Shown here: positions 1-34,797 of the stretch, one piece after another | How the letters are laid out: each line of letters starts with the position of its first letter | How positions within the stretch are numbered: position 1 is the first letter of the stretch | Virus record (IMG/VR): IMGVR_UViG_3300012205_000007 | Span: 1-34,797 of that record | Source of the DNA: a virus | DNA length: 34,797 nt | Reading direction: 5' to 3' (one strand) | Notes under the pieces: model-generated | Told to the model about the DNA's origin: nothing | The model's database searches: none | The model's input: the letters and a program-made list of their open reading frames with translations, nothing else | Translations under genes and position numbers: made by a program

Positions 1-359
1 GTAGATTTGCTGTTTATCAAGAATTTTTCAATGCTCACATCCCCTTGTAGATAAGTTATGCCAGGATGAGATTCAGGATCGGTCCATAATTGACCATCAA
101 GAAAATCATTAACTATAGCTTGTGCAATAATGAAACTTGGGGTGACTATTCTAGTAGGCTTCTTTTGATCTGCAACATACATCATATGCTCACTGGCCCC
201 CACAGTAAGTTTCTGTGGGTGAGAGTCATCCAAGCAAGCCGGAATCTCAAATCTACCAGGATATAGGCCAGGCATGAATTGAGATACTAGATATGGAACA
301 ATAGAAAATACTGTACTCTTATCATGCTTAAACTGATCAATCATGCTTGATTCTGTCAT
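1..359 (-). CDS. Hypothetical protein, 3' part beyond window edge
   Basis: An open frame starts with ATG at 359 and runs leftwards off the window, giving at least 119 codons without a stop. The protein begins MTESSMIDQFKHDKSTVFSI and continues as an ordinary soluble sequence (for example PGRFEIPACLDDSHPQKLT). It overlaps the end of the neighbouring small gene by 23 bases, typical of tightly packed phage late genes. It lies downstream of the capsid gene, so a head-completion or tail role is possible by position only. I do not recognise the family. Confidence 0.75.
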   Translation of the reverse strand, partial: MTESSMIDQFKHDKSTVFSIVPYLVSQFMPGLYPGRFEIPACLDDSHPQKLTVGASEHMMYVADQKKPTRIVTPSFIIAQAIVNDFLDGQLWTDPESHPGITYLQGDVSIEKFLINSKS

Positions 360-534
360 TTTCTTTTCTTACTCTCTTATTTAATCTATATACTTTGAAG
401 CCATTTAACTTATGACTAATATTCATTGTATGAACAAGACTTACCATTTCACGGTAAGAACTAAACACATATCCTCTATTAAACCTCCACTTAGCATCAT
501 CCTTATCAGTTGCTAAAGTATAAACTGGCATCAT
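337..534 (-). CDS. Small basic hypothetical protein (65 aa)
   Basis: A 65-residue basic protein starting MMPVYTLATDKDDAKWRF. Its ATG overlaps the stop of the preceding gene as ATGA (531-534), suggesting translational coupling, and its end overlaps the next gene by 23 bases. The sequence is rich in Lys/Arg (ending KRVRKENDRIKHD) and has no membrane segment or recognisable motif. Its position in the capsid-distal part of the late operon fits a small virion or assembly protein, but no function can be assigned. Confidence 0.6.
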   Translation of the reverse strand: MMPVYTLATDKDDAKWRFNRGYVFSSYREMVSLVHTMNISHKLNGFKVYRLNKRVRKENDRIKHD

Positions 535-1082
535 TTTTTATCTTTATCTATATCAAAAGCATTCAAAATAGCAGATCCAGAATGAAACTGACTGACTAGA
601 TAAGACTCATCATTTAGTACTGCTTCTACTATTTTTTCAGCATTATTTTCTTTTACATCTAATGCTGCACACATATCAGAATATCTTGCAGCCATGCTCT
701 TTGATGGACTCAAAATATGCTTAACAATTATCTGAACAACGCTCAATCTTAATGCTAAACTCACACCAGAAGACGTCTCAAACACATAAATAGCAGTATA
801 ATCTCCATTCTTTGTCTCAGGCAAATCTTTGCAGAAAGCTAAATCAGGAGGAATCCATTGCTCTAAGATCCATCTATCTTTAATCCAATTATATTTCTTA
901 ACTTCTTTAATTCTTTCGCTATGACCAATAATAATAGGCCCATGATAAATAGGATAATCTGATCGTCGCAATTCATAAAGATCCTCTGACCAACTCAGCC
1001 TGAAAAGCGGCTGAGTTGATAAAGGAATCTTGAACTGAGCTAGCCAGTCATTTATTATTCTTGATTCTTGAGTTTCTAGCAT
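531..1082 (-). CDS. Hypothetical protein downstream of major capsid
   Basis: A 183-residue protein starting MLETQESRIINDWLAQFK if the first ATG at 1082 is used. The frame stays open upstream to a TTG at 1136, but that extension runs through a low-complexity repeat (1110-1124) shared with non-coding sites, so the ATG is preferred. Neither start has a convincing ribosome-binding site. The segment FRLSWSEDLYELRR followed by aromatic-rich sequence has the look of a phage structural accessory protein. It follows the capsid gene and is coupled by ATGA to the next gene. Family not recognised. Confidence 0.7.
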   Translation of the reverse strand: MLETQESRIINDWLAQFKIPLSTQPLFRLSWSEDLYELRRSDYPIYHGPIIIGHSERIKEVKKYNWIKDRWILEQWIPPDLAFCKDLPETKNGDYTAIYVFETSSGVSLALRLSVVQIIVKHILSPSKSMAARYSDMCAALDVKENNAEKIVEAVLNDESYLVSQFHSGSAILNAFDIDKDKK

Positions 1083-1109
1083 TATACCATGTTTCAAAAT
1101 CGGGGCCTT

Positions 1110-1124
1110 GCTCGCTATGCTCGC
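1110..1124. repeat. Copy of dispersed GCGAGC-N3-GCGAGC motif
   Basis: The minus strand reads GCGAGCATAGCGAGC, two copies of GCGAGC separated by three bases. It lies just upstream of the likely ATG of the 531-1082 gene. The same element, with small changes, occurs at about eight other places in the window, both between genes and inside genes near their ends, so it is not explained by one coding sequence. Confidence 0.6.
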
Positions 1125-1173
1125 AAGATAAAGCAAAGCCCCATTTGCACCTCATGCTCCACGAACAAACTCA

Positions 1174-2460
1174 TCAATAACCAGAAGGAACCGTCAAGCC
1201 ATCAATGTATGAGATCCCAGCAGGATTAGAGACATAAAGTTGCCAGCCAGCGATGATGTAAATGATCTCGCTAGCCGCTATACCTCCAGATGCTCCTCTC
1301 ATCATGAAGTATTTATTACCATTCTGATCCTTGAACCATTGAGGCTCATAGAATTGTGTGCGTCCATAGATGTCAAGATCAATGAAGTCTATTCTCGTTT
1401 TGTCCCAAGAATAGTGAGTTCTTACAGGAGCACCAGCTAGCCGCATGTTATCTGAGAAGTACATGTCAATATTTTCCTCTTCAGGCTTTTTATTAATCAT
1501 GATAGCTTCCTGAGCAATCTCTTCATATGCAGCAGCTTGAGCAGGATGCATCCAAGCTGTTAGCCTGCGTTTCATATTGTTACTGCCCAAGCGATCTCCC
1601 GCTTTGTTCAAAGCTAATCTTGCCATGCTGAGTGCAAGAGCACCACCGGCTTGCACGCGATTTGCACGAATCTCAGGCGTAGTTGCACGATTAAATCCTA
1701 GCCATGTGCCTGTAGTTGCGCTCGATGCATGATATGGATTACCTAAAATCCAAACTGGAGGTGCTGTCCAACTTGGACTTCCAGAAGGCACAATCACATC
1801 TCCAGGCTGTACGTTGTTTGGTGAATTGGTAGCTTTGATGATCTTATTTGGACCATCAACATAGGAGATTTTCAACTCTCCAGCATAACTTGGGACATTT
1901 CTGATTGTGACTAGCGTAGGATCATAGATGTTGATCTTCTGCTTCATTCTCAGCAATCTTGCTCCGAAACCATCTGTAGTTAGAGTATATGTATCTGTTC
2001 CGCCAGCTCCGCCGACGTTTACTACAGTGGTAATCGTGCCAAGAATACCGTTGCCTGCTGTCATGCAAAGAGAATCATTGAATCTTCGAAACTCTCTCAT
2101 GCTTGATGAGATATCTCGCCGAAATGCATTTACTACTGCTTTGCGATTAGAATCAGTAGCAAATACACGTTTTTCAGTGAACTGCATTCTATGAAGAAGC
2201 TCGACAATATTTATTGTCGCCTTATCATAGTCTGGCATATCTCCAAGACCCATGTCCTGGCCGTCAGATGAATATCCACCTGAATCACCATTAGGATGAA
2301 TCTCAAGTGGCTGTCTCATCGCAATTTCAGAGACAACTTCTCCCTGACGCTTTTCTACCTGAGAATAGAATGTATCTTCTCTTTCAAATAAGATTGGAAT
2401 CTTATCACTTACACGTTCGACTTCTGTTGCTATTACTCCTGCTGATCCACCTGTTGGCAT
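1174..2460 (-). CDS. Major capsid protein (probable)
   Basis: A 428-residue protein with the size, position and composition of a phage major capsid protein: it follows the acidic scaffold-like gene and is preceded by a strong ribosome-binding site (AAAAGGAGCGAGAAATG). The N-terminal part is long and polar, as in capsid proteins with an extended arm. The middle carries Gly/Thr-rich stretches, and the C-terminal half contains WMHPAQAAAYEEIAQEA and DIYGRTQFYEPQW, typical of HK97-fold proteins of the P22/N4-like style. No alternative role fits the context better. No proteolytic prohead-protease gene is seen in the window. The assignment rests on context and general similarity, not a database search. 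Confidence 0.82.
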   Translation of the reverse strand: MPTGGSAGVIATEVERVSDKIPILFEREDTFYSQVEKRQGEVVSEIAMRQPLEIHPNGDSGGYSSDGQDMGLGDMPDYDKATINIVELLHRMQFTEKRVFATDSNRKAVVNAFRRDISSSMREFRRFNDSLCMTAGNGILGTITTVVNVGGAGGTDTYTLTTDGFGARLLRMKQKINIYDPTLVTIRNVPSYAGELKISYVDGPNKIIKATNSPNNVQPGDVIVPSGSPSWTAPPVWILGNPYHASSATTGTWLGFNRATTPEIRANRVQAGGALALSMARLALNKAGDRLGSNNMKRRLTAWMHPAQAAAYEEIAQEAIMINKKPEEENIDMYFSDNMRLAGAPVRTHYSWDKTRIDFIDLDIYGRTQFYEPQWFKDQNGNKYFMMRGASGGIAASEIIYIIAGWQLYVSNPAGISYIDGLTVPSGY

Positions 2461-2597
2461 TTCTCGCTCCTTTTAATCTGAAATTTTTCTTTTAGAATTT
2501 GGTCATAAGCAAGTTCACACATCTTGTATATAGCCTGTGCTGTTTTTGGATTAAACATGTGACCTTTACACGATATGATGTGAATTCGCTTCTTCAT
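2433..2597 (-). CDS. Small basic protein between scaffold and capsid (54 aa)
   Basis: A 54-codon frame, MKKRIHIISCKGHMFNPKTA onwards, fills the otherwise empty stretch between the scaffold-like gene and the capsid gene. It starts four bases after the scaffold stop and ends 28 bases inside the capsid gene. The capsid ribosome-binding site lies inside it. Two Cys (C10, C27) and a basic character are visible. Such overlaps are common in this genome, but the frame could be fortuitous, since the capsid leader alone would explain the spacing. Confidence 0.42.
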   Translation of the reverse strand: MKKRIHIISCKGHMFNPKTAQAIYKMCELAYDQILKEKFQIKRSEKCQQVDQQE

Positions 2598-2601
2598 AAA
2601 C

Positions 2602-3798
2602 TCAATCTAAGTTGATAATTTCAAGATCGGTCATCTTCCTGTAATCTTTCTTGTCTAAAGAAGTTTTGGCAGATCCTGATACTCTCCCACCATTAAGCTC
2701 TCTCTTTACTGGTTTTAATCTGGCTAGCTTTTCATCAGCGGCTTTCGCCTGTTTTCCTGATGCCAGTGATCGTACTTTTTCAGATATGCCGGGAATCAGC
2801 GATTTTGCACGTGCAAGGAACGTGGATACTATCTTGCTTCTATCATCAGCAGAATACCCGTTATTCTTCGCTCTTTTCCATCTACTTGTCATTACCGATT
2901 TGTGAGCAGCATCATTGCTTAACTGATTTTTTACTCGTTTAATCACCTCCTGCGCCAATTGCTGACGCATGAACTTTGAAAATACTTTGTTAGGATCAAA
3001 ATCTCTTAGAATAAGAATCTCTAAGTCTTTATCTATTTCTTTCTCAACATAGCTATAAGTTTCCTGGAATCCTTGAGCATTTTTACTTTCTCTATCTTGC
3101 TTGAGTCTATTTTGCTCTTCAGATAACCTAGCTACTTTAGAGAAAGTTAACTTACCCTCCAGAATTCCTTGTCCATCACTACCAAACAGAAATTGAGCAA
3201 CATTCTCTGCTGTGTTTCTTAAGTTTTCATCGCTACTCTTATGTAATTCTCTTACCAATCCTTCAAATATGGGAGTGACAGCCGCCTGATAAGCTTCTCT
3301 ATTTCTTTTATATAATGCTGGTAGAAAGCTCGTAGAAAATAACTCAAACGCTTTGGGATCAGTTTTTTCAATACTTTCCAACAACGGTAACGGATCGCCA
3401 GATAGAGCACTCTCAGATAAATTATTGAATGCTTCATTGTCTTGAAATGCTTCCTTGGCATCATCAACTGTTGGAAATAACTTAGTAAATTCAATCTCTC
3501 TGAAATAAGATTCTTTCAACTCAGGAAACTTAGTGAAGAATTCAGGAAATTCTGCTTTTATAGCCTTTATAGTTGGTCTGTCAAAGGGAATTTTAGGCTG
3601 TTCGGCTTCATCATCTTCTTCATCTTCCAGCTTATCTATCTTATCATCAAGCTCTTTAGCAGGCTTCTCCTCATCAGTTTCCTCAGCAACCTGCTCTTCG
3701 ACATCATCAGATAGTAATTTATCATCCTCATTAGGATGACCATTAGGAACTTCAAGCTTGTCTTCAGGCTCGCCTATTTCTAATTTATCAGCAGGCAT
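2602..3798 (-). CDS. Scaffolding protein (probable)
   Basis: A 398-residue, strongly charged protein. Residues 1-70 are extremely acidic (runs such as DKIDKLEDEEDDEAEQ), the middle is predicted helical, and the C-terminal third is basic (RWKRAKNNGYSADDRSK). An acidic N-terminus, helical body and basic C-terminal tail immediately upstream of the major capsid gene is the classic arrangement of phage scaffolding proteins, which bind capsid subunits through a basic C-terminus during procapsid assembly. The ribosome-binding site is AAGAAG ahead of the ATG. No protease domain is visible, so a separate scaffold exit mechanism is inferred. Confidence 0.8.
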   Translation of the reverse strand: MPADKLEIGEPEDKLEVPNGHPNEDDKLLSDDVEEQVAEETDEEKPAKELDDKIDKLEDEEDDEAEQPKIPFDRPTIKAIKAEFPEFFTKFPELKESYFREIEFTKLFPTVDDAKEAFQDNEAFNNLSESALSGDPLPLLESIEKTDPKAFELFSTSFLPALYKRNREAYQAAVTPIFEGLVRELHKSSDENLRNTAENVAQFLFGSDGQGILEGKLTFSKVARLSEEQNRLKQDRESKNAQGFQETYSYVEKEIDKDLEILILRDFDPNKVFSKFMRQQLAQEVIKRVKNQLSNDAAHKSVMTSRWKRAKNNGYSADDRSKIVSTFLARAKSLIPGISEKVRSLASGKQAKAADEKLARLKPVKRELNGGRVSGSAKTSLDKKDYRKMTDLEIINLD

Positions 3799-3813
3799 AA
3801 ATTTCTTCTTAAT

Positions 3814-4395
3814 CTAAAAGATTGCAGTCTGACTATTTGATGTTATCACATCAGTACCATACAAATATATCTCTCCCAACTGTGACCAAGTGATATCACC
3901 ATTATTATCAGTCCATGCTAGCTTAAAGTAATTGTATCCAGCAGTTATGACACTTGGTGTATATGTACGCGTTTCATTTGCTATCCACCCAGTCTCTCCG
4001 GTGATAGTTGAAAGTACACTCCAAGTACTACCATCAGTTGATCCTGAGACTGTAAAATCCTTAATCGCTCTAGCAAAATCAGCCGGGCCACCTTTTAGAG
4101 CGAATGATGTTAGTTTCTTTCTAGCACTTGGGCCGATATAATACTGAATATAGCCAGAAGTACCAGCGAAAATAGCATAACTATCACCAAATCCCTCATC
4201 AAATGCATTGATTGATACAGCAAATACAAAATCAGGTGAATTAGTTACTCTATATGGACTATGATCCCAACAGTAACTTCCACAAGTAGATGTCCATCCT
4301 GCTCCTCCGGTTACTAGATGAAGCACAAAATCTGGGTCGCTCGCTGCGCTCGCGATAATAAAAGTAAGCCCAAGAAACAATAATTTCTTCATCAT
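3814..4395 (-). CDS. Secreted discoidin (F5/8 type C)-like protein
   Basis: A protein of about 193 residues that begins with a clear signal peptide (MMKKLLFLGLTFIIASAASD). I chose the ATG at 4395, which overlaps the preceding stop as TAATG. An in-frame ATG at 4407 would add four residues. The mature part resembles a galactose-binding-like/F5-8C domain: KDFTVSGSTDGSTWSVLSTI followed by a WTDNNGDITWSQLGEIYLYG-type ending is characteristic. These domains bind sugars or lipids. A signal peptide on a protein inside the virion operon is odd. It may be exported to the host surface, or the leader may anchor it. It lies downstream of the collagen-like gene and likely works with it. Confidence 0.72.
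   Translation of the reverse strand: MMKKLLFLGLTFIIASAASDPDFVLHLVTGGAGWTSTCGSYCWDHSPYRVTNSPDFVFAVSINAFDEGFGDSYAIFAGTSGYIQYYIGPSARKKLTSFALKGGPADFARAIKDFTVSGSTDGSTWSVLSTITGETGWIANETRTYTPSVITAGYNYFKLAWTDNNGDITWSQLGEIYLYGTDVITSNSQTAIF
4338..4354. repeat. Copy of dispersed GAGCG-GAGCG motif inside signal-peptide codons
   Basis: The minus strand reads CGCGAGCGCAGCGAGCG, the longest copy of the dispersed element. Here it encodes the Ala/Ser-rich cleavage region (IASAASD) of the signal peptide of the discoidin-like protein. It shows that the element can be used as coding sequence. Confidence 0.6.
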
Positions 4396-5555
4396 TATTG
4401 CTGGCATCCTAATTCAACTGTCACTCGCGTAACAGTAGTAATACTATCTACATTGTATCTGATTGTATCTCCTGCTGTTACAGAAGTAGTCCAGCCAGTT
4501 AACGTAGAGCTAGTGTTTTTTGTTGCAGAGGATAAAGTAGGCTTGGCGCTTGCCGTAATCGTATCTGCAATAGTTGGAGGATAATTAGCATAAGTATCCT
4601 TCCAGAGATCAATTACTATAGATCCAGATTGATCGGCTAGCAATGTCCAGCTAGTAATTGTGCAAGCAAATGGAATTTGCAAGTCTCCTTTTATACCTGT
4701 AGTTATTGCTAACCCACCACCATCAATAACAAATGGAATTGCCTTCAATAATCCTGGGCCACTTGGTCCTGCTGGTCCGCTCACTCCACTCGCGCCAGAT
4801 ACTCCAGATATTCCTGATACTCCTGAAGGTCCTGATGGTCCACTAGGTCCTGCTGCTCCTGATGGTCCAACTGATCCTGCTGCACCTGATACTCCTGATG
4901 GCCCGCTTGCTCCAGTAGGTCCAGTAAGAGATTTTCCTCCTACTGCTCTACGATCTACTCCAGATCCTGCCCATATTCCAGATGTAGAAGCCCATGTCCA
5001 TATTGGTATTGATGTACTTGGAAAGCTTGTTATTCCTGTTACACTTGTGCAGCCTGAGCATGTTACTACTTGAGTATTAGTTCCTACCGTTAGCACGCCA
5101 GCGCTAGTAATATATATATATGCAGTATCAGATCCTGTAGTAATAGTTGCAGTTGCTGGAGACATAAACGTATATATATTATTTCCAACATTAAAAGAAC
5201 ATGGCAGCGTAGCTGACGCGCCAGGGAAAATAGTCAATATCTTAGTAGTAGTCCTAACTACACTACATCCTCCTGATGCACCTGGAGTAATTGCATTTAC
5301 CAGGCTTGCACCATTTATTCCTCCAAGGAGAATCCAGTGATCAACAGAATCACACAAAAATATATCTGCCGTTGGACCTGCATAAGTTCTAACCCATATA
5401 TCTCCTCCACGTGGAGAGCATTTACTTGGTAAAACTGGACCAGTACCAATATGATATGCAGGCCCACCTTGCCCTTCGCTACGCTGAATGACAATTATGC
5501 TAGCCACTACTATACAAACAAAAGTAGTAAGACTAATTTGCCAGAATCGATACAT
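4395..5555 (-). CDS. Collagen-like adhesin/tail-fibre protein with membrane leader
   Basis: A 386-residue protein with four parts. Residues 5-24 form a hydrophobic leader or anchor (FWQISLTTFVCIVVASIIVI). Residues about 36-79 form a module (GPVLPSKCSPRGGDIW ... DSVDHWILLGG) shared with the leucine-rich-repeat protein at 6417-7412. Residues about 212-268 are Gly-X-Y repeats (GPSG/GVSG triplets, about 19) that would form a collagen-like triple helix. Residues 270-386 form a beta-rich C-terminal domain of a type often found at the end of phage collagen-like fibres. The ribosome-binding site AGGAGC lies eight bases before the ATG at 5555. A trimeric receptor-binding fibre is likely. The leader is unexpected for a virion protein. 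Confidence 0.78.
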   Translation of the reverse strand: MYRFWQISLTTFVCIVVASIIVIQRSEGQGGPAYHIGTGPVLPSKCSPRGGDIWVRTYAGPTADIFLCDSVDHWILLGGINGASLVNAITPGASGGCSVVRTTTKILTIFPGASATLPCSFNVGNNIYTFMSPATATITTGSDTAYIYITSAGVLTVGTNTQVVTCSGCTSVTGITSFPSTSIPIWTWASTSGIWAGSGVDRRAVGGKSLTGPTGASGPSGVSGAAGSVGPSGAAGPSGPSGPSGVSGISGVSGASGVSGPAGPSGPGLLKAIPFVIDGGGLAITTGIKGDLQIPFACTITSWTLLADQSGSIVIDLWKDTYANYPPTIADTITASAKPTLSSATKNTSSTLTGWTTSVTAGDTIRYNVDSITTVTRVTVELGCQQ

Positions 5556-5877
5556 AGAGAAGTGCTCCTGCTATATCGCTTGAGAAATTCTGCTTCTTCA
5601 ATTCGATGATATTTCTATCAGCCCTATCAACATCCCAAGCATATCCCTGAGTAATGAATCCAGTTGCTGTATAAGGATCATTAATCTTCTCCGTACGAAA
5701 TATATTAGATCCTGGAGTCTGATTTTGCCATTTTAGCTCGCATACTTCACTAGGGATGTACGGAGTTTGCGAGAATGTAGGATCAAATACTGGATCAATA
5801 AAAGATGCTTTGATCAAATCCCACAAGTTATACCACGTGTTTGATGCCGTTAGTGTTAGATTAAATATCTTAGTCAT
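5533..5877 (-). CDS. Hypothetical beta-rich structural protein (114 aa)
   Basis: A 114-residue protein starting MTKIFNLTLTASNTWYNLWD with many aromatic and hydroxyl residues and no membrane segment. The composition (FNLTLTASNTWYNLWDLI ... ELKWQNQTPGSNIF) resembles small beta-sandwich virion accessory proteins found near portal and tail-fibre genes. Its last 23 bases overlap the start of the collagen-like gene. GAGAGAA precedes the ATG as a weak ribosome-binding site. Likely a virion decoration or fibre-associated protein by context. Family not established. Confidence 0.65.
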   Translation of the reverse strand: MTKIFNLTLTASNTWYNLWDLIKASFIDPVFDPTFSQTPYIPSEVCELKWQNQTPGSNIFRTEKINDPYTATGFITQGYAWDVDRADRNIIELKKQNFSSDIAGALLYVSILAN

Positions 5878-5885
5878 TTATTCTC

Positions 5886-6215
5886 TCAATTCTCACCAAA
5901 AATTGCATAGAAAGGAAATACTGATGCATTATGTCCTTCAGAACCAACAAACTCTGTACTGTATGCACCTGTAGTATGCTCATTACCATTAGATTTAAAG
6001 AAGGCAACTTTCTTACCAGGATAAATAACAGGAACATAATAATCTAAAGCAGGATCTCTTGGTGCTTCTCCTACATGAAGGTATGATGGAACCTTACCAC
6101 GCAAAGAAAATACTTCTCCACCAGCAGGGTAGTCTCCAGACATCTTGATAGTACCAACTACATGTTGATAATCCACATCACTCTTCCAGGAATCAGTTAC
6201 TGTTACGTTGATCAT
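5886..6215 (-). CDS. Hypothetical beta-rich structural protein (109 aa)
   Basis: A 109-residue protein, MINVTVTDSWKSDVDYQHVV onwards, Gly/Tyr/Val rich with a beta-sheet pattern and no transmembrane segment. The start overlaps the preceding stop as ATGA (6212-6215), indicating translational coupling. It sits among fibre-type genes, so a small virion protein or decoration role is plausible. The segment DYPAGGEVFSLRGKVPSYLHV looks like a beta-barrel but I cannot name a family. Confidence 0.65.
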   Translation of the reverse strand: MINVTVTDSWKSDVDYQHVVGTIKMSGDYPAGGEVFSLRGKVPSYLHVGEAPRDPALDYYVPVIYPGKKVAFFKSNGNEHTTGAYSTEFVGSEGHNASVFPFYAIFGEN

Positions 6216-6406
6216 ATTCTATCTCCTTTTTCTTTTAATGGAATTAGATTAAGTCTGGCAATCTCGGCTTGCACTTCAGCCTCAGTACCACAGAATAGCG
6301 TATTTTGCGTTCTAGTTACACCTGAAGACTCAAATAATGCCATCACTTTCTTGCCATCATGCACTAGACGCCAGCATTGTGTATTGGGTGAGCTATTGAT
6401 TGCCAT
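6212..6406 (-). CDS. Small hypothetical protein (64 aa)
   Basis: I place the start at the ATG at 6406 because AAGGATAACTTTATG gives a good ribosome-binding site at correct spacing. An in-frame TTG at 6448 lies inside the upstream gene. The protein begins MAINSSPNTQCWRLVHDGKK and ends with a charged helix-forming stretch (EAEVQAEIARLNLIPLKEKG). One plausible reading is a small beta-hairpin domain followed by a helix. Coupled to the next gene by ATGA. Function unknown, in the fibre/adhesin block. Confidence 0.6.
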   Translation of the reverse strand: MAINSSPNTQCWRLVHDGKKVMALFESSGVTRTQNTLFCGTEAEVQAEIARLNLIPLKEKGDRI

Positions 6407-6416
6407 AAAGTTATCC

Positions 6417-7412
6417 TTAATTCGATGTAACTGTCCATCCACGACCAAGCAAAGTTGTCTCTGCTGCTAAAGTTGGAGCAGTCCATGTAGGATGAGCAGC
6501 ATTAGACCCAGTATCAAAATAAATACTTCCACCAGAATTACCGGCAGTAACTAGACTGATAAGTATATTGCCAATGCTGGGCTCATCGAGAGCACAATTA
6601 CTAAAGTCGATAAATGATAAATTAATATTAGTATCAAAAAATGACGGTGGTAAAGTAGTTAGCAGCGTTAAATTACGAGCTGAAAAGTTAATTAAATTGA
6701 TATTATTTGCTAACAATCCAGCTGGAAATGAGGTAAACAGATTATCATGTAGATTTAATCCCCTGAGAGCAACTTGATTATCCAGGAAACCAGATGGCAA
6801 CGTAGTAAGAGCATTCGTGTCAAGATCCAATATGACCAAGTTTACAAGATTGCTAATATTAGGTACTGAAGTAAGCTGGTCACTATATAAATATAGATTA
6901 GTTAGAGCAGTATTATGACTGAATATTCCTGCTGGTAGAGTAATAAGAGGATTCGCGCCAATATCCAAAGAAGCTAGAGCAATATTGTGATCAAATACTC
7001 CGGCAGGAAGAGTGCTTAAGTTATTAGCATAAAGATCCAGATCAGTTAGATTAGTAAGCTGATCAAATATCTTGCTTGGCAGACTAGATAGATTATTATC
7101 ATGTAGTCTAAGGATAGTTAAAAAACTCATTCCATTGAAACTACCAGCAGGAAGAGTAGTAATAGGCCAATCACTCAAAACTAGCGTAGAACCAACAATA
7201 GTACTCCGCTTGTCGAACAATGCTGAAAGAGCCAGAGGAGTATCAGCTACTGAGCCAAGTTCTTTCCAATGATTAGAAGAATCACTTATATGTAATGAAA
7301 CACCTTCTGCACTATTAACTTTTACAAATATATCAGCATCCTCTGGTTTACATTTATCAGGTAATCCAGGACCAGATAAGATCCTTCCTGCTGGCGTTCC
7401 TGTTATTGACAT
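6417..7412 (-). CDS. Leucine-rich-repeat adhesin-like protein
   Basis: A 331-residue protein. Residues about 10-53 (GPGLPDKCKPEDADIF ... DSSNHWKELGS) match the N-terminal module of the collagen-like protein. Residues about 75-290 contain roughly eight leucine-rich repeats of about 24 residues, consensus LxxLxLxxNxLxxLPxGxFxxxxx. The C-terminal end (GSNAAHPTWTAPT ... LLGRGWTVTSN) resembles caps seen on phage and bacterial LRR proteins. LRR domains are protein-binding solenoids, and here a host-recognition role is likely. Unlike its collagen-like partner it has no signal peptide. The start has a GAGAG ribosome-binding site. LRR proteins are uncommon in phage virion operons. Confidence 0.82.
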   Translation of the reverse strand: MSITGTPAGRILSGPGLPDKCKPEDADIFVKVNSAEGVSLHISDSSNHWKELGSVADTPLALSALFDKRSTIVGSTLVLSDWPITTLPAGSFNGMSFLTILRLHDNNLSSLPSKIFDQLTNLTDLDLYANNLSTLPAGVFDHNIALASLDIGANPLITLPAGIFSHNTALTNLYLYSDQLTSVPNISNLVNLVILDLDTNALTTLPSGFLDNQVALRGLNLHDNLFTSFPAGLLANNINLINFSARNLTLLTTLPPSFFDTNINLSFIDFSNCALDEPSIGNILISLVTAGNSGGSIYFDTGSNAAHPTWTAPTLAAETTLLGRGWTVTSN

Positions 7413-7440
7413 CTTTTATCTCTCTTTATCCTTTTATCTT

Positions 7441-9759
7441 TTACGCAGGCGCAGGAGCAGCTTGATTCTGAGGAGCAGGCTGAACTGGAGGCACTGCATT
7501 CGGTGGTCCTGCATTCGGTCCTCCAGGACCCATTTGCTGCAACGCTTTCTGCATCATCATCATCTCATGCTGCTTCAAATGAGCTTTGCAGTTAGCAAAG
7601 CCACTTGGATTAGTCTTCTGAGCATCTAGCCCAATTGTATCTACTAGAAAATTCTTGATAGTTTCGATGTGTATTGAGTGATCATCTATATCAGGATCAG
7701 GCTGCACGCTCGAAGTCTGCTCATCAATTGGTTGCTCTTTTAATAACTGATTCAGCTCAATAACTTGCTTGATTCTCTGAGCTTCTCCAGGAAGTTTCAG
7801 CTCATTCAAAGCCATTACATCTTGGATTATTCTGGCGTTTTCTGGTAAGTACAAGGCTTGATTAACGAACTCATTGTTAAGCTCAATGAACTTCATTATC
7901 AAGTCTTTCTTCTGCGCCAGAGAAACAGGAAATGTTTCAGATCCTTCAGGCTCCACGCCTCCCGTTTTGCCCTTTAAATCTGATTGGCGAATCCAAATGT
8001 TTACATAATTATTGTTTTCGTATTGTACAAATCTTTCATCTTCTCCAAGATCTTTAATTATATCCACAAATAGATCAACGCACCCGGACATCGTCCGTAC
8101 CCACCAATCTGTAACTAGATTCCAGGTGATAGAAAGTCTTTGTAGAGCCATTTGTCTGCTAGCCGCATATTCTGAAAAAGTACGTGTTTTTCCTTCTGCC
8201 GGCCCTCCATAGATTGAAGGAAAAGATCCAAGACAGAACTGGGCATCTGAGTCTAAACGCTGAAGAAACATTCCTACTTCCTGAGATAATGTAGAGCGAG
8301 AAGTAGAATAAAAAGCATTACCAATAGGCTCGCCAGGACGAGCAGGTTTCGTTTGGTATATATATCCAGGCACAGCCTCATAACGACCATAGCTATCAAA
8401 ATCGAGCACAGAAGGATCAGCGAAATCAGAAGAAATTCCATGTCTAATAGTCTCAATGATCAAATTCATGAGATCATTACGCATCTCTTGAATCTGCACT
8501 AATGGACGCATGAATGGATCGCTGTGAATAAACGTGCTCAGACCAGCTTGCCCAATTTCCCATCTCTCGTCTAAGCTTTCAGACTTAGACTCAATAAATA
8601 ATTTAGTTTTGCCAATTAAAGTTACTCTTACCCCATCAGGGAATTTCTTTAGCAGCTTATCTCTTTTATCTTTTCTTGTTTCTCTATAAAATGCAGCAGG
8701 CCTTAGCCAAGCTTTCAATACTGTTACTAAATTTGACTGCGATGATGTTTTATATTCTGACCTTGCAAATCTTCCAGTGGCTTCAGTACCGTAATCTTCA
8801 GTAAATGACTCCGCTTGTATATCCTCCGCAAAATCAGGATTTTCATACGCCACAACATCTTTCCCCAAATCCCCATAAAGTAGCAAGTAAGAGCATTCTG
8901 ACTGATTCCTAGCATAATAAGATACCTTTACATGTAAGCCACCGAATACATCAATCTTGACGCGAGTCTTTGGTAGTTCTTCTTCTCCTAATTTAACTGG
9001 CACTTGCTGCTTTTGAATAGTTTGTTCGGGGGGTTCAGTACTTCCACATTGTGGGCAGGCGCCAGCTGAGCCTTCTTGCATCATGCTTGCATCAGGCTTG
9101 CCAGGCTGCAAGCCAGTGCTCATATCCTGCATTTGATTATCTGATGGCGCAGCCAGCAGCCAATTATCAGGAGACTGATAGCCACAATTTTCACAAGTAT
9201 AAACAGGCTGCTCTAATTCCTCCATTCCATACTTAGGAACTTTGTAAGATCCATACTTGTAATCTGAATCTTTGTATCTATAAGAGAAGACTACACCGTT
9301 GAGCGCTAAGAAGAATAGCGCTCGAAGAAATATCAATTTAGCTTTATTGTGCCTTTGCACCAAGTCAGCGACCTTAGACTTGGTGCGAGCAGTCAAAACG
9401 TCTTCATCATCATCAGCGTTGTCAGGTAGGAATCTCAGTGCAGGGATTTGAGCAGATAATGCTGCAATGATTGACTCTCCATGACCCCTGAATATATCGA
9501 CGACTTTATCCGAGAAAGATCCAAGCTCATCAAGTTCTTGAATGTCTTCGTAGTTTCCAATAAAGTCTTGAGGAGATCGCCAGTTATTATCTTTTTCTGA
9601 CCAGAATAGATATTGTATACCATGCCAAAACTCTTCATTCTTTTTCCAGATTCTTATCTGGCTTGCTCTTATCTCAGAATCTTCTCTCTCGCAAGAGTCT
9701 ATTATGAACTTGAGAGAATCCTGCAAGTCTCTATCGAGCTTGATTTCTTTATCTGGCAT
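7441..9759 (-). CDS. Portal protein
   Basis: A 772-residue protein of the size of P22-like portals. The N-terminus is helical and charged (LKFIIDSCEREDSEIRASQI), followed by a long alpha/beta body. The segment PSIYGGPAEGKTRTFSEYAASRQMALQRLSI, split by the clip/stem region, is typical of podovirus-type portals that form the dodecameric DNA channel at the capsid vertex. An insertion near residues 187-245 carries two CxxC pairs (CENCG and CPQCG) separated by a flexible linker, forming a zinc ribbon. The tail is Pro/Ala/Gln-rich. It follows the terminase with many small genes between. The start lies just after a GAGCGAAGCGAG element that may double as a ribosome-binding site. Confidence 0.87.
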   Translation of the reverse strand: MPDKEIKLDRDLQDSLKFIIDSCEREDSEIRASQIRIWKKNEEFWHGIQYLFWSEKDNNWRSPQDFIGNYEDIQELDELGSFSDKVVDIFRGHGESIIAALSAQIPALRFLPDNADDDEDVLTARTKSKVADLVQRHNKAKLIFLRALFFLALNGVVFSYRYKDSDYKYGSYKVPKYGMEELEQPVYTCENCGYQSPDNWLLAAPSDNQMQDMSTGLQPGKPDASMMQEGSAGACPQCGSTEPPEQTIQKQQVPVKLGEEELPKTRVKIDVFGGLHVKVSYYARNQSECSYLLLYGDLGKDVVAYENPDFAEDIQAESFTEDYGTEATGRFARSEYKTSSQSNLVTVLKAWLRPAAFYRETRKDKRDKLLKKFPDGVRVTLIGKTKLFIESKSESLDERWEIGQAGLSTFIHSDPFMRPLVQIQEMRNDLMNLIIETIRHGISSDFADPSVLDFDSYGRYEAVPGYIYQTKPARPGEPIGNAFYSTSRSTLSQEVGMFLQRLDSDAQFCLGSFPSIYGGPAEGKTRTFSEYAASRQMALQRLSITWNLVTDWWVRTMSGCVDLFVDIIKDLGEDERFVQYENNNYVNIWIRQSDLKGKTGGVEPEGSETFPVSLAQKKDLIMKFIELNNEFVNQALYLPENARIIQDVMALNELKLPGEAQRIKQVIELNQLLKEQPIDEQTSSVQPDPDIDDHSIHIETIKNFLVDTIGLDAQKTNPSGFANCKAHLKQHEMMMMQKALQQMGPGGPNAGPPNAVPPVQPAPQNQAAPAPA

Positions 9760-9760
9760 T

Positions 9761-9773
9761 CTCGCTTCGCTCG
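9761..9773. repeat. Copy of dispersed GAGCGAAGCGAG motif at portal start
   Basis: The minus strand reads CGAGCGAAGCGAG and ends two bases before the portal ATG. The purine-rich GCGAG is the only ribosome-binding-site-like sequence before this essential gene. Confidence 0.6.
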
Positions 9774-9792
9774 AATGATAAATTTAAACAAA

Positions 9793-10110
9793 CTAGCCAA
9801 GTCCAGGAGTAATCGTTACTACATGCGTCACTCCGTCAACAGCAATCGTAGCAGCTTCAAGCTGACTGATAGTCATGCCGCAAGCTGTTCCAATTGCAAG
9901 CCATCTTGCAAGCAGAGCAATATCAGCAGCTAGCGTGGCAGAATCAGTACCAATATTATCTGCTTCAAGTTTTATAGTAGTTTTTCTATCTGTCGGATTA
10001 TCAAGCAGCAATTCAACAGAATCAAAGTGCTTACCTCCAGAATAATCTACTGCTTTTACTGTTCCTGCTATCAAGAGCTGATCATCAACTGCTATACTAC
10101 TTAGAGTCAT
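9793..10110 (-). CDS. Small beta-barrel-like protein, paralogue A (105 aa)
   Basis: A 105-residue protein. Residues 8-42 (DDQLLIAGTVKAVDYSGGKH ... LLLDNPTD) align with the neighbouring protein at 10501-10689 (DQTVLVVATVKSLDPDDRHF ... LTYPTD), showing that the two are paralogues. The pattern looks like a small five-stranded barrel. The C-terminal half adds an Ala-rich helix and a beta-hairpin. ATGA overlap with the preceding small membrane gene couples translation, and GGAG precedes the start. Its place between exonuclease and portal suggests a minor virion component, but this is unproven. Confidence 0.65.
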   Translation of the reverse strand: MTLSSIAVDDQLLIAGTVKAVDYSGGKHFDSVELLLDNPTDRKTTIKLEADNIGTDSATLAADIALLARWLAIGTACGMTISQLEAATIAVDGVTHVVTITPGLG

Positions 10111-10262
10111 TCATATTCTCCATAATACCCAAATATCTTGTCAGCTTCCTTCTTTCCAATAGTATCCTTAGCTATGCTGTAGAGAAGCGACCTGCAATAG
10201 GAATAGCCTAATCCGAATATGATTATCGAGATAGGGATGAACCAGATGATATTTATTTTCAT
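10107..10262 (-). CDS. Small membrane protein (51 aa)
   Basis: A 51-codon frame, MKINIIWFIPISIIIFGLGY onwards, has one transmembrane helix (residues 4-20) followed by a charged cytoplasmic-type tail (KDTIGKKEADKIFGYYGEYE). The stop overlaps the next start as ATGA (10107-10110), strong support for real coding. It fills a gap that is otherwise empty. Single-helix proteins of this size in phage late operons are often lysis accessories, but nothing specific identifies one here. Confidence 0.62.
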   Translation of the reverse strand: MKINIIWFIPISIIIFGLGYSYCRSLLYSIAKDTIGKKEADKIFGYYGEYE

Positions 10263-10280
10263 CTTATTTCTCGAATATTC

Positions 10281-10499
10281 TCAAATCTTCTCAACAGCTA
10301 AGGGATTCAATCCAATCATTGGTTGGCCTGGAAATAATGGCCTAACTATGACTGTATCTTGCAGCACATGAACGACTTTACATTGCACACTAACAAGGTC
10401 ATTCTGATGCAAGATTGCTCCATTGATATCTCTTATGATCAAGGCTGGCTGTGCAAGCAGCCAGGCACCAGAAAGCCAGAAATGAGCAATTGCTCCCAT
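10281..10499 (-). CDS. Small beta-rich hypothetical protein (72 aa)
   Basis: A 72-residue protein, MGAIAHFWLSGAWLLAQPAL onwards. The first 20 residues are hydrophobic. The rest (NDLVSVQCKVVHVLQDTVIV) reads like a small beta-barrel and shares the general strand pattern, though not clear identity, with the flanking paralogues. It begins one base after the stop of the 10501-10689 gene. Function unknown, probably part of the same group of small virion-associated proteins. Confidence 0.6.
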   Translation of the reverse strand: MGAIAHFWLSGAWLLAQPALIIRDINGAILHQNDLVSVQCKVVHVLQDTVIVRPLFPGQPMIGLNPLAVEKI

Positions 10500-10500
10500 A

Positions 10501-10689
10501 TCAAGTCAGTATAGGAATAGTTACTTGAGAAGGATCAACTCTTATTTCTTCTCCAGCTAATACTCCATCAGTTGGATAAGTTAATTTTAGAGTGACACCT
10601 TGAAAGTGTCTATCATCAGGATCAAGAGACTTGACTGTAGCTACTACAAGTACTGTTTGATCCACTGCTAAATCAATAATGACTGCCAT
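10501..10689 (-). CDS. Small beta-barrel-like protein, paralogue B (62 aa)
   Basis: A 62-residue protein, MAVIIDLAVDQTVLVVATVK onwards, aligning along most of its length with the N-terminal half of the 9793-10110 protein (shared DQ-x7-TVK, HF, L-x3-PTD). The ATG overlaps the previous stop as TAATG, and AGGAGA gives a ribosome-binding site. It is probably the minimal version of the fold. Function unknown. Confidence 0.65.
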   Translation of the reverse strand: MAVIIDLAVDQTVLVVATVKSLDPDDRHFQGVTLKLTYPTDGVLAGEEIRVDPSQVTIPILT

Positions 10690-10847
10690 TATTTTTTATC
10701 TCCTAATTTTTGTTCTACTTGCTTAACTTCGGCTTGCCTAACTTCAACTTTAGGCATCCTTAATCTGTTAGAATCAACACCTTTATTAACAGCAGTATCA
10801 TCAAGCTTCATGCTGACTTTACCGTCTTTTGATATGTAGTATTTCAT
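10689..10847 (-). CDS. Small hypothetical protein (52 aa)
   Basis: A 52-residue frame starting MKYYISKDGKVSMKLDDTAV and ending in a Glu/Gln/Lys/Val heptad-like helix (VEVRQAEVKQVEQKLGDKK). The start is GAGAAGAAGATG, and the stop overlaps the next start as TAATG. It is polar with no membrane segment. Coding is supported by packing on both sides. Function unknown. Confidence 0.6.
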   Translation of the reverse strand: MKYYISKDGKVSMKLDDTAVNKGVDSNRLRMPKVEVRQAEVKQVEQKLGDKK

Positions 10848-10855
10848 CTTCTTCT

Positions 10856-11131
10856 CTAACTTTCCTGAATAATCAGCTTCTGTGTATAATTAGCAGTTTC
10901 CCAGGTAAATTCCTTAACGCCAATCTTTATGCTTTTCTTAAACTCTCTAAAGGCAAGTAGCATCTTCTCCTCCTCATCTGTTAGAGTATGAGCCTTGCCC
11001 TCTACTTTCATCTGCTCAATTACCTGATGCACTCTGCTTTTAGCCTCAAGCTTCTTGATTAACTCTTTCTGATCTCTTTCATGCAGTTGTGATGCACGAT
11101 CCTCTAATTCTTCAAACTTTTCTTGCTGCAT
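10856..11131 (-). CDS. Coiled-coil hypothetical protein (91 aa)
   Basis: A 91-residue highly charged protein (MQQEKFEELEDRASQLHERD onwards) whose first 65 residues are almost entirely helix-forming with coiled-coil spacing, ending with a short beta-type segment (GVKEFTWETANYTQKLII). AGGA precedes the ATG. Packed between the exonuclease and a small gene. It may be an assembly chaperone or regulator, but no family is recognised. Confidence 0.62.
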   Translation of the reverse strand: MQQEKFEELEDRASQLHERDQKELIKKLEAKSRVHQVIEQMKVEGKAHTLTDEEEKMLLAFREFKKSIKIGVKEFTWETANYTQKLIIQES

Positions 11132-11134
11132 TTT

Positions 11135-11641
11135 TTATCCTACTTTCTCTGAGACTTGTCTAGAAGAATAATTCACCAGAAAATCATAACATTGCTTATT
11201 CCATAGTGCATCATTCAGAGCGTTATGTTCTTGAGACTTTTGCTCTGGTAGTCTAGGATTTCCCAACATATCACACCATAACTTCAAGTCTCTACAATAC
11301 ATCGGCCAGCCTTTAGGCAAGTCAATCATCGCACCAAATATCTGACAAAATACTACCCAATCATAATCAGAATAATAACCCCAGAATTCAGGTTTTTCTG
11401 AACCAATAAATTCTATAATTTCTTTTGCTATTTCATATAACATCTTTCGCTGGCATACGCTTGGACTTTCCAAATTCACTAATACATTCTCACGAATCCA
11501 ACTATTAGCGTAGTGTGCACTAAATTGTCTAGAAATAGCATAATACCGTCGATTGTCTTCAGATATAATTCCAATTGAGATAAGCTGAATCGGCTTATCA
11601 GGGCCATTCTCAATAAATTCAGTATCTAAAAAATATCTCAT
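11135..11641 (-). CDS. DEDDh 3'-5' exonuclease (DnaQ-like fold)
   Basis: A 168-residue RNase-H-fold exonuclease. The catalytic pattern is complete: D6 and E8 in YFLDTEFIE, D94 in YYSDYDW, and H139 with D144 in EHNALNDALW. The layout resembles the compact Rv2179c/polyA-exoribonuclease-like branch, where RNA is the usual substrate. The substrate here is unknown. I chose the ATG at 11641, directly after the upstream stop. An in-frame ATG at 11689 lies inside the upstream gene. Its location among virion genes rather than replication genes is unusual. It could process nucleic acid at packaging or act on host RNA late in infection. Confidence 0.8.
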   Translation of the reverse strand: MRYFLDTEFIENGPDKPIQLISIGIISEDNRRYYAISRQFSAHYANSWIRENVLVNLESPSVCQRKMLYEIAKEIIEFIGSEKPEFWGYYSDYDWVVFCQIFGAMIDLPKGWPMYCRDLKLWCDMLGNPRLPEQKSQEHNALNDALWNKQCYDFLVNYSSRQVSEKVG

Positions 11642-11645
11642 TTCT

Positions 11646-12311
11646 TTATTCTTCAGTCCATGTCCAATTAACGTGCCACAATCCAGCATGCGCTGGAGTG
11701 GCTAGAGCAGATCCGTCATATTTTTCTATTCTAATTTCAAAACTCTCCGTCGCAGCTTTAAGCGACGGAGAATCTTTAGCCCAATTAAATTCTAATGCTT
11801 GAACAATAGAGCCAATTGCAGTAATTGGGCCATAAATGTAGGCATTGCTTAGAACTCCTACATCTACTCCCTGAACTGGAGTTGTAGTGAAGAATCTAGC
11901 CTCAGATAAAGGATCTGATGAATCTGGATCATGCTTAAGGAAACCTTCCAGGCTGCTTACGCCACCTGCTGCTAAAGTTGACGTCTTTACTAAAGATAAG
12001 ATGTATGCTGCTGCTGCTGTTGCTTCAGTAAACTCTACTCTAAGTTTGAGCAAAGAAAGTTTCTTAGCACCAATATTAGATAAGTTAGCGATGCAGCTAG
12101 TTATCAAGACTCCAGGACTTCTATCTCCAGAACATGATGTATATGTTGCTCTTTTTGTTAGATCACTTACGCTTAATAAACCATTAGAATCAACAGAAGC
12201 GCCAAGAGATGGATTATCTTTATCAGTCAAGATTACTTGCTGATATTCCTTGCCAGCAAATGTATTGCTAGCTAAAACTGAGCCTGTTGCATTTGGTGGT
12301 AATTGAATCAC
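11646..12311 (-). CDS. Putative virion protein, beta-rich (221 aa)
   Basis: A 221-residue protein starting at GTG (AGAGGTGAGCGAGTG gives a good ribosome-binding site). The sequence MIQLPPNATGSVLASNTFAG and later Thr/Ser/Ala-rich, strand-forming sequence ending HAGLWHVNWTWTEE look like a jelly-roll-type decoration or minor structural protein. No signal peptide, catalytic motif or coiled coil is seen. Lies upstream of the exonuclease with four bases between. Family not established. Confidence 0.65.
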   Translation of the reverse strand: MIQLPPNATGSVLASNTFAGKEYQQVILTDKDNPSLGASVDSNGLLSVSDLTKRATYTSCSGDRSPGVLITSCIANLSNIGAKKLSLLKLRVEFTEATAAAAYILSLVKTSTLAAGGVSSLEGFLKHDPDSSDPLSEARFFTTTPVQGVDVGVLSNAYIYGPITAIGSIVQALEFNWAKDSPSLKAATESFEIRIEKYDGSALATPAHAGLWHVNWTWTEE

Positions 12312-12315
12312 TCGC

Positions 12316-12498
12316 TCACCTCTTTATCTGTTTATCCCATCTCTTAAGTGCATCTGCACAAGTTAATTCAGAAACAATTTGATCACTATACTCACCAACT
12401 GTTGCATGTACCATGACCCTTATTGCACACCAATAAGCAAGCCATCTTGGAACATGCCTTGACATCCAAATCATCATGTTCTCAATCATGTTATCCAT
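12316..12498 (-). CDS. Small membrane-associated protein (60 aa)
   Basis: A 60-residue frame from the ATG at 12498 (MDNMIENMMIWMSRHVPRWL), which overlaps the preceding gene's end by eight bases. Longer in-frame starts lie inside that gene. Residues about 16-36 are hydrophobic and aromatic (VPRWLAYWCAIRVMVHATVG) and may form a membrane helix. The C-terminus is polar (ELTCADALKRWDKQIKR). Function unknown. Confidence 0.55.
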   Translation of the reverse strand: MDNMIENMMIWMSRHVPRWLAYWCAIRVMVHATVGEYSDQIVSELTCADALKRWDKQIKR

Positions 12499-12673
12499 TA
12501 TTTTTATTAGCCAAAATCTGAGCAAATTTCTTTCTCTTTTTAGCAGGAGTCTTTGCAACAAACTCTTTTGCTACCGCTGAAGAAGGCCCTGCTCCTCCAG
12601 TGATAGATTTGTTAGGGGCGCCATGTGCCATGGCTTGCATCAATCCGTATTGAGCTGCTGATACTGCTGGCAT
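12491..12673 (-). CDS. Conserved small phage protein, MPxxSxAQ...AKEFV type (60 aa)
   Basis: A 60-residue basic protein: MPAVSAAQYGLMQAMAHGAP then a flexible Gly/Ser region, AVAKEFVAKTPAKKRKKF and an Asn/Lys tail. The layout (N-terminal short helix with S-x-AQ, Gly-rich linker, AKEFV helix, basic end) is that of a very common tiny phage protein located near terminase and portal genes, whose function is unknown. The start follows AGAGAAAGAGAAATAAT. Confidence 0.7.
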   Translation of the reverse strand: MPAVSAAQYGLMQAMAHGAPNKSITGGAGPSSAVAKEFVAKTPAKKRKKFAQILANKNNG

Positions 12674-12674
12674 A

Positions 12675-12863
12675 TTATTTCTCTTTCTCTTCAGGCAAGT
12701 CTAAGTGCAATCTCAATGTGAATGTAGGAACTTCAATAGTCAATATTGTTCCGTCTATATCTGATCTAATCTGAGCAATAGCTTGCATAATTGTACATGC
12801 AAGCCCATTGATAGCAGGCTGAACTACTTTATCAAAAAGCTCTTTCTCATTAATGAAATCCAT
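12675..12863 (-). CDS. Small hypothetical protein (62 aa)
   Basis: A 62-residue protein, MDFINEKELFDKVVQPAING onwards: an amphipathic N-terminal helix followed by a beta-hairpin-like DIDGTILTIEVPTFTLRLHL. Its ATG shares a base with the stop of the upstream gene. The downstream gene follows after one base. Function unknown. Confidence 0.6.
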   Translation of the reverse strand: MDFINEKELFDKVVQPAINGLACTIMQAIAQIRSDIDGTILTIEVPTFTLRLHLDLPEEKEK

Positions 12864-13201
12864 TATGAAGACTCATTCTCAACTTGCTCGGCTTGCGCAG
12901 AATCTCTTATATCTTTTTCAAATTGCTCTTGATCTTTTCTAAACTTCTTCTCAAGAGAAGTCTTTCTCATATACCAAGGCTCGCGTCCAATCAGCTTGGG
13001 AGAATCTTTCACTATCACTTCTGTCTCTGTCACGAGAGATTCACTATCTCTCAACTCATCTTTGATTCGCTGAATAGCATCCTCAACTGCACAGGTATAT
13101 ATCATTCTTAATGCATGAGATAGTTCTATTGATGCTTCGTAATCGGATTCCGAGTTAGTGACCCGGCTTGCTGCATCGTAGATTTGATCATCAGTTAGCA
13201 T
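12863..13201 (-). CDS. Helical hypothetical protein (112 aa)
   Basis: A 112-residue, charged, mostly helical protein (MLTDDQIYDAASRVTNSESD onwards) with a long C-terminal coiled-coil-like stretch (SLEKKFRKDQEQFEKDIRDS). No motif, membrane segment or ribosome-binding site is evident. A role as assembly factor is possible by context only. Confidence 0.62.
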   Translation of the reverse strand: MLTDDQIYDAASRVTNSESDYEASIELSHALRMIYTCAVEDAIQRIKDELRDSESLVTETEVIVKDSPKLIGREPWYMRKTSLEKKFRKDQEQFEKDIRDSAQAEQVENESS

Positions 13202-13223
13202 GATTTACTTATTTAAAGAAATC

Positions 13224-13580
13224 TCAAGAAACAAACTCCCATTCAACCTCGGTATTATCTCTCATATCAAGATCCTTCCAAACTTTCTCCCCAATATCAA
13301 TACCTGCTTTGTTTGTAATCCTACCAGATTTATCTATTCCTGATTCAGCTTGTGGGCGCTGCCCCAATAAAACATATTCATTATCACCTACATTCCAAGG
13401 ACCAACATCTAAAACCATTGCAAGGCAGCTTGCACCATTTGCTGGATTTCTCAGTCTTACAACTTTATATAACGCATTGACACTAGGCAGGGCAACAAAT
13501 GGTATATGCGTATTCACAGGAATATTAGATGCCATTTTCTGGCCGATTAATCCTTCTCTAGTTGCTTTGACGCGAATCAC
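13224..13580 (-). CDS. RlpA-like double-psi beta-barrel protein
   Basis: A 118-residue protein. The core, MVLDVGPWNVGDNEYVL then ESGIDKSGRITNKAGIDIGE, followed by a C-terminal DNTEVEWEFV, has the spacing of the RlpA/expansin double-psi beta-barrel (D in VLDVGPW, and AGIDIGEKVW) found in many phages beside holins. Such domains cleave or bind peptidoglycan, and RlpA acts as a lytic transglycosylase. Here no signal peptide is present, so it could be virion-borne or released through a holin. GTG start overlaps the upstream stop (GTGA). An internal ATG (residue 16, MASNIPVN) is an alternative start. Confidence 0.68.
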   Translation of the reverse strand: MIRVKATREGLIGQKMASNIPVNTHIPFVALPSVNALYKVVRLRNPANGASCLAMVLDVGPWNVGDNEYVLLGQRPQAESGIDKSGRITNKAGIDIGEKVWKDLDMRDNTEVEWEFVS

Positions 13581-13897
13581 AAGCTAGCTCCAGGAGTTTT
13601 TAAGCCTGAATCAAGCTGCTTCAAGATACCAAGCCTCTCAGCAGCATCTCTTGAAACTAGTATTGCATTCTCAATTCTCACTGAATCATTTCCAATGTCA
13701 AAGGCTAGAGGATTATTTGATGCAGCAGGATCTGTAAGGACTGAGAAATTATTTAGCTTTATAGTCATCGTGTGCTCGCTGTGCTCGCTCACGCTATCTT
13801 CTAAATCTTCTAACTCCAACTCTTCAACGAAGATTTCATTTTCACGTATAATTACTTTATTCTTGCCTAATTTCCTACCAAGCTCCCAGATGCTCAT
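13577..13897 (-). CDS. Hypothetical protein (106 aa)
   Basis: A 106-residue protein, MSIWELGRKLGKNKVIIREN onwards, with an acidic stretch (EELELEDLEDSVSEHSEH) partly encoded by a copy of the dispersed GAGCG motif, then a more ordinary globular C-terminus (AILVSRDAAERLGILKQL). ATGA overlaps at both ends show translational coupling with the holin-like gene upstream and the RlpA-like gene downstream. Function unknown, probably part of the lysis or head-completion cluster. Confidence 0.62.
   Translation of the reverse strand: MSIWELGRKLGKNKVIIRENEIFVEELELEDLEDSVSEHSEHTMTIKLNNFSVLTDPAASNNPLAFDIGNDSVRIENAILVSRDAAERLGILKQLDSGLKTPGASL
13772..13789. repeat. Tandem copy of dispersed GTGCTCGCT motif
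   Basis: The plus strand reads GTGCTCGCT twice in a row. On the coding (minus) strand it encodes SEHSEH in the acidic part of the 13577-13897 protein. This is a tandem variant of the dispersed element. Confidence 0.6.
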
Positions 13898-14127
13898 TTG
13901 CTTGTATCTGCATCTTTACTTATTGGGATATTACTTGATGGAGAATTTTGATGTCTCGAATCTTGTACAGTCTGACCAGCGCCAGAAACGTCATAATCCT
14001 TAGCCATGAGCCCAAGAGCTAGCAGAGATGCAGAGAAAATGGCTTGCCTAAGAGAAATACCATTCGCTAGCAGATTAAGAACTGCAACAGCAAAGCCGGC
14101 GATAGTTGATTTATAGCTTCTGCTCAT
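13894..14127 (-). CDS. Holin-like small membrane protein (77 aa)
   Basis: A 77-residue protein: MSRSYKSTIAGFAVAVLNLL then SLRQAIFSASLLALGLMAKDYDVSG and a polar tail. The pattern of a positively charged start, one or two hydrophobic helices and the ending GLMAKDYDVSG closely resembles a widespread holin-like/phage membrane family (usual ending G-[LF]-x-AKDxxVTG). Holins permeabilise the inner membrane at lysis. Its neighbours (another membrane protein and the RlpA-like protein) support a lysis cluster. No classical endolysin was found in the window. Confidence 0.68.
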   Translation of the reverse strand: MSRSYKSTIAGFAVAVLNLLANGISLRQAIFSASLLALGLMAKDYDVSGAGQTVQDSRHQNSPSSNIPISKDADTSK

Positions 14128-14387
14128 TTTGTTGCCGATTTATCACTAGCCCAAATAGTTTTATTTAATACACCTACGATTGAATCAACTAATTTGCTTG
14201 CAACTACCGTTTGCTGACTTGTATCTATAGGCTTCCCAGGCTCAGTTGAAACAACATTTGAATCCAGTGCAGCAAGAACTATTGCTTTCTTAGTTAAACC
14301 AGGAGCTGTATTTAACATATCCTCTACAGCAAGAATACTTTTAAGAATCAGTGGAAGAAGCTGTAATGCTAAAGTTATATATATCAT
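14124..14387 (-). CDS. Small membrane-anchored phage protein (87 aa)
   Basis: An 87-residue protein with an N-terminal hydrophobic helix (IYITLALQLLPLILKSIL), a helical middle (LTKKAIVLAALDS) and a C-terminal VVASKLVDSIVGVLNKTIWA segment. This architecture is common in phage genes beside holins. ATGA overlap couples it to the holin-like gene. It may be a lysis accessory or hinder premature lysis. Exact role unknown. Confidence 0.62.
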   Translation of the reverse strand: MIYITLALQLLPLILKSILAVEDMLNTAPGLTKKAIVLAALDSNVVSTEPGKPIDTSQQTVVASKLVDSIVGVLNKTIWASDKSATK

Positions 14388-14408
14388 TTTTATTGGTTCG
14401 CCTAATAT

Positions 14409-14552
14409 TTAATTATACTTCATTAAGTCTCGACTCTGGAATCGATAATACTCCCTGCATCTTCTGCAATATATCTTCCTTGATGGCCACTTGAGGCTCT
14501 CACATCTCCAACAAAATGTGCACAATGAGAACTCTCTAAAGATCAATCTCAA
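14409..14552 (-). CDS. Candidate zinc-ribbon micro-protein, TTG start (47 aa)
   Basis: An open frame without an ATG begins at a TTG two bases beyond the terminase stop (14552; a second TTG lies at 14546) and encodes a peptide with LCTFCWRCESLKWP and IYCRRCREYYRF. The Cys pattern CxxCxxC-x11-CxxC is what a zinc ribbon needs. AGGT lies upstream of either TTG. The codon choice looks coding and the stretch is otherwise empty. Against it: TTG start and weak ribosome-binding site. Confidence 0.4.
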   Translation of the reverse strand: MRLIFREFSLCTFCWRCESLKWPSRKIYCRRCREYYRFQSRDLMKYN

Positions 14553-14553
14553 A

Positions 14554-16245
14554 CTACCTAAAATTCGCATATCTCAGTTTGCTCGATCGATGATTTCTCT
14601 TAATCCCTGATAATTTATCTCTCTGACTTGCCTCGAAGTTAGTCATATTGATGTAGAACTGAGTGTAATTCTTAGTTTGCTCAGCCTGACTCATTATATT
14701 TGCCAATTGAGCAGCTCGATTATGTTCAGCTTGCCCAACTTCAAGATAATTCTGGCAGGCTTTCAAGCCATAACGAGTTTCGTCATAAGGATCATCACCG
14801 GGAAACTCTGCGACATCTTCTGAGTTTCCCTCTTCATTCGCCTCACTTCGTGAGTCGGCATCTCTTCTGTATGTACATAAGGGTATAGTCTCTATAGTTT
14901 TAACACATGTATTGAAGAATTGCAGTTTTGGTAGAAATTGCTCAGTTTCCTCAGATTCAAATAATTTTTTATATTCATTAGCTTTGGCTAGCCCAGATAT
15001 TCTATCTATTCTTTCGTACAAATTCAAATCGAATCCAGTTAGTGGAGTATAGCTAGCAGGCCTCTGACTAAATCTAAGATACTCCTGAAGCAGCAGCTTG
15101 CCTCCAAGCCTATCATTATCAGCTCGTCTTGGCTTGAATCCTGAAGATTTTGCAAACTGCTCTGCAATCGTAAGCTCATCGCCTCGATTTCCCCAAGCTG
15201 ACGGATCAAGCACGATATCTGCGTATTCTTCACCTTGGGATAATCTTTTGATGTCCGCTGCCCACACCGAAATTTTAGTCTTGAGTGCTGTATATTCACG
15301 ATATTTATAGATTTTAGCTGGATGCTTTTGGGAAGGAATAGGATTTATAGCATACCAGCCTGAACACATCATTGCTGAGTAGCCCCAATCTATGCTCAAG
15401 ACTCTTGGCCAGTAATCTGGGATAATAAACGGCTCAACAACATGGCAAGCATTCTCAGGCTCGCCTGGAAGCGGAGATTCTCTAAAATCATCAAATACTT
15501 GGCCAGAAAATGACCACCAATCTCCTAATAATTTAGCCGCTCGTTCTGCTGTGGGTAAGCTATTTAAGCGTGCTATATAATTAGGATCATTAGCCATCAA
15601 GAACGTATTATCTTCAGCTTTTGATGGGATGAAGATACGTTTTAATTCAGTCGGCTTCCCGTGAAATTCACGGGTTTCTTTAAGCAGCGTGTAGCCATTC
15701 TTTGCAGGCTCTACGAATCTCTTGCGAAAGAATGAATGAGATATATTTCCTGGATTAGTTCCACTTCTGACGAAGGCAGGTAAATTTGCGGACGCGCTTC
15801 TACAGCGAGACATCGTTAAATACAAGTACTGATGTCTGGTAAAAGAGGTTGCTTCGTCAAACAGAATGATGTTGTATTCAGATGTATCATACTTTGCAAC
15901 ATCCTTCTCATGCTCGCAATGACCAAACTGAAGAATTGCCCCAGAAGGATGGGTCCAGCGTTTCTTTTGATCTTGGTAGGAATTGAAGCCTGCTGCGTTA
16001 TAGATTTCTTTACTGCGGGGGATTACTTCATTATCTAATTCGGGGAAAGTACGACGGAGATAGAGAGCTTTGAATCTTGCATGTGAGAAGAACTGGCGCA
16101 CAATAGGAAGCATGAGCAATGTCTCAGTTTTGCCCCCACCTGCTGCTCCTCCATATAGTGCTTCAAATATCGTATCTGGCAGGCTGAGAAAATCAGCTTG
16201 TCTCTTAAATGGCGTCCAGGTCTTGATGTTGCTTGATGGAGTCAC
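14554..16245 (-). CDS. terL: Terminase large subunit
   Basis: A 563-residue packaging ATPase/nuclease. Walker A is GGAAGGGKT (residues 32-40), Walker B with the catalytic Glu is ILFDEAT (127-133), and the coupling motif region is SGTNPGN (161-167). The RNase-H-like nuclease domain has D286 in VLSIDWGYS and D347 in ADIVLDPSAW as metal ligands. The protein pumps DNA into the procapsid through the portal and cuts the concatemer. It starts at GTG (AGTGAGCAAGTGACT), with the same AGTGAGCAAG leader as the zinc micro-protein upstream. The linker EETEQFLP ... NEEGNSEDVAEF is acidic and variable. The ending is complete. Confidence 0.95.
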   Translation of the reverse strand: MTPSSNIKTWTPFKRQADFLSLPDTIFEALYGGAAGGGKTETLLMLPIVRQFFSHARFKALYLRRTFPELDNEVIPRSKEIYNAAGFNSYQDQKKRWTHPSGAILQFGHCEHEKDVAKYDTSEYNIILFDEATSFTRHQYLYLTMSRCRSASANLPAFVRSGTNPGNISHSFFRKRFVEPAKNGYTLLKETREFHGKPTELKRIFIPSKAEDNTFLMANDPNYIARLNSLPTAERAAKLLGDWWSFSGQVFDDFRESPLPGEPENACHVVEPFIIPDYWPRVLSIDWGYSAMMCSGWYAINPIPSQKHPAKIYKYREYTALKTKISVWAADIKRLSQGEEYADIVLDPSAWGNRGDELTIAEQFAKSSGFKPRRADNDRLGGKLLLQEYLRFSQRPASYTPLTGFDLNLYERIDRISGLAKANEYKKLFESEETEQFLPKLQFFNTCVKTIETIPLCTYRRDADSRSEANEEGNSEDVAEFPGDDPYDETRYGLKACQNYLEVGQAEHNRAAQLANIMSQAEQTKNYTQFYINMTNFEASQRDKLSGIKRNHRSSKLRYANFR

Positions 16246-16322
16246 TTGCTCACTTTGTTCGCAAGAACTAATGCATCAGACAGCCCATCTATATACACAA
16301 TCTACATACACACTTCCTCTGC

Positions 16323-16448
16323 TTAACTTTTGACTTGCCTACATGCAAGTCTATGCTCATTAATATGATTTGTGCAAAATGAATCCTTGCAAAATGGACA
16401 GATTGCCTTTGCTTCCTCGAAACACTGAATATAATAGCATTTATCCAT
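16323..16448 (-). CDS. Tiny AN1/B-box-like zinc-finger protein (41 aa)
   Basis: A 41-residue protein, MDKCYYIQCFEEAKAICPFC then KDSFCTNHINEHRLACRQ, not previously obvious because it is short. Cys/His spacing is C4, C9, C17-x2-C20-x4-C25-x2-H28-x3-H32-x3-C36. The FCxxH...H...C ending is the signature of AN1/B-box/TRASH-type fingers. It lies between the 79-residue protein and the large terminase, transcribed with both, and starts after AGTGAGCAAGT, the same leader as the terminase. It might bind nucleic acid or a partner in packaging, which is inference. Confidence 0.7.
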   Translation of the reverse strand: MDKCYYIQCFEEAKAICPFCKDSFCTNHINEHRLACRQVKS

Positions 16449-16473
16449 ACTTGCTCACTGAATCTAAGCGGCC

Positions 16474-16713
16474 TCAAACAGGCTTGCTAGATGATTCTAT
16501 ATCTTTTACATTAAAATTGTGGGAGGCTGCCAACTCCATTATATCTGCAACACCTTTGCGTGCAATTATTAGCTCAATAGAATGCTTACCACCTCGTCCA
16601 TCTGGTGTAGTTATTGTCCTACGTGCGTAAGCTTGATCACCAACAATTAAAACGTCAGATATCATTCCAAAGACCATCTTACCGAATTTCATCATCTTCT
16701 CATCATCAGTCAT
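16474..16713 (-). CDS. Small hypothetical protein upstream of terminase (79 aa)
   Basis: A 79-residue protein, MTDDEKMMKFGKMVFGMISD onwards, with a basic middle (YARRTITTPDGRGGKHSIEL) and a C-terminal helix (KGVADIMELAASHNFNVKDI). No ribosome-binding site precedes the ATG. Instead a 9-bp-stem hairpin ends ten bases upstream, so translation may depend on RNA structure. Not recognised. Confidence 0.6.
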   Translation of the reverse strand: MTDDEKMMKFGKMVFGMISDVLIVGDQAYARRTITTPDGRGGKHSIELIIARKGVADIMELAASHNFNVKDIESSSKPV

Positions 16714-16870
16714 AAGATTTACGGGAGGCTGCTATTAGACGCCCCACAGCCTCCCCTGCATGATCTATCGGAGGACGTGGTTTATTAAACCACTAGACCA
16801 TGCATGACTCGATGCTCACGAGAATTAATGTGCACAAGCTTTTTACGTGCACAAATCCTTTGCACAAAAA
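16714..16870 (-). other. Structured intergenic region between small terminase and next gene
   Basis: No convincing gene was found in these 157 bases. Two perfect inverted repeats are present: GGGAGGCTG/CAGCCTCCC (16723-16731 with 16746-16754, 14-base loop) and GTGGTTT/AAACCAC (16777-16783 with 16787-16793). Neither is followed by a T-run on the minus strand, so they do not look like intrinsic terminators. The TGCACAA word occurs three times at 16831-16865. A short GTG frame encodes HINSREHR, reminiscent of HINEHR in the nearby zinc finger, possibly a decayed copy. Confidence 0.5.
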
Positions 16871-17389
16871 CTACACATCCAAAGTCTTATAATGATCCTC
16901 AGTCTTCTGTGCGGGAGCCTGAATGATTATTTGCAGTCTACTATCATTAACAACCTTTTCAGTAGTGCACTCTACCACGCGGCTCATATCTCTAGCCACT
17001 GCGCTTAATTCGCGCAACTGTGCACCCTCGAATTTATCTTGAGTCATCAAGCCTAATGCACTCATGAGCTTATCGAGTGCTAATTCTCTTACTCGTTCTG
17101 TACCTGCTGAGACTCTATCTTTAATGTCAAGCTTAGAAGAATTCTGAGCCGAAGATATCTGTGAAGGATTAATGTGAAACTGGGCTGCGATAGCAGCCTT
17201 CTTATCACCAGAATTGGCTAAGATTGCAGCTACCGTTCTAGTGGTTGCATCAAGATGCTTCTTTTGAACCGGCTTGATTGGCTGGATCTTTGCAGTAGGA
17301 GTTTGGGAGGATTTTGATTTAGGCAGGCTTGCAGCTAGATTTTTGGGAGAATTTAATCTGCGCTCAAGTTCTTCTTGAGAGATTTCCAT
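16871..17389 (-). CDS. Terminase small subunit (probable)
   Basis: A 172-residue protein two genes upstream of the large terminase, the usual place for the DNA-recognition subunit. Residues about 48-82 contain a helix-turn-helix-like segment (DKKAAIAAQFHINPSQISSA). The C-terminal half (RVRELALDKLMSALGLMTQD then LSAVARDMSRVVECTTEK) is helical and typical of oligomerising small terminases. The N-terminus is a basic, Pro/Ser/Lys-rich tail. TerS forms a ring that binds pac/cos DNA and stimulates TerL. The start has only a weak GGAATAG ahead of it. Confidence 0.72.
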   Translation of the reverse strand: MEISQEELERRLNSPKNLAASLPKSKSSQTPTAKIQPIKPVQKKHLDATTRTVAAILANSGDKKAAIAAQFHINPSQISSAQNSSKLDIKDRVSAGTERVRELALDKLMSALGLMTQDKFEGAQLRELSAVARDMSRVVECTTEKVVNDSRLQIIIQAPAQKTEDHYKTLDV

Positions 17390-17464
17390 GATTCTATTCC
17401 GGGCGTAGCGAGGAATCCATGTTTCTCACCATCATGTATCTACATAATAATAAACTAATTCAGC

Positions 17465-17477
17465 CGAGCGAAGCGAG
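17465..17477. repeat. Copy of dispersed GAGCGAAGCGAG motif, intergenic
   Basis: CGAGCGAAGCGAG on the plus strand, the exact complement of the copy at the portal start. A shorter variant (GCGTAGCGAG, 17403-17412) lies 53 bases away, both downstream of the candidate late promoter, so they would be in the 5' leader of the small-terminase transcript. Confidence 0.6.
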
Positions 17478-17505
17478 GATGAAGATACACGCCTGCCTAA
17501 TCTCA

Positions 17506-17534
17506 AGGCTAGCACGGTTTCACCCATACGTCAA
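17506..17534 (-). promoter_or_regulatory. Candidate late promoter for terminase/structural operon
   Basis: Minus strand -35 TTGACG (17534-17529), 17-base spacer ending GTGC, and -10 TAGCCT (17511-17506). It shares TTGAC and GTGCTA(K)CCT with the plus-strand promoter at 20343-20371, which strengthens an otherwise weak -10. It would start transcription near 17499, upstream of the small terminase. Confidence 0.45.
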
Positions 17535-17924
17535 GAAGTCTATTTGCTTTGAAATCAGCAGCTTACAAACTAATTTCGGAGGTAATGATGATCACAGTTC
17601 TAAAATATAAAGCATTCTTTTATAGGCATTCTTTTATATAGATTTATCTTATTTTTCTTATTTTTAGAGAGAGACGGATAGGCGCGCCGTCACGATTCTG
17701 GGACTCCTAAGGGTTAGCCCATATGGGGTAGCCTCATGATGATAGAGAGCATCAGGTCTGAACAGGTTGATATATTAATACCTTAATATCTTTTTATATT
17801 TATATATTAAGACTTTAATATCTTAAACTCTTAAGGTGTCTTATGTGGGCAGGGAGGGGTCGGGTGGGCTTTGGATCTTAAAGAGGTTTATGGGGCAGTG
17901 GACTTTGAATCATAAAGCAGGTGA

Positions 17925-17958
17925 GCAAGAAAAATGCCGGTCTTTTCGGCAGACCGGC
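17925..17958 (-). terminator. Intrinsic terminator after micro-gene cluster
   Basis: On the minus strand the stem GCCGGTCT/AGACCGGC (17951-17958 with 17936-17943; loop GCCGAAA) is followed by ATTTTTCTTG. It lies just after the stop at 17965 and would end transcription of the micro-genes before the late promoter region. Confidence 0.75.
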
Positions 17959-17964
17959 TAGCCG

Positions 17965-18111
17965 CTAATTCCAAAAATTAACTGCGTAAATCTCACTAGG
18001 ATATTTATGCCATGGCTGCGGTGCCTTACGGATAGCATCATGCAGTGATCTAGCTAAGACTACACCTAGTGACTGTCCAGTTGGTGCCCAAAAAAGCTCA
18101 AATTGTGCCAT
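17965..18111 (-). CDS. Micro-protein of unknown function (48 aa)
   Basis: MAQFELFWAPTGQSLGVVLA then SLHDAIRKAPQPWHKYPSEI: a compact 48-residue protein with three Trp, reading like a small alpha/beta domain. The ATG directly follows the stop of the preceding micro-gene, and the stop lies seven bases before a terminator. GGGGGTGAAG precedes the start. Not recognised. Probably an early host-takeover or regulatory protein by position. Confidence 0.65.
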   Translation of the reverse strand: MAQFELFWAPTGQSLGVVLARSLHDAIRKAPQPWHKYPSEIYAVNFWN

Positions 18112-18216
18112 TTACTTCACCCCCACCAGGACATGCTGCCCAACCGTACTCACTGCTTGCCCTACGTAATACAGCATGATCGTTACCCATGCGACTGCGC
18201 CTAATGCTAGTTTCAT
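18112..18216 (-). CDS. Single-pass membrane micro-protein (34 aa)
   Basis: MKLALGAVAWVTIMLYYVGQ followed by AVSTVGQHVLVGVK: a 34-residue peptide dominated by one hydrophobic helix. A strong GGAGG ribosome-binding site is nine bases before the ATG, and it is directly adjacent to both neighbours (stop-start without gap). Function unknown. Small membrane peptides in this kind of block may affect host membrane or superinfection. Confidence 0.6.
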   Translation of the reverse strand: MKLALGAVAWVTIMLYYVGQAVSTVGQHVLVGVK

Positions 18217-18372
18217 CTATTTCGCCTCCTCTATTTTGATTCCTATCACTTTGCCATATCCTGGGATCTTACTACCAAGATTATATATTTTATCAATTCC
18301 GGCAACTTGACGAATCACGACCCAAATTGCTTTGCTCTTTTTGTCAACGATCTGGAATGTCTTGTTATTCAT
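18217..18372 (-). CDS. Micro-protein of unknown function (51 aa)
   Basis: MNNKTFQIVDKKSKAIWVVI then GSKIPGYGKVIGIKIEEAK: a basic 51-residue protein with alternating strands, looking like a small beta-barrel. It is the first gene after the terminator at 18407-18450. A TATGAT sequence six bases before its ATG suggests a promoter giving a leaderless mRNA. Not recognised. Confidence 0.65.
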   Translation of the reverse strand: MNNKTFQIVDKKSKAIWVVIRQVAGIDKIYNLGSKIPGYGKVIGIKIEEAK

Positions 18373-18378
18373 GAATCA

Positions 18379-18408
18379 ATCATACCACGATCTAGCCAGA
18401 TGAGGTAA
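18379..18408 (-). promoter_or_regulatory. Candidate promoter giving a near-leaderless mRNA
   Basis: Minus strand -10 TATGAT (18384-18379) preceded by TGG (extended -10), and a poor -35-like TTTACC (18409-18404) at 19 bases. Transcription would begin at about the A of the ATG at 18372. It would restart transcription after the terminator just upstream. Weak -35. Confidence 0.3.
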
Positions 18409-18450
18409 ACAAAAAGGGTACCGAAAGTTCAAAAAACTCTCAGTACCCTT
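18407..18450 (-). terminator. Strong intrinsic terminator
   Basis: In minus-strand RNA the arms 18435-18450 and 18414-18429 form a 16-bp stem with two G-U pairs (AAGGGTACTGAGAGTT with AACTTTCGGTACCCTT, loop TTTTG) followed by TTTGTTTACC. The two G-U pairs would be mismatches on the plus strand, so it is built for leftward transcripts. It ends the cluster of genes between 18455 and 19640. Confidence 0.8.
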
Positions 18451-18454
18451 GAGA

Positions 18455-18595
18455 TCACTCGATTATCCTCCCAGAATCATGAATGATGATGAACTGCAAG
18501 CCTGCCCGCATCATGTTGATGTATCGCCGAGCACACCGGACGAATCGTGACATATATACGATGCGTCCGCTAGTTGAATCTTGAATGTAGTACAT
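18455..18595 (-). CDS. Micro-protein, basic (46 aa)
   Basis: MYYIQDSTSGRIVYMSRFVR then INMMRAGLQFIIIHDSGRII: a basic 46-residue protein with a beta-hairpin/helix/beta pattern. It ends five bases before the terminator stem and begins one base after the stop of the upstream gene. An AGG upstream acts as ribosome-binding site. Unknown function. Confidence 0.62.
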   Translation of the reverse strand: MYYIQDSTSGRIVYMSRFVRCARRYINMMRAGLQFIIIHDSGRIIE

Positions 18596-18596
18596 T

Positions 18597-18800
18597 TTAT
18601 CGGACCTGCCTTGCGAAATGCACAGTCTGTTTCTTTGTCACGGTGACTCTGATGTTTTGCTCACTGAAGTCAATGTGAATGCTCTTGAGTTCAGTTTGCT
18701 GTATTCCGTCATAATCCAGCGTTGCGGCTTGCACTAGGTTTGCAAGCGCCTTACAATTATCGTATACACTTTCCGTTTCAATGCTGTTAACCATTTTCAT
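18597..18800 (-). CDS. Small hypothetical protein (67 aa)
   Basis: A 67-residue protein (MKMVNSIETESVYDNCKALA onwards) with an N-terminal helix and a C-terminal beta-strand region (SIHIDFSEQNIRVTVTKKQ). A good AAAGGA ribosome-binding site precedes the ATG. Part of the leftward micro-gene cluster. Not recognised. Confidence 0.65.
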   Translation of the reverse strand: MKMVNSIETESVYDNCKALANLVQAATLDYDGIQQTELKSIHIDFSEQNIRVTVTKKQTVHFARQVR

Positions 18801-18817
18801 TCCTTTATATTTTTGGT

Positions 18818-18883
18818 CTAATCATCAGTGCATGGGGACCAGTCCATGCATATCGCTCCACCATCTTGATAGAGCGATTTCAT
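18818..18883 (-). CDS. Possible 21-residue peptide
   Basis: MKSLYQDGGAICMDWSPCTD (21 codons) starts two bases after the preceding stop and fills the space before the next gene's ribosome-binding site. There is no clear ribosome-binding site of its own. Very short frames like this arise by chance, so the call is weak. Confidence 0.25.
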   Translation of the reverse strand: MKSLYQDGGAICMDWSPCTDD

Positions 18884-18885
18884 TG

Positions 18886-19029
18886 TTACAATCTCGCCGC
18901 AACATCTTGCATGATTAGATCGACCAATCTTGCATCAAGAGTCTCTAGCTCCCTAGCTATAGCATCATGCAATCCGAGAGAGCAGAAAAATACTATGCGA
19001 TTTACTTTCTCAGGCATTCCTGATCTCAT
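18886..19029 (-). CDS. Micro-protein, helical (47 aa)
   Basis: MRSGMPEKVNRIVFFCSLGL then HDAIARELETLDARLVDLIM: a 47-residue helical protein. AAAGGAAG lies eight bases before the ATG, and a candidate promoter (19059-19088) is just upstream. Not recognised. Confidence 0.62.
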   Translation of the reverse strand: MRSGMPEKVNRIVFFCSLGLHDAIARELETLDARLVDLIMQDVAARL

Positions 19030-19058
19030 CGTTTTGCTTCCTTTATCATTCAAGACTT

Positions 19059-19088
19059 ATCATAGCACAAATAATTCTGGCCATACAA
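19059..19088 (-). promoter_or_regulatory. Candidate promoter for leftward micro-genes
   Basis: Minus strand -10 TATGAT (19064-19059) with GTGC just before it, as in the promoters at 17506 and 20366. The -35 TTGTAT (19088-19083) is 18 bases away and weak. A 9-bp inverted repeat (19076-19108) covers the -35 and spacer. Confidence 0.4.
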
Positions 19089-19108
19089 GTTTATTTTGCA
19101 TGGCCAGA
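19076..19108. promoter_or_regulatory. Inverted repeat TCTGGCCAT/ATGGCCAGA
   Basis: Arms 19076-19084 and 19100-19108, perfect over nine bases, 15-base interval. It lies directly after the 19116-19640 gene. On the minus strand only ATTATTTG follows, a poor T-run, so it is either a weak terminator or an operator over the adjoining promoter. Confidence 0.45.
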
Positions 19109-19115
19109 TAATTGA

Positions 19116-19640
19116 TTATGCAGCCGCTACTTCTTCGTCATCTTCAATGGGTGCAAACACCAGTTCAATCTTCCGGCGAGCTTGCTTCTCGGTAAACTTG
19201 CCAGTCCGCATCAAATCTTTGAGCATGCTGGCCTTAGCCTCATCTTCAGATTGAGGCTTGCCGAGACGATTCTTACCAACTAACTTGTTGCGTGCCCACT
19301 GGTCAAGTCCGTCGCCGAGAGCTTGAAGCATCGTAATGACTGGCTCATCCTCTTTATAGATGCTACCGATATAATTCAGAGCGTCAGCAGTGAGTGTGTT
19401 GAGAAATGCGTCTCTCTCTTCAGGAGTCGCAAACTCGCGCTCTGAGAATTTAAGCTCAACAGGCTTGCTGCCCTGCCATTTCACGCCGTTCAGCTTTACA
19501 TCTTCTCTGCCCTTATCAGTCTTCTGCGTCTTCCCATAACTCTCAAGAGCATCAGTCTCGACGTACTCAAAATAGACTCGATCGTATTCTTTCGGCTCAG
19601 GCCATTCCTTGTTCTGTACTAGGTTCTTTCCGATTAGCAT
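19116..19640 (-). CDS. Hypothetical protein, early leftward gene (174 aa)
   Basis: I use the ATG at 19640 (AGAGGATAAAAAGATG, good ribosome-binding site); a GTG at 19688 coincides with the predicted transcription start. The protein begins MLIGKNLVQNKEWPEPKEYD, is soluble and charged, and ends EDDEEVAAA. A middle segment (LNTLTADALNYIGSIYKEDE) and a basic C-terminal helix (LMRTGKFTEKQARRKIEL) are visible. The acidic tail is reminiscent of ssDNA-binding proteins, but the rest does not support that. Not recognised. Confidence 0.7.
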   Translation of the reverse strand: MLIGKNLVQNKEWPEPKEYDRVYFEYVETDALESYGKTQKTDKGREDVKLNGVKWQGSKPVELKFSEREFATPEERDAFLNTLTADALNYIGSIYKEDEPVITMLQALGDGLDQWARNKLVGKNRLGKPQSEDEAKASMLKDLMRTGKFTEKQARRKIELVFAPIEDDEEVAAA

Positions 19641-19694
19641 CTTTTTATCCTCTATCCTTTTCTTAATCTCTTGTGGCTTGCTTGCCACTTCTCA

Positions 19695-19723
19695 ATCTTA
19701 AGCCATTTCAAGTCTCAATGCAA
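19695..19723 (-). promoter_or_regulatory. Candidate leftward promoter
   Basis: Minus strand -35 TTGCAT (19723-19718), 17-base spacer, -10 TAAGAT (19700-19695). Transcription would start near 19688, giving a 48-base leader to the ATG at 19640. Each hexamer matches consensus at four of six positions. Confidence 0.42.
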
Positions 19724-20158
19724 GTCTTTTTTGATCTTTTTCGAAAGTTTATTTGGCTTGTTTTCAAGCTCTTACCGAGAGTGGCTAGAGACTTGCTCAA
19801 AGTACTACCAGTACTAGGCTTGCTAGTCTTTGCTCGCATAAAGAAATTTATTTAAGAGAATTATGAATTTATTTAAGAGAATTATATTGGGAATTATTTA
19901 TAAGAGAATTATATTGTAGTTATTGCACTATGAATACATGAGCATACGCGAGCATGCATGTTCATGAAACCAGCTTGCAAATGGGATCTCCAAATTAAAT
20001 ATATTTCTATGTAGAATCAACAACTTAGCAACACAACTTCGTTGCAACTATAGTACAACCTCAAGCACTTTCTATACAACCCGAGTGACTAGTTGTACAT
20101 CATGTGATCATCAGGTGATAATCGGGTGAATTTCTAGGAGCCCAAAAATGGCTTAACT
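19724..20158. other. Divergent control region, non-coding
   Basis: No gene could be supported. It contains three direct AT-rich repeats (19845-19912), an imperfect palindrome around GAGCATACGCGAGCATGC (19937-19954), an inverted repeat GTACAAC/GTTGTAC (20053-20059 with 20092-20098), and spaced GTGAT words (20103-20128). This density of repeats in the only divergent gap points to a regulatory region flanking the candidate origin. Confidence 0.6.
19845..19912. repeat. Three direct repeats of AATTTATTTAAGAGAATTAT
   Basis: Copies at 19845-19864, 19866-19885 (identical over 20 bases) and 19892-19912 (two changes/one insertion). Starts are 21 and 26 bases apart, about two helical turns, which suits binding of a protein on one face of DNA or an AT-rich unwinding element. 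Confidence 0.75.
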
Positions 20159-20330
<172 letters not shown>

Positions 20331-20342
20331 AAAACTTGCCCC

Positions 20343-20371
20343 TTGACATCCCCCTCCTTTTGTGCTATCCT
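20343..20371 (+). promoter_or_regulatory. Sigma70-type promoter for the replication arm
   Basis: TTGACA (20343-20348), exactly 17 bases, TATCCT (20366-20371), with TGC just before the -10 (extended -10). Perfect -35. Transcription would start near 20378 and run into the plus-strand genes. Confidence 0.8.
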
Positions 20372-20372
20372 A

Positions 20373-20428
20373 GCTAAGTGACTGACATAAAAGCACTTAG
20401 CCAAAACAGGCCACCTAGGTGCGCACCT
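20373..20428 (+). promoter_or_regulatory. Inverted repeat at transcription start and nearby palindrome
   Basis: GCTAAGTG/CACTTAGC (20373-20380 with 20394-20401) covers the predicted start point, and AGGTGCGCACCT (20417-20428) is a perfect 12-base palindrome in the leader. Either could be a repressor operator or form a leader hairpin. GTGACTGAC-like words recur (20378-20387, 20426-20432). Confidence 0.45.
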
Positions 20429-20483
20429 GACTACATCCTGATGCGCACATAGACACTCACTCAGTCACTCAGGTGCAAATCAT

Positions 20484-21023
20484 ATGACAGACCCTAAATC
20501 GTTAGTAGAATCAACCATCAAGAACCTAGCACAAGATTCTCCAGATGAGCTTGCTAAACGAGCCATGAATGCGCATAAGTCGCAAATCATGCGTATGTGT
20601 TTCTGTGGGCATAATTTTGGTAAACATTGCGCGGATTCACCAGACCAAATTGAGCTTTTTACCGCTTATAGAGGAGTCTCGCCTTCGGCAAGCCAGATAG
20701 AAAGCAATGCTTGTGCCTTTTGTGCTTGTGAAAACTTTGAGCATATTAAAGCAGTATCTGAGCCATGCAAGTGTGGTCACGAGAAGAGGCATCATGAAGA
20801 AGTGACTACTCCATTTGGCCACAAGATATTAAAATGTAAGTTCAAAGGATGCAAGACAAGATGTTCCTATTTTCGTGCCGCTAGCAAGCCAAGAGAAGTA
20901 ACACCAGCCGAAATGAAAGCATTAGTAAAAAAAGGAAAAGACAAAGAAGACGCAAAGAGATATGACCCATTAGCATCACTTAAAGCTCACAGAGAGAAAC
21001 TAGCAAGAGGAGAATATGACTAA
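20484..21023 (+). CDS. Double zinc-binding protein, first gene of replication arm
   Basis: A 179-residue protein with repeated Cys/His clusters: CFCGHNFGKHCAD, CAFCACENF, CKCGHEKRHHEE, then CKFKGCKTRCSYF. Two copies of CxCGHxxxxH indicate duplicated zinc modules. The C-terminus is a basic helix (MKALVKKGKDKEDAKRYDPL). AGGTG lies nine bases before the ATG. As first gene after the strong promoter it may be an early regulator or origin-binding protein, but no family is recognised. Confidence 0.8.
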   Translation: MTDPKSLVESTIKNLAQDSPDELAKRAMNAHKSQIMRMCFCGHNFGKHCADSPDQIELFTAYRGVSPSASQIESNACAFCACENFEHIKAVSEPCKCGHEKRHHEEVTTPFGHKILKCKFKGCKTRCSYFRAASKPREVTPAEMKALVKKGKDKEDAKRYDPLASLKAHREKLARGEYD

Positions 21024-21186
21024 GAAAAAGATCCTGAAAGAGGACGGATTTAGATATTTTACCGAAGTAAATGGAAAAGTAAAATATATACCAAAAACAA
21101 AACACACAAAGAAACAGCTTGAAGCTATGATAGCTAAGAGCATAGAAGAGAACATTAAAGATACTGATGGAGATTTGGATTATTAG
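21016..21186 (+). CDS. Small basic protein (56 aa)
   Basis: MTKKKILKEDGFRYFTEVNG then VKYIPKTKHTKKQLEAMIAK: basic 56-residue protein with an acidic end (IKDTDGDLDY). It overlaps the preceding gene by eight bases and has AGGAG before the ATG. Function unknown. Confidence 0.65.
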   Translation: MTKKKILKEDGFRYFTEVNGKVKYIPKTKHTKKQLEAMIAKSIEENIKDTDGDLDY

Positions 21187-21205
21187 AGGGAGAAAGATAT
21201 AAATT

Positions 21206-21403
21206 ATGACATGTAGATACTGCAAAACAGAAATGAAGAGGAATGCAGATATGATCTTCATCTGCCCAAATGGCTGTGAAAATTCAGCAGATAAATTGGC
21301 AATGGAACTAAGGCAACTTTCTGAAATAAAGAAGAAGAATGCAATGGATCTAACAGGACACGAGCTTGATATCTTAATAAAATTCAAGCATCTTAGCCAA
21401 TAA
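21206..21403 (+). CDS. Zinc-ribbon small protein (65 aa)
   Basis: MTCRYCKTEMKRNADMIFIC followed by PNGCENSADKLA: CxxC-x13-CxxxC forms a zinc knuckle at the N-terminus, followed by a helical region (LRQLSEIKKKNAMDLTGHEL). Not recognised beyond zinc binding. Likely nucleic-acid-associated. Confidence 0.68.
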   Translation: MTCRYCKTEMKRNADMIFICPNGCENSADKLAMELRQLSEIKKKNAMDLTGHELDILIKFKHLSQ

Positions 21404-21418
21404 GATATAAAGGAACAC

Positions 21419-21664
21419 ATGCAAATACCTAACCTAACTCTAGACATATCTGATTCAGGCAAGTTTGCTGAATTGAGATTAAACAATGGCCGAATCATTG
21501 CTCAGTTCTTAGTTCACGGCTTGCTTAAACGTGTATCTGAGAATTGCGTCAGCAGAAACGAGATATTAGCCGGCAGGCCAAATATATTTAGAGGAGAGCT
21601 TTTCCAGCTAGCGAGTTATGAGTATCTCAATAGAGAAGAAGAAATGATTGAAGAAAAGATTTGA
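21419..21664 (+). CDS. Small hypothetical protein (81 aa)
   Basis: MQIPNLTLDISDSGKFAELR then NNGRIIAQFLVHGLLKRVSE: a beta-hairpin N-terminus, helices, and an acidic end (LNREEEMIEEKI). AAAGGAACAC precedes the ATG. Function unknown. Confidence 0.65.
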   Translation: MQIPNLTLDISDSGKFAELRLNNGRIIAQFLVHGLLKRVSENCVSRNEILAGRPNIFRGELFQLASYEYLNREEEMIEEKI

Positions 21665-21702
21665 TTTAGAGAAAAACTCAAATATAAATAGAGGAGTGAT
21701 AA

Positions 21703-21879
21703 ATGAGATATAGAATCGAATGGTATCAGGTCAAGTCATGGCACTTGGTTGAAGAAACTAGTTCAAAGGAGCTAAAAAATGAACGAGTTAAACAACTATT
21801 AGAAGATGGACTAAGAGTTAGAGTAGTGCAAACTAACGAAATACAAAGGAGATCAAATGCAGAATATAGACGGAACTAA
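21703..21879 (+). CDS. Small basic hypothetical protein (58 aa)
   Basis: MRYRIEWYQVKSWHLVEETS then KQLLEDGLRVRVVQTNEIQR: a 58-residue basic protein. GAGGAG lies well placed before the ATG. The last 23 bases overlap the next gene. The strand-helix-strand pattern resembles a tiny phage protein common near replication genes. Function unknown. Confidence 0.62.
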   Translation: MRYRIEWYQVKSWHLVEETSSKELKNERVKQLLEDGLRVRVVQTNEIQRRSNAEYRRN

Positions 21880-22777
21880 ACCACATGAATATATAGCAGG
21901 CTTATTTGCTCAATGCCGTTTGTGCAAATTAGCTCAATCAAACAAGATTCATCAAAGTCAGATAGAACAGCCAGAGCAAGATATTAGTGAAGTCAGGCAA
22001 GCAAATGCTCATGAGCATACTTGCGTCATATGTGGGCGCAAGCACTACTGCGAGATTATCAATTGCACTATCCCAGCAAACTTCACATGTGACTGCAAAG
22101 AAGTCCCTGGATTTTCCTTACTTAACCAAGTCATAATAGCTAACTCTCAACCCATAATAAAATGCATAGGCCACACATGTGTACAATGCAAGAAAGTTTG
22201 GCTGCATGATTATCAGTGCAACAAGCCTGCCAATCTTGAGGCTTATTGCTCAAACTGCATAGCTCAAAACGCCATTGAGATTAATCGGCCAGATCTTATC
22301 AAAGAAATAGCCAATAATGGCCAGAACGCACTTTCTGGTGCAGAGCAAGCCGAGCTATTTCTTAATCATGAAGCGCAAGTCGATTTAATGATTCATGATT
22401 CTTCTGGTAATCTTCTCGAAAATTGGAATGGAATCATAGTCCAGCATTTAGAAGAGCTACGTAAGATTCAAGCAAAGATAAAGATTCATGAGCAGGCTAC
22501 TTCTAAGGTTAGAATAAAAACTTTAAGAGACGAGACAACGAAGTTGTCTCCTGAAGAGCAAGAGCAGTATAAGAGAGACGCTCTAAAGACAAAGAGGAAA
22601 TCTCAAGCTGCTAAGACTGATGAAGCAAAGAGGGCAGCATACAATAAAGCAATATCTGACTCAGTAAAAGTAATGGTGCAAGCCGGTATGAGCCATGATA
22701 AAGCGGAGAAGAGAGCAATCAAGATCCTTGGATCCTTCGATGCTGATTCGCTGTGCTCAGAAAAAGGATCAAACTAA
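21857..22777 (+). CDS. Cys-rich multi-zinc protein (306 aa)
   Basis: A 306-residue protein with a Cys-rich N-terminal half: CRLC (20-23), CVICGRKHYC, a region with CTIPANFTCDC, CVQC and CSNC, enough for at least three zinc sites. The C-terminal half is a long basic helix (LRKIQAKIKIHEQATSKVRI and KRDALKTKRKSQAAKTDEAK). AAGGAG precedes the ATG. The last base overlaps the helicase start (TAATG), so it is translationally coupled to the SNF2 helicase and may be its partner. No family recognised. Confidence 0.75.
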   Translation: MQNIDGTKPHEYIAGLFAQCRLCKLAQSNKIHQSQIEQPEQDISEVRQANAHEHTCVICGRKHYCEIINCTIPANFTCDCKEVPGFSLLNQVIIANSQPIIKCIGHTCVQCKKVWLHDYQCNKPANLEAYCSNCIAQNAIEINRPDLIKEIANNGQNALSGAEQAELFLNHEAQVDLMIHDSSGNLLENWNGIIVQHLEELRKIQAKIKIHEQATSKVRIKTLRDETTKLSPEEQEQYKRDALKTKRKSQAAKTDEAKRAAYNKAISDSVKVMVQAGMSHDKAEKRAIKILGSFDADSLCSEKGSN

Positions 22778-24351
22778 TGGCTAAGATAATTCATTACTGT
22801 CCAGTTTGCTCTAAGCCGGTTGATTTAATCTCTGAATCAAGAATCATGAATTTGATTCAGCGCCGCTTCGCGTGTGGTCATGTTCAATGCAAGAGTTTAA
22901 TTTCAAGCAGAGATTTCTCAAACTTTATCTCTGATGATTTCAAACGTCCATATCCATTTCAAGTGGAAGGAGCAGCATTCACACTAAATTCCGGTTCACG
23001 ATGCTTAATTATGGATGAAATGGGTCTTGGAAAAACTATTCAAGCCATCATGGTTGTTAGCAAGTTAAGGCAAGCCGATCCGAAGTTGAGATATTGTATT
23101 ATCTGCAAGAAAAAGCTCAAGATCCAAATGCTGCGTGAATTCGCTCGCTGGTCTAAAGATGAGTTCATCTCTCAGATCATAGAAAATGAGAATGACTTTA
23201 TCTCTCCTGCTGCTGGATTCATAATCTCCTATGATACTCTCTGGAGGTTTAAAGACATTCCAGACTTTGCAGCTAGAGCTAAGTTAGGAAGTGGAATATT
23301 AATTCTCGACGAAGTCCAGCATATTAAGAATAGTGCTGCAAAGAGAACTAATGGCGTTAGAGCGCTAAGCAGAGAAATGCAGTATTGCATAGCACTATCT
23401 GGAACTCCTATCAAGAATCATGCAGGTGAGTTCTTCCCAATCTTGAATATATTACGTCCTGACAGATATCACAACGCTTCGCAGTTTGAAGCATTAGAAT
23501 GCGTGCAATATAGATCGGGATATGGCTATAAAATCGGAGGATTGAAAGACGCAAAGGCATTTCATGAAAAGAATAAAGACTTCATTATTAGGCGTCTCAA
23601 GTCTGATGTTCTTCCTGACTTGCCTGCAATTTCAAGGGAGTTCATGTTTACAGAATTAGGAGATGATGTAGAAAAACTCTACGTTGAAGAATTAAAGAAG
23701 TTTCAGCAGTATTATTTATATGACTTGAATGGAAGTACTAATTTTCAAAAGCAATCAGAATTACTTGGCTACTTAAACAGAATGCGATCTCTCACAGGGA
23801 GAGCAAAAGTAGACATCGTAGCAGATTATCTCTTAGATTTCATTGAATCTTATGAAGATACTAAGGAAAAGATTGTAGTATTCTTGCATCATAAAGATGT
23901 CGCTAGCAGGCTTCTCAAGAAATTAGATGAATTAGGCTTGGCAAGCCAAACTGTATACTTATCAGCCGAAGCAGGATCTCAAGTTGTAGATCAATTTAAA
24001 GACAATCCGGCTTACAGGATCATGCTAGCCTCAACGCTAGCGGCAGGTGAAGGATTGAATCTACAATTCTGTAGCTTTTATATCATGATGGAACGTCAAT
24101 GGAATCCTGCTAATGAAGAGCAGCCTGAAGGTCGTTTTAGTAGACCAGGTCAAACAGCCAATAAAATAAAGGGGGTATACCCCACAGCAGTAGGAACTAT
24201 TGATGAGTTTTTAGCTGAAATAGTAGAGAAGAAAAGAGCAGTCTCTGCAAATGTATTAGACGCAAAAGAAGTAAATTGGAATGAATCTTCTATTATTCAA
24301 GAGCTAGCCGAAGTGCTAGCTACTACAGGAGGAAAGAGATGGGGATTCTAG
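22777..24351 (+). CDS. SNF2-family DEAD-like helicase/translocase
   Basis: A 524-residue superfamily-2 protein. I use the ATG at 22777 (TAATG overlap with AAAGGA upstream). Residues 8-38 form a zinc finger (CPVC, then CGHVQC). Motif I is DEMGLGKT (80-87), motif II LILDEVQHI (176-183; DEVQ in place of DEAH), motif III SGTPIKN (208-214), motif VI GRFSRPGQT (452-460). This is the SNF2/Swi2 pattern of ATP-dependent dsDNA translocases. Phage copies are often found beside replication genes, perhaps remodelling protein-DNA complexes. Confidence 0.92.
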   Translation: MAKIIHYCPVCSKPVDLISESRIMNLIQRRFACGHVQCKSLISSRDFSNFISDDFKRPYPFQVEGAAFTLNSGSRCLIMDEMGLGKTIQAIMVVSKLRQADPKLRYCIICKKKLKIQMLREFARWSKDEFISQIIENENDFISPAAGFIISYDTLWRFKDIPDFAARAKLGSGILILDEVQHIKNSAAKRTNGVRALSREMQYCIALSGTPIKNHAGEFFPILNILRPDRYHNASQFEALECVQYRSGYGYKIGGLKDAKAFHEKNKDFIIRRLKSDVLPDLPAISREFMFTELGDDVEKLYVEELKKFQQYYLYDLNGSTNFQKQSELLGYLNRMRSLTGRAKVDIVADYLLDFIESYEDTKEKIVVFLHHKDVASRLLKKLDELGLASQTVYLSAEAGSQVVDQFKDNPAYRIMLASTLAAGEGLNLQFCSFYIMMERQWNPANEEQPEGRFSRPGQTANKIKGVYPTAVGTIDEFLAEIVEKKRAVSANVLDAKEVNWNESSIIQELAEVLATTGGKRWGF

Positions 24352-24352
24352 T

Positions 24353-24365
24353 CTCGCTGCGCGAG
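24353..24365. repeat. Palindromic relative of the GAGCG element
   Basis: CTCGCTGCGCGAG, a 5-bp stem with a 3-base loop, right after the helicase stop. It is a palindromic variant of the motif that elsewhere is a direct or mirror repeat. Confidence 0.5.
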
Positions 24366-24389
24366 CCTGAATTTAAACCATAAAGCAAT

Positions 24390-24641
24390 ATGCAACTAAC
24401 TCAAAGATATAGATACGCTATTTTCTTCAATACTCTTTATCGATTCAAGCAAGCCAGATGGAAAGCTTACTTGCTTGATGTAGCTGCTGCAAAGGATCAT
24501 GATATAGGCCATTATGCAGAGGCAATCTCATTCAAAGTGGAGGATGTAAGTTGGATTAGTCCGAAGAGTGCAGAAGAATTACTAAACAACGAAGAGAGCA
24601 AGCCAGTTGATATTAAAGAAATCGGTAACCTGAGCAAATAA
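24390..24641 (+). CDS. Small hypothetical protein (83 aa)
   Basis: MQLTQRYRYAIFFNTLYRFK then QARWKAYLLDVAAAKDHDIG: a helical N-terminal half with aromatic residues, then a polar C-terminal half. No clear ribosome-binding site. Function unknown. Lies in the operon between helicase and nuclease. Confidence 0.6.
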   Translation: MQLTQRYRYAIFFNTLYRFKQARWKAYLLDVAAAKDHDIGHYAEAISFKVEDVSWISPKSAEELLNNEESKPVDIKEIGNLSK

Positions 24642-24653
24642 AGGAATAATCTA

Positions 24654-24854
24654 ATGTCTAAAGACGAGATACTCACTAAATTAAAGGCTACAAGATCAGA
24701 AGACGAATGGGATAACTTGTGTGATGAAGTAAAAGAATATACAAAAGATTTGCCCCCGGAGCAAAGAAGTGGTCAATATCCTTCATGGTGGTTTAAAGAG
24801 GTAATTGCATCTGGTCTCATATACTTAGCACAATATAATTGGGGGAAAAAATAA
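24654..24854 (+). CDS. Small hypothetical protein (66 aa)
   Basis: MSKDEILTKLKATRSEDEWD then NLCDEVKEYTKDLPPEQRSG: an acidic helical protein with a Trp-rich C-terminus (YPSWWFKEVIASGLIYLAQY). AAAGGA lies eight bases before the ATG. Resembles many tiny phage replication-region proteins, but no family name. Confidence 0.62.
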   Translation: MSKDEILTKLKATRSEDEWDNLCDEVKEYTKDLPPEQRSGQYPSWWFKEVIASGLIYLAQYNWGKK

Positions 24855-24855
24855 T

Positions 24856-25716
24856 ATGCCTAAAAAAATCATAGCAATTGATTCACAGAAGCTTGATGGC
24901 GCGCAATCTTGCGCGTATTTTTACAAATTGAAATTCATAAATCACTTAACTCCAAAAGAGACTCCAGACTACTTTGAGAAAGGATCTCTGCTCCATCATG
25001 GTCTTGATGTGTTTTATAACCTGAAGAAAAACAGATCTAGATGGCTCCAGAATAACAAAAACTATTCTAATGCAGTTAATTCTTGCATCATAGCAATGCG
25101 TCATAAAGCCGTCTCTATGAACTTGCAAGCTGAAGATATCGAGAAGATGATAGATGCATTCATTCAGTATACAGATTTCTGGGAAAATGATGATTGGTCC
25201 GATAATTCTATCTTCTCTATTGAAAATGCAGGTAGCAAAGTCATTTATGACAGTGAAGATTTATGTATCTTATACGAAGTAAAGATCGATTTGATTTTAA
25301 AAAAGAGCAACGGAACGTTGCTAGCAGTGGATCATAAATCAGTCAGCAGCAGACGAGAGCCAAATGAGTTATCTAATCAGTTCAAAGGCTACTGCTGGTT
25401 TCTTGACTCTCATTCAATAATCATTAATGACATCGGCTTGCAAAAGACTCTCAAGCCTAGTGATAAATTTAAGCGCCATGTTATTCAATATAGCCAAGCA
25501 ACTTTAGATGAGTGGCGCGAGAATACAATCTTTTGGATAAAGCTAATGCTAGGTTTAATAGAAGCAGATAAGTTTCCTAGAAATTTTACGTCTTGTGATA
25601 AATATTCAGGATGCCAGTTCAAAGAGCTTTGCAAAAAAGATCCAGAAGTTCGTGAGTTTGAAATTGATCGACTTTACGACGTTAAGCCTTGGGATGTTGG
25701 GCAGGCCAATTTGTAG
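24856..25716 (+). CDS. Cas4/RecB-like PD-(D/E)XK exonuclease
   Basis: A 286-residue nuclease. The PD-(D/E)XK core is seen as H47/H48 in EKGSLLHHGLD, D145 in YEVKIDLIL, D159-x-K161 in LLAVDHKS and Q175...Y179 in NQFKGYCWF. Four Cys at positions 19, 247, 253 and 259 (SCAYFYK; CDKYSGCQFKELCKK) match the split 4Fe-4S ligands of Cas4 and AddB. Such phage enzymes process DNA ends for recombination. No other cas genes are near, so it is not a CRISPR component here. Confidence 0.88.
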   Translation: MPKKIIAIDSQKLDGAQSCAYFYKLKFINHLTPKETPDYFEKGSLLHHGLDVFYNLKKNRSRWLQNNKNYSNAVNSCIIAMRHKAVSMNLQAEDIEKMIDAFIQYTDFWENDDWSDNSIFSIENAGSKVIYDSEDLCILYEVKIDLILKKSNGTLLAVDHKSVSSRREPNELSNQFKGYCWFLDSHSIIINDIGLQKTLKPSDKFKRHVIQYSQATLDEWRENTIFWIKLMLGLIEADKFPRNFTSCDKYSGCQFKELCKKDPEVREFEIDRLYDVKPWDVGQANL

Positions 25717-25717
25717 C

Positions 25718-26242
25718 ATGCTGTGGAAAACTAAAAGTGGGCAATATATAGAGATAAGTAAGATGGAAACATCCCATATAGCTAATACGCTACATGTAAT
25801 AGCAGGCAAGCATGAGACTATTCTCTTCACTAATAAAGCAGAGCAAATCGGAGAGATGATTGATGAATTTGAGAAGAGGACAGATATATCACAAAGAGAT
25901 TTTGACAGATTCTCACTAGCAGTTCAGACTTTAGAAAACGAGAGATATATGAGCCAGACATACAATATACGAATAAATTCTCCATTCATCTTGACACAAA
26001 CTCAAGTAAAGAATAAACTTGGCCCAGGATATAAAGTCTTATCAGTTGAAGCAGAGAAGGATTTGAACAATCATCTAGCTATCACAGATGTAGATAGTGC
26101 AGTCGAGAACATAATTCTTGTGGGCTACAGAGCTTTAGCTAGAGCATTCCATCCAGATTTGGGTGGTGATACCGAAACGATGGTAATTTTAAACAGAGCA
26201 AAAAAGGAGCTTAGTGAGCTTCTTAAAGACTTGAAGGCTTGA
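25718..26242 (+). CDS. J-domain (DnaJ-like) protein
   Basis: A 174-residue protein from the ATG at 25718, one base after the nuclease stop; longer in-frame starts lie inside the nuclease gene. The first 35 residues (MLWKTKSGQYIEISKMETSH) match a small N-terminal domain seen on many phage proteins (WxTxxGxxIxIxxMxxxH). The C-terminal end, YRALARAFHPDLGGDTETMV, carries the HPD tripeptide of J-domains that activate Hsp70/DnaK ATPase. Likely recruits the host DnaK to phage replication complexes. Confidence 0.75.
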   Translation: MLWKTKSGQYIEISKMETSHIANTLHVIAGKHETILFTNKAEQIGEMIDEFEKRTDISQRDFDRFSLAVQTLENERYMSQTYNIRINSPFILTQTQVKNKLGPGYKVLSVEAEKDLNNHLAITDVDSAVENIILVGYRALARAFHPDLGGDTETMVILNRAKKELSELLKDLKA

Positions 26243-26256
26243 TTAAAGGATAAAAT

Positions 26257-26817
26257 ATGGGAACGATAGCAAGAAATCTTAATCAAAACCTGACTCTTTC
26301 TGAGCGTCTTAAGAGAAGAAAGGCTATTACTGAGAACGCTCTACTCTTAGATTGCTCAGGTTCTATGTCGGAGTTTTGCGACAACAAAACTACTAAGATT
26401 GAAGCATTAATGAGCATAGTTAAGAATCTAAATTGTAAGCATATTTACTCTTTTGCTTCTCACGCAAGAAAATTAGCAAGCAACAAAGATCATTTAGCAG
26501 CAGAAGGATTAACTAATCTATCACCTGCATTGAACTTGCTCAAAGCTGATAATCAAAAGTCAGCTATCATAATTACAGATGGAGATATATCAGACAAGTC
26601 TCTAGTCTTAGAGTTTATAGATGCGAATCCTGAGATCAAACTACAGATTATATATGTTGGCCCAGTTGATGATAAGCCTGATTTTCTGGACATCTTGGCG
26701 AAAAAGACGAATGGCTTTGTTACTGTTGAAGATTTGGCGTCTAATCTTCTAGAAGAGAAAATTAGACTACTGTTGAATCCTGCTGAAGACTCTCAAGAAA
26801 GGTCAATCCAGTTATGA
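26257..26817 (+). CDS. von Willebrand factor A domain protein with intact MIDAS
   Basis: A 186-residue protein made almost entirely of one VWA domain. The metal-ion-dependent adhesion site is complete: D32-x-S34-x-S36 in LLDCSGSMSEF, T86 in GLTNLSPA and D108 in IIITDGDIS. VWA domains bind partner proteins through the metal. AAAGGA is six bases before the ATG. It overlaps the next gene by ATGA and sits between the J-domain gene and the DHp-like gene, so a complex of these products is plausible. Confidence 0.85.
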   Translation: MGTIARNLNQNLTLSERLKRRKAITENALLLDCSGSMSEFCDNKTTKIEALMSIVKNLNCKHIYSFASHARKLASNKDHLAAEGLTNLSPALNLLKADNQKSAIIITDGDISDKSLVLEFIDANPEIKLQIIYVGPVDDKPDFLDILAKKTNGFVTVEDLASNLLEEKIRLLLNPAEDSQERSIQL

Positions 26818-27257
26818 TAAGTAAAGACGTTATCCATTTCTCAGCATATCTTATTGAGTATTTTAGACGTGCTAATCCAGCTATAGCAGAAGTAATTGCT
26901 AACAAGACTATAGAATATGTTGGTCAAGAAGAATTTGAGAGACTTGAAGAGGATACTTTAAACGCGGATAAACGTCGTCGAGCTGAGTACTTGATTAAAG
27001 AGCTTATGGGAGTACTAGCTAATGGAGTTCCACATAAATTAAATAATCTACTTATGATCACAATCGGAAAGTGTGATATGATTAGATCCGAGATGCTATC
27101 CGATACAACTGATTATAAGAGATTAAGTGAAGCAATTCAAGCTGCTGAGCAAGCTGCTCAGATAATCTTAACAATGCGATCTCATGCTAGAAATGGTATG
27201 ATAGATCCAGAACTGCTGCGAACAACAGAGTGGATGAAAGAAATGGGTATTGATTAG
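26814..27257 (+). CDS. Orphan histidine-kinase DHp-like domain protein (147 aa)
   Basis: A 147-residue helical protein. Residues 63-126 read like a histidine-kinase dimerisation/phosphotransfer domain: H74 in GVPHKLNNLLMITIGKCDMI compares with the usual GxAHDFNNLLTxIxGxxEL, and EAIQAAEQAAQIILTMRSHA with the second DHp helix. The residue after the His is Lys instead of Asp/Glu, and no ATPase (HATPase_c) domain follows, so it cannot phosphorylate by itself. It could accept or hold phosphoryl groups or bind host kinases. The N-terminal 60 residues are an unrecognised helical region. ATGA overlap with the VWA gene. Confidence 0.7.
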   Translation: MISKDVIHFSAYLIEYFRRANPAIAEVIANKTIEYVGQEEFERLEEDTLNADKRRRAEYLIKELMGVLANGVPHKLNNLLMITIGKCDMIRSEMLSDTTDYKRLSEAIQAAEQAAQIILTMRSHARNGMIDPELLRTTEWMKEMGID

Positions 27258-27288
27258 TAATTTTAATGGAGAAAATCTAAGGAGTAAT

Positions 27289-28167
27289 ATGCCGAACACT
27301 CAAGATGTAAACAATCAGGACAACAAAATATTTGCTCTATTTAAGGGGCCGAGCGGATCTGGCAAGTCTGTTGCAGGATTAAGCTTTCCTAACCTATATG
27401 TCTTTGATTATGATTTCAAGATGCCTGCTATTGCTCTCAAACATTTCCCTAAAAAGAGCATAGATTATGATACTTTTTCTGACACAGATCAAGTCTCAGA
27501 TATTATGGAGAAGTGGTTTAAATGTCCTATTTGTGGCTATGATAAATTATGTGAGAAAGACACTGGCAATCATTGTGGAACATCATGTCCATATGAGTCT
27601 CTCTTACATGATAGCTTGACAAACATGGAAAATCTAGTAGTCAAGACTATAGGAGAAGCAAAAGGTGAGCTTGTTCCTAAGTTAATCAAGAGTATGCTCA
27701 AAAGCAAAGGTAGTAAAAGCAACAAGACAGACATGATGGATTTTGATTACTACAAAGCAGAGATGAGGTTTACAGAATGGTTACTAATGCACAGCAAAAT
27801 CTTGCTAGCCAGAAAAGGTAATCCAAAGAATATCATCTTCACTGCTCATATCGTTTCTACTGAGAGCACAAATATTCTCACTGGACTGATAACAAAAACG
27901 CGAGCAATAGTAAGTCAAGGCAACAAGGTTGGCGCTTGGATTCCTACAGTATTTGATGAAGTATATATGTTTGGTTATCATCAAACTGGTGGTACAAGCA
28001 TTCAAGACCCAATCCGAACAGATAGGTTAGTACTAACAATCCCAACAGGAGAAGATGATGCTAAGACAGCTTATCGGCTTGCACCTAATATCGATTTTAC
28101 AGATAACAGTTTTTATGATCTACTGCAAGCGCAGATAAATGGTCAGAAATTCATGAGTTCTTTATGA
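27289..28167 (+). CDS. Sak4/RecA-like ATPase with zinc insertion
   Basis: A 292-residue P-loop ATPase. The ATG at 27289 has AAGGAG at ideal spacing; a TTG at 27250 is less likely. Walker A is GPSGSGKS (20-27), followed by LYVFDYDFKM as the first acidic strand, typical of Sak4-type single-strand annealing/RecA-core ATPases. Residues 79-100 hold a zinc-binding insertion (CPICGYDKLC, then HCGTSC) that is not usual in the family. It precedes an SSB-like gene, the common partner of Sak4. Probably promotes recombination or replication fork repair. Confidence 0.83.
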   Translation: MPNTQDVNNQDNKIFALFKGPSGSGKSVAGLSFPNLYVFDYDFKMPAIALKHFPKKSIDYDTFSDTDQVSDIMEKWFKCPICGYDKLCEKDTGNHCGTSCPYESLLHDSLTNMENLVVKTIGEAKGELVPKLIKSMLKSKGSKSNKTDMMDFDYYKAEMRFTEWLLMHSKILLARKGNPKNIIFTAHIVSTESTNILTGLITKTRAIVSQGNKVGAWIPTVFDEVYMFGYHQTGGTSIQDPIRTDRLVLTIPTGEDDAKTAYRLAPNIDFTDNSFYDLLQAQINGQKFMSSL

Positions 28168-28343
28168 GAAATTTACTTGAGACTATAAGATATAATATAA
28201 GAGCAAATGCAATAAAACATGAATTATGTAATTTTAACGATATAGATGACTATACTAACAAAGAAATAAATAAACTAACGAATGTAGAGTTACTTGAATT
28301 AATTTCATATTTTATGGAGGATAGCTTAAAGCAAGAAATTTAA
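28164..28343 (+). CDS. Small helical protein (59 aa)
   Basis: MRNLLETIRYNIRANAIKHE then NKEINKLTNVELLELISYFM: a 59-residue helical protein. The ATG overlaps the preceding stop as ATGA. No motif recognised. Confidence 0.6.
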   Translation: MRNLLETIRYNIRANAIKHELCNFNDIDDYTNKEINKLTNVELLELISYFMEDSLKQEI

Positions 28344-28418
28344 TAACGTTTGCGATAAGTGAGACTTATAGACTCAATAATGGCCTAATTCATCAGGCAA
28401 CTCAAAAGAGGAAAAAGA

Positions 28419-28811
28419 ATGCCCATTAACGTTTCAATCAGCAAAGAGCAAATGCTCCAGACTAAGATAGTTCAACCTGGAGTATACGTACTTAACATAG
28501 CAGATGTGTACCAGCAGCCAGCCAAAACAGATCCTGATTCTATGACTAACGTAGTCAAGTTTATCATCGAATCAGGCCCTGATGCTTCCTCTATCGGCGT
28601 GCCAATCCTCTACTACATGGGAGAAAAACACATGGAATATCAGGTAGAGTTCTTACAGATAGCTTTCGGTAAGAAGCTTTCCACTGATGGTATTGCCAAT
28701 CTTGACATAGAGCTTTTGAAGGGACGAAAAATAAAGGCTTATGTCAAGAGTGGAAGATTTAATGGAAGAGACAAGAATGAGATTCAAGGGTTTATGCCCT
28801 TGACTTCTTAG
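28419..28811 (+). CDS. Putative single-stranded DNA-binding protein (OB-fold)
   Basis: A 130-residue protein: VQPGVYVLNIADVYQQPAKT then NVVKFIIESGPDASSIGVPI and a C-terminal VKSGRFNGRDKNEIQGFMPL. The PGxY...V...F.IxxG pattern resembles phage DUF669-type OB-fold proteins that bind ssDNA and accompany Sak4 ATPases. AAGAGGAAAAAGA precedes the ATG. It lacks the acidic tail of bacterial SSB; a separate acidic micro-protein follows at 28920. Confidence 0.68.
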   Translation: MPINVSISKEQMLQTKIVQPGVYVLNIADVYQQPAKTDPDSMTNVVKFIIESGPDASSIGVPILYYMGEKHMEYQVEFLQIAFGKKLSTDGIANLDIELLKGRKIKAYVKSGRFNGRDKNEIQGFMPLTS

Positions 28812-28919
28812 CGCCCAGATGTGCGCGCGAATAAAATATCGGATAAGACAAGAAGCAGTATTGGTTGTCTATAATCAACCACCGACGCGCACAAAGATAT
28901 AAGAAAAGGAGAAGAGAAG
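28812..28919 (+). ncRNA. Structured leader of the acidic micro-gene (candidate)
   Basis: Arms TGTGCGCG (28820-28827) and CGCGCACA (28886-28893) enclose a second stem TGGTTG/CAACCA (28862-28867 with 28876-28881). The nested pairing ends 26 bases before the acidic gene's ATG. No T-run follows, so it is not a simple terminator. It could control translation or processing of the downstream gene. Confidence 0.4.
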
Positions 28920-29027
28920 ATGCCGGACGAAGAGATCGAAGAATTAAATGAATTAGAGCCAACTGATGACGAAGAAGATGATGAAGAAGACGATAAAGAT
29001 GATGAATTAGAAGACACTGAGAAATAA
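28920..29027 (+). CDS. Highly acidic micro-protein (35 aa), DNA-mimic candidate
   Basis: MPDEEIEELNELEPTDDEED continues with runs of Asp/Glu to a Lys end: about 22 of 35 residues are acidic. AAAGGAGAAG is an excellent ribosome-binding site, which argues it is translated. It follows the SSB-like gene. Small acidic phage proteins often mimic DNA and inhibit host nucleases or act like the acidic SSB tail. Both are guesses here. Confidence 0.72.
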   Translation: MPDEEIEELNELEPTDDEEDDEEDDKDDELEDTEK

Positions 29028-29121
29028 AAATTCTGGTGCCGCTATAGTGGGTAAATAAAGCATTCTTATTCTAATCGTGCAAAGAATAGCAGCCAGTTGA
29101 TTAGAAAAAAGTAGGTAAAAA

Positions 29122-30276
29122 ATGATTAATTTAATTCCAAAGAGAATAGAGCAAGTCGAGATTGATAATATTCTTTTACCTGATAATATTCCAAAATTAC
29201 TAAGAATAGATTTGGTTAAATCTAGAATGCCAATTATTAAAGATGACGGTCACATTATATATGGAGAAAACAAGATTGCTGCATACAAAAGTTTAGGTTA
29301 CAAAAAAATCGAATGTGCAATCTATCCATCAGATCTAGAACCAGAACAATACGATTTGATTAGATCTATAGAAAAGTTTAAAGAAGACCAAACATCTTGG
29401 CAAGCCAGAGTGAAGCTAGAGTTTGAGATTCATAGACTTTTTCAATCTCTTTATGGCGCAGGAAAGAGAGGCCGTGGGCACACGGGCTGGGGCATAAAAG
29501 ACACTGCCGCTCAACTAAACATATCAGTTGGCAAGCTGAATGAAGATGTCAATTTAGCAAAGGCTTTTTTAATAGATCCTGAATTAGAAAAATCAGCTAG
29601 CAGAGATATAGCAAAAAGAGTCTATGAAAAGGCATTCAAGCAAGTTATTTCTGAGTATTCTGCTGACAACTCAGTTCCTAAAATAGAACCAGACAGAGCA
29701 TTTTATGGCAAGCCTGAATTAATATTAAGAGAGCTTCCTGAAGATTGCTTTCATGCTGCTATCTTTGAGATTGACTTGCATTCAGATGAATGGCTAGCTG
29801 ATCTATTTGCTCAAGTTTATGACAAGCTGAGAAAAGATTCATTCTTCTATATTTTCTGCGATATTGATAACTTCAGCTCTTATAAGAATCTCCTGCTAGC
29901 CAGAAACTTCAAGGTTCAGGAATATCCATTAATTAGTTTGTTGAATATAGACAAGTTTAATTCACCAAAACCATGGCAATATACTCTAACATACGAATCT
30001 ATAATTGTAGCAGTCAATGGTGATCCTGCTCTATTAGATGGCAAAATTCACTTTTCAGCGTTTTCAGTAAGCAGCAGACAAAATACAGCCAAGATCTTAC
30101 TCAATCATAGCACTCAGCCCGAATCACTAATTCTTGGAAGCATGTTTATCATTCCAGCTTGCCAGGATTCAAACAGACATTTCATCACAATAGAAAAGGA
30201 CAAAAACAAATATGTACATGAATGCATAAAAAATAAATTAGATCCTCACCGAGATATGACTTATAAATTTACTTAA
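29122..30276 (+). CDS. ParB-like domain fused to an inactivated DNA methyltransferase-like domain
   Basis: A 384-residue protein. Residues 1-70 are ParB/sulfiredoxin-like (IIYGENKIAAYKSLGYKKIE), followed to about 175 by a KorB-type HTH region (GIKDTAAQLNISVGKLNEDV). Residues 190-370 align in pattern with N4/N6 DNA methyltransferases of phage ParB-methylase fusions (YDKLRKDSFFYIFCDIDNFS for a Rossmann strand-helix region, HFITIEKDKNKY at the end). The catalytic DPPY site reads FEIDLHS (215-221) and the SAM-binding DPFxGSG site reads LILGSMFIIP (336-345), so it is probably not an active methylase. AGG precedes the ATG. It may bind DNA or modified bases. Confidence 0.75.
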   Translation: MINLIPKRIEQVEIDNILLPDNIPKLLRIDLVKSRMPIIKDDGHIIYGENKIAAYKSLGYKKIECAIYPSDLEPEQYDLIRSIEKFKEDQTSWQARVKLEFEIHRLFQSLYGAGKRGRGHTGWGIKDTAAQLNISVGKLNEDVNLAKAFLIDPELEKSASRDIAKRVYEKAFKQVISEYSADNSVPKIEPDRAFYGKPELILRELPEDCFHAAIFEIDLHSDEWLADLFAQVYDKLRKDSFFYIFCDIDNFSSYKNLLLARNFKVQEYPLISLLNIDKFNSPKPWQYTLTYESIIVAVNGDPALLDGKIHFSAFSVSSRQNTAKILLNHSTQPESLILGSMFIIPACQDSNRHFITIEKDKNKYVHECIKNKLDPHRDMTYKFT

Positions 30277-30301
30277 GATTTTGAAAAAAGGAGAAAATTA
30301 A

Positions 30302-30436
30302 ATGACTAATATGGAAACAATAGTAGCAATAGGATTCTTTGGCATAATCTGCACGTTAGCAACAGTAGGAATGGCTGTGCATAGGCTTACTGAGGTATAC
30401 ATTCATGAAATAACAAGATTCAAGCCGAATAAATAA
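30302..30436 (+). CDS. Single-pass membrane micro-protein (44 aa)
   Basis: MTNMETIVAIGFFGIICTLA then VGMAVHRLTEVYIHEITRFK: one transmembrane helix and a basic tail. AGGAGAAAATTAATG gives good initiation. Directly adjacent to the next gene (TAA then ATG). Function unknown. Confidence 0.65.
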   Translation: MTNMETIVAIGFFGIICTLATVGMAVHRLTEVYIHEITRFKPNK

Positions 30437-30637
30437 ATGCTAGTCTCATATCACTGCCGTTCATGTGATGAAAAAGGAGAGAAAGAGATATCTCTCGATG
30501 TCTTAAGCAGAAAAAGAAGTGAACTAGACTTGCACACTCTTTCAGCAATTATGACACTAATTGATCACGACTGCAAGAGGAGTAAACATCCAGAGATAGG
30601 TATAAAGCTAAGTAATGATAAGAGGTATAGAAAATGA
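30437..30637 (+). CDS. Small zinc-binding protein (66 aa)
   Basis: MLVSYHCRSCDEKGEKEISL then IDHDCKRSKHPEIGIKLS: one CxxC pair and a later H-x-C. It may be a zinc ribbon with an incomplete second half. Starts at the base after the previous stop. Unknown function. Confidence 0.6.
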   Translation: MLVSYHCRSCDEKGEKEISLDVLSRKRSELDLHTLSAIMTLIDHDCKRSKHPEIGIKLSNDKRYRK

Positions 30638-30843
30638 ACAATAGACTAACTCAGGAAGAAATAGAGAAGTATACTTGGAGGGAAGCAGGTCATAAATATG
30701 TATGGAAGTGCTTAGAGACAGGTAATTTTCATTTTGAAAATGAAGCAAATATGCTCGATGAAACTGAATATGACTATTTAGATGAATGCATAGCAGCTCT
30801 CAATAAGTATGAGGAATATTTAAGTAATCAAAGAGATGCATGA
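30634..30843 (+). CDS. Small hypothetical protein (69 aa)
   Basis: MNNRLTQEEIEKYTWREAGH then EANMLDETEYDYLDECIAAL: acidic helical protein. AGAGG precedes the ATG, and ATGA overlap links it to the zinc protein before it. It overlaps the polymerase fusion by eight bases. Not recognised. Confidence 0.62.
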   Translation: MNNRLTQEEIEKYTWREAGHKYVWKCLETGNFHFENEANMLDETEYDYLDECIAALNKYEEYLSNQRDA

Positions 30844-33340
30844 CTCAATATATGTACCAGGTTTAGGAAATCCTGACGCTAAGCTGATGCTTATCGGGGA
30901 AGCTCCAGGTCAGCAGGAAGAGCTTGATAGAGAACCATTTAAAGGTGCATCTGGTGCTCTTGTTAATGAATGCCTAAGAGATGCGGGATATGATCGATCT
31001 TTGTGTTATATCACTAATGTATGTAAGATTAGGCCTCCAAATAATGATATCAATAAGCTAGAGTTAATTGGCCAAAAAATTGAAGATTTTTTGCCACAAT
31101 TATATGAAGAAATTACCACTATTAATCCGAATTGCATTTTGGCGATTGGTGACATCGCTCTGCGTTACGTTACTGGATTTAAAGGCATTAAGAAATATCG
31201 TGGATCGATACTCTCTGCTGAACGAACTGGCACTAAAACTATTGCAACATTGCACCCAGCATCTTTGCTTCATAACTCAGGAAGTAATACATTATCGTCT
31301 TGGAAAGAATTAAGTGTAATCAAGCATGATTTCGCTCGTGCTGTAGAACAAAGTACTTTTAGAGAAATCAAGCTGCCGAGTAGAAACTTATGGGTTGCTA
31401 GAAATTCTCTCGATGTTGTGCGTTTTTTAGAAAGAAATCAAGACAAAGAATACGTAGCTCTAGACGTAGAGACAATTAAAACTTATGCCCAATGTATTGG
31501 TTTATCTTTCAACGCAAATGAAGCTTGTAGCATACCTTTATTTCTTGATATCATCCCTAATCATGATCTTGCTTATATGTGGCGCATGCTATCTGATTTT
31601 CTTAGCGACACAAAGATTAAGATTATGGCTCAGAATGCTAAGTTCGATGAGAAAAGATGCCGTCAAATAGGTTTAAAATGGCATGGTTGCTATTTTGATA
31701 TGGCAATGGGCTGGCATATTTTATTCTCCGAACTCCCAAAAAGTTTACAGTTTATAAGTTCTTATATAACAGATGAGCCATATTATAAAGATGAAGGTAA
31801 AGAATTTAATCCAAAGATTCACAACATCGATCGATGGTTCTTATATAACGCTAAAGATGCAGCAGTTGAGTTCGAATGCTGCGAGAAGATTTTAGCGGCA
31901 TTAAAAGAAGAAGAACTCTATGAGTTCTTCTTTGATAAGATTATGCCATTGCATAGATTATATAGTGATATCGAAGATATAGGAATTTTGATTGACAAGA
32001 GGATTCGAGCAGATCTACGAAGAAAATATGAGCGGATTAGAGAAGCAAAGCAGGCAAGCCTGATTGAAAACATATCAAAAATGTATCAGCCAGATGATTC
32101 AATCAACCTGGAGATCTTTGGGTTGTATAAGAACTTTAATGTAATGAGTAATGGTCCTAAGAATCAGGTAGCTAAATTATTATATAGCTACCTAAAACTG
32201 CCAGTAAGAGGAGACACTAGCGATGAAACCCTCAAATCTCTTGCTAACAATAACTGTAAGGATCGTAGGAGAAGAGATATCTTACTTACTATCCTTGAAG
32301 TGCGAAAACTGCGGAAAACAATTGGAACATATATTGATGCAAAACTGTCCAATGATGGTAGAATCCATACCCAATGTAATATTAATGGTACAGAATCAGG
32401 TCGTACATCTACCGGAATACTCAAAGCACCAGTGTCAATAGTAAATGAAGGTATTGCACTTCAAACTATGACTAAGCATGAAGATATCCAGTTATCTGAT
32501 GCAGGTGGGGCTGATCTTCGTAGCATGTTTGTTGCTGATGAAAACTATAGCTTTATCGAGCCTGATCTTGCTCAGGCAGAGGATAGAGTAGTATGTGTGC
32601 TTGCTAAAGACTGGCAAGCTTTAAAGGAATACGAACGCACTGAATTTAACTACAATAAACATGGTATTAAAGATGATAAACATACAAAAACTGCAATGAT
32701 AGCTTGTGAGCTTGGATTTGATGCAATAACTGACTACGAGAGGCAAGCTGGCAAGAAAACTAAACATGCAATTAATTATGACATGAAGAAGCACATGCAT
32801 ATGCTCAATCTAGCTAAGTATGCTGGAATATATATCAGCGAGTGGAAAGCAGGCAAGCAGCTTGATTTAGTACATGCTGCCAACCCTAAAATAAGGCAAG
32901 TTTATCACGCTGAGATTCAAGAAGCTTTAAGAGATAATAATTGTGAATTAGTATCTCCACATGGGAGAAGAAGAATATTCTTGAATAAATGGGGAGATGA
33001 ACTATTCAAAGAGGCTTATGCTCATCTACCTCAATGTACTGTGAGCGATCAAGTTAAGTTTGCCATGATTAGAATCAAGAAGAGAATAAGAGAGCTTGCA
33101 GAAAGTTGCTTTTATTTTCTGCTTGAAAGTCATGATTCATTTTTAGCATTATGTCATGACTCAGTAAAAGATAAAGTCTATCCAATTATTAAAGAAGAAC
33201 TAGAAAAGCATATAGATTTTAATTCATGCACGCTAAGTAGGGATTATAAACTAGTCATCCCATGTGAAATATCAGTAGGCAAGCGATGGGTAAATTATTC
33301 AGAACAATTTCTAGATGGCATGAAAAAGATAAAGATATGA
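30836..33340 (+). CDS. Uracil-DNA glycosylase / 3'-5' exonuclease / family A DNA polymerase fusion
   Basis: An 834-residue three-domain protein. Residues 1-170: family 4/5-like uracil-DNA glycosylase, with GEAPGQQEE (21-29), YITNVCKIRPP (58-68) and a TLHPASLL ending (138-145). The Cys residues that bind the usual 4Fe-4S cluster are missing. Residues 185-360: DnaQ-like exonuclease, D210-x-E212 in ALDVETI, N267...D271, Y337-x3-D341. Residues 370-834: family A polymerase, motif A DLAQAEDR (577-584), motif B around GKKTKHAINYD (639-649; the usual Tyr-Gly reads Tyr-Asp), motif C SHDSF (765-769). Replicative polymerase with built-in uracil repair or sensing. Confidence 0.88.
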   Translation: MHDSIYVPGLGNPDAKLMLIGEAPGQQEELDREPFKGASGALVNECLRDAGYDRSLCYITNVCKIRPPNNDINKLELIGQKIEDFLPQLYEEITTINPNCILAIGDIALRYVTGFKGIKKYRGSILSAERTGTKTIATLHPASLLHNSGSNTLSSWKELSVIKHDFARAVEQSTFREIKLPSRNLWVARNSLDVVRFLERNQDKEYVALDVETIKTYAQCIGLSFNANEACSIPLFLDIIPNHDLAYMWRMLSDFLSDTKIKIMAQNAKFDEKRCRQIGLKWHGCYFDMAMGWHILFSELPKSLQFISSYITDEPYYKDEGKEFNPKIHNIDRWFLYNAKDAAVEFECCEKILAALKEEELYEFFFDKIMPLHRLYSDIEDIGILIDKRIRADLRRKYERIREAKQASLIENISKMYQPDDSINLEIFGLYKNFNVMSNGPKNQVAKLLYSYLKLPVRGDTSDETLKSLANNNCKDRRRRDILLTILEVRKLRKTIGTYIDAKLSNDGRIHTQCNINGTESGRTSTGILKAPVSIVNEGIALQTMTKHEDIQLSDAGGADLRSMFVADENYSFIEPDLAQAEDRVVCVLAKDWQALKEYERTEFNYNKHGIKDDKHTKTAMIACELGFDAITDYERQAGKKTKHAINYDMKKHMHMLNLAKYAGIYISEWKAGKQLDLVHAANPKIRQVYHAEIQEALRDNNCELVSPHGRRRIFLNKWGDELFKEAYAHLPQCTVSDQVKFAMIRIKKRIRELAESCFYFLLESHDSFLALCHDSVKDKVYPIIKEELEKHIDFNSCTLSRDYKLVIPCEISVGKRWVNYSEQFLDGMKKIKI

Positions 33341-33510
33341 ACTCTAAGCAAATTCGATTAGATGGTCACGCAGAGTGCCCATATTGTCATAACATTACTA
33401 TATCAAACTTAAACAGATATCCATCAGCAAATGCTACAAGATGTAAACATTGTGGTAAGATCGTTACAAGGAAACAATTCATTATCGCTAACTCTAAAAT
33501 GGTATCTTAA
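33337..33510 (+). CDS. Zinc-ribbon small protein (57 aa)
   Basis: I choose the ATG at 33337, overlapping the polymerase stop as ATGA; a longer frame inside the polymerase gene exists. MNSKQIRLDGHAECPYCHNI followed by ATRCKHCGKIVTRKQF: CPYC and CKHC make a classic zinc ribbon. Likely nucleic-acid-binding. Family unknown. Confidence 0.7.
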   Translation: MNSKQIRLDGHAECPYCHNITISNLNRYPSANATRCKHCGKIVTRKQFIIANSKMVS

Positions 33511-33549
33511 TCATCTTCTTCTTCGCCCAGATTGAGAAAGATCCATAAA

Positions 33550-34758
33550 ATGCATTTCTTAGAACGTGTGGCTAGTGCTTACAGCATGTCTGAAGCACCA
33601 GCGAGATTCTATTATTGGGCAGCCGCTACTGCTCTAGCATCAACAGTTCGTAAAAATGTTTTCATTGATCGTGGAGGAGTTTTTAGACAATATGCAAACA
33701 TATATGTGTTTATAGTTGGAAGATCAGGCATAAGAAAAGGCATCCCTGTGAGTGTAGGCAGAGTTTTGGCAGAGAAAACTGATAATACGAGAATTGTATC
33801 AGGCCGAACTAGCTTCCAAAAGATGATTCAAGATTTAGGTAAAGCTAAATCTCTAGAAAATGGCCGAGTTTTAAAAGAGGCTCATGCATTGATAGTAACA
33901 GGTGAGTTATCTTCTCTGTTAATCAAAGATCCAGATGCATTAAATGTACTGATAGATATATTCAATACTCATGAACATGAGAAAGAATGGATAAACACAT
34001 TAAAGAGCACTAATACAGATGTCTTAAAGAGTCCATGCATAAGTCTGCTAGCTGCTACCAATGAAGAATTATTCTCAGAGACAGTACAAAGTAAAGATGT
34101 CCATGGTGGATTCATTGCTAGAACATTCATCATATATTCAAATGATGCAGCCTGTATCAATCCATTAACTAGAAAAAATGGCAATCCGCCAAATCTAGAC
34201 GATTTGGCGCAGTATCTCAAAGATATAAAAGACGTAAAGGGAGAGTTCCAGTGGACTGATGAAGCAATGGTTATATACGAACAATGGTATGATGACTTGA
34301 AAACTAAATTACAAAATCGATCATTATTTGATCCAACAGGAACTTACGAAAGACTTGGAGATCAGGTAATCAAACTAGCAATGATCATATCATTAGCATA
34401 TGATGACTCTCTGTTAATTAAAGCTATTCACATAGAGGAGGCAATGAACGAATGTGAGCTATGCTGTCAAGGTATGAAGCAACTTACTTTAGGTCACGGG
34501 AAAAATAAATCTAATGAAGGTTCTTGTATGAGAATGATTATCAAAGCACTTATAGATATCCCAGATCACAAGATGACTAGAGAGCAATTGCTTTCTCGAT
34601 ATTGGGGAGATATTAGCGTGTTTGATATAGACAGGATAGCGGAGACAATGCAAGCCGCTGGTGCTATTGATATTAAAGTTAATGGCAGAAATTATACTTA
34701 CGCCCTAAAGCCAAGTGCGTTAGATCTGTATGTGAACTTCAAGACTCAGATTTTTTAG
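33550..34758 (+). CDS. DUF3987-like DNA helicase/primase-type protein
   Basis: A 402-residue protein from the ATG at 33550; an in-frame TTG at 33532 is possible. The opening (ERVASAYSMSEAPARFYYWA) and the following Walker-like site match DUF3987 proteins found with phage and plasmid replication genes. The P-loop reads VGRSGIRKGIPV (G57 to K63): the Ser/Thr after the Lys is Gly, so ATP binding may be altered. HALIVTGELSSLL (Walker-B-like) and SLLAATNEELF follow. The C-terminal 100 residues look like a winged helix (MTREQLLSRYWGDISVFDID). Possibly the replicative helicase. Confidence 0.72.
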   Translation: MHFLERVASAYSMSEAPARFYYWAAATALASTVRKNVFIDRGGVFRQYANIYVFIVGRSGIRKGIPVSVGRVLAEKTDNTRIVSGRTSFQKMIQDLGKAKSLENGRVLKEAHALIVTGELSSLLIKDPDALNVLIDIFNTHEHEKEWINTLKSTNTDVLKSPCISLLAATNEELFSETVQSKDVHGGFIARTFIIYSNDAACINPLTRKNGNPPNLDDLAQYLKDIKDVKGEFQWTDEAMVIYEQWYDDLKTKLQNRSLFDPTGTYERLGDQVIKLAMIISLAYDDSLLIKAIHIEEAMNECELCCQGMKQLTLGHGKNKSNEGSCMRMIIKALIDIPDHKMTREQLLSRYWGDISVFDIDRIAETMQAAGAIDIKVNGRNYTYALKPSALDLYVNFKTQIF

Positions 34759-34780
34759 TTTAATTTAGCAAAAGAAAATA

Positions 34781-34797
34781 ATGTATAGCATAGAAGA
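34781..34797 (+). CDS. Possible 5' end of next gene
   Basis: An ATG at 34781 opens a frame (MYSIE...) that runs to the right edge. Only five codons are visible and there is no strong ribosome-binding site, but it is the expected spacing after the previous stop. Confidence 0.3.

Follow-up and report, generated by a model that had tools for sequence, protein, structure and literature searches.

A Free-Standing Histidine-Kinase DHp Domain Encoded in the Accessory Slot of a Tailed Phage

The window analyzed here, a 34,797-base linear viral contig from a tailed phage, encodes a protein, P0001, in which sequence comparison recognizes a familiar domain, unusual here in standing free and in its setting. 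Residues ~50-143 are identified by homology as a genuine HisKA-type DHp, of the class of CckA and the hybrid kinases. No CA domain follows, the acceptor region carries an H/P/K/N residue pattern, and the coding character is phage-like. P0001 is tentatively read as a kinase-dead DHp dimer that would dock host response regulators or hybrid kinases and remove or sequester their phosphate, lowering signaling; this is the favored reading, at somewhat less than even chances. The gene lies in a variable slot of the phage genome, with the following features.

24856-25716, plus strand: exonuclease (phrog_1218, PHROG match), left border of the variable slot
25697-26242, plus strand: J-domain-like gene with an HPD motif near the C-terminus, first in a three-gene accessory block (Pfam DnaJ, E 0.057, weak)
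26257-26817, plus strand: VWA-domain gene, its MIDAS-like motifs (DCSGSMS, T, TDG) intact and its stop overlapping the DHp start (ATGA)
26814-27257, plus strand: DHp-only protein P0001, 147 aa (kinase-profile homology; coding-like codon use, z = 5.1)
27292-28167, plus strand: Sak4-like ATPase (AAA_24) bordering the slot on the right, with AAGGAG before the ATG (a clear ribosome site)
14554-16245, minus strand: large terminase subunit

P0001 is an open frame whose start codon (ATG) shares bases with the VWA stop codon (TGA). Its codon use, compared with shuffles, is like that of the phage's own genes; the score is positive in the true frame only and similar to those of the VWA and J-domain-like genes. 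Because of this phage-like codon use, P0001 is taken as a live gene. The GC contents at the three codon positions (0.50/0.34/0.25) also display coding periodicity. The slot is part of a plus-strand replication block comprising an SNF2 helicase, the exonuclease, the Sak4-like ATPase, a ParB/methylase-like protein, a UDG-type N-terminus with a DNA polymerase, and a primase. The DNA polymerase with its uracil-DNA-glycosylase-like N-terminus is a single 834-aa ORF (30836-33340), an arrangement also seen, by sequence, in related phages. No tRNA was found in a search of the window.

The kinase homology is visible at several levels. A profile HMM of seven bacterial kinases, from which P0001 was left out, matches P0001 at 57 bits (E 1.7e-15), a score flattered by the fact that these kinases were picked by their similarity to P0001; among 5,000 shuffled copies, the top score is 11.5 bits. 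Over 15,781 ORFs, P0001 is the sole match to this HMM (the same ORF is present twice). The original prediction had proposed HMM searches as a check, and the outcome is divided: the NCBIfam kinase models PRK13557, VirA-like and CckA match at 2e-6 to 7e-6, but Pfam HisKA (PF00512) does not match above its gathering cut-off, and no Hpt family match was found in Pfam or NCBIfam, P0001 having only a two-helix DHp and a helical N-terminus. The Pfam cut-off (26.9 bits) falls within the scores of bona fide kinases of the same class (21-30 bits), and one full kinase of this class, L094, scores below it too (21.4). In the PDB, a single-sequence search returned 5idj ('Histidine kinase', E 0.021) as the only match, and a profile including kinases matches 5idj, LvrB, FixL chimeras, ZraS and KinB. 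A tblastn search of plasmids gave 24 matches, some in annotated kinases and the others in frames with a loose name or no annotation; seven of the 24 were translated, all with the kinase H-box. The best match in 284 bacterial genomes of one phylum (4.8e-12) spans residues 32-136, so the homology takes in part of the linker preceding the DHp. The single-sequence matches are weak but mutually consistent. As for other folds, a designed helical repeat matches the P0001 profile weakly (2e-4), and no unrelated helical family proved a better match, the Pfam family SKIP_SNW being rejected at E 0.16. The residues and helices of interest are located as follows.

26814-26961, plus strand: N-terminal helical region, residues 1 to ~49 (no convincing relatives)
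27009-27068, plus strand: H-box, residues 66-85, GVLANGVPHKLNNLLMITIG (kinase HMM and alignment)
27027-27089, plus strand: predicted DHp helix 1, residues 72-92 (AF2 with alignment)
27033-27035, plus strand: H74, predicted phospho-acceptor position, with P73 and K75 on either side (translation, alignment)
27045-27047, plus strand: N78, the H+4 residue required for HisKA phosphatase activity (alignment; role from PMC3510030)
27108-27191, plus strand: predicted DHp helix 2, residues 99-126 (AF2 with alignment)

From about residue 32, the N-terminal region aligns with the coiled linker that precedes the DHp in bacterial kinases. P0001 keeps the H, N-N and G positions that kinases hold invariant, and the phospho-acceptor histidine (H74) is found in all 33 aligned sequences. 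Both neighbors of this histidine are changed. The H+1 position, mostly Asp or Glu in kinases and their general base, is a lysine (K75), and the H-1 position, an alanine in more than 90% of the aligned set, is a proline (P73). The latter is an unexplained departure and could weaken phosphatase activity or receiver binding. Pfam finds no HATPase_c in P0001; the ORF stops at the DHp-CA linker, and the Sak4-like gene comes next. The central observations of the original prediction are therefore borne out: an H-box and second helix resembling those of a DHp (residues 66-85 and 99-126), an end before any HATPase_c domain, and a lysine in place of the acidic residue after the histidine.

AF2 supplied with 32 kinase DHp sequences folds residues 22-69, 72-92 and 99-126 into helices that form a hairpin, H74 lying close to the beginning of the helix at 72-92, although this hairpin is partly circular because the alignment consists of kinases. 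The confidence is high over residues 81-120 (pLDDT ~84-96), with a pTM of 0.45. The model made from the single sequence is poor (pLDDT 51) and was set aside. In a Foldseek search, GacS is the top match (E 0.34) and no E-value falls below 0.001; four of the best six PDB matches are histidine kinases or DHp domains, at non-significant E-values from 0.34 up. The fold search against viral structure predictions gave no significant match. The hairpin bearing a histidine that had been anticipated appears in the alignment-based model, with histidine kinases leading the fold search but not significantly. As modeling evidence, a fold search that is not significant alone and an alignment built on kinase homologues would count against the docking reading.

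According to the proposed mechanism, P0001 would be made as a free-standing HisKA DHp without a catalytic ATPase, and two copies most likely pair into a four-helix bundle that leaves H74 exposed. P0001 should be unable to autophosphorylate, as it has neither a CA domain nor an acidic general base following the histidine. The dimer may then bind the receiver of a host response regulator or hybrid kinase, where the retained H74/N78 face would remove or sequester the receiver phosphate, acting as a phosphatase or a sink. Host two-component output, in a presumed target pathway, would consequently fall during infection, to the putative benefit of the phage.

Work on four HisKA kinases shows that kinase activity depends on the H+1 acid and phosphatase activity does not, while for the H+4 Thr/Asn the dependence is reversed (PMC3510030). 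Because of this division, the H/P/K/N pattern fits a kinase-dead, phosphatase-competent HisKA protein: kinase activity is predicted to be lost, and phosphatase activity or receiver binding may be possible. Moreover, the title of Zhu 2000, as cited in PMC3510030, states that EnvZ keeps phosphatase activity without its catalytic domain. By analogy, PIT4, a phage protein acting via host kinase domains, would also count for docking by P0001. On the other side, the proline replacing such a conserved alanine could distort the docking or acceptor site.

An unlikely alternative is that P0001 is a dominant-negative decoy, heterodimerizing with a host kinase of the CckA/hybrid type through the DHp bundle and spoiling its autophosphorylation, with the response regulators left untouched. 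The DHp is a dimerization module, P0001 has its two helices as well as some of the linker that precedes them, and PIT4 provides a precedent for phage proteins that act by kinase-domain binding. However, kinase dimers are usually self-specific, and P0001 shares no more than ~30-39% identity with the kinases found, which is low for heterodimerization unless its host has a much closer one. The lysine after the histidine, considered as proof of a decoy, is weakened by bacterial kinases with the same lysine.

The surroundings of P0001 bear on another alternative. The exonuclease and the Sak4-like gene are both present in 93 distinct related phage loci, and none of these (0/93) carries the DHp gene, so the homologues envisaged in related phages were not encountered there. 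The closest full related locus (L257, polymerase 57% identical) has a zinc-ribbon gene and no DHp in the slot, and a crude motif finds such a gene in the slot of 43 of the 93 loci. This zinc-ribbon gene (HKYE...C..C.H; for example, L257:3687-4013 and L006:4391-4660) is replaced here by the J-domain-like, VWA and DHp genes. No relative of the J-domain-like gene was found in related phages, and the closest relatives of the phage lack both the VWA and the DHp genes. VWA relatives occur in 21 phage loci, with different neighbors and, in all 21, without an adjoining DHp; the VWA linkage was accordingly rejected as a clue to the function of P0001. Since the slot contents and the VWA neighbors vary, the three-gene block is an accessory insertion, and the coupling to VWA is no sign of a conserved partnership. 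This coupling had been regarded as an indication that the gene is not debris; the ATGA overlap is real, but it says little. In two related phages, the genes directly 3' of VWA (L061:4147-4707 and L074:2467-3558) seem to have a C-terminal helical stretch in common (RLEKLKSLAL...ERK) and are perhaps, judged by eye, a VWA partner family.

P0001 might instead be a dimerization scaffold repurposed for the VWA/J-domain block, serving phage chaperone or assembly functions and having no two-component role. Such a role also has a low probability. It would accord with the translational coupling to VWA and the nearby J-domain-like gene, with the proposal that VWA and DnaJ proteins of other phages are assembly factors (PMC7824862), and with P73 and K75, which suggest a relaxed acceptor chemistry. 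It agrees poorly with the different neighbors of the phage VWA relatives and with the retention of all kinase-invariant H, N-N and G positions, needless for a mere scaffold.

Less plausible again is an Hpt-like phosphotransfer, by which H74 would take a phosphate from one receiver and pass it to another, rewiring a host phosphorelay. H74 is kept and the related kinase class is often hybrid, with a receiver, but the histidine is flanked by P73 and K75, and the window showed no receiver-domain protein that could be its partner.

Free-standing DHp proteins of this kind are rare. No close relative of P0001 was found in viral contigs, and the GenBank phages gave one insignificant match (E 9). The contig of P0001 or its near copies may be absent from these searches and from those that follow. 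The H-box pattern G[VI][AP]H[DK][FL]NN was scanned in viruses, and 80 viral contigs with this pattern encode relatives. HATPase motifs are present in 79 of the 82 motif-bearing frames; two of the other three run off the available stretch, and the last has 343 residues past the motif. Neither a clear DHp-only protein nor a lysine at H+1 was seen among these ~80 contigs. In bacteria, a scan of 84,980 species genomes for the lysine version gave 31 stretches. Large kinases with multiple domains are encoded by 23 of these; the others are short frames arising by chance or an unrelated enzyme. All matches in eight lysine-version genomes (67/67), as well as all those in the 284 genomes from a single phylum, fall in frames of at least 360 aa, a 360-aa frame sitting at the edge of the available stretch, and are therefore kinases. 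The HK[FL]NN motif, with its lysine at H+1, occurs in more than 20 bacterial HisKA kinases (L109-L138), many of them deltaproteobacterial, and an ATPase domain is detectable in most. The lysine at H+1 is thus rare but not unique, and a free-standing DHp was found in P0001 alone among the genomes searched. An orphan DHp with this lysine had been correctly noticed and is rare among viral contigs, though the lysine itself is not peculiar to it. The lack of any homologous DHp-only gene in these searches, and with it of a sign of conservation, counts against the docking reading. It is nonetheless very improbable that P0001, a singleton absent from every related phage locus, is a functionless decaying fragment of a captured kinase gene, considering its clean boundary at the DHp end, its unbroken frame, the coupling of its start to the preceding gene and its phage-like codon usage, with no HATPase remnant 3' of it and the Sak4-like gene starting 34 bases past its stop.

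Returning to the kinase-dead DHp dimer, its boldest version, in which the phage disarms a host pathway with a stand-alone, phosphatase-competent kinase mimic that drains response-regulator phosphate, is more doubtful. The original prediction, whose interpretation is supported in part, regarded phage proteins that could titrate or rewire a host two-component pathway as not established. Because PIT4 of Pseudomonas phage LSL4, which binds host histidine-kinase domains, has been published (PMC10714779), interference of phages with kinases in general is established, but not by DHp mimicry. The authors of that work stated in 2023 that no phage protein directly targeting a two-component system had been reported before (PMC10714779). 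PIT4 is likewise the sole phage protein directly touching a host two-component system in the literature searched here, which yielded no paper on phage-encoded histidine kinases or on DHp-only proteins from phages. PIT4 and P0001, likened by description, would share signaling kinases as a target class; PIT4, in contrast to P0001, is described as a kinase-domain binder and not as a DHp copy. If P0001 acts as proposed, kinase mimicry would be a second, mechanistically different route, and a clear test is possible since the residues determining kinase and phosphatase activity are known.

The closest viral DHp domains (phmmer E 3e-9 to 2e-6) are those of phrog_5982 (L094, L095, L097, L098, L101), whose profile P0001 matches in its DHp portion. 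These proteins are phage-borne like P0001; unlike it, they are full-size kinases that have the usual HD pair and, besides the DHp, PAS, HATPase and receiver domains. Phrog_5982, listed as of unknown function, in fact consists of complete phage hybrid histidine kinases (PAS-HisKA-HATPase-receiver). One of them (L094:3364-5676, plus strand) adjoins an amidase endolysin, a primase and helicases, and is possibly a phage-borne sensor near lysis genes. The bacterial HK[FL]NN kinases have the lysine after the histidine in common with P0001, but they are large and multi-domain, mostly with a detectable ATPase motif. With the CckA-type and hybrid kinases (PDB 5idj; NCBIfam CckA, VirA-like, PRK13557), P0001 shares both helices, the acceptor histidine, the H+4 asparagine, the DHp end and the H-box G-x-L-A-x-G-V-x-H-x-[LF]-N-N-L-L; it differs from them by the lack of a sensor/PAS and of a HATPase, by the proline at H-1 and by the lysine at H+1. 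P0001 would thereby be a natural free-standing DHp devoid of CA. Spo0B and ChpT, which are DHp-derived phosphotransferases, keep a degenerate ATPase-like domain, whereas P0001 has nothing beyond the DHp.

Follow-up and report, generated by a model that had tools for sequence, protein, structure and literature searches.

What remains of the function of a ParB-methyltransferase fusion when the sites for its chemistry are gone? This question is raised by a gene in the virus record IMGVR_UViG_3300012205_000007 (IMG/VR), of which we analysed positions 1 to 34,797 (34,797 nucleotides, hereafter the window). The gene (29122..30276, + strand) starts with ATG, encodes 384 amino acids and is preceded, approximately 8 nt upstream of the start codon, by a weak SD-like AGTAGG. 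Its frame contains no stop along the full length, both halves show normal codon usage, and the remaining two forward frames of the interval contain many stops and no hidden motifs. A frameshift or sequencing artefact is ruled out by the open frame, the normal codon usage and the lack of motifs in the other frames. The gene occupies the same slot as in related phages, within a replication module ordered Sak4, SSB-like protein, ParB-methyltransferase, PolA-type polymerase and DUF3987. Upstream lie a Sak4-like recombinase ATPase (27250..28167, +; phrog_124 1e-11; AAA_24) and a small protein of 130 amino acids (28419..28811, +), assigned to the SSB position by its location only and found in the same slot in the phage loci L088, L191 and L192. 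Downstream are the PolA-type DNA polymerase (30836..33340, +; phrog_17 1e-65), with an N-terminal part that by eye is UDG-like, and a DUF3987/primase-helicase-like protein (33532..34758, +). The polymerase served as the yardstick for divergence between phages.

A Pfam search with the window protein gave only N6_N4_Mtase (PF01555), at 22.5 bits and below the gathering cut-off of 26.7; intact relatives reach 73-95 bits and match ParB_N in addition. A profile built from intact homologues only matches the window protein at E 3e-51. Weak tblastn matches led to Microcystis phage Mel-JY34, ctMlz233 and a Desulfofustis phage, in all three of which a ParB-methylase immediately precedes the DNA polymerase, and these fusions (XAI96472.1, UOF77827.1 and WBK39746.1, respectively), as well as that of locus L162, share with the window protein the domain order, the slot and the predicted fold at approximately 20-32% identity over the full length. 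By these comparisons, full-length homology to ParB-methyltransferase fusions in the same module slot can be regarded as secure, and an earlier sequence-only reading, which had placed such a fusion at 29122-30276, was right in both family and coordinates.

The structure of the C-terminal domain was assessed by AlphaFold. With an alignment of 75 sequences the whole chain was modelled at a pLDDT of 89.5, compared with 37 for the single sequence without homologues. In the model, residues 188-373 superpose on CcrM with a Z of 22.3 and an rmsd of 2.2 over 184 residues, and M.MboIIA and M1.HpyAVI were also found as structural matches of this part. We are thus confident in the prediction that this domain has the beta-class methyltransferase (MTase) fold, with the motif order IV-X-I of these three enzymes; unlike them, however, the window protein lacks the catalytic and most of the SAM-binding loops. 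Since the model was built on intact homologues, it demonstrates compatibility of the sequence with the fold and says nothing on a working pocket. Profile comparison and structure prediction, the checks proposed with the sequence-only reading, hence returned the expected fold, and neither of the two outcomes named as fatal to it was found: a different C-terminal fold is ruled out by the profile match and the predicted structure, and a circular permutation with relocated motifs by the absence of [DNS]PP[YFWH], FxGxG and GxGxG anywhere in the chain.

In order to place the motif losses in the family, we scanned IMG/VR with profiles of the window protein and of the polymerase, which yielded 118 distinct sequences of full length; dereplication left 101, the window included. 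As strict motif regular expressions undercount intact relatives, we used column-based counts. The window protein breaks 12 of the 24 columns that are conserved in at least 90% of members, and the breaks fall in both domains; the second most affected member breaks 4, and the median of the family is 1. Known fusions keep D[PF]P[YWF] (with rare DPLW, DPQY and DPDY), motif X, a PFxGxG-like motif I, GxxR and ENxxR, whereas in the window protein all five are lost or altered.

In the methylase domain the losses are mainly deletions. Compared with L162, three in-frame pieces are missing, DPPWLEFK (8 residues), HPNEKPVSILEK (12) and DPFG (4), and they correspond to the catalytic loop (motif IV), motif X and the front of motif I, i.e., three loops that line the pocket. 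These deletions agree across MAFFT modes and the intact-only HMM, and within the clade at most 6 of the columns that are usually occupied are empty in any one member. The 8-residue deletion follows residue 215, and in strict register the DPPW/DPPY position would be occupied by E216-I217-D218-L219 (EIDL, 29767..29778, +), so motif IV is either replaced by EIDL or deleted. The motif X deletion lies at the junction of residues 325/326 (30094..30099, +). LGSM (residues 338-341; 30133..30144, +) is what remains of motif I DPFxGSG, and from the SAM site formed by HPxEKP and DPFxGSG only G339-S340 are kept. Further substitutions are W272S, K274L and a change of GDS to GKP with K197 (29710..29712, +); GDS itself is not invariant in the family, being present in most relatives and replaced by GGS/GGA in L162 and L167. 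The glutamate at the end of beta-2, E358 (30193..30195, +), is retained, and it is equivalent to the SAM-ribose-binding E216 of M1.HpyAVI. In that enzyme D29 of DPPY and E216 are essential for SAM binding, Asp8, at the position of K197, contacts the SAM adenine, G197 is crucial and S198 contacts the SAM carboxylate (the last two corresponding to G339-S340), and alanine mutants of the equivalent Asp bind no SAM (PMC5173035). Weak binding of SAM or SAH thus remains conceivable given G339-S340 and E358.

The ParB domain is affected as well. Its CTP/phosphate site GxxR is replaced by GENK (residues 48-51; 29263..29274, +), with a lysine in place of an arginine invariant in the 100 other members, and ENxxR by EKFKE (residues 84-88; 29371..29385, +), although N and R are 100% conserved in those members. 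The GERR and ENxxR motifs of ParB-type CTPase clamps are therefore absent. In Streptomyces coelicolor ParB, CTP binding requires GERR and is lost in GERR variants (PMC12207404), and in Bacillus subtilis ParB, E111NLQR forms part of the CTP pocket; PadC, however, still binds CTP without ENLQR (PMC8494293). As judged from these residues, the window protein has very probably given up the CTP switch of ParB. The family profile matches the N-domain structures of Noc and ParB (7nfu, 1vz0, 6sdk), and the window protein shares with ParB/Noc/KorB clamps the order of a ParB domain followed by a helix-turn-helix (HTH); it differs in the replaced CTP-site residues and at the C-terminus, where a methylase-like domain takes the place of the ParB dimer domain. 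An apparent 14-residue deletion in the ParB domain was rejected as an alignment artefact, as MPIIKDDGHIIYG matches HPPLIKDDLTVIAG almost without gaps.

These results modify the sequence-only reading in several points. The proposed loss of catalytic and SAM motifs holds for motifs IV, X and most of I, but it overstated the damage to the SAM site, where E358 and G339-S340 remain. FEIDLHS and LILGSMFIIP do mark motif positions from which the motifs are absent, but the motifs were mostly deleted (8, 12 and 4 residues) and not overwritten. The G-E-N pattern described for the ParB N-terminus is literally present, but its invariant Arg is Lys, ENxxR reads EKxxE and the CTP-site residues are lost. The alignment of homologues, proposed as a check of whether the loss is conserved, showed that it is not: among the 101 dereplicated members only the window is affected, and by the column counts the motif loss is lineage-specific. 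No second member with both losses was found in profile scans of viral contigs and genome contigs, which may not have covered records nearly identical to the window.

By polymerase identity the nearest phages are L192 (58%), which has no methylase in this slot, and L191/L162 (57%), where the slot holds an intact methylase. In the tree the window protein is sister to the intact L162 protein (SH-aLRT 93) on the longest branch of all (1.82 changes per site, median 0.32). The ParB-methylase is patchily missing from the otherwise conserved module, e.g., at loci L088, L192, L095 and L120, and among 217 polymerase loci whose upstream sequence was long enough (overlapping loci counted), 57 gave no family match. 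Partly altered motifs also occur elsewhere: DPLW with GSF in L083 (4291-5550), DPQY with GSFS in L144 (3876-5222) and L149 (4239-5558), an altered motif IV, DPDY, in L158 (4209-5594) and an altered motif I, SPFLGSG, in L004 (3869-5161). These may possibly be independent steps toward a changed or lost activity.

Is the divergence uniform along the protein? Whole-protein identity between the window and L162 is 0.315, while other pairs at polymerase identity 0.56-0.62 have 0.51 (minimum 0.44, n = 71). We therefore compared segment identities with those in 80 phage pairs at polymerase identity 0.55-0.62. For the ParB_N, linker, post-HTH, motif IV, YIFC, TRD and X+I segments, 0 or 1 of the 80 pairs are lower than window-L162, which puts these segments at the very bottom; the post-I segment, with 7 of 80 lower, comes close to it. 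The only segment at a normal rate is the central HTH DNA-binding domain (residues 121-154; 29482..29583, +), with an identity of 0.59 compared with a mean of 0.54 and 47 of the 80 pairs lower; it is, however, a short segment of 34 residues. This domain is present both by sequence and in the predicted structure (helices 125-132 and 136-151). Its profile score keeps 77% of the clade score and is the top one among sequences outside the clade, whereas motif IV, TRD and X+I keep none of theirs and the catalytic segments score at or below 0. Ordinary constraint on the HTH, and its lack in the base-flipping and target-recognition parts, points to plain sequence-specific DNA binding. A search for iterated sites that the HTH might recognise turned up no clear binding site.

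The window protein is a pseudoenzyme derived from an already known fusion type. The explanation that we consider reasonably probable is a lineage-specific one, in which a former ParB-(N6/N4) methylase fusion no longer methylates and has been kept as a cofactor-independent DNA-binding protein. In-frame loss of motif IV, motif X and most of motif I would have abolished methylation, the substituted invariant ParB residues would very probably leave the CTP switch unused, and the Rossmann fold of the MTase, as predicted, would be kept as a scaffold. On this scaffold the protein, probably dimeric, may use its HTH to bind phage sites close to the replication genes and may serve there as a cofactor-free transcription factor or replication-site factor, with the DNA binding of its parent retained and the chemistry dropped. 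A narrower version, to which we give slightly less than an even chance, is that both cofactor sites were shed at once and that the protein survives as a DNA-binding factor of the replication module, a METTL14-like phage pseudo-methylase without an active partner.

The alternative that needs the most attention, although we consider it unlikely, is that the need for methylation was lost and that the gene is relaxed and drifting toward the absence seen in L192 and L088. These two phages do without the gene, which shows that it is dispensable and makes relaxed selection plausible; the patchy absence at the 57 of 217 loci, which include L088, and in the close relative L192, and the accelerated divergence across almost the whole protein, agree with this. 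However, given the window's base composition, 5.5% of random changes in 29122-30276 create a stop, so that under neutral drift a stop is 95% certain after approximately 55 changes (0.048 per site). The probability that 12 of 24 conserved sites are struck within approximately 55 neutral changes is about 1e-6, or about 2e-3 for 8 or more when deletions are counted once (approximately 9 events). The losses are thus improbable before the first stop, and the divergence accumulated with the frame under selection. By this estimate simple neutral decay cannot account for the open frame, as drift beyond approximately 0.05 changes per site, far below what the losses need, would yield a stop; divergence before and after the loss of activity is inseparable in a single sequence, and one sequence with these losses allows no dN/dS measure of constraint after the loss. 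The normal codon usage, the concentration of in-frame indels on the pocket loops and the ordinary constraint on the HTH also speak against decay. The earlier suggestion of a preserved fold used for something other than methylation thus gains support from the predicted fold, the missing catalytic loops and a frame kept open beyond what drift permits.

Three further explanations assign the protein another activity. It might be a non-catalytic reader or decoy, the dead fold binding methylated or restriction-target DNA or sequestering host restriction enzymes, as proposed in the sequence-only reading and as the MTase-like fold and the residual ribose-binding Glu would allow; but its most diverged parts include the regions of target recognition, the catalytic loop and motif X, by eye it has no acidic DNA-mimic features, and the gene still sits between the SSB-like protein and the polymerase, so we find this improbable. 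A partnership of the METTL14 kind, with a dead subunit that forms a heterodimer with an active methylase and holds the DNA in position, is quite improbable. The broad Rossmann MTase fold is common to the METTL3/METTL14 and MTA1 complexes, the dimeric methyltransferase EcoP15I methylates one strand only (PMC4490356), and METTL14, with EPPL where METTL3 has DPPW, is inactive and yet needed for RNA binding (PMC5023411). However, the window record encodes no second N6/N4 methylase (a PF01555 search, which does not reach other MTase families, gave no other match) and related phages have exactly one or none, so any partner would need to come from the host or from a part of the record that is missing. 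Residual or altered enzyme activity, in which a remodelled pocket binds SAM/SAH or another nucleotide and works beyond the known motifs, is highly improbable: G339, S340 and E358 are kept and D to E in motif IV would be conservative by strict register, but the protein has lost the aromatic stacking residue, both prolines, the His of motif X and most of the loop of motif I.

For the preferred reading, a DNA-binding pseudoenzyme, METTL14 is still an instructive precedent, being a protein with a degenerate DPPW that keeps the MTase fold for nucleic-acid binding and scaffolding; the window protein, by its predicted structure, likewise combines an MTase fold with a degenerate catalytic motif. The likeness is one of working and implies no common family: METTL14 belongs to the eukaryotic MT-A70 family and has METTL3 as an obligate partner, while the window record encodes no active partner. 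In one known ParB-adenine methylase fusion enzyme the ParB domain reportedly nicks DNA non-specifically; both of its domains are active, unlike those of the window protein, and the two are likened by description only.

The loss of both cofactor sites with the HTH spared, which was absent from the sequence-only reading, is the most informative point of this locus. ParB-methylase fusions are common in the module, and the literature searched leaves undecided whether their job is methylation, CTP-driven clamping or DNA binding. A natural variant without both chemistries, in which only the HTH is under normal constraint, separates these possible roles. Continued binding of this variant to the origin or promoters of the phage would make DNA binding the core function of the family, and the protein would add a prokaryotic-virus case to the few pseudo-methyltransferases retained for nucleic-acid binding.

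Several other features of the window were observed. An SNF2-family helicase gene (22753-24351, +) is present in 14 of the 15 related phage records checked; its presence in the methylase-less L088 led us to reject a methylase-helicase dyad. Upstream of Sak4, a VWA-like protein (26257-26817, +) overlaps the start of a 147-amino-acid protein (26814-27257, +). Just 5' of the pseudo-methylase gene, at approximately 28938-29010 (+), there is a coding-like, strongly acidic, DDEEDD-rich repeat stretch, and L088 has an acidic ORF in the matching slot. The structural arm encodes a leucine-rich-repeat protein (6417-7412, −; LRR_8 E 5e-30) adjoined by a collagen-repeat tail-fibre-like protein (4395-5555). 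Between the divergent gene arms lie three near-tandem AT-rich repeats of approximately 22 nt each (19843-19912) and a long TA-rich palindrome (20223-20260), which together make the 19843-20260 region a candidate origin or control region.
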